41,522 nt of DNA, from NCBI GenBank assembly GCA_018882725.1, contig VERK01000003.1:1-41522 (forward strand), written 5' to 3'. Both the position numbers and the translations under genes were made by a program. The first letter of the stretch is position 1. Every line of letters begins with the position of its first letter. Of this stretch, positions 1 through 41,522 are shown piece by piece. The notes beneath the pieces are model-generated. The model was not told the DNA's origin. It was given only the letters and a program-made list of their open reading frames with translations, and ran no database searches. Source of the DNA: Actinomycetota bacterium (GTDB lineage: Bacteria > Actinomycetota > Acidimicrobiia > Acidimicrobiales > Ilumatobacteraceae).

Positions 1-306
1 GCGGCGGCCTTCGCCCTCGGCCTTACGTTCCGGATGCGCAACATGGGTGCGGCCACACTCACCCAATTCGCCGTCTTCTTCACGATCTTCTTGTCGACGT
101 CACAGGTTCCGCTGGCCGCGATGAGTGGCTGGCTGCACGCTGTCGCGCGTGTGAACCCGATGACCAACGTGTTGCGTCTCGCTCGTCAGGGGTTGCTCGG
201 CGACGTCACCTGGTCGGGCACATGGGGAGGGTTGGTCGCGTTGGGCGGGATGCTCGTCGCGTCGACCTGGTTCGCCCTGTCGGGCCTCAAGTCGCTCGAG
301 AAGTGA
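1..306 (+). CDS. ABC-2 type transporter permease, C-terminal part (cut by window start)
   Basis: The frame is open from base 1, so the gene starts before the window and only about the last 101 residues are seen. They show hydrophobic segments around FAVFFTIFLSTSQVPLAAM and near the end (GGLVALGGMLVASTWFAL), separated by a polar stretch with NPMTNVLRLARQ. That proline/asparagine/arginine motif is typical of ABC-2 (DrrB/NodJ-like) export permeases. The family forms the membrane channel of an exporter driven by a separate ATPase, which would be expected just upstream, outside the window. The substrate cannot be told. The 3' end overlaps the convergent DUF2088 gene by 20 bp. The track start at 34 is only the first internal methionine. 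Confidence 0.8.
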   Translation, partial: AAAFALGLTFRMRNMGAATLTQFAVFFTIFLSTSQVPLAAMSGWLHAVARVNPMTNVLRLARQGLLGDVTWSGTWGGLVALGGMLVASTWFALSGLKSLEK

Positions 307-1567
307 CTGTCGCGCCGGGCGGTAGTTCGCTCAGCAACGCGTCGGATACCCAGCACTTCGTGAGATGCAGCGTCGACTTGATGCGCACCACGCGCTTGGG
401 TTCGGTGACCGCCCGTCCGCACATCGACAACGCGGCTTTGATGCACGCGTCGTCATCGGCGAGAACCATGGGCATGCGACTCCGACGTACACCCGACGGG
501 CCCGCCGTGAAGCAATTGACGTAGGTCTTCTGCCAGTCGATCTTCTCGGCCAAGCGCACCGGGATGAAGTCGGCCAGTCCGATACCGAGCAGGTTGCCGG
601 CCGACACATCGGTGATGTCGAGGAGAACGATCGTGGCGATTCGCGGCTTCTCCGGATCGGCCAGACCGTGCACCCAGAATCGTCCGGTCACGTTCGGGTC
701 CATCCCGGTTCCGGAGATGTCCTTGCCCGCGCGCTCGACGATGAGAACGTCGATCTCGTCGAACGGCAACGGTGGCACGAGTGTGCGAGCCAGTTCGGCC
801 AACTCGGTTTCGAGAGGGCCTCCCACATCGGTCGCCGTGAGGCCGGCGATGCGCACCACCTCACCCGAGGCCGACTCGACCGACGCCACTCCGCCCAACA
901 ACCGACCGGTGGCGCGCAACGCGGTGATTCCGGCATAGAGGCGCTCGCGCATCTCTTCGGGTCCACACGAGTGGATCTGCGCGGCTCCGGGTTGCTTGCC
1001 GAAACCCACCACCGCCATCTTCGTGCAGCCGCTCTCGATCGGGCCTTTGAAACAGGTGTGCGGCTTCATGCGGTTGACCGGGAGTATGCGATCGGCGGCG
1101 GCCGCGTTCTCGTCGAGATAGATCGGCATCCCACCAGCCGTGCGCGCAACTTCGACGGTCTTCATCGTCGCGCGAATCTCCGCTCCGAGACTTTCTTCGG
1201 TCATGCCGAGTGAGTGCAGCATCGCGATCTGACCGTCAGCGGTGGCACCTCCGTGGCTACCCATCGCGGGAACCACGAACGGCTCGGCGCCCAGAGCACG
1301 TAGGCCCGACACCGCACCACGCAACATCTCGACGCGTTGCGAGAGTCCTCGACTACCACCGCCGACCGCGACACTCATTCCCTTCGTCACGTCGGCAGCC
1401 AGTCGACTCAGAACTGCATCGTGCACGGCCTTCTCCACATCGGCGACGGGATCAGGACTCGGGACCGTGAGGCGCACCTCGTGCATGGTCGGCACCGAGA
1501 GCAGCGGATCGAAGGGAAGTTCGACGCCCGCGCTCAATTGCTGCCACGACGAGCTCGATCCGGCCAT
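287..1567 (-). CDS. LarA-like DUF2088 (lactate racemase N-terminal domain) protein
   Basis: About 426 residues. The motif GSHGGATADGQ, followed by the conserved stretch MKPHTCFKGPIESGC and a long alpha/beta region (DVLIVERAGKDISGTGMDPN), matches DUF2088, the nucleotide/cofactor-binding domain of the nickel-pincer lactate racemase LarA and its many relatives. Family membership does not prove racemase activity. I see no larB, larC or larE in the window, so a nickel-pincer cofactor cannot be assumed. The track ORF of 774 aa is over-extended through the divergent BtuF-like gene. I place the start at ATG 1567; ATG 1486 would remove 27 residues. The gene is divergent from the BtuF-like gene, with about 33 bp between starts. 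Confidence 0.75.
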   Translation of the reverse strand: MAGSSSSWQQLSAGVELPFDPLLSVPTMHEVRLTVPSPDPVADVEKAVHDAVLSRLAADVTKGMSVAVGGGSRGLSQRVEMLRGAVSGLRALGAEPFVVPAMGSHGGATADGQIAMLHSLGMTEESLGAEIRATMKTVEVARTAGGMPIYLDENAAAADRILPVNRMKPHTCFKGPIESGCTKMAVVGFGKQPGAAQIHSCGPEEMRERLYAGITALRATGRLLGGVASVESASGEVVRIAGLTATDVGGPLETELAELARTLVPPLPFDEIDVLIVERAGKDISGTGMDPNVTGRFWVHGLADPEKPRIATIVLLDITDVSAGNLLGIGLADFIPVRLAEKIDWQKTYVNCFTAGPSGVRRSRMPMVLADDDACIKAALSMCGRAVTEPKRVVRIKSTLHLTKCWVSDALLSELPPGATVTSRAT

Positions 1568-1588
1568 GCCACATCGTGCCAGATGGCC

Positions 1589-1594
1589 TACGCT
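1589..1594 (+). promoter_or_regulatory. -10 hexamer TACGCT for the BtuF-like gene
   Basis: TACGCT ends 6 nt before GTG 1601, the spacing seen at 19 other genes here. It points to a leaderless transcript and favours GTG 1601 over ATG 1583 as start. Confidence 0.5.
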
Positions 1595-1600
1595 CCGCGC

Positions 1601-2482
1601 GTGCGCATCGTGTCGTTGCTCCCGTCGACCACCGAGATCGTGTTCGAACTCGGACTGGCCGACGACCTTCTCGGCGTCACGTTCGAATGCAACTTTCCGC
1701 CCGAGGCCCGTGTTGGTCGAGAGATCGTGGTGGGTGGCATGGACACCAAGCACCTCACGCCTCTGCAGATCGACGACCTGGTTCGCGAGCGCCTCGCCCG
1801 TGGCGACGAGTTGTACCGCCTCGACGAAGACGCGCTGTCGCGTTGCGATCCCGATCTGATCTTGAGTCAAGACCTGTGCCGCGTGTGCGCGGTTCCGAGT
1901 GGTGACGTCGACGAAGCGGTCGCCCGTCTGAACTGCCGAGCGCAGGTTCTCCAGATCGATCCGCAGACCCTCGACGAGGTCATCGCATCGGTGCTCACCG
2001 TGGCCGAGGCGGCCGGAGTGCGCGACCGCGGCCACGATCTCGTGGCTGCCCTCCACCAACGGCTCACCCGCCTCGCGGCGCAGGTGGCCGGACAACGACG
2101 CCCGCGGGTGTTCGTCCTGGAATGGGTCGACCCGGCGTTCCTCGGTGGCCATTGGGTACCCGATGTGGTGGAGGCGGCCGGCGCCGAACCGGTTCTCACC
2201 CGACCCGGCCAGAAGTCGGTTCCGGTCTCGTGGGGCGACATCGCGGCGGCCGCACCAGAGCACGTGGTGGTCTCCCCCTGCGGGTACGACCTGGAGGGTG
2301 CCGCCGAGCAGGCCCGAACCGTGCTCGACCGCCTTGCCCCCGAGGTGGCCGTGTGGGCGATCGACGCCGATGCGGTCATGGTCCGGCCCGGACCCCGACT
2401 GGTCGAGGGGGCTGAGGCTCTGGCCGCGGCGTTCCACGGGATCGCGCCACTGCCCGAACGGATCATCCGCCGGATTCGCTGA
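1601..2482 (+). CDS. BtuF-like cobalamin/iron-complex-binding protein without signal peptide
   Basis: 293 residues from GTG 1601. The protein opens directly with the periplasmic-binding-protein fold signature RIVSLLPSTTEIVFELGL. It continues with GMDTKHLTPLQIDDL, the family's Cys motif SQDLCRVCAVP and, near the C-terminus, a conserved FVLEWVDPAFLGGHWVPD stretch. These are features of the BtuF/FepB-like (COG0614) cobalamin-binding family. There is no signal peptide or lipobox with either candidate start (1601 or 1583), so it is probably cytoplasmic, unlike transporter-linked BtuF. No BtuC or BtuD is adjacent. The family is sound; the ligand (corrinoid or other metal complex) is inference. It is divergent from the DUF2088 gene and followed after 93 bp by the molybdenum hydroxylase genes. 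Confidence 0.75.
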   Translation: MRIVSLLPSTTEIVFELGLADDLLGVTFECNFPPEARVGREIVVGGMDTKHLTPLQIDDLVRERLARGDELYRLDEDALSRCDPDLILSQDLCRVCAVPSGDVDEAVARLNCRAQVLQIDPQTLDEVIASVLTVAEAAGVRDRGHDLVAALHQRLTRLAAQVAGQRRPRVFVLEWVDPAFLGGHWVPDVVEAAGAEPVLTRPGQKSVPVSWGDIAAAAPEHVVVSPCGYDLEGAAEQARTVLDRLAPEVAVWAIDADAVMVRPGPRLVEGAEALAAAFHGIAPLPERIIRRIR

Positions 2483-2575
2483 GCGGCTCGTCCGTTGTGC
2501 CGCACCCCAGGCCATAGGGCAGACTGGGGGTCCGCCCGCCGCGGACATCGCGATGGGCTGCCAAAGGGGGTAACC

Positions 2576-3034
2576 GTGCAAATCCGTGTCACCGTGAATG
2601 GCGTCGAGCACGTATCAGACGTCGAGCCCAGAACTCTTCTCGTGCAGTACGTGCGCGAGGCTCTCGGCCTCACCGGAACCAACATCGGTTGCGACACGTC
2701 GTCGTGCGGAGCATGCAGCCTGCACGTCGATGGTGAAGCGGTGAAGAGTTGCACCCTTCTCGCCGTTCAGGCCGATGGTGCGAACGTCACCACCATCGAG
2801 GGTCTCGCCGGCAAGGACGGCTCACTGCACCCGATGCAGAAGGCGTTCATGGAGAACCACGGCTTGCAGTGCGGTTACTGCACACCCGGCATGGTCATGG
2901 CGGCCACGTCGCTCCTCAAGGAAATCCCCAACCCCACCGAAGAAGACGTGCGCATCGGCCTCGAGGGCAACCTCTGCCGCTGCACCGGCTACCACAACAT
3001 CGTGAAGGCCGTGATGGCCTGCGCAGGGAAGTGA
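2576..3034 (+). CDS. Molybdenum hydroxylase [2Fe-2S] small subunit (CoxS/CutS-like)
   Basis: 152 residues from GTG 2576, preceded by AAAGGGGG as ribosome binding site; the track ORF from 2495 adds a spurious N-terminus. The N-terminal ferredoxin-like domain carries Cys39, 44, 47 and 59 ([14 protein letters not shown]). The C-terminal helical domain carries Cys99, 102, 134 and 136 ([15 protein letters not shown]). All eight ligands for the two [2Fe-2S] clusters are present. In CO dehydrogenase and related xanthine-oxidase-family enzymes this subunit passes electrons from the Mo site to the FAD subunit. The medium subunit follows after 7 bp. No large Mo-binding subunit lies in the window, so the substrate is unknown. 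Confidence 0.93.
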
Positions 3035-3041
3035 GTCGACC

Positions 3042-3866
3042 ATGATTCCCGCAGCTTTCGATTACGTCCGCGCCGGATCGGCCGCCGAGGCGATCTCGCT
3101 CATCGGTCAGCACGGCTCCGATGCCAAGTTCCTCGCGGGCGGCCACAGCCTCCTGCCGCTCATGAAGTTGCGCCTCGCGCAGCCGTCGGTTCTCGTCGAC
3201 ATCGGTCGCGTGAAGGACCTGTCGTACATCAAGGACGCTGGCGACCACATCGCGATCGGTGCGCTCACGCGCCACATGGATGTCGAGAAGTCGTCGGTGC
3301 TCGCTCAGCATGCTCCGCTGTTGGCCCATGCGGCCGGACACGTCGGTGATCCGCAGGTTCGCCACCGCGGCACCATCGGTGGTTCGATCGCCCACGCCGA
3401 TCCGGCATCCGATCTCCCCGCCACGACCTTGGCCCTCGGCGCGACGTACGTCGTGCAGGGCCCCAAGGGCACCCGTGAAATCAAGGCCAGCGACTTCTAC
3501 CTCGGCTTCCTCGAGTCGGCTCTCGCCGCTGACGAGATGCTCACGGAGATCCGCGTGCCGAAGATGAACGGTGCCGGCTGGAGTTTCCAGAAGTTCAATC
3601 GTCGCGCTCAGGACTGGGCCATCGTCGGTGTCGCCGCCTGGCGTCGCAACGGAGACTCGGGAGTCGCTCTCGTGAACATGGGCCAGACACCCGTGCTGGC
3701 GTCGAGTGTGAGCGGTGCGCTCAAGGGCGGAGCATCGATCGCCGATGCCGCCGAACTCGCCGTGGCCGAAGCGTCACCGAGCGCCGACAACAACGCGAGT
3801 GTCGAGTACCGCACACACCTGGCCAAGGTGCTCGTGCGGCGCGCACTCGAACAAGCCAGCGCCTGA
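3042..3866 (+). CDS. Molybdenum hydroxylase FAD-binding medium subunit (CoxM-like)
   Basis: 274 residues, a normal length for the family. The two FAD-binding motifs are clear: AGGHSLLP at residues 32-39 and TIGGSIAHADPASDLP at about 111-126. They are followed by the CO_deh_flav_C-type region (QKFNRRAQDWAIVGVAAW). In the holoenzyme it takes electrons from the [2Fe-2S] subunit and hands them to the acceptor. ATG 3042 lies 7 bp after the small-subunit stop, so the two form an operon. The next gene downstream encodes a membrane enzyme with its own promoter, not the expected large subunit. CoxMSL clusters normally hold all three subunits together, so this pair is an orphan within the window. Confidence 0.92.
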   Translation: MIPAAFDYVRAGSAAEAISLIGQHGSDAKFLAGGHSLLPLMKLRLAQPSVLVDIGRVKDLSYIKDAGDHIAIGALTRHMDVEKSSVLAQHAPLLAHAAGHVGDPQVRHRGTIGGSIAHADPASDLPATTLALGATYVVQGPKGTREIKASDFYLGFLESALAADEMLTEIRVPKMNGAGWSFQKFNRRAQDWAIVGVAAWRRNGDSGVALVNMGQTPVLASSVSGALKGGASIADAAELAVAEASPSADNNASVEYRTHLAKVLVRRALEQASA

Positions 3867-3889
3867 CCCGGCGTCACGCTTCTCACCGT

Positions 3890-3895
3890 TAGTCT
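3890..3895 (+). promoter_or_regulatory. -10 hexamer TAGTCT for the Aur1-like gene
   Basis: TAGTCT ends 8 nt before GTG 3904. It lies just after the CoxM stop and supports separate, leaderless transcription of the membrane enzyme gene. Confidence 0.45.
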
Positions 3896-3903
3896 CGCCA
3901 CTC

Positions 3904-4827
3904 GTGCGAGGTTGGCCCCTGCTCCGCAACGTCCTCTTGGTGGCGTACGTCGGCGCGTTCATCTGGTCGTTCAATCACAACGGTCTACCCATCGCGCGCA
4001 TGGCCGTACTGGGTTGGGTCGCGGTGGCCTTCGTGATCGGCAACATGGGCAAGTCGTGGGGTTCGCAGACGCGCATGGTTCGCGACCTGGCGCTGTACGG
4101 CGCGATGTGGATCTCGTACGACTACAGCCGCGGCATCGCCGACACCCTCGGCTTTCCGCTCCAGGTTCAGACCCCGTACAACCTCGACCGCGTCCTGTTC
4201 TTCGGTAACGATCCGATTCGCTGGATGCAGGATCAGTTCCTGCGCTCGGACGTGCGCTGGTACGACGTGCTGTTCTCCATCGTGTACTTCACGCATTTCT
4301 TCCTGCCGGTCGCCGCCTCGGTGTACCTCTGGATCCGTTGGCGCGACGAATGGCTCCGATTCATCCGGCGTTTCGCCACGGTGCTGTTCGTGGGCGTCGC
4401 CACGTTCGTGATTCTTCCCACCGCTCCCCCGTGGATGGCCGCGAGCGAGAAGTACCCGTACCAGATCACCGAGCCGTACTCACGCACGACCGGACGTGGC
4501 TGGACCGAACTCGGACTCGAAACGGTGACGAACGTCCTCATTCGCGGCCGGCAATGGGCCAACCCCACCGCCGCCTTTCCGTCGCTGCACGCGGCGTTCG
4601 CGTTGTTCGTGGTGATGTTCTTCTGGAATCGCATGCCACGACTGTGGATGCGCTACGCGGCCGCGACGTTCCCGGTTCTGATGGCGTTGAGCCTCGTCTA
4701 CTTCGCCGAGCACTACGTGGTCGATGTGCTGGCCGGCTGGCTCCTCGTGGTCGGATCGTTCTGGTTCTGGGGACGCTGGGAGCGCCGTCGAATGCCCGCA
4801 GTCGAACAGGAGCCCGTACTAACCTGA
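3904..4827 (+). CDS. Aur1/Ipt1-type PAP2-superfamily membrane protein
   Basis: 307 residues from GTG 3904; the track start at 3715 lies inside coxM. Several hydrophobic segments alternate with short loops. The motifs PTAPPWMA, AAFPSLHAAFALFV and YFAEHYVVDVLAGW correspond to the phosphatase/transferase motifs of the Aur1/Ipt1 branch of the PAP2 superfamily; the catalytic histidines are those of PSLHA and AEHY. In eukaryotes Aur1 is an inositol-phosphoceramide synthase. Actinobacterial members are generally predicted to act on polar lipid head groups such as phosphoinositides, but the substrate here is inference. The FAD oxidoreductase starts 18 bp downstream. Confidence 0.82.
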   Translation: MRGWPLLRNVLLVAYVGAFIWSFNHNGLPIARMAVLGWVAVAFVIGNMGKSWGSQTRMVRDLALYGAMWISYDYSRGIADTLGFPLQVQTPYNLDRVLFFGNDPIRWMQDQFLRSDVRWYDVLFSIVYFTHFFLPVAASVYLWIRWRDEWLRFIRRFATVLFVGVATFVILPTAPPWMAASEKYPYQITEPYSRTTGRGWTELGLETVTNVLIRGRQWANPTAAFPSLHAAFALFVVMFFWNRMPRLWMRYAAATFPVLMALSLVYFAEHYVVDVLAGWLLVVGSFWFWGRWERRRMPAVEQEPVLT

Positions 4828-4845
4828 CCAACGAGAGGTGACCCT

Positions 4846-6279
4846 GTGAGCAGCGTGGGCGACGAAGGCGAATTCGACCCACGACACCTCGATGCGATCG
4901 CCGACGCCGATCCCTACCCGTACTGGTACGAGGACGCCGACGAACCCGAAACCAATCCCATGCTCGTGCGTACCGAGACGTGCGATTTGTGCATCGTGGG
5001 TGGCGGATACACCGGACTCTGGACGGCGATCATCGCCAAGGAACGCGACCCGTCTCGTGACGTGGTCCTGATCGAAGGCCACGAGATCGGTTCGGCGGCC
5101 AGTGGGCGCAACGGCGGTTTCATGGACGCATCGCTGACCCACGGTGTCGCCAACGGCCAGGAACGCTTCCCTGACGAACTGCCACTCCTCGAGGAACTCG
5201 GCCTGAACAACCTCAATCAGATCGAAGCCGCCATCAAGCGCTACGGCATCGACTGCGACTACGAGCGCACCGGCGTGATCGACGTGGCCTACGACTCGCA
5301 CGCACCGAGTTATCTCGACGAACTGCGCGACGACTTCCAGCAACTCCGATCGTTGGGCCAGAAGGTGTCGTGGCTCGATCGCGATCAGATGCGCGCTCAA
5401 GTCGACTCACCCACTTACACCGGCGGGCTGTGGCACCACGACCGCGCCGCCATCGTCGATCCGGCTCGACTCGCTTGGGGACTGAAAGCGGCTGCCGAAT
5501 CACTCGGCGTACGGATCTACGAGGACACCAAGGCCACCAGTATCGAGCGCGACGGGGTGGGCATCTTGGTGCAAACACCTCTCGGTCGCGTTCGCGCCGG
5601 CAAGGTCGCTCTGGCCACCAACGCGTTCAAGCCGTTGCTACGCCGACTCCGTCACTACATCGTGCCCGTGTACGACTACTGCATGGTGACCGAGCCACTC
5701 ACCGACGAGCAATTGAGCCGCATCGGTTGGAAGAACCGCCAGGGACTCTCCGACATACCGAATCAGTTCCACTACTACCGGCTCACCCAGGACAACCGCA
5801 TCCTGTGGGGTGGATACGACGCGGTGTACTTCTTCCGCGGCAAGGTGAGCGTCGAACAAGAAAGTCGGCCCGAGTCGTGGGCGCGACTCAGCACTCACTT
5901 CTTCCGAACGTTCCCGCAACTCGACGACGTTCGCTTCTCACACGCGTGGGGAGGCGCGATCGACACCTGCTCCCGGTTCTGCGTCTTCTGGGGCCGCGCT
6001 CTCGGCGGTCGCGCCGCGTACGCGCTCGGCTACACCGGCCTCGGTACCGCATCGTCACGATTCGGCGGTGAAGTGATGCTCGATCTCCTCGACGGCAAAC
6101 GTTCGGTGGCCACGCAAACCGACTTCGTGAAGGAGAAGCCCGTCCCGTTCCCACCCGAGCCGTTCAAGTTCCTCGGCATCCAAGCCACCCGCTGGAGCCT
6201 CGATCACGAAGACAAGACCGGCAAGCGCAACATGTGGTTGCGCACTCTCGATCGCCTCGGACTCGGCTTCGACACCTGA
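4846..6279 (+). CDS. FAD-dependent amine/amino-acid oxidoreductase (DAO family, PuuB-like)
   Basis: 477 residues from GTG 4846, preceded by GAGAGGTG. After about 45 residues an ADP-binding Rossmann motif appears (CIVGGGYTGLWTAI), then the DAO-family signature SAASGRNGGF, found in gamma-glutamylputrescine oxidase-like enzymes. A second FAD contact (GYTGLGTASSRFGGE) lies near residue 405. Such enzymes oxidise amines or N-methyl amino acids with O2 or another acceptor. The exact substrate is not deducible. It may be co-transcribed with the preceding membrane enzyme. Its stop codon sits in the first of three 13-bp-spaced TGACGTC elements. Confidence 0.85.
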   Translation: MSSVGDEGEFDPRHLDAIADADPYPYWYEDADEPETNPMLVRTETCDLCIVGGGYTGLWTAIIAKERDPSRDVVLIEGHEIGSAASGRNGGFMDASLTHGVANGQERFPDELPLLEELGLNNLNQIEAAIKRYGIDCDYERTGVIDVAYDSHAPSYLDELRDDFQQLRSLGQKVSWLDRDQMRAQVDSPTYTGGLWHHDRAAIVDPARLAWGLKAAAESLGVRIYEDTKATSIERDGVGILVQTPLGRVRAGKVALATNAFKPLLRRLRHYIVPVYDYCMVTEPLTDEQLSRIGWKNRQGLSDIPNQFHYYRLTQDNRILWGGYDAVYFFRGKVSVEQESRPESWARLSTHFFRTFPQLDDVRFSHAWGGAIDTCSRFCVFWGRALGGRAAYALGYTGLGTASSRFGGEVMLDLLDGKRSVATQTDFVKEKPVPFPPEPFKFLGIQATRWSLDHEDKTGKRNMWLRTLDRLGLGFDT

Positions 6280-6315
6280 CGTCAGCATCTGACGTCGAAA
6301 TGTGACGTCAACGCG
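6277..6315. repeat. Three TGACGTC elements at exact 13-bp spacing between convergent stops
   Basis: TGACGTCAGCATC, TGACGTCGAAATG and TGACGTCAACGCG follow each other without gap at 6277, 6290 and 6303. The first and third contain the full palindrome TGACGTCA. The first supplies the stop codon of the plus-strand oxidoreductase, and the third supplies the stop codon of the minus-strand acyltransferase. It could be a protein-binding array or a locally duplicated 3' end. Confidence 0.6.
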
Positions 6316-8698
6316 CCGGGAGCAATGCCCGCAGCGCCGGCAAGACTTTCGCACTCACGATCGCCTCGAGATCGGCGGCCGTCATATGAACACCGTCGCC
6401 ACGGAGACTTCCGGGTTCGTCACCTTCGGCCTCCAGAACGAACGACGCCCAATCGACGAGTGAGATCTCGGGCCACGTTTCGGTGTACGACACCATGGCG
6501 GCGTTCCACGCATCCACTCGATCGTCGGCCGAGAACGGTGCACCGCCCAACGCCCCGCCGAACACTCGTGGGCTCGTCAAGAACGCGAACCTGGAACCAC
6601 TCTCACGGCCCGACTCGAGCAGACGGCTCAGGGCTTCGCGTTGACGTAGGTCGTATTCGGGATCACCCAGCGCGAACCACTCGCCGTTCTTGTCGTACTG
6701 CTGCTCGGCTTGCTGGGGAACCGAATAGACCATCAGCACGAGTGCCGGCGCGAAGTCGGGAATGATCGTCGCCCATTCGCGGTCGGCGCGTGGACACGCG
6801 CTCAGGTCGAACGTGACATCGCCCCACCAGCGCACGCGTTCGACGGCGGCAAGCGGACAATTCCGCCCACCTGCCCACAACACGTTCAGTTCGTCTCCGG
6901 CCACGGTGTCGAGCGCTGCGGCCAGACCGAACGACGTGCTGTCGCCGATCACCAGCACCCGGCTGCGGTCGTCGGGCGCATCACTGATCACGCCGACCAG
7001 AGTCGCCTCGAGTGTTGCCGCCACGGTGTCAACGGAATCGACCGGTAGAACCGTGACGTTCTCCGAGCGTGCTCCCCACTCGGCGAGTTCTCCCCCGAGC
7101 GCATCGGCCGGGCCGAGATCGATGACGATCACCGGTCGTTGACCCACGGCGGTGGCGACGGTCGCCACGTAGTCAGCGGCCACGGTGAACTGTCGATCGC
7201 GCCACCACGGCCGCTCGAGCAGATCGTGCGCACTCGGATCACCCACCAACCGTGCGAGCAGCGCCCGCTCGGTTCGACCAAAAGTCACCACCGTGGCGGC
7301 CACTGGTGCGTCAGTCGAGGCGTCGACGAGTGCCTCGGCGACGGATCCACATCCGTTCGCGCGCTCGAGACCGGCCCGGAGCGGACAACCAATTGAATCG
7401 GGCCGAACGAAATCCAGACGCCTTCCGTCCGGTAGCGACTCGGGCAGTACGACGTCGTCTCCACCCACGAGCGCCACGCGAACCGTCGGAACCGTTGCGA
7501 CGACTTCGGTTGTACCGAACGACACGACCTCATCGGGTGCATCGAGACCGGCCAGTACGGGCACGGTGAACTGCGGAATGACCAGGATCGTGACGACCAC
7601 TGCGACCACCGCGCCGCCCGCGGCTGTCGCGGCCCGACGGAATCCGACCAGAACGCGCCGACGGCGCACTGGATTCTCGATCAGGAAATACGACACAAGC
7701 GTGATCGACACCGTGACCACCACGCGAACGAGCACGAGTCCGAATCCGTCGAGACCGACTCGTTGCTCGTCGAGGACGACGATCACTGGCCAGTGAAAGA
7801 CGTACAACCCGTAGCTCACTCGGCCGATGGACACGAGCGGCCGACGGCTCATCAGCCAATTGACCGGACCCGGAACCAGCGAACCGAGGATGACCGCGAC
7901 CGATACGAGCGAGAACGCCGCCAGCCCACCCGAGTACACGATGCCGTCGTCGATCGACACCGTGGCCACGGCGACACCGAGCACGAGTACACCAGCGGCG
8001 GCAATGACGGCGAAGGCTCTCGCCACGCGCGCACTGATCGCACGACCGATCGGCAGAAGGGTCGCGAGCACGGCTCCGGCCAGTAGTTCGGCGGCTCGAA
8101 CGTGGGTTCCGTAGTAGATGAGATTTCGCGAGTCGGCGAGCAGACCGGCCACGACGCTCACCGCCATGAGTCCGGCGAGAACGAGGCCGACCGAGCGCCG
8201 CGCTCGAATCAGCAGAGCGGCCATCAGCAAGGGGAAGACGACGTAGAACTGTTCCTCGATCGCCAGCGACCAGAAGTGCTGCACGGGTGAAGCACCGTTG
8301 CTGAAGAGATCGGCGTACGTCTGCGAACTGGAGGCGAATCTCCAGTTCGCCACATATCCGAGGGCCGCTCCGAGGTCACCGCGCAACCGAGGTGACCGAA
8401 GGGACTCGATGGCCAGGGCTGTGCCAGCGACGATCGCGATACCGAGCAGCGCGGCTGGCATGAGGCGCCGGAATCGGCGCGACCAGAAGTCGAGCAACGA
8501 GAACCGCCCGGTCGAGTCGAACTCGTCGAGGATCAACTGAGTGATGAGATAACCCGACAACGTGAAGAACAGCGAGACCGGCAAGAAACCGCCGGCGAAG
8601 CCCGCGACTTCCAAGTGGAAGGCCATGACCAACAGCACCGACAGCGCTCGGATGCCGTCGAGGGCGGGAACGTACGCCAAACCTCGAGATTCCCCCAC
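6308..8698 (-). CDS. Acyltransferase 3 - SGNH hydrolase fusion (OafA-like O-acetyltransferase)
   Basis: 796 residues from GTG 8698 (track start GTG 8731 adds 11). The N-terminal half is the multi-span acyltransferase-3 domain: YVPALDGIRALSVLLVMAFH, with the catalytic-type His near residue 28, then FSLLDFWSRRFRRLMPA, SLAIEEQFYVVFPLL and GRVSYGLYVFHWP. The extracytoplasmic C-terminal half is an SGNH domain with block I VIGDSTSF and the Asp/His block DGVHMT near the end. Such proteins move acetyl or acyl groups across the membrane onto cell-wall or exopolysaccharide sugars. No glycan biosynthesis genes are nearby. TAATCT, 7 nt upstream of GTG 8698, favours that start. Confidence 0.9.
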   Translation of the reverse strand: MGESRGLAYVPALDGIRALSVLLVMAFHLEVAGFAGGFLPVSLFFTLSGYLITQLILDEFDSTGRFSLLDFWSRRFRRLMPAALLGIAIVAGTALAIESLRSPRLRGDLGAALGYVANWRFASSSQTYADLFSNGASPVQHFWSLAIEEQFYVVFPLLMAALLIRARRSVGLVLAGLMAVSVVAGLLADSRNLIYYGTHVRAAELLAGAVLATLLPIGRAISARVARAFAVIAAAGVLVLGVAVATVSIDDGIVYSGGLAAFSLVSVAVILGSLVPGPVNWLMSRRPLVSIGRVSYGLYVFHWPVIVVLDEQRVGLDGFGLVLVRVVVTVSITLVSYFLIENPVRRRRVLVGFRRAATAAGGAVVAVVVTILVIPQFTVPVLAGLDAPDEVVSFGTTEVVATVPTVRVALVGGDDVVLPESLPDGRRLDFVRPDSIGCPLRAGLERANGCGSVAEALVDASTDAPVAATVVTFGRTERALLARLVGDPSAHDLLERPWWRDRQFTVAADYVATVATAVGQRPVIVIDLGPADALGGELAEWGARSENVTVLPVDSVDTVAATLEATLVGVISDAPDDRSRVLVIGDSTSFGLAAALDTVAGDELNVLWAGGRNCPLAAVERVRWWGDVTFDLSACPRADREWATIIPDFAPALVLMVYSVPQQAEQQYDKNGEWFALGDPEYDLRQREALSRLLESGRESGSRFAFLTSPRVFGGALGGAPFSADDRVDAWNAAMVSYTETWPEISLVDWASFVLEAEGDEPGSLRGDGVHMTAADLEAIVSAKVLPALRALLPAR

Positions 8699-8705
8699 CT
8701 CGATG

Positions 8706-8711
8706 AGATTA
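8706..8711 (-). promoter_or_regulatory. -10 hexamer TAATCT for the acyltransferase-SGNH gene
   Basis: Read on the minus strand, TAATCT ends 7 nt before GTG 8698. It lies inside the longer track ORF and so argues for the shorter start. Confidence 0.45.
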
Positions 8712-8750
8712 CTTGTGGGCTCGCGGGCCACCTAGGGTGAGACGGTTCAC

Positions 8751-9527
8751 ATGAGCACGGAAGCCACGACCTCCAACCCCTCGCTTCTGCCGACCATCGC
8801 GGTCGGCATCGGTGCCGGCCTTCTGTCGGGTCTCTTCGGCGTGGGCGGCGGCATCCTCGTCGTGCCGGCCCTGGTGATGATTCTCGGCTTCGATCAACGG
8901 CGCGCGAGCGGAACGTCGCTCGGTGCCGTGCTTCCCATCTCGATCGCCAGCCTCATCACGCATTGGTCGCAGGACAACGTCGACTGGAGCGTCGCGTTGT
9001 GGTTGTCGATCGGTGCGATCGGCGGCGCCATCTACGGAACGAAGCTCATACACGTTCTTCCGCGCAAGACGCTCGGCTACCTGTTCGCAGCCGTCCTCGT
9101 GGTCACTGCGGTTCGGCTCTACATCCCCACCGAAGCCAACGGGCGCGACGCCATCGCGTTCCTGACCGCCGTGGCCATGATCGCCGTCGGCTTCGCCACC
9201 GGCGTGTTGGCCGGACTGCTCGGAATCGGCGGAGGCGTCGTGATGGTGCCGGCCATGATCGTTCTGTTCTCCGAGATCCCGGTGATCGCCAAAGGCACAT
9301 CGGCCGCCGTCATCATTCCCACGTCGATCATGGGGACGATTCGCAACCGCAAGTCGAAGAACATCGACATGCGAGTGGCCGCGATCGTCGGTGTGGCGGG
9401 CATCCCCACCGCCATCGTCGGCGGCATCGTCGCCGACGTGATGGACGACACCGTCTCGAACGCTCTATTCGCCACCCTTGTGCTGATCGTGGCGGCCCGA
9501 ATGATCAACGACGTTCGCAAGTCGTGA
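8751..9527 (+). CDS. TauE/SafE family sulfite/anion exporter
   Basis: 258 residues, nearly all hydrophobic, probably 7-8 membrane spans. The family's internal duplication is plain: GIGAGLLSGLFGVGGGILVV near residue 20 and GVLAGLLGIGGGVVMVPAM near residue 150. Members export sulfite, sulfoacetate or other small anions; the substrate here is unknown. The gene is divergent from the acyltransferase gene, with 52 bp between starts. A possible -10 (TAGGGT at 8733-8738) lies 12 nt upstream of ATG 8751, a longer gap than elsewhere. It converges on the LLM oxidoreductase gene. Confidence 0.9.
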   Translation: MSTEATTSNPSLLPTIAVGIGAGLLSGLFGVGGGILVVPALVMILGFDQRRASGTSLGAVLPISIASLITHWSQDNVDWSVALWLSIGAIGGAIYGTKLIHVLPRKTLGYLFAAVLVVTAVRLYIPTEANGRDAIAFLTAVAMIAVGFATGVLAGLLGIGGGVVMVPAMIVLFSEIPVIAKGTSAAVIIPTSIMGTIRNRKSKNIDMRVAAIVGVAGIPTAIVGGIVADVMDDTVSNALFATLVLIVAARMINDVRKS

Positions 9528-9553
9528 CCGTCATCATGACGGCCACCGTGGCA
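9528..9553. terminator. Possible weak bidirectional hairpin between TauE and LLM genes
   Basis: CCGTCA-TCA-TGACGG (9528-9542) is a perfect 6-bp stem with a 3-nt loop right after the TauE stop. It is followed by the small inverted repeat GCCACCGTGGC. There is no T-run, so intrinsic termination is uncertain. Confidence 0.3.
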
Positions 9554-9561
9554 ACGCGCTT

Positions 9562-10458
9562 CTAGAGGCTCGGGATCAGCGACGCCAACTGACGGAACTC
9601 GTCCATCGTCACCTTCGTCGGATCGGGCGACAACACCTGTACGCACACATGATCGGCCCCGCCGTCGAGGTGAGCCTTGATGCGTGCCTGGATGTCGTCG
9701 AGAGATCCCCACGCGACGATGGCGTCGACCAATGCATCGGTGGGACCGGCGATGTCCTCGTCGGTCCAGCCGAGACGCTTCAAGTTGTTCGTGTAGTTGG
9801 GAAGTCCGAGATAGGTCTTCATGAATCCACGGGCGATGGCGCGGGCCTCACTCGCACCTCGCGAGAACACGACCGCTTGTTCGGGCGCCAGCAATGCGTC
9901 AGGACCCATGGCGGCGCGGGCGATAGGTGTGTGCTCCACCGGCACGAAGTACGGATGAGCGCCCATCGTGCGCTCAGCAGCCAACTTGAGCATCTTGGGT
10001 CCGAGCGCAGCGAGCGCTCGGGCCGGCGGTGCTGACGGCTGGGCCGCGAAGTAGAGGCCGCGGTCCATCGCATCGAGGTACTTGACCATCGTGGAGTAGG
10101 GCTTGTCGTAATTGCCGCCGTGAAAACCTTCGACCGCGGGCTGATGGCTCACACCGATACCGAGCAGGAACCGATCGGGGAATGCTTCGGTGATGGTCTT
10201 CCACCCAGCCTGCATGGTCATCGGAGAACGAGCGTGCAGGCTCGCGATTCCCGTCGCGAGGATCAGTTTCTCGGTGGCCGACAACAACAGAGCGGTCGAT
10301 GCGAATGGTTCACGACCTACGGCTTCGGGAACCCACACCGTCGGAAAGCCCAACTCTTCGATCTGGGCCGCGAACTTCTGCGCTTCACGCATGGGCTGAA
10401 CATCGAGCTGGAACGTCCAGAGTCCGAGTTTTCCGAGGGCTGCTTTCGTGAGGGCCAT
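9562..10458 (-). CDS. F420-dependent LLM-class oxidoreductase (TIGR03620-like)
   Basis: 298 residues. A luciferase-like TIM-barrel is indicated by GLWTFQLDVQPMREAQKFAA, EELGFPTVWVPEA, the glycine-rich strand FLLGIGVSHQP and the C-terminal GGADHVCVQVLSPDP. The N-terminal pattern resembles the actinobacterial TIGR03620 subfamily, whose members are predicted to use coenzyme F420 rather than FMN. The reaction and substrate are unknown. Its ATG is preceded at 6 nt by TAGTTT, and it is divergent from the S9 peptidase, with 56 bp between the two starts. Confidence 0.85.
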   Translation of the reverse strand: MALTKAALGKLGLWTFQLDVQPMREAQKFAAQIEELGFPTVWVPEAVGREPFASTALLLSATEKLILATGIASLHARSPMTMQAGWKTITEAFPDRFLLGIGVSHQPAVEGFHGGNYDKPYSTMVKYLDAMDRGLYFAAQPSAPPARALAALGPKMLKLAAERTMGAHPYFVPVEHTPIARAAMGPDALLAPEQAVVFSRGASEARAIARGFMKTYLGLPNYTNNLKRLGWTDEDIAGPTDALVDAIVAWGSLDDIQARIKAHLDGGADHVCVQVLSPDPTKVTMDEFRQLASLIPSL

Positions 10459-10464
10459 GCGGCG

Positions 10465-10470
10465 AAACTA
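10465..10470 (-). promoter_or_regulatory. -10 hexamer TAGTTT for the LLM oxidoreductase gene
   Basis: Minus-strand TAGTTT ends 6 nt before ATG 10458, giving a predicted leaderless mRNA. Confidence 0.5.
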
Positions 10471-10502
10471 GGCGACTTTCCGAGCGCCACCACGATCGGG
10501 AC

Positions 10503-10508
10503 TACCTT
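10503..10508 (+). promoter_or_regulatory. -10 hexamer TACCTT for the S9 peptidase gene
   Basis: TACCTT ends 6 nt before ATG 10515. Together with the minus-strand hexamer at 10465-10470 it makes a compact divergent promoter pair. Confidence 0.5.
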
Positions 10509-10514
10509 CGACGC

Positions 10515-12539
10515 ATGGCCGAATCCCCTCATCACGCGCTCGCCACCACGCTCCTCGATGGCATGGTGCAGGCAGCCTCACCCGTCGTCTCCCCCGACGG
10601 CCAGTTCGTCGCGTTCGTGACCAACCGCGTCGATCTCGAGAAGAACACGTACAAGTCGCTCGTGTGGCTGGCTTCCACCACGGATGAATTCGCTCCCTAT
10701 CCACTGACGTCCGGAGATCCGGGTGAGTCGCAGCCCTCGTGGTCTCCCGACTCGCGTCAGCTGGCCTTCGTGTCGGGCCGCGAAGGTGCCCAAGGCGCCA
10801 AGAAGGGCGAACGCACACTGCACGTGATCCCGGTCGCGTCACCCGGCGAGACACGAACGATCGCAGTGCGCAAGGACGGTCTCGATTCGCCGCGCTGGTC
10901 GCCCGACGGTCGCTTCATCGCGTTCACGTCGCGCGTTCCCGACGAGCGTTACTCGGCCGAGGACGAATCGTGGCAGTCACCACGACGAATCACGTCGTTC
11001 TTCACACGACTCGACGGCGAGAACTTCGTGTTCGATCGACCCAATCACGTGTGGGTCGTCGCGGCCGACGGAACCGGAGTTCCGCGCGATCTGACCCCGG
11101 GCGATCACGACCACGGGTCCTTCTGCTGGACGGCCGACTCGCGGGCACTCGTGGTGGCAGCGGCCCGCCACGCCGAGTGGGATCTCGATCTGGCCACCGA
11201 CCTACACCTTGTTCCGCTCGACGGACCGATCACTCCGCTCACTCATCGCACCGGCGTGTACACGTCTCCCAGCACGAGCCCCGACGGCACGCGAGTCGCT
11301 TTCCTTGGTTACGACGACTCGAGCATCTACCCGCAGAACGTTCGGGTGGGGGTGCTCGATCTGGCCACTTCAACACACACCTGGGTGTCGGCCGACTTCG
11401 ACCGCACCTTCGAGACGACCGTCGGCAACGTCGCACCGGTCTGGATCGACGACATGACGATCCTGGCGACCGCGGAAGATCGCGGTCAATGCCACCTCAT
11501 GCGTATCGACGCGCGTGGAACCACGGCGCCCACCGCGGTCACCACCGGATCGCGCTGCGTGAAGACCTTCGATCATCGTGTGGGCATCACTGCCGCCGCA
11601 GTCTCGAGTCCCACCCGACCGACCGAGATCCACCTGTGGCGAAACGGAAACGAATCGGTTCTCACGAACGTCTCGGCCGAGATCGTGGTGCGCGTGAAGC
11701 CGGTCGACTGGGAACGGTTCGCGGTTCCGGTGAAGAACCCGACTCGTGACATCGGAACAACTATCGACCCGGTGATCGACGCGTGGATCATGCGCCCACA
11801 CAACTTCGACGCGAACAAGAAGTACCCGGTGATCCTCAACGTCCACGGCGGTCCGCACACGCAGTACGGCGAGACCTACTTCGACGAGTTCCAGGCGCAG
11901 GCTGCGGCCGGTTTCGTGGTGGTGGCGTGCAATCCACGCGGATCGTCGGGTCGCGAAGAAGCCTGGGGACAGGCGATCATGGGCCCCAAGCACCCGAAGC
12001 GACCCGGCACCGGCTGGGGTGGAGCCGATCTGGAGGACGTGCTGAACGTCCTCGATACCGCACTCGATCGTTACCCGTTCTGCGACCGCGGTCGAGTCGG
12101 TATGCAAGGCGGCAGTTACGGCGGATACATGGCGACACTGTTGGCCGCTCGACATGCCGGACGACTGCGCACGGTCTGCACCGAGCGGTCGGTCAACAAC
12201 TTGCTCACCGAAGAGTGGTCGAGTGACATCGGCACCATGTTCCGCGTCGAACACGGCCCCGATCCGGTGAGCGACCCCGACGAATACACCCGGATGTCGC
12301 CGAGCACCCTCGCGCGCGACATCGACGTCCCCGTCCTCATCGTGCACAGCGAAAACGACCTGCGGTGTCCGATCAGCCAGGCCGAGGAACTCTTCGTCAC
12401 ACTGCGACTGATGAAGAAAGAAGTCGTCTTCTACCGATTCCCGGCCGAGACACACGAACTGTCACGCAGCGGGTCTCCTGTTCATCGCCGTCAGCGCTTC
12501 GAGATCATTCTCGACTGGTTCACCGAGAAACTCTCGTGA
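10515..12539 (+). CDS. S9 family prolyl oligopeptidase/acylaminoacyl peptidase
   Basis: 674 residues. The first 400 or so form a WD/TolB-like beta-propeller with repeated SPDG-type blades (VSPDGQFVAFV, WSPDSRQLAFVSG, WSPDGRFIAFTS). The C-terminal alpha/beta-hydrolase domain has the nucleophile elbow GGSYGG with Ser534, Asp615 (ENDLRCP) and His647 (ETHELSR) as a complete catalytic triad. No signal peptide is visible, so it is probably a cytoplasmic oligopeptidase that releases N-terminal dipeptides or acylated amino acids. It converges on nudC with 9 bp between stops. Confidence 0.93.
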   Translation: MAESPHHALATTLLDGMVQAASPVVSPDGQFVAFVTNRVDLEKNTYKSLVWLASTTDEFAPYPLTSGDPGESQPSWSPDSRQLAFVSGREGAQGAKKGERTLHVIPVASPGETRTIAVRKDGLDSPRWSPDGRFIAFTSRVPDERYSAEDESWQSPRRITSFFTRLDGENFVFDRPNHVWVVAADGTGVPRDLTPGDHDHGSFCWTADSRALVVAAARHAEWDLDLATDLHLVPLDGPITPLTHRTGVYTSPSTSPDGTRVAFLGYDDSSIYPQNVRVGVLDLATSTHTWVSADFDRTFETTVGNVAPVWIDDMTILATAEDRGQCHLMRIDARGTTAPTAVTTGSRCVKTFDHRVGITAAAVSSPTRPTEIHLWRNGNESVLTNVSAEIVVRVKPVDWERFAVPVKNPTRDIGTTIDPVIDAWIMRPHNFDANKKYPVILNVHGGPHTQYGETYFDEFQAQAAAGFVVVACNPRGSSGREEAWGQAIMGPKHPKRPGTGWGGADLEDVLNVLDTALDRYPFCDRGRVGMQGGSYGGYMATLLAARHAGRLRTVCTERSVNNLLTEEWSSDIGTMFRVEHGPDPVSDPDEYTRMSPSTLARDIDVPVLIVHSENDLRCPISQAEELFVTLRLMKKEVVFYRFPAETHELSRSGSPVHRRQRFEIILDWFTEKLS

Positions 12540-12548
12540 AAGTTCCGC

Positions 12549-13391
12549 TCACTCGTTACGGAGCCAGTGATCGATCAGCTTGCGAGCGATCGAGATGCCA
12601 GGAGGAATCGGCGGCAGGTCGTCCTTGCGGTACCAGTTGGCGTCCATGATCTCGTTCGGATCGCACACGATGTCGCCGCGCACCCATTCGGCTCGGAAAC
12701 CGAGCATGAGACTGTGCGGGAACGGCCACGGTTGACTGCCGAGATACCGGACGTTGCCCACCTCGACGCCGACTTCTTCACGCACTTCGCGCACGACCGC
12801 ACCTTCGAGGGTCTCACCCGGCTCGACGAATCCGGCCAGACACGAATACATCGGCGCGCGGAACTGGACACCGCGCGCGAGCAGCGCCTCCTGGTCGGGT
12901 CCGGGCTCACCGCGCGTCACGAGCGTGATCATCGCCGGCGCCAGTCGCGGAAAAGCCACCAACCCGCAAGCCGGACACTTCATGGCCCGCTCGTTGCGCG
13001 CGAGCTCGGTCGCGGTCCCGCACCGACCGCAGAAGCGATGCGTCCGGGCCCAGTCGACGAGTTGCACCGCGCGCCCGGCCACGAGCCATTCGTCTTCCGA
13101 AGCCCGACCGAAGTAACTGAACAGGTCGAGGGCGGCACCTTCCGACGGGTCGTCGCCGCGCGGAACGTCGACACCCCACCATGCGTGACCGTCGAGCACT
13201 CCGAGGAAGTGCACCGACCAGTCGTCGTGAGCGCGTCGATCGTCGACCCAGACACGTGACTCGACCACGTGCACGTACCGATGTCCGGCGACGGAGTCGG
13301 GCGGCGTCATCCCCGGCTCGAATCGTGTGAGCCGGCTGATCACCCCCGGTGCGTAGGGGTGGTCTGAGGGGCGGCTTCCGGACTGGGTCAC
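12549..13391 (-). CDS. nudC: NADH pyrophosphatase (NUDIX), NudC type
   Basis: 280 residues from GTG 13391. An N-terminal domain is followed by a zinc ribbon (Cys121, Cys124, Cys139, Cys142; FCGRCG and CPACG), then a NUDIX domain with the box GFVEPGETLEG...REVREEVGV at about 187-209. The NudC signature SQPWPFPHS follows at 219-227. This signature separates NADH pyrophosphatases (and NAD-RNA decapping enzymes) from other NUDIX proteins. The enzyme splits NAD(H) into NMN(H) and AMP. A candidate -10 (TACGGT, 13404-13409 minus) lies 12 nt upstream and overlaps the -10 of the divergent thiolase gene. Confidence 0.93.
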   Translation of the reverse strand: MTQSGSRPSDHPYAPGVISRLTRFEPGMTPPDSVAGHRYVHVVESRVWVDDRRAHDDWSVHFLGVLDGHAWWGVDVPRGDDPSEGAALDLFSYFGRASEDEWLVAGRAVQLVDWARTHRFCGRCGTATELARNERAMKCPACGLVAFPRLAPAMITLVTRGEPGPDQEALLARGVQFRAPMYSCLAGFVEPGETLEGAVVREVREEVGVEVGNVRYLGSQPWPFPHSLMLGFRAEWVRGDIVCDPNEIMDANWYRKDDLPPIPPGISIARKLIDHWLRNE

Positions 13392-13407
13392 GTCACGAGT
13401 GTGACCG

Positions 13408-13413
13408 TAGGAT
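13408..13413 (+). promoter_or_regulatory. -10 hexamer TAGGAT for the thiolase gene
   Basis: TAGGAT ends 7 nt before ATG 13421 and supports that start over ATG 13412, which lies inside the hexamer. Confidence 0.5.
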
Positions 13414-13420
13414 GCCCCTC

Positions 13421-14620
13421 ATGTCGAACTCTTCATCTTCTGGTCGCTCCGTCGTGATCGTCGAGGCCGTCCGCACACCGGTCGGCCGCAAGAACGGTGG
13501 CCTCTCCACCCTGCATCCCGCCGAGATCCTCGGGCTCGTTCAGAAAGAAGTCGTCCGTCGCACCGGCATCGACCCGGCCGCCATCGAACAGGTGGTCGGC
13601 GGAAACGTGAGCCAAGTCGGCGCCCAGAGCTTCAACATCACCCGCACCGCCTGGCTCTCGGCCGGACTGCCGCTCACCACCGCGTGCACCACCGTCGACA
13701 CTCAGTGCGGTTCGAGCCAGCAGGCGACCGGTTTGGCCGCATCACTCGTGGCGTCGGGCGTCGTCGACGTGGCGATGGCCTGTGGCGTCGAGTCGATGAG
13801 CCGTGTTCCGATCGGATCGAACTCGGCCAAGTCGCTCGGCCTCGGGGTTCCGGTTCCGAAGAGCTACTTCGAGTTGTATGAGTTCACGTCACAGTTCGAA
13901 GGTGCCGAGCGCATCGCCGACAAGTGGAACATCACGCGCGCCGACACCGATGCGTTCGGTCTCGCGTCGCAGCAGCGCGCCGCGCGTGCCTGGGCCGAGG
14001 GTCGCTTCGACGGCCAGTTCATCGAAGTCGAGGCGCCCGACCTCGATGCCGAGGGCAATCCAACCGGTACAACACATCGCGTCACTCGCGACGAAGGCAT
14101 CCGCGAGTCGACCCTCGAGAAGTTGGCCACGCTCAAGCCGGTCGCTCGCGAGAACGGCGTGCACACCGCCGGCAACTCGTCGCAGATCTCCGATGGTGCC
14201 GCCGCACTCCTCATGATGACTGAGGAGAAGGCCAAGGAACTCGGTCTCAAGCCGCGGGCTCGCGTGGTCGACTCGTGCCTCGTAGGTGTCGATCCGATCC
14301 TGATGCTCACCGGTCCGATCGACGCGACCCAGCGTCTCCTCGAGCGCAACAACCTCACCATCGACCAGATCGACACGTTCGAGATCAACGAAGCGTTCGC
14401 GTCAGTCGTTCTCGCGTGGGCCAAGGAAGTGGGCGCCGATCTCGAGAAGACCAATCCGAACGGCGGTGCGATCGCTCTCGGTCACCCACTCGGCGGCACC
14501 GGTGCGGTCCTCATGACCAAGGCCTTGTACGAGCTCGAGCGCACCAACGGTCGCTACGGCCTCGTCTCGATGTGCTGCGGTGGCGGTCTGGGAACCGGCA
14601 CGCTCATCGAGCGCATCTGA
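13421..14620 (+). CDS. Acetyl-CoA C-acetyltransferase (thiolase II family)
   Basis: 399 residues from ATG 13421. The acyl-accepting Cys is Cys96 in VDTQCGSSQQA. The His motif ALGHPLGGTGAVL and the C-terminal second Cys motif CCGGGLGTGT are intact, so the enzyme should be active. Thiolases condense or cleave 3-ketoacyl-CoA. With the acyl-CoA dehydrogenases elsewhere in the window a degradative role in fatty-acid or branched-chain acid oxidation is likely. Direction and chain length cannot be read from the sequence. The track start at 13349 is over-extended. Confidence 0.93.
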   Translation: MSNSSSSGRSVVIVEAVRTPVGRKNGGLSTLHPAEILGLVQKEVVRRTGIDPAAIEQVVGGNVSQVGAQSFNITRTAWLSAGLPLTTACTTVDTQCGSSQQATGLAASLVASGVVDVAMACGVESMSRVPIGSNSAKSLGLGVPVPKSYFELYEFTSQFEGAERIADKWNITRADTDAFGLASQQRAARAWAEGRFDGQFIEVEAPDLDAEGNPTGTTHRVTRDEGIRESTLEKLATLKPVARENGVHTAGNSSQISDGAAALLMMTEEKAKELGLKPRARVVDSCLVGVDPILMLTGPIDATQRLLERNNLTIDQIDTFEINEAFASVVLAWAKEVGADLEKTNPNGGAIALGHPLGGTGAVLMTKALYELERTNGRYGLVSMCCGGGLGTGTLIERI

Positions 14621-14673
14621 CCGCCGGCCGCGCCAGCGGCTCTCCACATTCGGCCGTGCCGATACATCGACGT

Positions 14674-15204
14674 GTGACGAGTCTCGCGAAGTACTCGTTC
14701 GTCGTGACGTCGTTCGCCATCACGTCCTTCTTGGCCGTCGTTGGCTGCTCGAGTTCCCGTCCGGCTCTGTCGTCGAACGCTGACGGACGGGTCGCACGAG
14801 TGATCGACGGCGACACGATCGATGTCGAGTTCGTCATCGACGGACGTTCGGTCACCGATCGAGTTCGACTGATCGGAATCGACACCCCCGAAACCAAGAA
14901 GCCGAACACCCCCGTCGAATGCTTCGGTCCCGAGGCATCAGCGCGAACCGAACAACTCGTGCCCGAAGGAACCGAGGTGCGCGTGGTGCTCGACCGCGAA
15001 GAACGTGATGACTACGGACGAGTTCTGGCCTACGTGTATCGCGTCGCCGACGACCTGTTCGTGAACCGTCAATTGCTCGCCGAGGGTATGGCGCGGATTC
15101 TCTCGATTCGGCCGAACGTGTCGTTGGCGTCCGACTTGCAAGCAGCCGAAGCCGAAGCCCGTCGCGCCTTGCGTGGACTCTGGGGAGCCTGTCCCCTCGG
15201 GTAG
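14674..15204 (+). CDS. Thermonuclease-like (SNase) lipoprotein
   Basis: 176 residues from GTG 14674; the track ORF from 14275 reads through the thiolase gene. A short hydrophobic N-terminus ends in the lipobox AVVGC, so it is probably anchored outside the membrane. The staphylococcal-nuclease domain shows VIDGDTIDVEF, VRLIGIDTPE and DDYGRVLAYVY, including the family's acidic and arginine positions. It is predicted to cut extracellular nucleic acid, a guess from the family. The ChbG gene starts 10 bp downstream. The stop codon TAG is also the first half of the next gene's -10 hexamer. Confidence 0.87.
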   Translation: MTSLAKYSFVVTSFAITSFLAVVGCSSSRPALSSNADGRVARVIDGDTIDVEFVIDGRSVTDRVRLIGIDTPETKKPNTPVECFGPEASARTEQLVPEGTEVRVVLDREERDDYGRVLAYVYRVADDLFVNRQLLAEGMARILSIRPNVSLASDLQAAEAEARRALRGLWGACPLG

Positions 15205-15207
15205 CGT
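15202..15207 (+). promoter_or_regulatory. -10 hexamer TAGCGT for the ChbG-like gene, overlapping the SNase stop
   Basis: The TAG stop of the SNase gene is the first half of TAGCGT, which ends 6 nt before GTG 15214. Confidence 0.45.
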
Positions 15208-15213
15208 GACGGC

Positions 15214-16050
15214 GTGAGCGACCTCGCCGAACGCCTCGGCTACGACAGCGACACCCGGTTGGTGATCCTGTCGTGCGACGATCTCGGTTCGTGTCACGCC
15301 GCCAACATGGGTGTGTACTCGGCATTGCGAGACGGTGTCGCCACGTGTGCATCGGTCATGATTCCGGCTCCGTGGTCGCGCCATGCGGCACTGATGTATC
15401 GCGGCGAAGACGTGGGCGTTCACCTCACTCTCAACGCCGAACATCCGGCGTACCGCTGGGGACCGATCACCCATGCGCCGTCGCTCCTGTCGGGCGATGG
15501 TGGTTTCCCCCGCGATATCGACGACTTGTGGGAGCACGCCGATCCCGCCGAGGTTCTCCGCGAGTGTCGCGCCCAGATCGAGCGGGCGATTCTGTGGGGT
15601 TTCGACGTGACCCATCTGGCTCCCCATCTCTCGGCCATCACTCTTCGGCCCGAATTCTTCGACGTGTACCTCGAACTGGCGGTCGAGTTCGATCTGCCGA
15701 TTCGTCTTCCCTCGACGGTGAGCACCGAGGCGGCCGGCTTTCCGTTCCGCGATCTGGCCGCCGAAGAGGGTGTTGTGTTCCCCGACCACTTCGACCACGA
15801 CTGGCGGGCGGGTAGCCGCGAGCGCGTCTACGCGGCGATCGCTTCGTTGCCGGCCGGCGTGTCGGAAATTCACGTTCAGCCAGCCATCGACACCGCCGAG
15901 GTGCGTGCGCTCGCCGGCGACGTGGCCGACGGCTGGATCGATGATCTCGATCTGGTCGTGAACGACGCTACGTTGCGCACACTCCTGCGTGACTCGGGTG
16001 CGGTGCTGATCGGTTACCGCGAACTCCGCGACGCGATGCGCTCAGCCTGA
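15214..16050 (+). CDS. ChbG/HpnK (YdjC) family carbohydrate deacetylase
   Basis: 278 residues from GTG 15214. The metal-site elements of YdjC deacetylases are present in order: the Asp pair in LVILSCDDLG, the His in VGVHLTLN and the His pair region in VTHLAPHLSAI. The usual THLDxH is THLAPH here, losing a non-ligand Asp. Members deacetylate N-acetylated sugars, such as chitooligosaccharides in ChbG and hopanoid sugar in HpnK. The substrate here is unknown. The 3' end overlaps the convergent SCP2-like gene by 9 bp. Confidence 0.85.
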   Translation: MSDLAERLGYDSDTRLVILSCDDLGSCHAANMGVYSALRDGVATCASVMIPAPWSRHAALMYRGEDVGVHLTLNAEHPAYRWGPITHAPSLLSGDGGFPRDIDDLWEHADPAEVLRECRAQIERAILWGFDVTHLAPHLSAITLRPEFFDVYLELAVEFDLPIRLPSTVSTEAAGFPFRDLAAEEGVVFPDHFDHDWRAGSRERVYAAIASLPAGVSEIHVQPAIDTAEVRALAGDVADGWIDDLDLVVNDATLRTLLRDSGAVLIGYRELRDAMRSA

Positions 16051-16281
16051 TTGGGCGACCAACCGAGCCAACGTCGCGGCGGCTTCGCCCGACGACAATG
16101 CGTCGAACAACGGGCCGGACGGGCCGGTGTTCTTCAACTTGCCGAGCATGAACGCCACCGACGGATCGAGTGACGCATCGGCCAACGACACGCTCACCAC
16201 GACATCGGCGTCATCGGGGCCATCGACGATCTCGTCGTTCTTGCCGCGGGCCACGCGGTACTGAAGACGCGCGCCGCTCAC
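16042..16281 (-). CDS. Small SCP2-like sterol-carrier-domain protein, coupled to mca
   Basis: 79 residues starting at GTG 16281, which overlaps the mca stop (GTGA). The track ORF to 16437 lies mostly inside mca. The pattern DADVVVSVSLADASLDPSVA then FMLGKLKNTGPSGPLFDAL resembles the tail half of SCP2-type domains, where a hydrophobic pocket is closed by a helix. At this length it is shorter than a full SCP2 domain (about 100 residues). The function is unknown. The 4-bp overlap implies translational coupling with the mycothiol amidase, so a role in the same process is inferred. Confidence 0.6.
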   Translation of the reverse strand: MSGARLQYRVARGKNDEIVDGPDDADVVVSVSLADASLDPSVAFMLGKLKNTGPSGPLFDALSSGEAAATLARLVAQSG

Positions 16282-17258
16282 GTCGTGCTCGTCCGCTCGA
16301 GCTCGACGAGTCGCTGTGGCCGATCGACGCCGGTGGGCAACGCCATCACCTCGGCGATGCCATCGAACAAACAGATCTCCACGGCGTCGGCCTCCGGAGA
16401 GCTCACGGCCGAACGCGCGAGTACCCAGTCTTCCCACGGGTAGAGCGCCGACAATTCGTCGTCATCGAGCCCGAACCACCAAGCCTCCGTCGGGTCGACT
16501 TGGGTGGCGTGCGCCAGCAGTGCCTGCGAGCGTGCGTGCATGTGCGATGCGATGTGCAGTCGAGTGGTCACACGGTCGTCGTGGCTCGGCCGCGACAACC
16601 ACTTCTCGTCGAACGGCGACTTTCCCGACTTGGCGATCATCGCGTCGTGCACCATACGCATACGAGTCTTCGTCCAGACCGTGTAGTACATCTTCAACGG
16701 CTGCCAAACCGGCCCGGCCCACGGATACCACGTCGGATCGCCGGCGCGCTCGAATGCCACCACCGACACGTCGTGGACCTTCACATGGTCGGGGTGCGGA
16801 TAACCGCGTTGATCGTCGTTATAGGTGATGATCACCTGCGGCCGAGTGCGTCGAATGACGGCAACCAGTCGGCCGACCGCCTCGTCGAGATCGGCTTGAT
16901 GAAAGCAAGCCGGATTCTGATTGGCCGGTGAGTCGACCATTCCCGAATCGCGATAACCGAGCATCACGACTTCGTGGAATCCGATGATCTCGGCCGAACG
17001 CGACAACTCGATCGGTCGGAGTCGGGCCATGACCGCTTTCTCGGCCTCCGGCTCGACGCCGTGGAACGGACCACCTGGCTCGCGTAGCGCCGGATTCTGC
17101 AGGTCTCCCTCTTCACCACCGGTGCAGCACACGAGCACCGTACGCACGCCGAGATCGGCGTAGGCCGCAAGTGTGGGAGCACCCTTGGACGCCTCGTCAT
17201 CGGGATGGGCATGCACGGTCAGGACGCAGAGCGGATGTCCGTTCGCATCGAGACGCAT
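16278..17258 (-). CDS. mca: Mycothiol S-conjugate amidase
   Basis: 326 residues from ATG 17258; the 534-aa track ORF extends falsely into the divergent lipoprotein gene. The LmbE-like deacetylase fold is shown by the zinc motif AHPDDE (17-22), the LGYRDSGM stretch and the second zinc motif HPDH (155-158). The AHPDDEASKG form and the long C-terminal part fit Mca better than its paralogue MshB. Mca cleaves mycothiol conjugates of toxins to a mercapturic acid for export plus GlcN-inositol for recycling. This implies that the organism makes mycothiol, an actinobacterial thiol. Confidence 0.9.
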   Translation of the reverse strand: MRLDANGHPLCVLTVHAHPDDEASKGAPTLAAYADLGVRTVLVCCTGGEEGDLQNPALREPGGPFHGVEPEAEKAVMARLRPIELSRSAEIIGFHEVVMLGYRDSGMVDSPANQNPACFHQADLDEAVGRLVAVIRRTRPQVIITYNDDQRGYPHPDHVKVHDVSVVAFERAGDPTWYPWAGPVWQPLKMYYTVWTKTRMRMVHDAMIAKSGKSPFDEKWLSRPSHDDRVTTRLHIASHMHARSQALLAHATQVDPTEAWWFGLDDDELSALYPWEDWVLARSAVSSPEADAVEICLFDGIAEVMALPTGVDRPQRLVELERTSTT

Positions 17259-17265
17259 GTCCGAA

Positions 17266-17271
17266 ACGCTA
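17266..17271 (-). promoter_or_regulatory. -10 hexamer TAGCGT for mca
   Basis: Minus-strand TAGCGT ends 7 nt before ATG 17258. The same hexamer serves the divergent PEBP gene 30 bp away. Confidence 0.5.
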
Positions 17272-17301
17272 GTTCGCCGACACCTGGACCCATCGGGCGC
17301 A

Positions 17302-17307
17302 TAGCGT
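17302..17307 (+). promoter_or_regulatory. -10 hexamer TAGCGT for the PEBP lipoprotein gene
   Basis: TAGCGT ends 8 nt before ATG 17316, deciding this start over the track start at 17205. Confidence 0.45.
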
Positions 17308-17315
17308 GTCGGGCG

Positions 17316-17984
17316 ATGACACGCGACACCGATACGACGCGCCGGGGTCGTGCCGTCCTGTTCGGCTTGCTGGGTCTGATTCTCACGGCGTGCTCGACCG
17401 ATGGGCGCGAGATGCGGCCCCCGCGCCCCGACCAGTCGCAGTCGATCATCGAGAGCACCCTCGCCCCGGTTCCCGAATTGGGCGGATTCGATGCCTCGGT
17501 CGCACCCACTCCCGCGCTGACGTTCGCACTCACGCTTCCCTGGTCCGAGGGAGGTCCGATACCGGCCGATTACACGTGTGGCGGATCGGATGTATCGCCC
17601 CCACTCGTCTGGTCGGGCGTCCCGGTCGATACCGCATCGCTGGCCATCGTCGTGACCGACCTCGACGCCACGTCCACCGACGGGCGACCCTTCGTGCACT
17701 GGATCGTGGCCAACATTCCGCCGTCGATCACGGCGATTCCCACCGGAGGCACGATCGCCGGTTCGATCGAGGCCCTGAACGATTTCTCGTCCGTGGAAGT
17801 CCCCCGATCGGGCTGGAGCGGCCCGTGCCCACCCGCTGGCGCAACACACGCGTACTCGTTCGAGATCCGCGCTCTCGATCAATTCGTCGAGTTGTCCGAC
17901 GACAGTCCGGCCGCCGACCTCCTGGCCGCGGTCGACGCCGCCACCGTGGCCACAGCCTCGGGGACGGGCACCGTCGCCGGCTGA
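17316..17984 (+). CDS. PEBP/YbhB-like lipoprotein
   Basis: 222 residues from ATG 17316. The N-terminus is a lipoprotein signal: RRGRAV, a hydrophobic run and the lipobox LTAC. After a low-complexity linker comes a phosphatidylethanolamine-binding (YbhB/YbcL) domain. Its signs are the strand IPADYTCGGSDVSPPLVWSG, the ligand-pocket motif VTDLDA, the PFVHWIVANIP segment and a GWSGPCPPAG turn with YSFEIRALD. The bacterial family binds small anionic or lipid ligands; the physiological role is not established. It is divergent from mca. Confidence 0.88.
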   Translation: MTRDTDTTRRGRAVLFGLLGLILTACSTDGREMRPPRPDQSQSIIESTLAPVPELGGFDASVAPTPALTFALTLPWSEGGPIPADYTCGGSDVSPPLVWSGVPVDTASLAIVVTDLDATSTDGRPFVHWIVANIPPSITAIPTGGTIAGSIEALNDFSSVEVPRSGWSGPCPPAGATHAYSFEIRALDQFVELSDDSPAADLLAAVDAATVATASGTGTVAG

Positions 17985-18067
17985 CCACGCTCCGCGTTCA
18001 GTCGACCACTCCGTGCCACAATGGCTCCATCACCTCCACACCGTCTCCCCCCGACCCAACCCCTGAT

Positions 18068-19684
18068 GTGAACCGCCACGCCGCCGCCTCGGCCGATCTG
18101 GTGGTGGCGGTCGATCGGGAAGGGCGCGTGGTCGACGCCAACCCCGCTGCCCGGCGATTCTCGGAGGGTGCGGTCGGACTGGCCGATCTGGTGGCCGCGA
18201 TTCAGACCCAGATGCCACGCTCGATCACCGAACGGTGGCGCGGCGAGGTCGCTCTGCGCGACTCGCGGAGCAACCCGGTCGTCCTCGACTGCGAAGTGAT
18301 CGTGCACACCGGTTCGGTTCACTGGTCGGCCTGGTGTCGCGACATCACCGAATCGAGTCGCGTTCAGGCCGCCCTCGCCCATCAGGCGACGCACGACCCG
18401 CTCACCAATTTGCCGAATCGCACCCTCTTCTCGCGCCGAGTGGCTGAAGCGATCGAACGCAGTCGGCGCGAAGGCCGCGATCTCGCGGTGATGTACGTCG
18501 ACATCGACCGTCTGAAAGACGTGAACGACACGCTCGGCCACGACTTCGGTGACGTCTTGATCACCACCATCGCGCGCCGCCTCGCCGTGAACACACGCCC
18601 GGGCGACGTGGTCGGTCGCGTCGGGGGCGACGAGTTCGTCGTGTTGTGCGAGCGCACCGATGACGACGAGACCGCACTCGAAGTCGCGCGTCGGATGTGC
18701 TCGGCGTTGTCGGCCCCCGTCGTTCTGCGCGGTATCGAGGTCGCCAGTGGTGCCAGCGTGGGCGTGGCCACGTCGCGCGGCCTCAGCAGGTCGACGTCGT
18801 CGTTCGACGCCGCACAACACTTGATGCAGGACGCCGACACCGCGATGTACCACGCCAAGGCGCGTGGAGGTGGAGCGTCAGCGCTCTTCGACGACGCCAT
18901 GCGCAGCGAAGCGTCCCGTCGCGCCCGGCTGGCCGTCGATCTCGAACGAGCCGTTGGCGAACGGCGACTGCACCTCGAATTCCAGCCGATCGTGCGCGCT
19001 CACGACTCGCGACTGGTCGCCTGCGAAGCACTCTTGCGATGGGAGCATCCGACCGAGGGACTGCTCGCACCGGCAGCCTTCATCGACCTGGCCGAGCAAT
19101 CGGGGCTCATCGTGCCGATCGGCGACTGGGTGCTCGACGAAGCGGCCCGCACGCTCGCCCGGTGGATGGACGAGGGTCGCCTCAATCGAAAGTTCCGCAT
19201 CCACGTGAACGTGTCGGCGCGTCAGGTGGCCGATCCACACTTCGTCGAGAAGGTCACGACCATCACTGGACTGCACGGTCTGACTCCGGCCAATGTCGCA
19301 CTCGAATTCGACGAGACCTTGCTCGGCCGCGACGACACCTTGCGAACCCTGCAGTCGCTGCATCGAATCGGTGTCCAGTTGACGATCGACCACTTCGGTC
19401 GTGGTGGTTCGTCGCTCACCGCCTTGCGCAATGGTCCGGCCGACCACGTGAAACTCGACGCGTCTCTCACCGGGATCGTCGGCTTCGGTGACGATTCACT
19501 GTTCAGGAGCGTCGTTCAACTCGTGCACGCGCTGGCCGCCTCGGTGGTGGCCGAACACGTCACCAGCGCGAGCCAACACGAACGTCTGCGCACGCTCGGC
19601 TGCGACTATCTACAAGGACACCACATCGGCCGGCCCGCGCGGGCCGAGCACTTCTGGGTGGGCGCGCGGTCAGTGGGCGACTGA
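18068..19684 (+). CDS. PAS-GGDEF-EAL cyclic-di-GMP protein with degenerate EAL
   Basis: 538 residues from GTG 18068; the 792-aa track ORF overlaps the PEBP gene in another frame. Residues 5-95 are a PAS-like sensor. Residues 105-275 form a GGDEF domain with intact GGDEF (186-190) and the RxxD inhibitory site (177-180), so it should make c-di-GMP under product control. Residues 290-530 form an EAL domain with EAL (320-322), Asn381, Glu413, Asp441, Lys462, Glu496 and Gln516. The second Asp of DDFG is His442, and the second Glu of AEGVE is Thr499. Phosphodiesterase activity is therefore doubtful. No membrane segment is seen. Its 3' end overlaps the convergent acyl-CoA dehydrogenase gene by 15 bp. 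Confidence 0.9.
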   Translation: MNRHAAASADLVVAVDREGRVVDANPAARRFSEGAVGLADLVAAIQTQMPRSITERWRGEVALRDSRSNPVVLDCEVIVHTGSVHWSAWCRDITESSRVQAALAHQATHDPLTNLPNRTLFSRRVAEAIERSRREGRDLAVMYVDIDRLKDVNDTLGHDFGDVLITTIARRLAVNTRPGDVVGRVGGDEFVVLCERTDDDETALEVARRMCSALSAPVVLRGIEVASGASVGVATSRGLSRSTSSFDAAQHLMQDADTAMYHAKARGGGASALFDDAMRSEASRRARLAVDLERAVGERRLHLEFQPIVRAHDSRLVACEALLRWEHPTEGLLAPAAFIDLAEQSGLIVPIGDWVLDEAARTLARWMDEGRLNRKFRIHVNVSARQVADPHFVEKVTTITGLHGLTPANVALEFDETLLGRDDTLRTLQSLHRIGVQLTIDHFGRGGSSLTALRNGPADHVKLDASLTGIVGFGDDSLFRSVVQLVHALAASVVAEHVTSASQHERLRTLGCDYLQGHHIGRPARAEHFWVGARSVGD

Positions 19685-21001
19685 CACCGCGTCGAGGTAG
19701 TCGGCGAACTTCTCGACCGCCGCCTCGCGACGGGTCGGGACGTGTTCGCGCGACGGATCACTCGCTCGGTAGTTCTTCAGGATCTGACGAGCCACGGTGA
19801 CCTTGTGTACTTCGTCGGGGCCGTCGTAGATACGCGCGGCACGGGCCGCCCGATACATGGCCTCGAGGGGCAGATCGGTGGTGTAGCCGAGGCTGCCGTG
19901 GATCTGAATCGCACGGTCGATCACGTTGTACAGCACCTTGGCACCCCAGAACTTGATGACTCCGATCTCTACTCGCGCATCGCTGTAGTGCTTGCCCGCG
20001 GCGTGCAACTGATCCATCTTCCAGGCGGCCTGGAGAGTGAGCAGACGAGCGGCCTGCATCTCGGCGTAACTCTCGGCGACCCAGTCCTGAATCATCTGCT
20101 TGTCAGCGAGAATGCTGCCGTGGGTGTAACGCGTGAGCGCTCGCTCGCACAGCATGTCGAAGGCGCGTTGGCTCTGACCCAACCAACGCATCGCGTGGTG
20201 GATGCGGCCGGGTCCGAGCCGCTTCTGCGCGAGGGCGAAGCCCTGGCCGATTCCGTCCTGGCCGCCCACGATGTTCTCGAACGGGACGCGCACGTTGTCG
20301 TAGATGATCTCGGCGTGACCACCGGGCTCGCCGGTCTTGTGATCGGGCTCGCCCATGGTGGGAACGTCGCGCACGATGTTCACGCCCGGTGTACGGGTCG
20401 GAACGATGATCATCGAGAAAGCCTTGTACGCGCTGGTGTCGGCATCGCCGGTGCGCGCCATCACGATGAGGAAGTCGCTGATCGATGCGTTGGACGAGAA
20501 CCACTTGTGCCCGTTGATGACCCACTCGTCACCGTCGCGCACCGCCGTGGTCTTGAGGAGAGTCGGGTCGGCGCCCGCGCTCGGCTCGGTCATGCTGAAG
20601 CACGACCGCAACTTTCCTTCGAGCAAGGGCTGCATCCAGGTCTCGCGCTGCTGAGCGGTACCGCCCACGGCGATCAGTTCGGCGTTGCCACTGTCGGGGG
20701 CATTGTTCCCGAAAATGCTCGGCGCGTACACGCACTGGCCGAGGATCTCGTGCATCAAGCCGAGCTTCACCTGCCCGAAGCCGAGCCCGCCCATGTCGGG
20801 TGGAAGGTGGGCAGCCCAGAGCCCGCGCTTCTTCACTTCTTCCTTGAGAGGGGCGGTGACCTTCATGAAGGTTTCACGGCCCTTCGGCGTGCGCCACACG
20901 TCGGCCAGAGTTTCGAGCGGAATGATCTCCTCACGCACGAAACCGCGCATCCACTCGAGTTTCGCTTCGAACTCGGGCTCGGTCTGGAAGTCCCATGCCA
21001 T
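19670..21001 (-). CDS. Acyl-CoA dehydrogenase (FadE family)
   Basis: 443 residues from ATG 21001, preceded at 6 nt by AGGGGGA. Acyl-CoA dehydrogenase features are clear: an N-terminal helical domain, the FAD-contact strand CFSMTEPSAGADP, WVINGHKWFSS and ALTRYTHGS. The C-terminal region contains QIHGSLGYTTDLPLEAMYRAAR and IYDGPDEVHKVTVARQIL. The pattern resembles the ACAD10/11-like FadE group that handles longer or branched acyl-CoAs. Substrate is inference. It is divergent from the rhomboid gene, with a 145-bp intergenic region. Confidence 0.9.
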   Translation of the reverse strand: MAWDFQTEPEFEAKLEWMRGFVREEIIPLETLADVWRTPKGRETFMKVTAPLKEEVKKRGLWAAHLPPDMGGLGFGQVKLGLMHEILGQCVYAPSIFGNNAPDSGNAELIAVGGTAQQRETWMQPLLEGKLRSCFSMTEPSAGADPTLLKTTAVRDGDEWVINGHKWFSSNASISDFLIVMARTGDADTSAYKAFSMIIVPTRTPGVNIVRDVPTMGEPDHKTGEPGGHAEIIYDNVRVPFENIVGGQDGIGQGFALAQKRLGPGRIHHAMRWLGQSQRAFDMLCERALTRYTHGSILADKQMIQDWVAESYAEMQAARLLTLQAAWKMDQLHAAGKHYSDARVEIGVIKFWGAKVLYNVIDRAIQIHGSLGYTTDLPLEAMYRAARAARIYDGPDEVHKVTVARQILKNYRASDPSREHVPTRREAAVEKFADYLDAVSVAH

Positions 21002-21146
21002 GGCGTTCCCCCTGTCTGATGGCGCTCAGTGCGCACTGTGTCGAAAGTTTCGGCACCGCGACGCCCCCGCGCCCGGCCCGACCCCGATGACCGTAGCAAG
21101 ACGGGGTACCGTGATCATCACGCTGCTGTCGCGCTGACTTCACGAC

Positions 21147-22001
21147 ATGACCGAGTTCCCCCCGCCTCAACTTCCTGCGTGCACACGTCACCCCGATCGG
21201 CTCACTGGTCGGTCGTGCACTCGCTGTGGTCGTCCGGCGTGCAGCGACTGTCTCGTTTCCGTGACCGTCGGTAGTCACTGCACCGAATGCGTGAGGGCCA
21301 GTCGACCGGCGGCTTCGGTTCGAGTGCGCGACTGGAACGCACGTCAGTCCATCGCCGTCACACTCGTGCTCATTGGCATCAATCTGGCCGTCTTCGCGTG
21401 GGTACTGATGGGTGACGTCTCATCGGCCGGATTCACCGATCGTCCGAGCGATCGGGAGATCGATCTCGGTCTCAGCAAATGGCTTCTGCAGGACGCGGCG
21501 GGCTGGTACCGCCTGGTGTCGGCCGGGTTCCTCCACTTCGGTCTGCTCCATCTCGCGATGAACATGATCCTCCTGTATCAACTCGGTCAGATGCTCGAAC
21601 CCGCGCTCGGTCGTGTCCGCTTCGGGTTGCTGTACTTCGCGTCGTTGCTCGGCGGTTCACTCGGTGCACTCGTGATCCAAGGCAACGCCGGCGGATTGCA
21701 CGGTGGCGCCTCCGGCGCCGTGTTCGGCCTGATGTCCGCGGCCGCGGTGGGTCTGCAACGACGGGGCGTCAACGTGTTCCAGACCGGTATCGGCGCGACC
21801 CTCGTGATCAACCTGCTGCTGACGTTCACCATCCCAGGCATCTCGATCGGAGGTCACCTCGGAGGTGCGGCCGCCGGCGCCGTGTGCGGTGCGGTGATGC
21901 TGGCCCCGACGTGGCGACGGACCCCGAGTTGGAGTTCTTACGCGGTGCCGATCGCCGTCGCGGTGGTGTCGTTCGTGGCCAGCGTGGCCGTAGCGGCCTG
22001 A
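21147..22001 (+). CDS. Rhomboid intramembrane serine protease with N-terminal B-box-type zinc finger
   Basis: 284 residues. Residues 12-50 hold a Cys/His array (CTRHPDR, CTRCGRPAC, CSDC, CTEC) of the B-box type common in actinobacterial rhomboids. Then come about seven membrane segments with the rhomboid motifs HLAMNM (Asn139), GGASGAVFGL (catalytic Ser189) and GGHLGGAAAG (catalytic His237). The catalytic dyad is complete. It should cleave membrane proteins within the bilayer; the partner is unknown and the zinc finger may recruit it. The 3' end overlaps the convergent DUF4031 gene by 64 bp. Confidence 0.93.
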   Translation: MTEFPPPQLPACTRHPDRLTGRSCTRCGRPACSDCLVSVTVGSHCTECVRASRPAASVRVRDWNARQSIAVTLVLIGINLAVFAWVLMGDVSSAGFTDRPSDREIDLGLSKWLLQDAAGWYRLVSAGFLHFGLLHLAMNMILLYQLGQMLEPALGRVRFGLLYFASLLGGSLGALVIQGNAGGLHGGASGAVFGLMSAAAVGLQRRGVNVFQTGIGATLVINLLLTFTIPGISIGGHLGGAAAGAVCGAVMLAPTWRRTPSWSSYAVPIAVAVVSFVASVAVAA

Positions 22002-22273
22002 ACCTCGCCACGGCGCAGACGCGGAGCGACACGCAGTCCACTGGTGCGCAGAATCGACACGATCTGTCGGCTGGTCACTTCACGTGCGCCGAGGTCGACC
22101 GCCATGGTCCGATACTCGTCGGGCAAGTCGTAGTGATCGAGGTGGAACGCTCGTCGCGACACGCCGAGTCCGAAGGCGAACTCGTGGAGCTCGTCGAGGT
22201 GCAGATCGCTGACGAGGTGACACCAACGGCGGTCGCGGAACCACCAGGCGGCCGGATCGACGTAGAGAGTCAG
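21938..22273 (-). CDS. DUF4031 protein, probable CTG start coupled to upstream stop
   Basis: Reading upstream of the track ORF (GTG 22162) in the same frame gives TLYVDPAAWWFRDRRWCHLV and SDLHLDELHEFAFGLG. This is the typical N-terminus of DUF4031 proteins, which begin with M, a short strand and a DP motif. No ATG, GTG or TTG occurs in frame between this segment and at least 22420. The only sensible start is CTG 22273, which overlaps the stop of the preceding small gene as CTGA and gives 111 residues. The GTG 22162 form (74 aa) would lose a third of the domain. The function of DUF4031 is unknown. The C-terminal 21 codons lie opposite the end of the rhomboid gene. Confidence 0.72.
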   Translation of the reverse strand: MTLYVDPAAWWFRDRRWCHLVSDLHLDELHEFAFGLGVSRRAFHLDHYDLPDEYRTMAVDLGAREVTSRQIVSILRTSGLRVAPRLRRGEVQAATATLATNDTTATAIGTA

Positions 22274-22404
22274 CGGCGGCGGTTCTTGCGCACGCGAACC
22301 GGAACGGGCTTGGGTGAATCGACGCGAATTCCGGTGGCACCAATGCCGACCGCGGCGCCGACGGCCGTGCCGACCACGACCAGGTTCACGATCCAGGAAG
22401 CCAT
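22270..22404 (-). CDS. Small single-span membrane protein
   Basis: 44 residues from ATG 22404, too short for the track in its own right; it is the tail of the 202-aa ORF 22270..22878. One hydrophobic helix (residues 4-27) is followed by a basic tail ending KNRRR. This suggests an inner-membrane peptide with a cytoplasmic positive C-terminus. I recognise no family. Two things support reality: a TACGGT hexamer ends exactly 6 nt before the ATG, and its stop overlaps the start of the DUF4031 gene. Confidence 0.5.
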   Translation of the reverse strand: MASWIVNLVVVGTAVGAAVGIGATGIRVDSPKPVPVRVRKNRRR

Positions 22405-22410
22405 GCCCAC

Positions 22411-22416
22411 ACCGTA
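22411..22416 (-). promoter_or_regulatory. -10 hexamer TACGGT for the small membrane protein / DUF4031 pair
   Basis: Minus-strand TACGGT ends 6 nt before ATG 22404. This would make a leaderless two-gene transcript separate from fmdB. Confidence 0.45.
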
Positions 22417-22447
22417 CTCGTCGGCCGTGCGTGAGTGCTGGCGGAGG

Positions 22448-22669
22448 TCAGTGCGCGCAGCCGCAGCCCGAGCCGCAACCGCCACCCGATGACGGTGCGG
22501 GCGAGGCGGCCGGAGCCGACCCTCCACCCACCGAAGCGAAGACCGAGAGCAGACGCACCGCACCCGGATGCCCCTCGGGACACGTCGCGGGGTCGCTGGC
22601 TTCGGACATCGGACGGCGGACCTCGAAGGTCGATTCGCAGGTTCGACAGCGGAACTCGTACAGCGGCAT
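22448..22669 (-). CDS. FmdB-family putative regulatory zinc-ribbon protein
   Basis: 73 residues. The N-terminus MPLYEFRCRTC with CPEGH downstream (Cys8, Cys11, Cys30, His34) is the FmdB zinc ribbon. It is followed by a low-complexity Gly/Ser/Ala stretch and a Cys-rich tail (GGGCGSGCGCAH) seen in many homologues. FmdB is linked to amidase/formamidase gene regulation in some methylotrophs, but the wider family is uncharacterised. It is divergent from the DUF3039 gene. Confidence 0.87.
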   Translation of the reverse strand: MPLYEFRCRTCESTFEVRRPMSEASDPATCPEGHPGAVRLLSVFASVGGGSAPAASPAPSSGGGCGSGCGCAH

Positions 22670-22676
22670 CGGCCAC

Positions 22677-22682
22677 AGTGTA
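22677..22682 (-). promoter_or_regulatory. -10 hexamer TACACT for the fmdB-like gene
   Basis: Minus-strand TACACT ends 7 nt before ATG 22669. Confidence 0.45.
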
Positions 22683-22704
22683 GGTCTCTGGTTGACTGGT
22701 CGTC

Positions 22705-22992
22705 ATGGCCGCGATCACCGAGACGGATTTCCGGACCGACGTCCGGACCGAGAACGTTCCGCAGACCGGTCGGCCCGACTGCGCCCACATCGTGAAGGTC
22801 GGCCCGGGCGAAACCGCGGCCGCCAAGGTTCTGGAGGCCCGCGTCATGGGCACACCCCTCGAAGCGCTCTGTGGCCACGTCTGGGTCCCGTCACGCGATC
22901 CGAAATCACTCCCGCTGTGCGAGGAGTGCAAGAACATCTACGAGATGTACAAGTCGTTCAACGACGGGTTGAACGACACACCGGGCGAATGA
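22705..22992 (+). CDS. DUF3039 protein
   Basis: 95 residues. The pattern DCAHIVKVGPGE, then TPLEALCGHVWVPSRDP and LCEECKNIYEMYK, is DUF3039, a small actinobacterial family whose conserved His and Cys residues probably bind a metal. The function is unknown. The spread of this family is one reason to place the sequence in the Actinomycetota. It heads a short plus-strand run with a NUDIX protein and a LysE exporter. Confidence 0.85.
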   Translation: MAAITETDFRTDVRTENVPQTGRPDCAHIVKVGPGETAAAKVLEARVMGTPLEALCGHVWVPSRDPKSLPLCEECKNIYEMYKSFNDGLNDTPGE

Positions 22993-23022
22993 GCACCGAC
23001 GACTGAGCCCGGCGACTTCTTC

Positions 23023-23511
23023 GTGTCCACTCCACTGCGCATTCGACCGGCCGCGCGCGCCCTCGTGATCACTCCGGCCGCGCGAGTTCTGCTCGTACGT
23101 TTCGAGTTCCCAGCCGGCTCGCGTTGGGCACTACCCGGTGGTGGCCTCGAACCCGGTGAAGATCACGTGGCCGCGCTGCGTCGCGAGTTACGTGAGGAAG
23201 TCGGACTCGTCGATTCCGCCATCGGTCCACACATCTGGACCCGAGAGCATCACGTGAAATTCATCAACGGACAGTGGGACGGACAACGCGAGCACATTCA
23301 CGTCGTCGAAGTCGACGAGGAGTTCGAACCCGCGCCGGCTCTCCCCTGGTCGACGCTCAACGAGGAATACATGTTCGAACTTCGGTGGTGGAGTATCGAC
23401 GAGATGCGAACGCGCGACGACATCTGGTGGGTGCCGCGCGCCCTCCCCGACCTCATTGACGACGTCGTCCGCACCGGAGTGCCTTCTTCTCCCGTCGACG
23501 TCGAGCCGTAG
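23023..23511 (+). CDS. NUDIX hydrolase
   Basis: 162 residues from GTG 23023. The NUDIX box is complete: GGGLEPGEDHVAALRRELRE followed by EVGL. The flanking strands ARALVITPAARVLLVRFE and WALP are typical of MutT-like housecleaning enzymes that hydrolyse nucleoside diphosphate derivatives. The substrate cannot be predicted. The stop TAG is part of the -10 hexamer of the LysE gene. Confidence 0.88.
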   Translation: MSTPLRIRPAARALVITPAARVLLVRFEFPAGSRWALPGGGLEPGEDHVAALRRELREEVGLVDSAIGPHIWTREHHVKFINGQWDGQREHIHVVEVDEEFEPAPALPWSTLNEEYMFELRWWSIDEMRTRDDIWWVPRALPDLIDDVVRTGVPSSPVDVEP

Positions 23512-23514
23512 AGT
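23509..23514 (+). promoter_or_regulatory. -10 hexamer TAGAGT for the LysE gene, overlapping the NUDIX stop
   Basis: The NUDIX stop TAG forms the first half of TAGAGT, which ends 6 nt before GTG 23521. Confidence 0.45.
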
Positions 23515-23520
23515 GGCCCC

Positions 23521-24150
23521 GTGCCCGACCTGAGTTCGATCGTCACCTTCGCCATCGCGTCGGTCGCGCTCCTTCTCATCCCCGGCCCGGCCGTGATCTA
23601 CGTGCTCAACCGCTCGGTGTCCGACGGACGCGAAGTCGGACTGGCCGCGGTAGCCGGTCTCGAGCTCGGCAACTTCGTGCACGTGGTGGCCGCCACCGCC
23701 GGACTCTCGGCGGTACTCGCCACCTCGGCCACCGCCTTCAACGCGGTGAAGTGGCTCGGCGCCGCCTATCTCGTGTTCGTAGGCCTACGAACCTTGGCCA
23801 CCAAACCCCGCGCGGTGTCGGGCGACTCGGCTTCGGTGAGTCGGCGACGCTCGTTCAGTCAGGGCGTGATCGTCAACACCTTGAACCCGAAAGTCGCACT
23901 CTTCTTCTTGTCGTACCTTCCGCAGTTCATCGACCCCGACAATGGTGCGGCCTGGTCCCAGGCTCTCGTTCTCGGATCGATCTTCGTGGCCATCGGCTGT
24001 CTCACCGACGGCATGTACGCACTCACCGCCAGCGCACTTCGCACGGTTCTGCTACGTGGCCGCACACTTCCGTTCGTGCAGCGCTACGTAGCCGGCACAG
24101 TGTTCGTGGCGCTGGGCGTGGTGGCTGCCACCACCAAACGCTCGCACTAG
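23521..24150 (+). CDS. LysE/RhtB family amino-acid exporter
   Basis: 209 residues from GTG 23521, about six membrane spans. The family signature near the N-terminus is present: [20 protein letters not shown] second conserved region follows ([20 protein letters not shown]). LysE-family proteins export lysine, threonine, homoserine lactone or similar small molecules. The substrate is unknown. It converges on ilvD, and the two stop codons share the palindrome CTAG. Confidence 0.92.
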
Positions 24151-25853
24151 AGCAGGTTGGTGATGGCGCCCTTTTCGGCGCCTTGAGCGAGCCGCGCGTA
24201 CTTGCCGAGTACTCCACTCGTGTACCGCGGTGCGTTGGGCGTCCAACCCTGGCGGCGCCGTGTCATCTCGGCCTCGTCGACCAGCAAGTCGAGCGCGAGC
24301 GACGAGACGTCGATACGAATGCGGTCGCCGTCACGCACGAAGGCAATGGGGCCGCCGTCGACTGCTTCGGGGGCCACGTGGCCGATGCAGAAGCCCCACG
24401 TGCCGCCGCTGAAACGTCCATCGGTGATGAGCGCACAGTCGGCACCGCGACCCGCGCCTTTCAGTGCCCCGGTGATGGCCAACATCTCACGCATACCCGG
24501 GCCACCCTTGGGTCCTTCGTAACGGATCACGAGAACGGTGTTGGGCTGAATCTCGCCGGCCATGATGGCCGCCATCGCGCCGTCTTCTCCGTCGAAAACG
24601 CGGGCCGAACCTTCGAACTTGCGTTGCTCGGGAGTGAGGCCGGCGACCTTTACCACCGAGCCCTTGGGTGCGAGCGAACCGCTGAGCACCACGATGCCAC
24701 CCTCGGCGCTGATCGGCGCGTCGATCGGATGCACAACGACACCATCGGGCGCCGGAGGATCAATTTCGGCCAGGTTCTCAGCCATGGTGCGCCCGGTGCA
24801 CGTGAGCACGTCACCGTGCAGCAATCCGGCGTCGAGGAGATGCTTCAGAACGACCGGTACACCGCCCACGCGGTGCAGGTCGGTCATGTGGAACTTGCCA
24901 CCCGGCTTCATGTCGGCGAAGTGCGGCACGCGGGCAGCAATCGTGTTGAACTCCTCGAGCGTCAAGTCGACGCCAGCCTCGTTGGCAATGGCCAAGAGGT
25001 GCAGCACCGCGTTGGTGCTTCCGCCCAGCGCATTGGTGAGCGCGATCGCGTTCTCGAAGGCCTTCTTGGTGAGGATGTCGCGCGGACGAATGCCGAGCCG
25101 AAGCATGTTCACAACGGCCTCACCGGCTCGACGCGCATCGTCCTCACGACTGCGATCGACCGCGGGAGCTGAGGCCGAGCCGGGCAACGAGAGCCCGAGC
25201 GCCTCACCGATCGACGACATCGTGTTAGCGGTGAACATGCCGCCGCACGCGCCTTCACCCGGGCAGGCCGCCTTCTCGATGGCGGTCAATTCGTCTTCCG
25301 ACATGGTGCCAGCCGCACACGCACCAATCGCTTCGAACACTGTGGTGATGTCGATGTTCTTGCCGTTGTGCTGACCGGGCAAGGTGGATCCGTTGTAGAC
25401 GAACACCGCCGGCAGATTGAGGCGAGCGATCGCCATCATCATGCCGGGCATGCTCTTGTCACATCCGCCAGTGGCGACGAGGCCGTCGAGCCGTTCGGCG
25501 TGCATCACGGCTTCCACCGAATCGCAGATCACCTCGCGACTCACGAGAGATGCGCGCATACCTTCGTGGCCCATCGAGATTCCATCGCTCACCGTGATGG
25601 TTCCGAACTCGAGAGGAACACCACCCGCGGCACGGACACCCACCTTGGCGGCCTCGGTGAGACGGCGCAACGACATGTTGCACGGCGTGATCTCGTTCCA
25701 CGACGAGGCGACACCAACCTGCGGTTTGGCCCAGTCGTCGTCGGTCAGACCGACCGCGCGCAACATCGCACGAGCGGCCGCCTTCTGAATGCCGTCGGTG
25801 ACATCACGACTGCGGGGTTTGACATCGACCGGAGTTCCGTCTGCGGGCGCCAT
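24147..25853 (-). CDS. ilvD: Dihydroxy-acid dehydratase
   Basis: 568 residues from ATG 25853. The three iron-sulfur ligands of the IlvD/Edd family are present: Cys58 (TPCNMSL), Cys131 (GGCDKSMPG) and Cys203 ([12 protein letters not shown]). The C-terminal [12 protein letters not shown] motif is also intact. It dehydrates 2,3-dihydroxy-isovalerate and its isoleucine-pathway homologue to 2-keto acids in branched-chain amino-acid synthesis. No other ilv gene is nearby. TACCGT, 7 nt upstream, supports ATG 25853 over GTG 25862, which lies inside the hexamer. Confidence 0.95.
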
Positions 25854-25860
25854 GCCCTCC

Positions 25861-25866
25861 ACGGTA
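25861..25866 (-). promoter_or_regulatory. -10 hexamer TACCGT for ilvD
   Basis: Minus-strand TACCGT ends 7 nt before ATG 25853. ilvD therefore has its own promoter, despite lying only 34 bp downstream of the FTR1 gene. Confidence 0.5.
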
Positions 25867-25887
25867 GCCGTAGGGAGCGGTGGGCAG

Positions 25888-26700
25888 TCAGGCGGCTTTG
25901 GTGGTGCGCGGTCGCTTCAAGAACACGAAGAGCACCGGCAACAAGTACGCGAGGTAGGCGACGAGCCGAATCCGTTCGGTTTCGGCGTGCCAACCGAAGA
26001 AGCCTTTCATGAAATCGTAGAACGACCCGGACGCCCAGAGACCCGACGAGATCGTCCACACGGGATCGATCAGCAACCCGCTCTCGAGACCCAGCGCTTC
26101 ACGGAACTCGTGGACCGCTTTGCCCACGAGCCCGGCCGCGAACAGAATCAGCAGAACCCCGGTGATCTGAAAGAACCGACGCAGATTCAACTTGTTTCCG
26201 CCGCGATAGATGATCCCCCCGAGAACCGCCGCCACGACGAGGCCCAGCAATCCACCCACGACGACCTGTGAACCGGAGGCCGAACCGGTTTCGGCACTCA
26301 GCAGGAACAGAACCGTCTCGAGTCCTTCACGAACCGTGGCCACGAACGCGATCACCACGAGTGCGGTCGTGCCCGTTGCGGTGTCGACTTTCTGACGCAA
26401 CTCCGAACCCAACGAGCGCGCATTTGCGCGCATCCAGAAGATCATCCACGTGAGTACGGCCGCTGCGGCGACGGCGATCACACCTTCGGTGATCTGTTCG
26501 GCGGTTCCGTGCAGTTCACCAATCGCAGCGAAGATGATCAGGCCCACCCCGATACACAGACCGACCGCCAGGCCGGTGCCGCGCCACACGGCTCCGACTT
26601 CGGCCCCTCGGCCGGTCTTCACGAGATACGCGACGAGGATGGCCAGGACGAGGGAAACCTCCAGGCCCTCGCGCAGCGTGATCAGGAATGATGCTCCCAT
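25888..26700 (-). CDS. FTR1-family high-affinity iron permease (EfeU-like)
   Basis: 270 residues from ATG 26700, about seven membrane spans. Both REGLE iron-translocation motifs are intact: [10 protein letters not shown] at residues 10-14 and TVREGLETV at 124-128. Bacterial FTR1/EfeU takes up iron, usually with the EfeO and EfeB partners; neither is in the window. An IdeR/DtxR-like half-palindrome overlaps the predicted -10, fitting iron repression. ilvD, which needs an Fe-S cluster, lies just downstream, but with its own promoter. Confidence 0.93.
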
Positions 26701-26706
26701 CACCGC

Positions 26707-26725
26707 CGATGTTAAGCAGACCTAA
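26707..26725 (-). promoter_or_regulatory. Candidate DtxR/IdeR iron-box overlapping the FTR1 promoter
   Basis: Minus-strand TTAGGTCTGCTTAACATCG matches the known IdeR/DtxR consensus (TTAGGTTAGGCTAACCTAA) at about 12 of 19 positions by hand, with a perfect left half TTAGGT. It overlaps the -10 hexamer TAACAT (26709-26714), which ends 8 nt before ATG 26700. Bound repressor would block transcription of the iron permease. Confidence 0.45.
26709..26714 (-). promoter_or_regulatory. -10 hexamer TAACAT for the FTR1 gene
   Basis: Minus-strand TAACAT ends 8 nt before ATG 26700 and lies inside the candidate iron box. Confidence 0.45.
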
Positions 26726-26762
26726 CAGTCAGGAACAACTCCCCGTGGGGTGACCCGTGTGA

Positions 26763-28037
26763 CTACTTCTTGCGGCCGAACCCGAACAGGTGCTGGCCGA
26801 CCTTGCGCATCTGGATCTCCTCGCTGCCCTCGGTGATCCGGTAGCGGCGGTGGTGTCGGTAGATGTGCTCGAACGGCATGTGTCGGCTGTAGCCCACTCC
26901 ACCGCACGTCTGCATCGCACGGTCGGCCGCATCGCAGGCGAGGCGATTGGCGCGGTAGTTGCACATCGCGACCAGGTGGGTGAATTCCATGAACCCCTCC
27001 ACGTCGGGGCGATCGTCCTTGACCGAGTTGTCCATGAGCGTGGCCGTGTAGCGAATGAGTTGACGCAACATCGCGGCCTCGGTGTGCATCTCGACGAGTG
27101 GAAACTGAATGCCCTGATTGCTCGAAAGCTTCTTGCCCCACGTGATACGCGAGTTCGCGTAGGCAACCGCTTCGTTGATGCAGTACTGAGCCGCGCCGAG
27201 CGACGACGCCGCCTGACGAATTCGATTCTCGTGCACGAAGTGCTGTGCGAGATCGAGGCCGTGATCGAGTCGGCCGAACAACGCCGTGCTCGGAACCCGA
27301 ACGTCCTTCATGCTCACTTCGGCGTGATCAGTGGGCATATTGAACGTCCACCAGAAGAAGTCGACGTTGAAGCCCGGTGAGTCGGTGGGAACCAGAAAGG
27401 CCGAGATGCCGATGGGGCTTCCGGGTTCGCCCGAAGTGCGCGCGAAGATGATGTCGTGGGTCGCGTGGTGCAGCCCGCTGTTCCAGCGCTTCATCCCGTT
27501 GATGACCCACTCGTCGCCGTCGCGCACGGCCGTGGTCTCGAGGTGCGTCGCGTCACTTCCGTGGTTCGGTTCGGTGAGACCGAAGGCGAGGCGCTTGGTG
27601 CCATCGAGGAAACCGGGCATCCATTCCTTCTTCTGTGCCTCGGTGCCGAAGTCGCGCATCATCAGAACCGTCGGGAAGTTGCCGACGATCGACGACTCGT
27701 TCTGCAGGTCGTTGAAGAGTCCGAGGCCCTTGGTCGCCAGATGCTCGCGAATGATCGCCATTTCGAGATTGCTCGCGCTCCGGCCGCCGAACTCCTTCGG
27801 CAGTGCCAGTCGTAACCAGCCGGCAGCATCGGCCCGACGACGCATCTCGCGCAGGAGGTCTTCCCACTCGGCCCGCGGAACACCACCGTTCTCGAAGTCG
27901 GTGCGGGCCCACTCGCGGCGATGATCGAAGAAACGCTCGTTGTCGTCCTGAGCCTGCAGCGGCTTGATCTCGCGTTCGATGAACTCGTCGAGTTGGTCGA
28001 GCGTGCGCTGAATGTCGGCGGGAATGGCGAAGTCCAT
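26763..28037 (-). CDS. Acyl-CoA dehydrogenase
   Basis: 424 residues from ATG 28037; the 475-aa track start runs into the divergent thioesterase gene. Acyl-CoA dehydrogenase motifs are present: LALPKEFGGRSASNLEMAII, the FAD-contact segment LAFGLTEPNHGSDA, WVINGMKRWNSG, QTCGGVGYSRHMPFEHIYR and the C-terminal YRITEGSEEIQMRKVGQ. Substrate is unknown. The divergent hotdog thioesterase and the thiolase elsewhere suggest acyl-CoA breakdown. TACGGT, 6 nt upstream, fixes the start. Confidence 0.92.
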   Translation of the reverse strand: MDFAIPADIQRTLDQLDEFIEREIKPLQAQDDNERFFDHRREWARTDFENGGVPRAEWEDLLREMRRRADAAGWLRLALPKEFGGRSASNLEMAIIREHLATKGLGLFNDLQNESSIVGNFPTVLMMRDFGTEAQKKEWMPGFLDGTKRLAFGLTEPNHGSDATHLETTAVRDGDEWVINGMKRWNSGLHHATHDIIFARTSGEPGSPIGISAFLVPTDSPGFNVDFFWWTFNMPTDHAEVSMKDVRVPSTALFGRLDHGLDLAQHFVHENRIRQAASSLGAAQYCINEAVAYANSRITWGKKLSSNQGIQFPLVEMHTEAAMLRQLIRYTATLMDNSVKDDRPDVEGFMEFTHLVAMCNYRANRLACDAADRAMQTCGGVGYSRHMPFEHIYRHHRRYRITEGSEEIQMRKVGQHLFGFGRKK

Positions 28038-28043
28038 GGGCCG

Positions 28044-28049
28044 ACCGTA
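28044..28049 (-). promoter_or_regulatory. -10 hexamer TACGGT for the acyl-CoA dehydrogenase gene
   Basis: Minus-strand TACGGT ends 6 nt before ATG 28037. Confidence 0.5.
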
Positions 28050-28103
28050 ACCCTCCACCGACCGACCACCGAACCCGAGCCGAGCCGAACGCTCGCCGAC
28101 CAG

Positions 28104-28109
28104 TAGTTT
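28104..28109 (+). promoter_or_regulatory. -10 hexamer TAGTTT for the thioesterase gene
   Basis: TAGTTT ends 7 nt before ATG 28117. Confidence 0.5.
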
Positions 28110-28116
28110 CACGTCG

Positions 28117-28530
28117 ATGTCTGCCTCGACGCCGGATGGAACCGCCGCCCCATCGCCATCGAAATTCCCGCTGGCCGTGTTCCTCGGCATGACTGTCGAG
28201 AAGACCGGCTACGGAACCGCCCGCGCCGAAGTGACCATCGACGAACGCCACCTCAACCCCAACGGTGTCGCCCACGGTTCGGTGGTGTTCACGTTGGCCG
28301 ACACGTCGATGGGGGCGGCCACCATGAGCATCCTCGACGAGGGTCTCTTCTGCTCGACCATCGAGATACAGGTTCGCTATCTGCGCGCCGCCGGCCCCGG
28401 TCGCCTCATGGTGGAGACAACGGTCGTGAAACCCGGCAAGCGCATCGTGCATCTCGAATCGCGGGCCGTCGACCAACAGGGTCGTCTCGTCGCCACCGCC
28501 ACCGGCTCGTACGCGGTGCTCGGCAACTGA
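28117..28530 (+). CDS. PaaI-family hotdog acyl-CoA thioesterase
   Basis: 137 residues, a single hotdog domain. The signature HLNPNGVAHGSVVFTLADTS covers the start of the central helix with the conserved Asn, His-Gly and Asp positions. It is followed by beta strands (EIQVRYLRAAGPGRL) that pair in the dimer. PaaI-type thioesterases release CoA from phenylacetyl-CoA-like or other stalled acyl-CoAs. The exact substrate is inference. Divergence from an acyl-CoA dehydrogenase supports a CoA-recycling role. Confidence 0.9.
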   Translation: MSASTPDGTAAPSPSKFPLAVFLGMTVEKTGYGTARAEVTIDERHLNPNGVAHGSVVFTLADTSMGAATMSILDEGLFCSTIEIQVRYLRAAGPGRLMVETTVVKPGKRIVHLESRAVDQQGRLVATATGSYAVLGN

Positions 28531-28541
28531 TCAGACGTCTC

Positions 28542-29105
28542 GTGGGCTTTCCTCATCCGACGCTCGATCTCCCCGGCGATTGGCCGGCGGTGCTCTCCGA
28601 ACTCGACCATGTCCAGATCGCTGACGATCGTTCGTGCGAACTCCGCCGACTGCTCGTCGCGCCTGATCGAGGTGCACGCAACTCCCTCGATACGGCGCCC
28701 AGCCACATCTGCGCCACCGCGTGGGTGCTGTCACCCGACGGTGAGCATGCGATCTTCGTGCGTCACAAGACCCTTGGCTGGAGCACTCCCGGTGGACACG
28801 TCGAAGTCGGCGAGAACACTCGTCAAGCGGCATTCCGCGAACTCGAAGAAGAGACCGGGCTCACACGATTCGACGTTCGACTCATCGGTGACGGCCCGGC
28901 CGTAGTGCACACCACCGACACCAACAATCCGCGTGAGCATCGCCACTGGAACGTGGGCTGGTTGATGACCGCCGACATGGATGCGCCGTTGTCACCCGTC
29001 GAGGGGGCGCGTTGGTTCGCCTGTGACCAACTTCCCGCTGGCCCGCCCGATATCGCCGAGACCCTGCCAATTCTTCGCTCTCTCCTCGAACGCACCGACT
29101 CCTGA
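28542..29105 (+). CDS. NUDIX hydrolase
   Basis: 187 residues from GTG 28542, 11 bp after the thioesterase stop. The first 55 residues are not conserved in any way I recognise. Then come the NUDIX strand ICATAWVLSPDGEHAIFVRH, a TPGGHVEVGEN turn and the box end RELEEETGL. Its arrangement resembles broad-specificity NUDIX proteins of actinobacteria. Substrate unknown. It may be co-transcribed with the thioesterase gene. Confidence 0.87.
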   Translation: MGFPHPTLDLPGDWPAVLSELDHVQIADDRSCELRRLLVAPDRGARNSLDTAPSHICATAWVLSPDGEHAIFVRHKTLGWSTPGGHVEVGENTRQAAFRELEEETGLTRFDVRLIGDGPAVVHTTDTNNPREHRHWNVGWLMTADMDAPLSPVEGARWFACDQLPAGPPDIAETLPILRSLLERTDS

Positions 29106-29131
29106 ACGGTGCGTCGTCGCTCCGACACCTC

Positions 29132-29137
29132 TACGCT
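29132..29137 (+). promoter_or_regulatory. -10 hexamer TACGCT for the MoxR-CoxE operon
   Basis: TACGCT ends 7 nt before ATG 29145. Confidence 0.5.
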
Positions 29138-29144
29138 CTGACCG

Positions 29145-30062
29145 ATGGCCGACAGCACCATGTCCCCCGGCACCGTCGCGGCCGCTCTCGAACAGCAGGG
29201 TTACCTGTGCGACACCGGACTCGCCACCGCGGTGTTTCTGTCGTTGAGCCTCGAACGCCCACTTCTTCTCGAAGGTGAAGCCGGCGTCGGCAAGACCGAG
29301 TTGGCCAAGGTGTTGGCCCGCTGGACCGGCGGCGAATTGATTCGTCTGCAGTGCTACGAGGGAATCGACGCCAACCAAGCCGTGTACGACTGGGACTACT
29401 CGCGGCAGTTGTTGCACCTCCGCGCCGCCGAGGCCAGCGGCGAGGCTCGCAACTCGGGTGCCGACGCTCTGGAGAACGAGTTGTACGCCGAGCGGTTCTT
29501 GGTGAAGCGAGCGGTGTTGCGTGCCCTCGAGCCCGCGACTGCACGTCCGGTTCTTCTCATCGACGAAATCGACCGCGCCGACGACGAGTTCGAGGCCTAC
29601 CTGCTCGAAGTTCTCTCCGATTACCAGGTGACCATTCCCGAGATCGGAACCGTCCGTGCGGCGGTTCCGCCCATCGTGGTGCTCACGTCCAACCGCACAC
29701 GCGACGTGCACGACGCCCTCAAGCGCCGCTGTCTCTATCACTGGGTCGAGCATCCGTCGTTCGACCGTGAAGTCGAGATCGTGCGCCGTCGCGTGACCGG
29801 CGTTTCAGATCAGTTGGCCCGTCAGGTCGCGGCCCTCACCGAGACGATGCGCGGCCTGCACTTGTACAAGCCACCCGGAATCGCCGAGACCATCGACTGG
29901 GCCACCGCCCTGGCTCGTCTCGGCGCGTCGACGATCGACGAATCTCTCGTGCGCGCAACTCTCGGCACCGTGTTGAAGTATCGCGAAGACCAGGAGCGAG
30001 TCACCAACAACGGTCTCGATCAGGTCATCAAGCAGGCTTTGCAGCGCAGCCTCGTCGCCTGA
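29145..30062 (+). CDS. MoxR-family AAA+ ATPase (CoxD-like)
   Basis: 305 residues. Walker A is GEAGVGKT (44-51), Walker B is LLIDEIDRAD (137-146), and a sensor-1-like segment VLTSNRTRDVHDALKRRCLY follows. With a VWA protein next to it and XdhC-type proteins after that, this is the CoxD type of MoxR. In carboxydotrophs CoxD helps assemble the [CuSMoO2] site of CO dehydrogenase. Whether the client here is a CODH or another Mo hydroxylase is open. The VWA gene starts 1 bp after its stop. Confidence 0.92.
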   Translation: MADSTMSPGTVAAALEQQGYLCDTGLATAVFLSLSLERPLLLEGEAGVGKTELAKVLARWTGGELIRLQCYEGIDANQAVYDWDYSRQLLHLRAAEASGEARNSGADALENELYAERFLVKRAVLRALEPATARPVLLIDEIDRADDEFEAYLLEVLSDYQVTIPEIGTVRAAVPPIVVLTSNRTRDVHDALKRRCLYHWVEHPSFDREVEIVRRRVTGVSDQLARQVAALTETMRGLHLYKPPGIAETIDWATALARLGASTIDESLVRATLGTVLKYREDQERVTNNGLDQVIKQALQRSLVA

Positions 30063-30063
30063 G

Positions 30064-31200
30064 ATGGCCGGCACCTCCACCGTCACGGTCGAATCGCCGG
30101 CCGAACGTCTGGCCGTGGCCTTCAGCCGCATTCTTCGCGGAGCCGGCCTCACCACTCCCGTCGGCAGCGTTCTGCTCTTCGTGGAAGCCCTCGGCCAGAC
30201 CGGCATCGACTCACGCGAGTCGGTCTATTGGGCCGCCCGCACCACACTCGTGCGGCGCCCCGAAGACATCCCTTTGTTCAACCGCGCTTTCGAGGCGTTC
30301 TGGTTGGGTCGCACGGCCGACGGCTCGACCCAGATCACCGAGACGATGAAGCTCACGCTGCAACTCGACACCGACGACGACGGCAGCGACGAACGCGACT
30401 CGGCCGAGACGTCCTCGGATGACGAGACCATCACGTTGCGTTTTTCCGCGATCGAAACGCTCAAACACAAGGATTTCGCCGACTACACACCGACCGAGTT
30501 GGCCGAAGCGCAGCACATGATGAGCCGACTGCGACTAGCTGGTTCACCGCGCACGTCGTTCCGTCACGTGCGCGGACGAGACGCGCGCCTCGATCTACGG
30601 CGCACGATTCGTTCGAGTCTGCAGACCGGCGGCGAGCCGATTCGCCGCCATCATCTCGATCCCGATCAGCGCCTACGTCGCCTCGTTCTTCTGCTCGACG
30701 TGTCGGGTTCGATGGAGCCGTACTCGCGCGCGCTCGTCCGTTTCGTTCAGGCCGCGGTGGCCGGACGCCAGAAGGTCGAGGCCTTTGCCATCGGAACTCG
30801 CCTCACGCGTGTCACCCGCGAACTGTCGAACCGCGACCCCGATCGTGCTCTGAAGCGAGCCTCCGATCGCGTGCAGGACTGGAGTGGCGGCACCCGGCTG
30901 GGCGATTGTCTGCACCAGTTCAACGACGAATGGGGCGTGCGCGGCATGGCCCGCGGCGCCATCGTCGTCGTGCTGTCGGACGGTTGGGATCGCGGTGATC
31001 CCGAACATCTCTCGGAGCAGATGTCGCGTCTGCAGCGGGTGAGCCACAAGTTGGTCTGGGTCAATCCACTCAAGGTCACGCCAGGGTACGCACCCCTGGC
31101 TCGCGGAATGGCGGCCGCTCTCCCCCACGTCGACGCCTTCGTCGAGGGACATTCGTTGGCAGCGATGGAAGAGCTGGCTCGCGTGATCGGCCAGCCGTGA
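30064..31200 (+). CDS. VWA-domain protein, CoxE-like
   Basis: 378 residues. The N-terminal 200 residues are helical and acidic in the middle (LDTDDDGSDERDSAETSSDD). The C-terminal half is a CoxE-type von Willebrand A domain with the MIDAS motif DVSGSM (212-217), a GTRL threonine segment, and VVLSDGWDRGDPE as the third MIDAS loop. CoxE works with the MoxR ATPase CoxD in maturing the Mo centre of CO dehydrogenase-like enzymes. The one-base spacing to the ATPase gene implies translational coupling. Confidence 0.92.
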   Translation: MAGTSTVTVESPAERLAVAFSRILRGAGLTTPVGSVLLFVEALGQTGIDSRESVYWAARTTLVRRPEDIPLFNRAFEAFWLGRTADGSTQITETMKLTLQLDTDDDGSDERDSAETSSDDETITLRFSAIETLKHKDFADYTPTELAEAQHMMSRLRLAGSPRTSFRHVRGRDARLDLRRTIRSSLQTGGEPIRRHHLDPDQRLRRLVLLLDVSGSMEPYSRALVRFVQAAVAGRQKVEAFAIGTRLTRVTRELSNRDPDRALKRASDRVQDWSGGTRLGDCLHQFNDEWGVRGMARGAIVVVLSDGWDRGDPEHLSEQMSRLQRVSHKLVWVNPLKVTPGYAPLARGMAAALPHVDAFVEGHSLAAMEELARVIGQP

Positions 31201-31252
31201 GTCGACATCACCCTGGCGAGGCGATCGGGCCCGCCACCGGCAGACTGTGACC

Positions 31253-31570
31253 ATGCGCGAGATCCTCGACGACATCGACCGCTGGCGAGCCAACGGCAAG
31301 AAGGTTGCCGTGGCTCGAGTCGTCAAGATCGAGGGGTCAGGTCCACGCGATCCCGGAGCCGCCATGGCCGTCAACGAAGATGGTGAAGTGGCCGGTTCGG
31401 TGAGCGGCGGATGCGTGGAAGGCGCCGTGGTGTCCGAGGCCCTGGCCATCCTGGCCGAACACTCACCCGGTCGCATGGTGTCGTTCGGATACAGCGACGA
31501 CGAGGCGTTCGCGGTCGGCCTCACCTGCGGTGGCACGATCCGCTTGTTCATCGAACCTCTCGCGTGGTGA
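31253..31570 (+). CDS. XdhC/CoxI N-terminal-domain protein (CoxF/CoxI-like)
   Basis: 105 residues from ATG 31253 (GTG 31247 is two codons upstream). The segment VARVVKIEGSGPRDPGAAMA and the motif SVSGGCVEGAVVSEAL define the XdhC_CoxI N-terminal domain. There is no Rossmann domain, so this is the short form. XdhC-type proteins bind the molybdenum cofactor and insert it, with sulfuration, into Mo hydroxylases. A near-consensus -10 (CAGACT, 31241-31246) ends 6 nt upstream. The long XdhC form follows directly. Confidence 0.88.
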   Translation: MREILDDIDRWRANGKKVAVARVVKIEGSGPRDPGAAMAVNEDGEVAGSVSGGCVEGAVVSEALAILAEHSPGRMVSFGYSDDEAFAVGLTCGGTIRLFIEPLAW

Positions 31571-31580
31571 CGTGACGTCG

Positions 31581-32393
31581 ATGTCGCTCTACGAACGATT
31601 CCGCGACCTGGTGCGCACCGAGACACCGGTGGCGTTGGCCACCGTGATCGACGGTCCGAACGTTGGCGCGAAGTTGATGGTCGTCCGTGAGGGCACCACC
31701 GAAACCGTCGAGGGTTCACTGGGCAACCCCGATCTCGACCGAGTGGCCGCCCGCGACGTCGCTGGCGAACTCGAAGCCGGACGCACCGGTGTCCGTCACT
31801 ACGGCCCGGAAGGTCAGGCCACACCGGAGGATCTCGTCGACACACCGACGGTGTCGGTGTTCATCGAGACCTTCGCTCCTCCGCCGCAGATGTGGATCTT
31901 CGGTGCCGTCGACTTCACTGCCGCTCTCGGGCGGGTGGCCAAGGTTCTCGGCTACCGCGTCACGGTGTGCGACGCACGAGAGATCTTCGCAACCAAGCGT
32001 CGTTTTCCGATGGCCGACGAAGTGATCGTGTCGTGGCCCGCACCCATGTTCGAACGCCGGGGCCACACCCTGGGCCCGCGCGATGCGGTGTGCATTCTCA
32101 CGCACGATCCCAAGTTCGACGTACCCGCGATCCAAGGCGCACTGGCCACCAGCGTCGGTTACATCGGCGTGATGGGAAGTCGCAAGACGCACAACAAGCG
32201 GCTCGAGCGTCTGGCCGAAGTGGGCGTGAGCAGCGCACGCGATCTCGAACGAATCATGTCACCGATCGGCCTCGACCTCGGTGGCCGCACACCCGAAGAA
32301 ACCGCCGTGGCCATCTGCGCCGAGATCATCGCTCGTCGCACTGGTCATGGCGCGACGAGCCTCAAGAACACTTCGGGCTCGATTCACTCGTGA
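31581..32393 (+). CDS. XdhC family Mo-cofactor insertion protein, long form
   Basis: 270 residues from ATG 31581 (GTG 31572 is a possible alternative). The first 100 residues are again an XdhC_CoxI domain (VALATVIDGPNVGAKLMV, EGSLGNPDLDRVAARD). The rest is the C-terminal XdhC Rossmann domain, with IFGAVDFTAALGRVAKVLGY, VCILTHDPKFDVPAIQGAL and GYIGVMGSRKTHNKRLERL. The usual GxGxxG of the Rossmann motif reads FGAVDFTAAL here. With the short partner upstream it completes a MoxR-CoxE-XdhC maturation set. It converges on the M24 peptidase gene. Confidence 0.92.
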   Translation: MSLYERFRDLVRTETPVALATVIDGPNVGAKLMVVREGTTETVEGSLGNPDLDRVAARDVAGELEAGRTGVRHYGPEGQATPEDLVDTPTVSVFIETFAPPPQMWIFGAVDFTAALGRVAKVLGYRVTVCDAREIFATKRRFPMADEVIVSWPAPMFERRGHTLGPRDAVCILTHDPKFDVPAIQGALATSVGYIGVMGSRKTHNKRLERLAEVGVSSARDLERIMSPIGLDLGGRTPEETAVAICAEIIARRTGHGATSLKNTSGSIHS

Positions 32394-32409
32394 CCGCCCC
32401 GCGGTTGGG

Positions 32410-33546
32410 CTAGACGATCACGAGTTCGTGATTGACACGATTCATCGGGTCGGGTCCGTCGTCGGACGCCACCACGATGTCCTCGAGGCGCATGCCCCAC
32501 CTTCCGGGGACGTAGATACCCGGCTCGACACTGAACGCGTGGCCGGCCGCGAGGGGCAGCGTGTTTCCGCTCACGATGTACGGATCTTCGTGCGCATCCA
32601 TTCCGATGCCGTGGCCGGTTCGGTGCACGAAGTACTCGCCCCATCCGGCCGCCGCGATCACGTCACGCGCGGCGGCATCGACGCGCTCGCACGGTGTGCC
32701 GACCACGGCCGATGCAACCGATGTCTGCTGCGCCTCGAGCAGAACCGCGTAGGCCGCGGCCAGATCGGCCGGCGGAGTTCCGATGTGCACGCACCGCGTG
32801 ATGTCACTGCAATAGCCGTTCATGGTGCCGCCGAAATCGCACAACACGATCTCGCCGTCCCGAATCACGCGTGACCCCGGATGGTGGTGAGGTGACGCGG
32901 CGTTCTCGCCGGCGGCGACGATCGCGAAGTTCACGACGTCGTGACCCTCGGCCAGGATGCGCGCCGACAGATCGGCCGACACTTGAGCCTCGGTGCGACC
33001 GACCAACGGAATCTCACCGGCCTGCAACTGCGCGGCGATGCGATCGACCGCCGCACCGGCCGCCCGCAGAGCCGCGATCTCGGCGTCGTCCTTGCGCATG
33101 CGCAACGGGCCGAGAACTTCCACCGAACGGACCCACGACACGGTGGGCAGATGAGCCAGCAAGTCGACGAGGAAACGGGCCCACATCTGATCGCCCACCG
33201 CAACCGTGCGCGCACCGACACTCGTGACCAATCGCGCCGTCAGAGCAATCGGGTCGTCGGTTTCGTTCCAGGGCAACATCGAGAAGATCTCGGGGCGTTC
33301 GACCACGCGCGGCGCTTCGAGTCGCGGGATGACGAGTGTGGCCGGCGCCTCGCGCGGCACCACCAGCATCGTGAGTCGTTCGAGGGGCATGGCGTGATAT
33401 CCGGCCAACCACGGCAGATCGAGTCCGACCGAGAGCAGCAGCACGTCGATACCGCGCTCGGCCATGGCTTCGCGAGTGCGCGCCATTCGCTGCGCGAACA
33501 CCTCGGTGGAAGTAACACCCTGCGACACGATGGAATGCCCGCTCAC
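32410..33546 (-). CDS. M24 family Xaa-Pro peptidase
   Basis: 378 residues from GTG 33546. An N-terminal creatinase-like domain (MLVVPREAPATLVIPRLEAP) precedes the pita-bread catalytic domain. The five metal ligands are recognisable in order: Asp in VLCDFGG, Asp in CSDITR, His in HRTGHGIGMD, Glu in SVEPGIYVPG and Glu in MRLEDIV. The enzyme should cut N-terminal residues before proline with two Mn or Co ions. It lies downstream of the lipoyl operon on the same strand, but TAGTGT, 7 nt before its start, gives it a promoter of its own. Confidence 0.93.
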   Translation of the reverse strand: MSGHSIVSQGVTSTEVFAQRMARTREAMAERGIDVLLLSVGLDLPWLAGYHAMPLERLTMLVVPREAPATLVIPRLEAPRVVERPEIFSMLPWNETDDPIALTARLVTSVGARTVAVGDQMWARFLVDLLAHLPTVSWVRSVEVLGPLRMRKDDAEIAALRAAGAAVDRIAAQLQAGEIPLVGRTEAQVSADLSARILAEGHDVVNFAIVAAGENAASPHHHPGSRVIRDGEIVLCDFGGTMNGYCSDITRCVHIGTPPADLAAAYAVLLEAQQTSVASAVVGTPCERVDAAARDVIAAAGWGEYFVHRTGHGIGMDAHEDPYIVSGNTLPLAAGHAFSVEPGIYVPGRWGMRLEDIVVASDDGPDPMNRVNHELVIV

Positions 33547-33553
33547 GCTTCGA

Positions 33554-33559
33554 ACACTA
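33554..33559 (-). promoter_or_regulatory. -10 hexamer TAGTGT for the M24 peptidase gene
   Basis: Minus-strand TAGTGT ends 7 nt before GTG 33546. Confidence 0.5.
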
Positions 33560-33590
33560 ATTGGCTTCGGCCCTGAAGAGCCGACCAGGC

Positions 33591-34472
33591 TCAGCGCGAA
33601 ACGCCCGATCCGGTGGCGACGATTCGGCCGAGTCGGCCGGCTTCGTAATCGTCGAACGCCTGGACGATCTCCTCACGGGTGTTCATGACGAACGGGCCGT
33701 ACCGCGCGATCGGTTCGAGCAGCGGCTCCCCCGACAACAAGAGAACGTCACATCCGTTCGGGCCGGCGACAATCGACATCGCTCCCGAGGATCGATCACC
33801 GACGACCATCACGCCCTCGTCACCTTCGACGTCGTTCACGGCGGCCGAGCCGATGAACACGTGGACGAGTGCGGTGTGTCCGTCGGGCACGTCGAACACG
33901 ATGGACTCGTCCGGCTTCAAGGTTGCATGGGCGTAGGCCATCGGACTGGTGGTGTCGACGATTCCGCGCACACCTTCCACTTCACCCGCGATCACTCGGA
34001 TGAGGCCACCGCCGGGTAGGACTCGTGAAGGAATTTCGTGCGCTTCGTAACCCTGGTAGCGCGGAGGAATCATCTTCTTGGCGGCCGGCAGGTTGACCCA
34101 CAACTGGAAGCCGTGCATGCGTCCACCTTCGCGCATGAGTCGGTCGCTAGGCATCTCGCTGTGCACGATGCCGGCTCCAGCCGTCATCCATTGCACGGCC
34201 CCAGGTGTGATGACACCGTGCCCACCGTTGGAGTCTCGGTGTTCCATCTCGCCGTGCATCATGTACGTGACCGTTTCGAAACCACGGTGGGGGTGATCGG
34301 GAGCCCCGATGGCGCGACCCGGTGCGTAATCGACCGGGCCCATCTCGTCGAGCAACAAGAACGGGTCGAGATTGTCGACCCGGGCGGTGGGGAACGGACG
34401 TCGCACCACGAATCCGCCACCCTCGGTCTGACGGACGGCCTGAATGGTGCCGGCGATCGGACGGTTCGACAT
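33591..34472 (-). CDS. Pirin family protein, coupled to lipB/lipA
   Basis: 293 residues from ATG 34472, which overlaps the LipB-LipA stop as TGATG; the track start TTG 34475 is less likely. Pirin features: FLLLDEMGPVDYAPG, the metal-binding HPHRGFETVTYMMHGEMEHR and the second-site GAGIVHSEMP, covering the three His and one Glu ligands. Pirins bind Fe in a bicupin fold; some have quercetinase activity. In Serratia marcescens pirin was reported to bind the pyruvate dehydrogenase E1 subunit and lower its activity. Position in a lipoyl/E2/E3 operon makes a similar role attractive here, but that is inference. Confidence 0.92.
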   Translation of the reverse strand: MSNRPIAGTIQAVRQTEGGGFVVRRPFPTARVDNLDPFLLLDEMGPVDYAPGRAIGAPDHPHRGFETVTYMMHGEMEHRDSNGGHGVITPGAVQWMTAGAGIVHSEMPSDRLMREGGRMHGFQLWVNLPAAKKMIPPRYQGYEAHEIPSRVLPGGGLIRVIAGEVEGVRGIVDTTSPMAYAHATLKPDESIVFDVPDGHTALVHVFIGSAAVNDVEGDEGVMVVGDRSSGAMSIVAGPNGCDVLLLSGEPLLEPIARYGPFVMNTREEIVQAFDDYEAGRLGRIVATGSGVSR

Positions 34473-36127
34473 CAACGCCCCTTCGCGGTGAGAGCCACCG
34501 GAACCTCAGCGGCGTCGGCCGATTGACGTGCGTGATAACTCGAACGGGTGAGTGGGCTGGCCTCCACGTGGGCGATTCCGAACCCTTCACCGATCTGCTT
34601 CCACCGGGCGAACTCGTCGGGGTGGATCCAACGCGCGACCGGCAGGTGATGCGAAGTCGGTCGCAGGTACTGACCCATCGTCACGATGCTCACCCCGACC
34701 GAAGCCAGATCGGCGAGGCAACCGTCGACTTCGTCGACCGATTCGCCCATTCCGAGCACCAGACCCGACTTGGTGGTGAGACCGGCCGCGCGCGCGGCCG
34801 ACAGGACGCCCAGACTGCGTGCGTAACCGGCCGAGGGTCGCACTGCGCGCTGCAGGCGAGCCACCGTTTCGATGTTGTGATTGAACACGTCGGGGCGCGC
34901 GCGATACAGCGGAGCGAACGAGGCCACGTCGCCTTTGGCGTCGGACACCAGCGTCTCGACACGCGTGTGCGGGCTGCGTTCGCGAATGGCCTCGATGCAA
35001 GCCGCCACGTGTGACATGCCGCCGTCATCGAGGTCGTCACGCGCGACCATGGTGAGCACGGCGTGCGACAGGTTCATGCGCACGACCGCTTCGGCCACCC
35101 GCTGGGGTTCGTCGGCATCGGGAGCCTCGGGCTTTCGCGTGTCGACCAAGCAGAATCCACACGCACGGGTGCACCGCTCGCCGAGCACCATGAACGTGGC
35201 GGTGCCGTCGCGCCAGCATTCGGACAGGTTCGGACAACCAGCTTCTTCACACACGGTCACGAGGCCGAGGTCGCGCAGAGTCGACTTCACCGCGAGTACT
35301 TCGGGGCCGATCGAGACCTTGGGTCGCAGCCATTCAGGTTTGCGATCGGATACCTCGAGGCCACCCGAGACGCCGGCATCGTGCAAACGAGCGTTCGACC
35401 GCGAGCCGACGCGAACCGGCTCGCCTGGACCCTCGCCGCGCGAGAACCGCGACAAGTCGTCGGGGCGGTGAACCCAGGCGACGTCCTGTCGTTCGACCAT
35501 GCCATTGGCCCAGCGTTCGGCGGCCAGACGCACGACGATGTCGACCACGGCCCGCATCTCGACGTCGACACCTTCTTCGCGCAGAGAGGTGACCGGGCGA
35601 TCACCGATTCCGCACGGAACGATGTGTTCGCGCATGTAGGTGAGATCGGTGGACACGTTCAGTGCGAACCCGTGCATGGTGCGACCGTTGGCGAGTCGAA
35701 CGCCGATCGCGCAGATCTTGCGCGGATTGGGACCGTGCACATCGACCCACACGCCAGGAAAGTCGGGAAGGCGTCCGGCATCGGACACTCCGAGTTCGGT
35801 GAGCGTGTCGATCACGATCTGTTCGACGGCGCACACGTGTTGGGACGCACCGATGCGGTTGTCGAGCGAGATGATGGGGTAACCGACCAACTGGCCGGGC
35901 CCGTGATAGGTGATGTCGCCACCCCGCTTGACCGACACGAATTCGGCGCCCACTGCGGCCGGATCACACTTCAGGTTCTTGTCGAGCTCGGCTCGTGGGC
36001 CGTACGTGAACACGTGCGGGTGCTCGAGCAGGAGCAGATGGTCGTCGTGTCCGTGCTCGAACAACGCGGTCTGGAGCGCGAGAGCCTCCGAGTACGGGAC
36101 TCGGCCCAGCCAGCGCGCTCGGAGCAT
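34472..36127 (-). CDS. lipB/lipA: Octanoyltransferase-lipoyl synthase fusion (LipB-LipA)
   Basis: 551 residues in one uninterrupted frame. Residues 1-205 are LipB: VKRGGDITYHGPGQL (67-80), the catalytic Lys137 in RKICAIGV and the catalytic Cys172 in VPCGIGDRP. Residues 206-262 are a polar linker. Residues 263-551 are LipA: the auxiliary-cluster CX4CX5C at Cys293, 298 and 304, the radical-SAM CX3CX2C at Cys319, 323 and 326, and the C-terminal RSSYHA with Ser530. LipB moves octanoate from acyl carrier protein to lipoyl domains; LipA inserts the two sulfurs. Both halves look active. ATG 36127 lies 3 bp after the E2 stop, and the 3' end overlaps the pirin gene. LipB and LipA are normally separate proteins. 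Confidence 0.95.
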   Translation of the reverse strand: MLRARWLGRVPYSEALALQTALFEHGHDDHLLLLEHPHVFTYGPRAELDKNLKCDPAAVGAEFVSVKRGGDITYHGPGQLVGYPIISLDNRIGASQHVCAVEQIVIDTLTELGVSDAGRLPDFPGVWVDVHGPNPRKICAIGVRLANGRTMHGFALNVSTDLTYMREHIVPCGIGDRPVTSLREEGVDVEMRAVVDIVVRLAAERWANGMVERQDVAWVHRPDDLSRFSRGEGPGEPVRVGSRSNARLHDAGVSGGLEVSDRKPEWLRPKVSIGPEVLAVKSTLRDLGLVTVCEEAGCPNLSECWRDGTATFMVLGERCTRACGFCLVDTRKPEAPDADEPQRVAEAVVRMNLSHAVLTMVARDDLDDGGMSHVAACIEAIRERSPHTRVETLVSDAKGDVASFAPLYRARPDVFNHNIETVARLQRAVRPSAGYARSLGVLSAARAAGLTTKSGLVLGMGESVDEVDGCLADLASVGVSIVTMGQYLRPTSHHLPVARWIHPDEFARWKQIGEGFGIAHVEASPLTRSSYHARQSADAAEVPVALTAKGR

Positions 36128-36130
36128 CGA

Positions 36131-37516
36131 TCAGATCTCGGGTAGCCAGTCGCGGGACTCGAGGATGTCCTTCACGCGCACGAGGAAGCCGGCGGCGTAG
36201 GCACCATCGAACGCACGATGATCCCAACTCATGGCCAAGTTGCCGGTGGGATGAATGGCGATGCTCTCGCCCCCCGACGGCAACGTGACGACGACCGGTC
36301 GACGCACGATCGCATCGGTGGAGAGGATCGCCACTTGCGGCTGGTTGATGATCGGCATGGTGAGCACCGATCCGGCCGAGCCGTTGTTGGAGATGGTGAA
36401 GGTTCCACCCGAAATCTCGTCGGGCGACAACTTTCGACTGCGCGCGCGGCTCGCCAGATCGTTGATTTCGCGCGCGATCGCTCGCAGTCGCTTGCCCTCG
36501 GCGCTGCGCACGACCGGAACCAGCAGACCCTGGTAATCGAGGTCGACCGCGATGCCGAGATCGACGTAACGATGCACTACGAGATCGTCGCCGTTGATGC
36601 TCGCGTTCATGTGCGGGAAGTCGGCCAACGCATCGATGACTGCGCGAGCGATGAACGGCAAGTAGGTGAGGCTGTAACCCTCTTGCGCCTTGAACTCGGC
36701 CTTCACGCGATTGCGCGTGGAGTCGACGTTGGCGAAGTCGACCTCGACCACGCTGAACGCGTGCGGACTGACGTTCTTCGACATGACCATGTGCGAGCCC
36801 GTGGCCTTGCGAATCTTCGACAGCGACACGACCTCGTCGCGATCGCCCACACGCACAGTGGGCGCCGGCGCAGCGGGAGACGTTGTCGCAGCGGGGGCCG
36901 GCGTTGCCACCGGAGCTGGAACAGCCGCGGGAGCCGGAGTCGGCGCGGCGGCGGGTGCGGTCGCGGGGGCCGAGCCGTGCTTGTCGATGTGATCGAGCAC
37001 GTCTTCACGCGTGATTCGGCCACCAGGGCCAGACCCGGCGATGCGATCGACGTCGAGGCCGTGTTCGGCCACGAGACGACGCACGACCGGCGACAACAGA
37101 CGATTGTCGCCCGAGACGGCGGCCGCAGGTGCGGCTACCGGAGCAGGAGCCGGAGCAGGAGCCGGAGCAGGAGCCGGAGCCGGAGCAGGTGCCGGAGCCG
37201 GAGCAGGTGCCGGAGCAGGTGCCGGTGCCGGAGCAGGTGCCGGTGCCGGAGCAGGTGCCGGCGCAGGAGCCGGAGCCGAACCAGCGGCACCCACGACGGC
37301 GATGACCGCACCAACGGGAACCGTTTCGCCCTCGGGCACACGAATCTCGACGAGCACCCCCGCGACGGGTGACGGAACCTCAGTGTCGACCTTGTCGGTC
37401 GACACTTCGAACAACGGCTCGTCGGCCGCCACGGTGTCGCCCACCTTCTTGAACCAACGCGTGATGGTTCCTTCGGTGACCGTCTCACCCAACTGCGGGA
37501 GCGTGACCTCTGCCAT
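36131..37516 (-). CDS. sucB: 2-oxoacid dehydrogenase E2, dihydrolipoamide acyltransferase
   Basis: 461 residues. Residues 1-78 are a single lipoyl domain with Lys42 in VSTDKVDTE as lipoylation site. Residues 80-137 are a striking Ala-Pro linker. Residues 138-180 are the E1/E3-binding domain (RLLSPVVRRLVAEHGLDVDR). After a second Pro/Ala linker comes the catalytic core, ending in SWDHRAFDG with His433 and Asp437. It carries acyl groups between E1 and E3. The acyl specificity (succinyl, acetyl or branched) is not certain; in actinobacteria one E2 can serve more than one complex. E1 is not in the window. lpd lies 18 bp upstream, and LipB-LipA, which would lipoylate it, lies 3 bp downstream. Confidence 0.92.
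   Translation of the reverse strand: MAEVTLPQLGETVTEGTITRWFKKVGDTVAADEPLFEVSTDKVDTEVPSPVAGVLVEIRVPEGETVPVGAVIAVVGAAGSAPAPAPAPAPAPAPAPAPAPAPAPAPAPAPAPAPAPAPAPAPAPAPVAAPAAAVSGDNRLLSPVVRRLVAEHGLDVDRIAGSGPGGRITREDVLDHIDKHGSAPATAPAAAPTPAPAAVPAPVATPAPAATTSPAAPAPTVRVGDRDEVVSLSKIRKATGSHMVMSKNVSPHAFSVVEVDFANVDSTRNRVKAEFKAQEGYSLTYLPFIARAVIDALADFPHMNASINGDDLVVHRYVDLGIAVDLDYQGLLVPVVRSAEGKRLRAIAREINDLASRARSRKLSPDEISGGTFTISNNGSAGSVLTMPIINQPQVAILSTDAIVRRPVVVTLPSGGESIAIHPTGNLAMSWDHRAFDGAYAAGFLVRVKDILESRDWLPEI
37137..37278 (-). repeat. GC-rich 6/12-bp tandem repeat encoding the E2 Ala-Pro linker
   Basis: The plus strand shows about 140 bp of GGAGCC, GGAGCA and GGTGCC hexamers, often as the 12-mer GGAGCAGGAGCC. 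They encode alternating Ala and Pro. The near-identical codons suggest expansion by slippage while the frame is kept. Confidence 0.85.
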
Positions 37517-37534
37517 CGTGATTCCTCTCGATTC

Positions 37535-38944
37535 TCAGGCGTTCAGGCTTCGTCCGGTGAGCGACAACACCGTCTCGCCGAACAACTCGGACAGACTCGG
37601 GTGCGGTTGCACGAACTCGGCGATTTCGTCGACGGTGGCTTCCCAGTTGACGGCGAGATAGCCACCCGACAACTGCTCGGTGACCCACGGGCCGACCATG
37701 TGCACACCCAACACCTGTCCGGCCGAGCCATCGGCGTTGCGCTTGGCAACGATCTTCACGAGACCGTCGATCTCACCCAGGATCTGGGCCCGACTGTTGC
37801 CGCGGAACTGGTGCTTGGCCACGACGACGTCGAGGCCCTGTTCCTTGGCGGCGTCTTCGCCCGGTCCGGCCCAGGCAACTTCCGGATGGCAGTAGATGGC
37901 CCACGGCACGCGGTCGTACGCGATGGGTGCCGGGCCTTCGCCCAACAGGTGCTTCACGGCGAGGATCGCTTCGGCGTAGCCGACGTGTGCGAGTTGCGGC
38001 GTGTTGACGAGATCGCCGATGGCATACACGCCGGGCTCGCCGGTGCGACACCACGCATCGACTTCCACGAAGCCGCGTTCGGTGACCTTGACCGCTGTGC
38101 CCTGCAATCCGAGGAGATCGGCAAAGGGACGGCGGCCGACCGACACCACCACGGCATCGACTTCGAGTTGCTCTCCCTCGCCGAACGACACCACGGTTCC
38201 ACCTGACGCATTGGGTGTGTGGCCGTTCACCATCACACCGGTGCGGATGTCGATGTTCTTCTTCTTGAACGACTTCACGACAACGTTGGCGACGTCGGTG
38301 TCGAGGCCGGGAAGGATCTTGGGCAGACCTTCGAGAATCGTGACCTTCGAGCCGAGATCGGCGAAGGTGGACGCGAACTCACAACCGATCGCACCGCCGC
38401 CGATCACGGCGACGCGGGCCGGTACGTAATCGAGGTCGAGGACTTCGTCGCTCGTCATGATGGGTCCGCCGCGATCGAAACCGGGAATGGTGCGGGGCAC
38501 CGAACCGGCGGCGAGGATGACATTCGCCCCCTGAATGACAGTCGACGATCCATCGTTCATCGAAACGTTCACGGTGCGGTTGACGCCGAGCGATCCGGTG
38601 CCGTTGAACACGGTGACCTTGCGCGACTTGCAGAGACCGCCGATTCCCTTCACCAGACCATCGACGATCTTGCGCTTGCGCGCCTGGGTCACGGCGAAGT
38701 CGACCGACGGGGCCGAGGCGTTGATGCCGAAGTCGGCGGCGTGAGCCACGTGCCGGTACACCGACGCGGTCTCGAGAAACGCCTTGGCCGGAATGCACCC
38801 ACGGTTGAGACAGGTACCACCCAGAGCATCACGTTCGACCAGAGCCACGTTGACACCAGCCGATGCCGCGTACAGCGCAGCGCCGTAGCCTCCGGGACCT
38901 CCACCGATCACGACGAGATCAAATTGCTCGGCCGTACAGACCAC
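37535..38944 (-). CDS. lpdA: Dihydrolipoyl dehydrogenase (E3)
   Basis: 469 residues from GTG 38944 as given in the track. FAD-binding GGGPGGYGAA is at 14-23, and the redox disulfide GGTCLNRGCIPAK has Cys45 and Cys50. A second Rossmann motif VIGGGAIGCEFAS binds NAD, and the active-site dyad HPSLSE (His448, Glu453) is intact. It reoxidises lipoyl groups of E2 with NAD+. The start is doubtful: GTG 38944 overlaps the strong ribosome site GGAGG. The ACG at 38935 lies 8 nt after GGAGG and would give an N-terminus of the usual family form (xAEQFDLVVIGGG). It is the first gene of the lpd-E2-lipB/lipA-pirin operon. Confidence 0.93.
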   Translation of the reverse strand: MVCTAEQFDLVVIGGGPGGYGAALYAASAGVNVALVERDALGGTCLNRGCIPAKAFLETASVYRHVAHAADFGINASAPSVDFAVTQARKRKIVDGLVKGIGGLCKSRKVTVFNGTGSLGVNRTVNVSMNDGSSTVIQGANVILAAGSVPRTIPGFDRGGPIMTSDEVLDLDYVPARVAVIGGGAIGCEFASTFADLGSKVTILEGLPKILPGLDTDVANVVVKSFKKKNIDIRTGVMVNGHTPNASGGTVVSFGEGEQLEVDAVVVSVGRRPFADLLGLQGTAVKVTERGFVEVDAWCRTGEPGVYAIGDLVNTPQLAHVGYAEAILAVKHLLGEGPAPIAYDRVPWAIYCHPEVAWAGPGEDAAKEQGLDVVVAKHQFRGNSRAQILGEIDGLVKIVAKRNADGSAGQVLGVHMVGPWVTEQLSGGYLAVNWEATVDEIAEFVQPHPSLSELFGETVLSLTGRSLNA

Positions 38945-38953
38945 CTCCGCGAA

Positions 38954-38965
38954 CCAGGCGCCTGG
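38954..38965. promoter_or_regulatory. 12-bp perfect palindrome in the lpd leader
   Basis: CCAGGCGCCTGG lies between a candidate -10 (minus-strand TACCTT, 38984-38989) and the lpd ribosome site GGAGG (38948-38944). It could be an operator or a short hairpin in the leader of the lipoyl operon. Confidence 0.4.
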
Positions 38966-38983
38966 GGCGCTGTGCAGGGCTTA

Positions 38984-38989
38984 AAGGTA
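38984..38989 (-). promoter_or_regulatory. Candidate -10 TACCTT for the lpd-E2-lipB/lipA-pirin operon
   Basis: Minus-strand TACCTT lies about 39 nt before lpd. Unlike most genes here this would give a leader of roughly 33 nt with a real Shine-Dalgarno sequence. Confidence 0.35.
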
Positions 38990-39055
38990 GCCGGTGGGAC
39001 CTGCTTTCGAAGGCCCTGATGACCCCTGTCATGCTGGTGTCGAGTCCGACCAGGC

Positions 39056-39481
39056 TCAGGGTTTCCACTGGCTCTGTTCGCCCGCCCGCGTGTAGGCCAC
39101 GGCCTGCAACACCTCCACGGCCACGAATCGGACCGTGCAGGTGATCGGACCCTCGTCTGGCACGACGGTCCGCGCGTCGCAGGCTCCCGAGGTCACCGCG
39201 CCGCTCGGTTCGGTGATGTTGCCGTCCCCGAAAAGTCGCCAACCTTTCAGAACGCTTTCGCCCGGTACACCCGTCATCGTCACCACGGCGTCGGTGCCTT
39301 CCGGCCCGATCGTCACGCGATCGACCGACACGGTCATGTCGCCGAGCTGGGACGACTGGCCGACGGACAGAAACCGAACTTCTTGACGGTCGCCCGCGAG
39401 CTGGAACGCGAACACCACTCCGGCCAGAAGAATGAGCAACGCACAACCCGCCGACAACAGGAGCAAGGTTCGCGTCTTCAT
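39056..39481 (-). CDS. Membrane-anchored extracytoplasmic protein of unknown function
   Basis: 141 residues from ATG 39481. An N-terminal hydrophobic segment (TLLLLSAGCALLILLAGVVF) acts as anchor or signal; the AGC inside it is a poor lipobox because more hydrophobic residues follow. The rest is a beta-rich domain with two cysteines (SGACDARTV, PITCTVRF) that may form a disulfide outside the membrane. I recognise no family. The layout resembles small actinobacterial DUF4352-like extracellular domains, but that is a guess. TAGGCT, 9 nt upstream, serves as -10. Confidence 0.65.
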   Translation of the reverse strand: MKTRTLLLLSAGCALLILLAGVVFAFQLAGDRQEVRFLSVGQSSQLGDMTVSVDRVTIGPEGTDAVVTMTGVPGESVLKGWRLFGDGNITEPSGAVTSGACDARTVVPDEGPITCTVRFVAVEVLQAVAYTRAGEQSQWKP

Positions 39482-39490
39482 GTGACGTTC

Positions 39491-39496
39491 AGCCTA
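39491..39496 (-). promoter_or_regulatory. -10 hexamer TAGGCT for the anchored unknown protein gene
   Basis: Minus-strand TAGGCT ends 9 nt before ATG 39481. Confidence 0.4.
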
Positions 39497-39550
39497 CGAA
39501 CGAGTCGTGAGATCTGTGCCCCTGATCAGGCACGCCTTCGCACTCGGTCG

Positions 39551-39556
39551 TAGCCT
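39551..39556 (+). promoter_or_regulatory. -10 hexamer TAGCCT for the TIGR01777 epimerase gene
   Basis: TAGCCT ends 6 nt before GTG 39563. Confidence 0.5.
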
Positions 39557-39562
39557 GACCTC

Positions 39563-40474
39563 GTGTCCCCCCGCACCATTGCCATCACCGGCGCCAGTGG
39601 CCTCATCGGTACTGCGCTCGCCGACCATCTGACTCGACGCGGCGATCGCGTCGTTCGATTCACCCGATCGGGTTCGTCGAGCAACGACACCATCGCCTGG
39701 AACCCGGCGTCCGGAGCCATCGACTCCGAACGACTGCGAGGCGTCGATGCGGTCGTGCACATGGCCGGAGCCGGAATCGGCGACAAGCGCTGGACCGACT
39801 CGTACAAGCGCGAGATTCTCGAGAGCCGCACCAAGAGCACGTCTCTACTGGCGTCCGCTCTCGCAAGCCTGAGCGACGGACCCAAGGTTCTTCTGTCGGG
39901 TTCGGCCATCGGTTACTACGGCGAATCCGAGACCGCTTCGTTCACCGAAGGTTCGGCGCCCGGCTCCGGATTCCTCGCCGATGTGTGCGTGCAGTGGGAG
40001 GCCGCGACCGACGTGGCCGAGAAGGCCGGAATTCGCGTCGCGCACTTGCGTACGGGCATCGTGCTCAGTCCGCGCGGTGGTGCACTCAAGAAGTTGTTGC
40101 CGCTGTTCAAGATCGGCGCTGGCGGTCGAATGGGTTCGGGTCGTCAGTGGCAGAGCTGGATCTCCATCGATGACGAAGTGCAGGCGATCGATCACCTTCT
40201 GTCGTCATCGGTGTCCGGTGCCGTCAATCTCACCGCACCCCAACCGGTCACTCAGGCCGAATTCACCAAGACTCTTGCTCGCGTGTTGAAGCGTCCGGCG
40301 TTCGTGTCGGTGCCGTCTTTCGGTCCGAAGTTGTTGCTCGGTTCCGAGTTGGCCGACGCTCTCCTGTTCACCGGACAGCGTGTCGAGCCGAAGGTTCTGC
40401 TCGCCGATGGCTACGGGTTCGTCCACCGCGATCTCGAATCGGCTCTGCGATCACTTCTCGGCCGCCCGGTCTGA
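39563..40474 (+). CDS. TIGR01777-family NAD(P)-dependent epimerase/SDR (YfcH-like)
   Basis: 303 residues from GTG 39563. The extended-SDR nucleotide motif AITGASGLIGTALADHL opens the protein. It is followed by the family stretch WNPASGAIDSERLRGVDAVVHMAG, then SYKREILESRTKSTSLLASA and LLSGSAIGYYG with the Tyr of the active site. The C-terminal DUF1731-like segment includes RPAFVSVPSFGPKLLLG. The physiological reaction of this family is not settled. The FAD oxidoreductase follows after 15 bp, probably as an operon. Confidence 0.92.
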   Translation: MSPRTIAITGASGLIGTALADHLTRRGDRVVRFTRSGSSSNDTIAWNPASGAIDSERLRGVDAVVHMAGAGIGDKRWTDSYKREILESRTKSTSLLASALASLSDGPKVLLSGSAIGYYGESETASFTEGSAPGSGFLADVCVQWEAATDVAEKAGIRVAHLRTGIVLSPRGGALKKLLPLFKIGAGGRMGSGRQWQSWISIDDEVQAIDHLLSSSVSGAVNLTAPQPVTQAEFTKTLARVLKRPAFVSVPSFGPKLLLGSELADALLFTGQRVEPKVLLADGYGFVHRDLESALRSLLGRPV

Positions 40475-40489
40475 GCGAGGATCGTCGCG

Positions 40490-41522
40490 GTGTCGTCACT
40501 GCCCCGATCACCCCTTCCTGATTCCGTCGACGTCGCCATCGTCGGCGCCGGTCTGGCCGGACTGGCCACCGCCCGAGTGGTTCACGAAGCCGGATTTTCG
40601 GTCGCTGTGCTCGAATCATCCGACGGAGTCGGGGGTCGTGTGCGAACCGATGAAGTGGACGGGTTCTTGCTCGATCGTGGCTTCCAGGTGTTGCTCACCG
40701 CGTATCCCGAACTTCATCGCCAGTTCGACGTGACGGCGCTCGATCTGCGGGCTTTCGACCCGGGCGCACTCGTGTGGCGCAACGGTCGTGGCTACGAAGT
40801 GTCCGATCCGTTCCGCAAGCCCACGAGCGTGCTGTCCACCGCGTTGGCCCCGGTTGGTTCACCGTTCGACAAGGCGCGCATCGCGTTGCTGCGACGCCGT
40901 GTGCGAACTGGTCACGCATCGCAACTACTTCGCGGCGACGACATGACCACGCGCTCACTTCTCGAGTCGTCCGGCTTCTCGAGCACCATGATCGACCGCT
41001 TCTTCACTCCCCTCGTCGGCGGCATCCAGCTCGACCCGCAACTTTCCGCGTCACGCCGCATGTTCGACGTGATCTTCCGCATGCTCGCCGACGGGGACGC
41101 GGCGGTTCCTGCCCGCGGCATGGGGCAGTTGTCGGCCCAATTGGCGTCGCACGTGCCGACCGACGCGGTTCACTTGTCCACGCCGGTGATCGGTGTCGGT
41201 TCGGGTGAGGTACGCGTCGATGGTGATCGAGTGGTCACGGCTCGCGCCGTGGTGGTCGCCACCGAGGGCCCGGTGGCTCGCCGTTTCGTCGACATACCCG
41301 ATGTCGCCTCCCGATCGGTGTCGTGCGTCTACTTCGCCGCTGATCGCGCACCCACCGCGTCGAAGGCCATCGTGCTCGATGGCACCGGCCGCGGTCCCGT
41401 CCTCAACATCGCCGTCATGAGCAACGTGAGTCCGTCGTACGCCCCGTCGGGCCAGCATCTGATCGCCGCCGCCATCCCCGGTCGCACCGATGGCGACCTC
41501 GAAGCCGACGCTCGTCGACAAC
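40490..41522 (+). CDS. FAD-dependent amine-oxidase-like oxidoreductase (cut by window end)
   Basis: Open from GTG 40490 to the last base, 344 codons seen; the track misses it because there is no stop. A weak ribosome site GCGAGG lies upstream. The dinucleotide-binding motif VAIVGAGLAGLATARVVHEA and the GG doublet VGGRVRT are those of the flavin amine oxidase/protoporphyrinogen oxidase/desaturase superfamily. LDRGFQVLLTAYPE and FFTPLVGGIQLDP follow. The C-terminal FAD contact is outside the window. It may oxidise an isoprenoid, porphyrin or amine substrate; I cannot tell which. Its position 15 bp after the epimerase suggests co-expression. Confidence 0.82.
   Translation, partial: MSSLPRSPLPDSVDVAIVGAGLAGLATARVVHEAGFSVAVLESSDGVGGRVRTDEVDGFLLDRGFQVLLTAYPELHRQFDVTALDLRAFDPGALVWRNGRGYEVSDPFRKPTSVLSTALAPVGSPFDKARIALLRRRVRTGHASQLLRGDDMTTRSLLESSGFSSTMIDRFFTPLVGGIQLDPQLSASRRMFDVIFRMLADGDAAVPARGMGQLSAQLASHVPTDAVHLSTPVIGVGSGEVRVDGDRVVTARAVVVATEGPVARRFVDIPDVASRSVSCVYFAADRAPTASKAIVLDGTGRGPVLNIAVMSNVSPSYAPSGQHLIAAAIPGRTDGDLEADARRQ

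Follow-up and report, generated by a model that had tools for sequence, protein, structure and literature searches.

A LipB-LipA gene fusion kept across the class Acidimicrobiia and its proposed role in protein lipoylation

LipB and LipA are both textbook enzymes of protein lipoylation, and the succession of octanoyl transfer and sulfur insertion has been established for the separate enzymes. To our knowledge, little is understood of how the octanoylated domain moves from LipB to LipA, as these are mostly two separate enzymes. In the genome of an Ilumatobacteraceae bacterium (class Acidimicrobiia; assembly GCA_018882725.1), a 41,522-nucleotide stretch of contig VERK01000003.1, hereafter the window, carries a single frame that reads as both enzymes in a row. 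This locus raises the question of whether the two are truly joined, how far the joined form extends beyond this genome and what the two halves may gain from it. We are fairly confident that the frame encodes a bifunctional protein-lipoylation enzyme that arose by one joining at the base of the class, and in which the tether would favor capture of the octanoylated domain by the adjacent LipA half, with both activities and the benefit of proximity deduced from the features described below.

The fused gene and its two halves

The lipB-lipA fusion gene (34472..36127, minus strand), as delimited by its frame and profile matches, starts with an ATG at 36127 and ends with a stop codon at 34474-34472, comprising 551 codons with no internal stop; a sequence-only reading of the window had described this uninterrupted frame correctly, leaving its strand unnamed. 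The LipB (octanoyltransferase) half, covering residues 1-205 (35513..36127, minus strand), matches the LplA/B catalytic family over residues 12-199 (PF21948, E 5.9e-38) and passes two NCBIfam equivalog cut-offs, scoring 145 bits with TIGR00214 (cut-off 83.55) and 172.4 bits with NF010925 (cut-off 155). Both members of its Cys/Lys dyad, the catalytic residues Lys137 (codon at 35717..35719, minus strand) and Cys172 (35612..35614, minus strand), show no variation across the 40 fused homologues that we aligned. The LipA (lipoyl synthase) half, residues 262-541 (34505..35344, minus strand), matches TIGR00510 over residues 259-535 with 342.2 bits, above the curated equivalog cut-off of 310.25. It harbors the auxiliary-cluster motif C293-x4-C298-x5-C304 (CX4CX5C; 35216..35251, minus strand), the radical-SAM motif C319-x3-C323-x2-C326 (CX3CX2C; 35150..35173, minus strand) and, close to its end, the RSSY motif (34535..34546, minus strand) with R528, S529 and the cluster ligand Ser530, all of which are invariant in the same 40 fusions. 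The roles of these LipA motifs, including that of Ser530 as a cluster ligand, have been described (PMC12246082). The earlier claims of a complete octanoyltransferase with Lys137 and Cys172, and of a complete radical-SAM lipoyl synthase with six cysteines and Ser530, were thus confirmed, and there is strong support for the 551-residue protein being a genuine fusion of LipB and LipA. Judging from the conserved residues, the LipB half probably transfers octanoyl groups from ACP and the LipA half probably inserts sulfur.

Separately from these features, ARAGORN called a tRNA-Trp inside the LipB frame (35681-35764, minus strand); with no Rfam tRNA match in the window, this call is almost certainly a false positive.

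Between the two halves lies a linker of residues 206-261 (35345..35512, minus strand), in agreement with the length of about 57 residues reported earlier. Its mean column conservation is 0.40 vs. 0.64 for LipB and 0.71 for LipA, and its length in Acidimicrobiia lies anywhere between 23 and 169 residues, with 12 residues in a myxococcal fusion (L097), as counted between boundaries 205 and 259. Two patches within the linker are nonetheless conserved in part. In the stretch FSRGEGPG (residues 228-235; 35423..35446, minus strand), which is disordered in the predicted structure, the F-x-R-G-x-G patch (228-233) shows F228, R230, G231 and G233 conserved in more than half of the weighted set; further on, R247, L248, A251, G252 and V253 are conserved in an R-L-x-x-A-G-V patch (247-253) that overlaps an ordered helix at residues 240-250 (35378..35410, minus strand; a DSSP helix with block-mean pLDDT of about 80-88).

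Distribution and origin of the fusion

A whole-protein search of the own genome, a draft assembly of about 89% completeness that may be missing another lipA or lipB, yielded the fusion itself only. Among 61 genomes, i.e. the own genome and 60 relatives, 55 gave a match, most of them in a single piece, stop-free and of whole-protein length, and a sample of the class returned a match in 285 of 296 Acidimicrobiia genomes. As the open-frame length given by the search seems to read through stops, we assigned fusion status by our own frame test on each fetched locus, which led to 121 distinct fused Acidimicrobiia proteins from many families, with the fusion present even in the genomes of about 1 Mb that make up family f46. 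Essentially the whole class Acidimicrobiia has kept the fusion. The count by lineage that the sequence-only reading had called for reveals the standard form of a class rather than a curiosity of one genome, and the idea that the fusion is unique to its own genome is ruled out by fused homologues throughout the class. That reading had also named two observations that would overturn it, a hidden stop between the halves and separate genes in close relatives; we looked for such a stop and found none, and the close relatives are fused.

Several Acidimicrobiia matches were flagged as having stops inside, but the stretch from LipB to LipA was stop-free in the loci that we checked, with the exception of one genome; in locus L127, for instance, the stop is situated solely at the C-terminal end. 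One genome, represented by loci L032, L113 and L179, has its LipB half interrupted by an in-frame TAG, and another full copy was not found there; the TAG reflects either a sequencing error or a decaying gene. A different genome (G107) contains the fused gene and, on a 5-kb contig, a further lipB-lipA pair in which the two genes are separate; this pair falls outside the class in the trees of both halves and is probably a contaminant.

Outside the class, the picture is the reverse. In other Actinomycetota, lipB and lipA are separate in all 29 loci having both genes (18 from named genomes and 11 from the phylum sample), mostly in close proximity; lipB comes first in the named loci, and those of the Mycobacterium and Nocardia type have an E2 gene and a DUF1731 gene upstream of lipB. 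We surmise that lipB and lipA were probably already neighbors near E2 in the actinobacterial ancestor. One candidate for a fusion in another actinobacterial class (G366) was rejected, since the frame check finds a stop between the genes despite a 604-residue frame reported for both matches. Frame-confirmed fusions do occur in a gammaproteobacterial set (G436, locus L088, and G472) and in a set around a locus labelled Deltaproteobacteria/Myxococcota (G437, locus L097, as well as G495, G487 and G490), where they are a minority among relatives that mostly have separate genes. Given that the two genes are separate but neighboring in other Actinomycetota, the fusion looks like the loss of a boundary between neighbors. 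This step is illustrated by the fused gammaproteobacterial G436 and its 77%-identical counterpart in G440, in which both genes share one frame with a single stop between them.

In maximum-likelihood trees, all Acidimicrobiia fusions form one group (support 92 for LipA; 93/82 for LipB), and the gammaproteobacterial (L088) and myxococcal (L097) fusions are placed apart from them in both; the deepest forks of both trees are weakly supported and do not fix the exact sister group. Because the Acidimicrobiia fusions form one group in both trees, a single fusion at the base of the class is the simplest history: most likely, an adjacent lipB-lipA pair was fused once in the acidimicrobial ancestor and the halves have been inherited together since.

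Lipoyl acceptors and the coupling of the two halves

Directly upstream of the fusion on the same strand is the gene of an E2 acyltransferase with one lipoyl domain (36131..37516, minus strand; TIGR02927, 442 bits; PF00364), followed further upstream by that of dihydrolipoyl dehydrogenase, E3 (37535..38944, minus strand; TIGR01350, 478 bits). The distance of 3 bp from E2 stop to fusion ATG is as had been stated. Of 48 fused named loci, 43 have E3 and 37 have E2 in the fetched flank, with E2 usually less than about 100 bases away. Five Acidimicrobiia loci (L046, L052, L056, L060 and L062) have E3, not E2, directly upstream, which shows that E2 does not adjoin the fusion everywhere. In the E2 of the window, both the lipoyl domain and the E3-binding domain are followed by long linkers rich in Ala and Pro. 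On the other side, the last 4 bases of the fusion gene are shared with a pirin gene (33591-34475, minus strand) that possibly starts at a TTG. Among the 48 named relatives, 7 have pirin after the fusion, so the two genes may be co-transcribed.

Referring to the neighboring E2 as the substrate of the fusion, as the sequence-only reading did, proved apt in that this E2 is a likely substrate, but too narrow, as the own genome encodes at least three lipoyl acceptors, comprising two E2s (the neighbor and C301) and GcvH (C148). Because of these further acceptors, the fusion is probably not dedicated to the neighboring E2; it must serve the second E2 and GcvH as well, unless a weak LplA-like protein (C265) does so. 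The latter (L214:1447-2124 in G000), a 226-residue member of the LplA/B family, falls far short of the curated cut-offs for lipoate ligases and is possibly a diverged ligase or transferase.

We propose that the LipB half would take octanoate from acyl-ACP onto Cys172 with the participation of Lys137 and then move it to the lipoyl-domain lysine of an E2 or GcvH, whereupon the C-terminal radical-SAM LipA half would draw on its auxiliary cluster to insert two sulfurs. The tether would hold the two active sites in a 1:1 ratio and at high local concentration, such that an octanoylated domain leaving LipB would likely be captured by the adjacent LipA.

A simpler reading, plausible though short of probable in our judgment, is that the halves are merely tethered and work as they do in species with separate genes, the fusion having become fixed in the ancestor as a neutral accident, with no gain in hand-over. 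It is in accord with a linker that is variable in length and disordered in its middle, with acceptors that include an unlinked GcvH and a second E2, and with the sporadic fusions elsewhere, which show how easily adjacent lipB and lipA are joined; however, almost no re-splitting has been seen in the class, and the second half of the linker is ordered and semi-conserved.

The structural prediction bears on whether the coupling goes beyond proximity. An AlphaFold2 model of the fusion, built from the alignment of 40 fused sequences, had a mean pLDDT of 90.8 and a pTM of 0.91, a value that is the model's own assessment of its confidence and no measurement. The second half of the linker was ordered, and disorder was confined to residues 222-235 and the C-terminal end. 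The modeled halves resemble the solved M. tuberculosis structures, LipA with 5exk (TMt 0.92) and LipB with 1w66 (TMt 0.86). A control fold of the gammaproteobacterial fusion L088 gave a pTM of 0.70 with a wholly disordered linker (214-250), from an alignment that is mostly acidimicrobial and hence less suitable for it. The difference between these two pTM values suggests that the Acidimicrobiia halves, as modeled, pack in a defined way, and the predicted ordered arrangement is compatible with the direct passing of the octanoylated domain that the sequence-only reading had envisaged; such a direct hand-over is possible. The stronger proposal, that the halves are docked in a defined arrangement and the lipoyl domain is passed from site to site with little solvent exchange, seems to us somewhat unlikely. 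The high pTM and the ordered linker helix in contrast to the independent sporadic fusion speak for it, but AlphaFold confidence does not amount to a measurement, and the wide range in linker length, together with partial variation in its sequence, argues against one fixed geometry class-wide. That the linker helix itself fixes LipB against LipA in Acidimicrobiia, enabling a lipoyl domain to be both octanoylated and sulfurated without leaving the enzyme, we regard as doubtful on the basis of this model.

It is also quite improbable that a separate LipA is made from the fused frame by an internal start or by cleavage of the linker. In favor of it, the middle of the linker is disordered, and 28 of the 121 linkers compared combine a start codon with a Shine-Dalgarno-like sequence, but such a site is missing in the remaining 93 and only 47 of the 121 contain an ATG at all, so an internal start is not conserved. 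Finally, an assembly or sequencing artefact joining two genes has virtually no chance of explaining the long frame, even with a fragmented draft as the source genome and an in-frame stop in the LipB half of one relative, as it is already refuted by the independent genomes that carry the 121 distinct fusions, some of which, like G035 and G063, are assembled as a single contig.

Comparison with known lipoylation systems

As a class-wide fusion, the Acidimicrobiia enzyme should allow both steps, and the way they are coupled, to be measured and structurally resolved on one protein, and if the halves are indeed docked, it would represent a naturally linked hand-over from LipB to LipA. In addition, an apparent clean gene fusion of single origin marks the Acidimicrobiia clade and is useful as a rare genomic change. 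Among the NCBIfam matches of the 551-residue protein there is no model of a LipB-LipA fusion, and we found no description of one in the open-licence literature, leaving prior notice elsewhere possible; the main text of a large survey of how prokaryotes assemble lipoate (PMC10332631) presents other fusions only.

The closest separate counterparts are LipB and LipA of Mycobacterium and other Actinomycetes (M. tuberculosis 1w66 and 5exi/5exk), which belong to the same families and share the order of lipB then lipA with E2 close upstream, but comprise two genes and two proteins where Acidimicrobiia have one. The DUF1731 gene, positioned between E2 and lipB in many of these actinomycete loci, is found in the window beyond E3 and on the other strand. 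The bifunctional lipoate-protein ligase/lipoyl synthase NF053790 (LplA_LipA_fuse) has the same order of attachment enzyme and LipA; however, its N-terminal half is an ATP-dependent ligase instead of the octanoyl-ACP transferase LipB, and our protein reaches 324.4 bits with this model, through the LipA part only, vs. a cut-off of 800. The sporadic gammaproteobacterial (L088/G436 and G472) and Myxococcota-like fusions (L097/G437, G495, G487 and G490) have the same architecture in a single open frame, but the trees separate L088 and L097 from the Acidimicrobiia, and several of the myxococcal ones are accompanied by an extra separate lipA. In G437, G495 and G487 (L198-L200), this second lipA lies elsewhere in the genome together with a lipB, giving apparently duplicate lipoylation systems. 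Set against these systems, the acidimicrobial fusion is a new architecture made of known parts.
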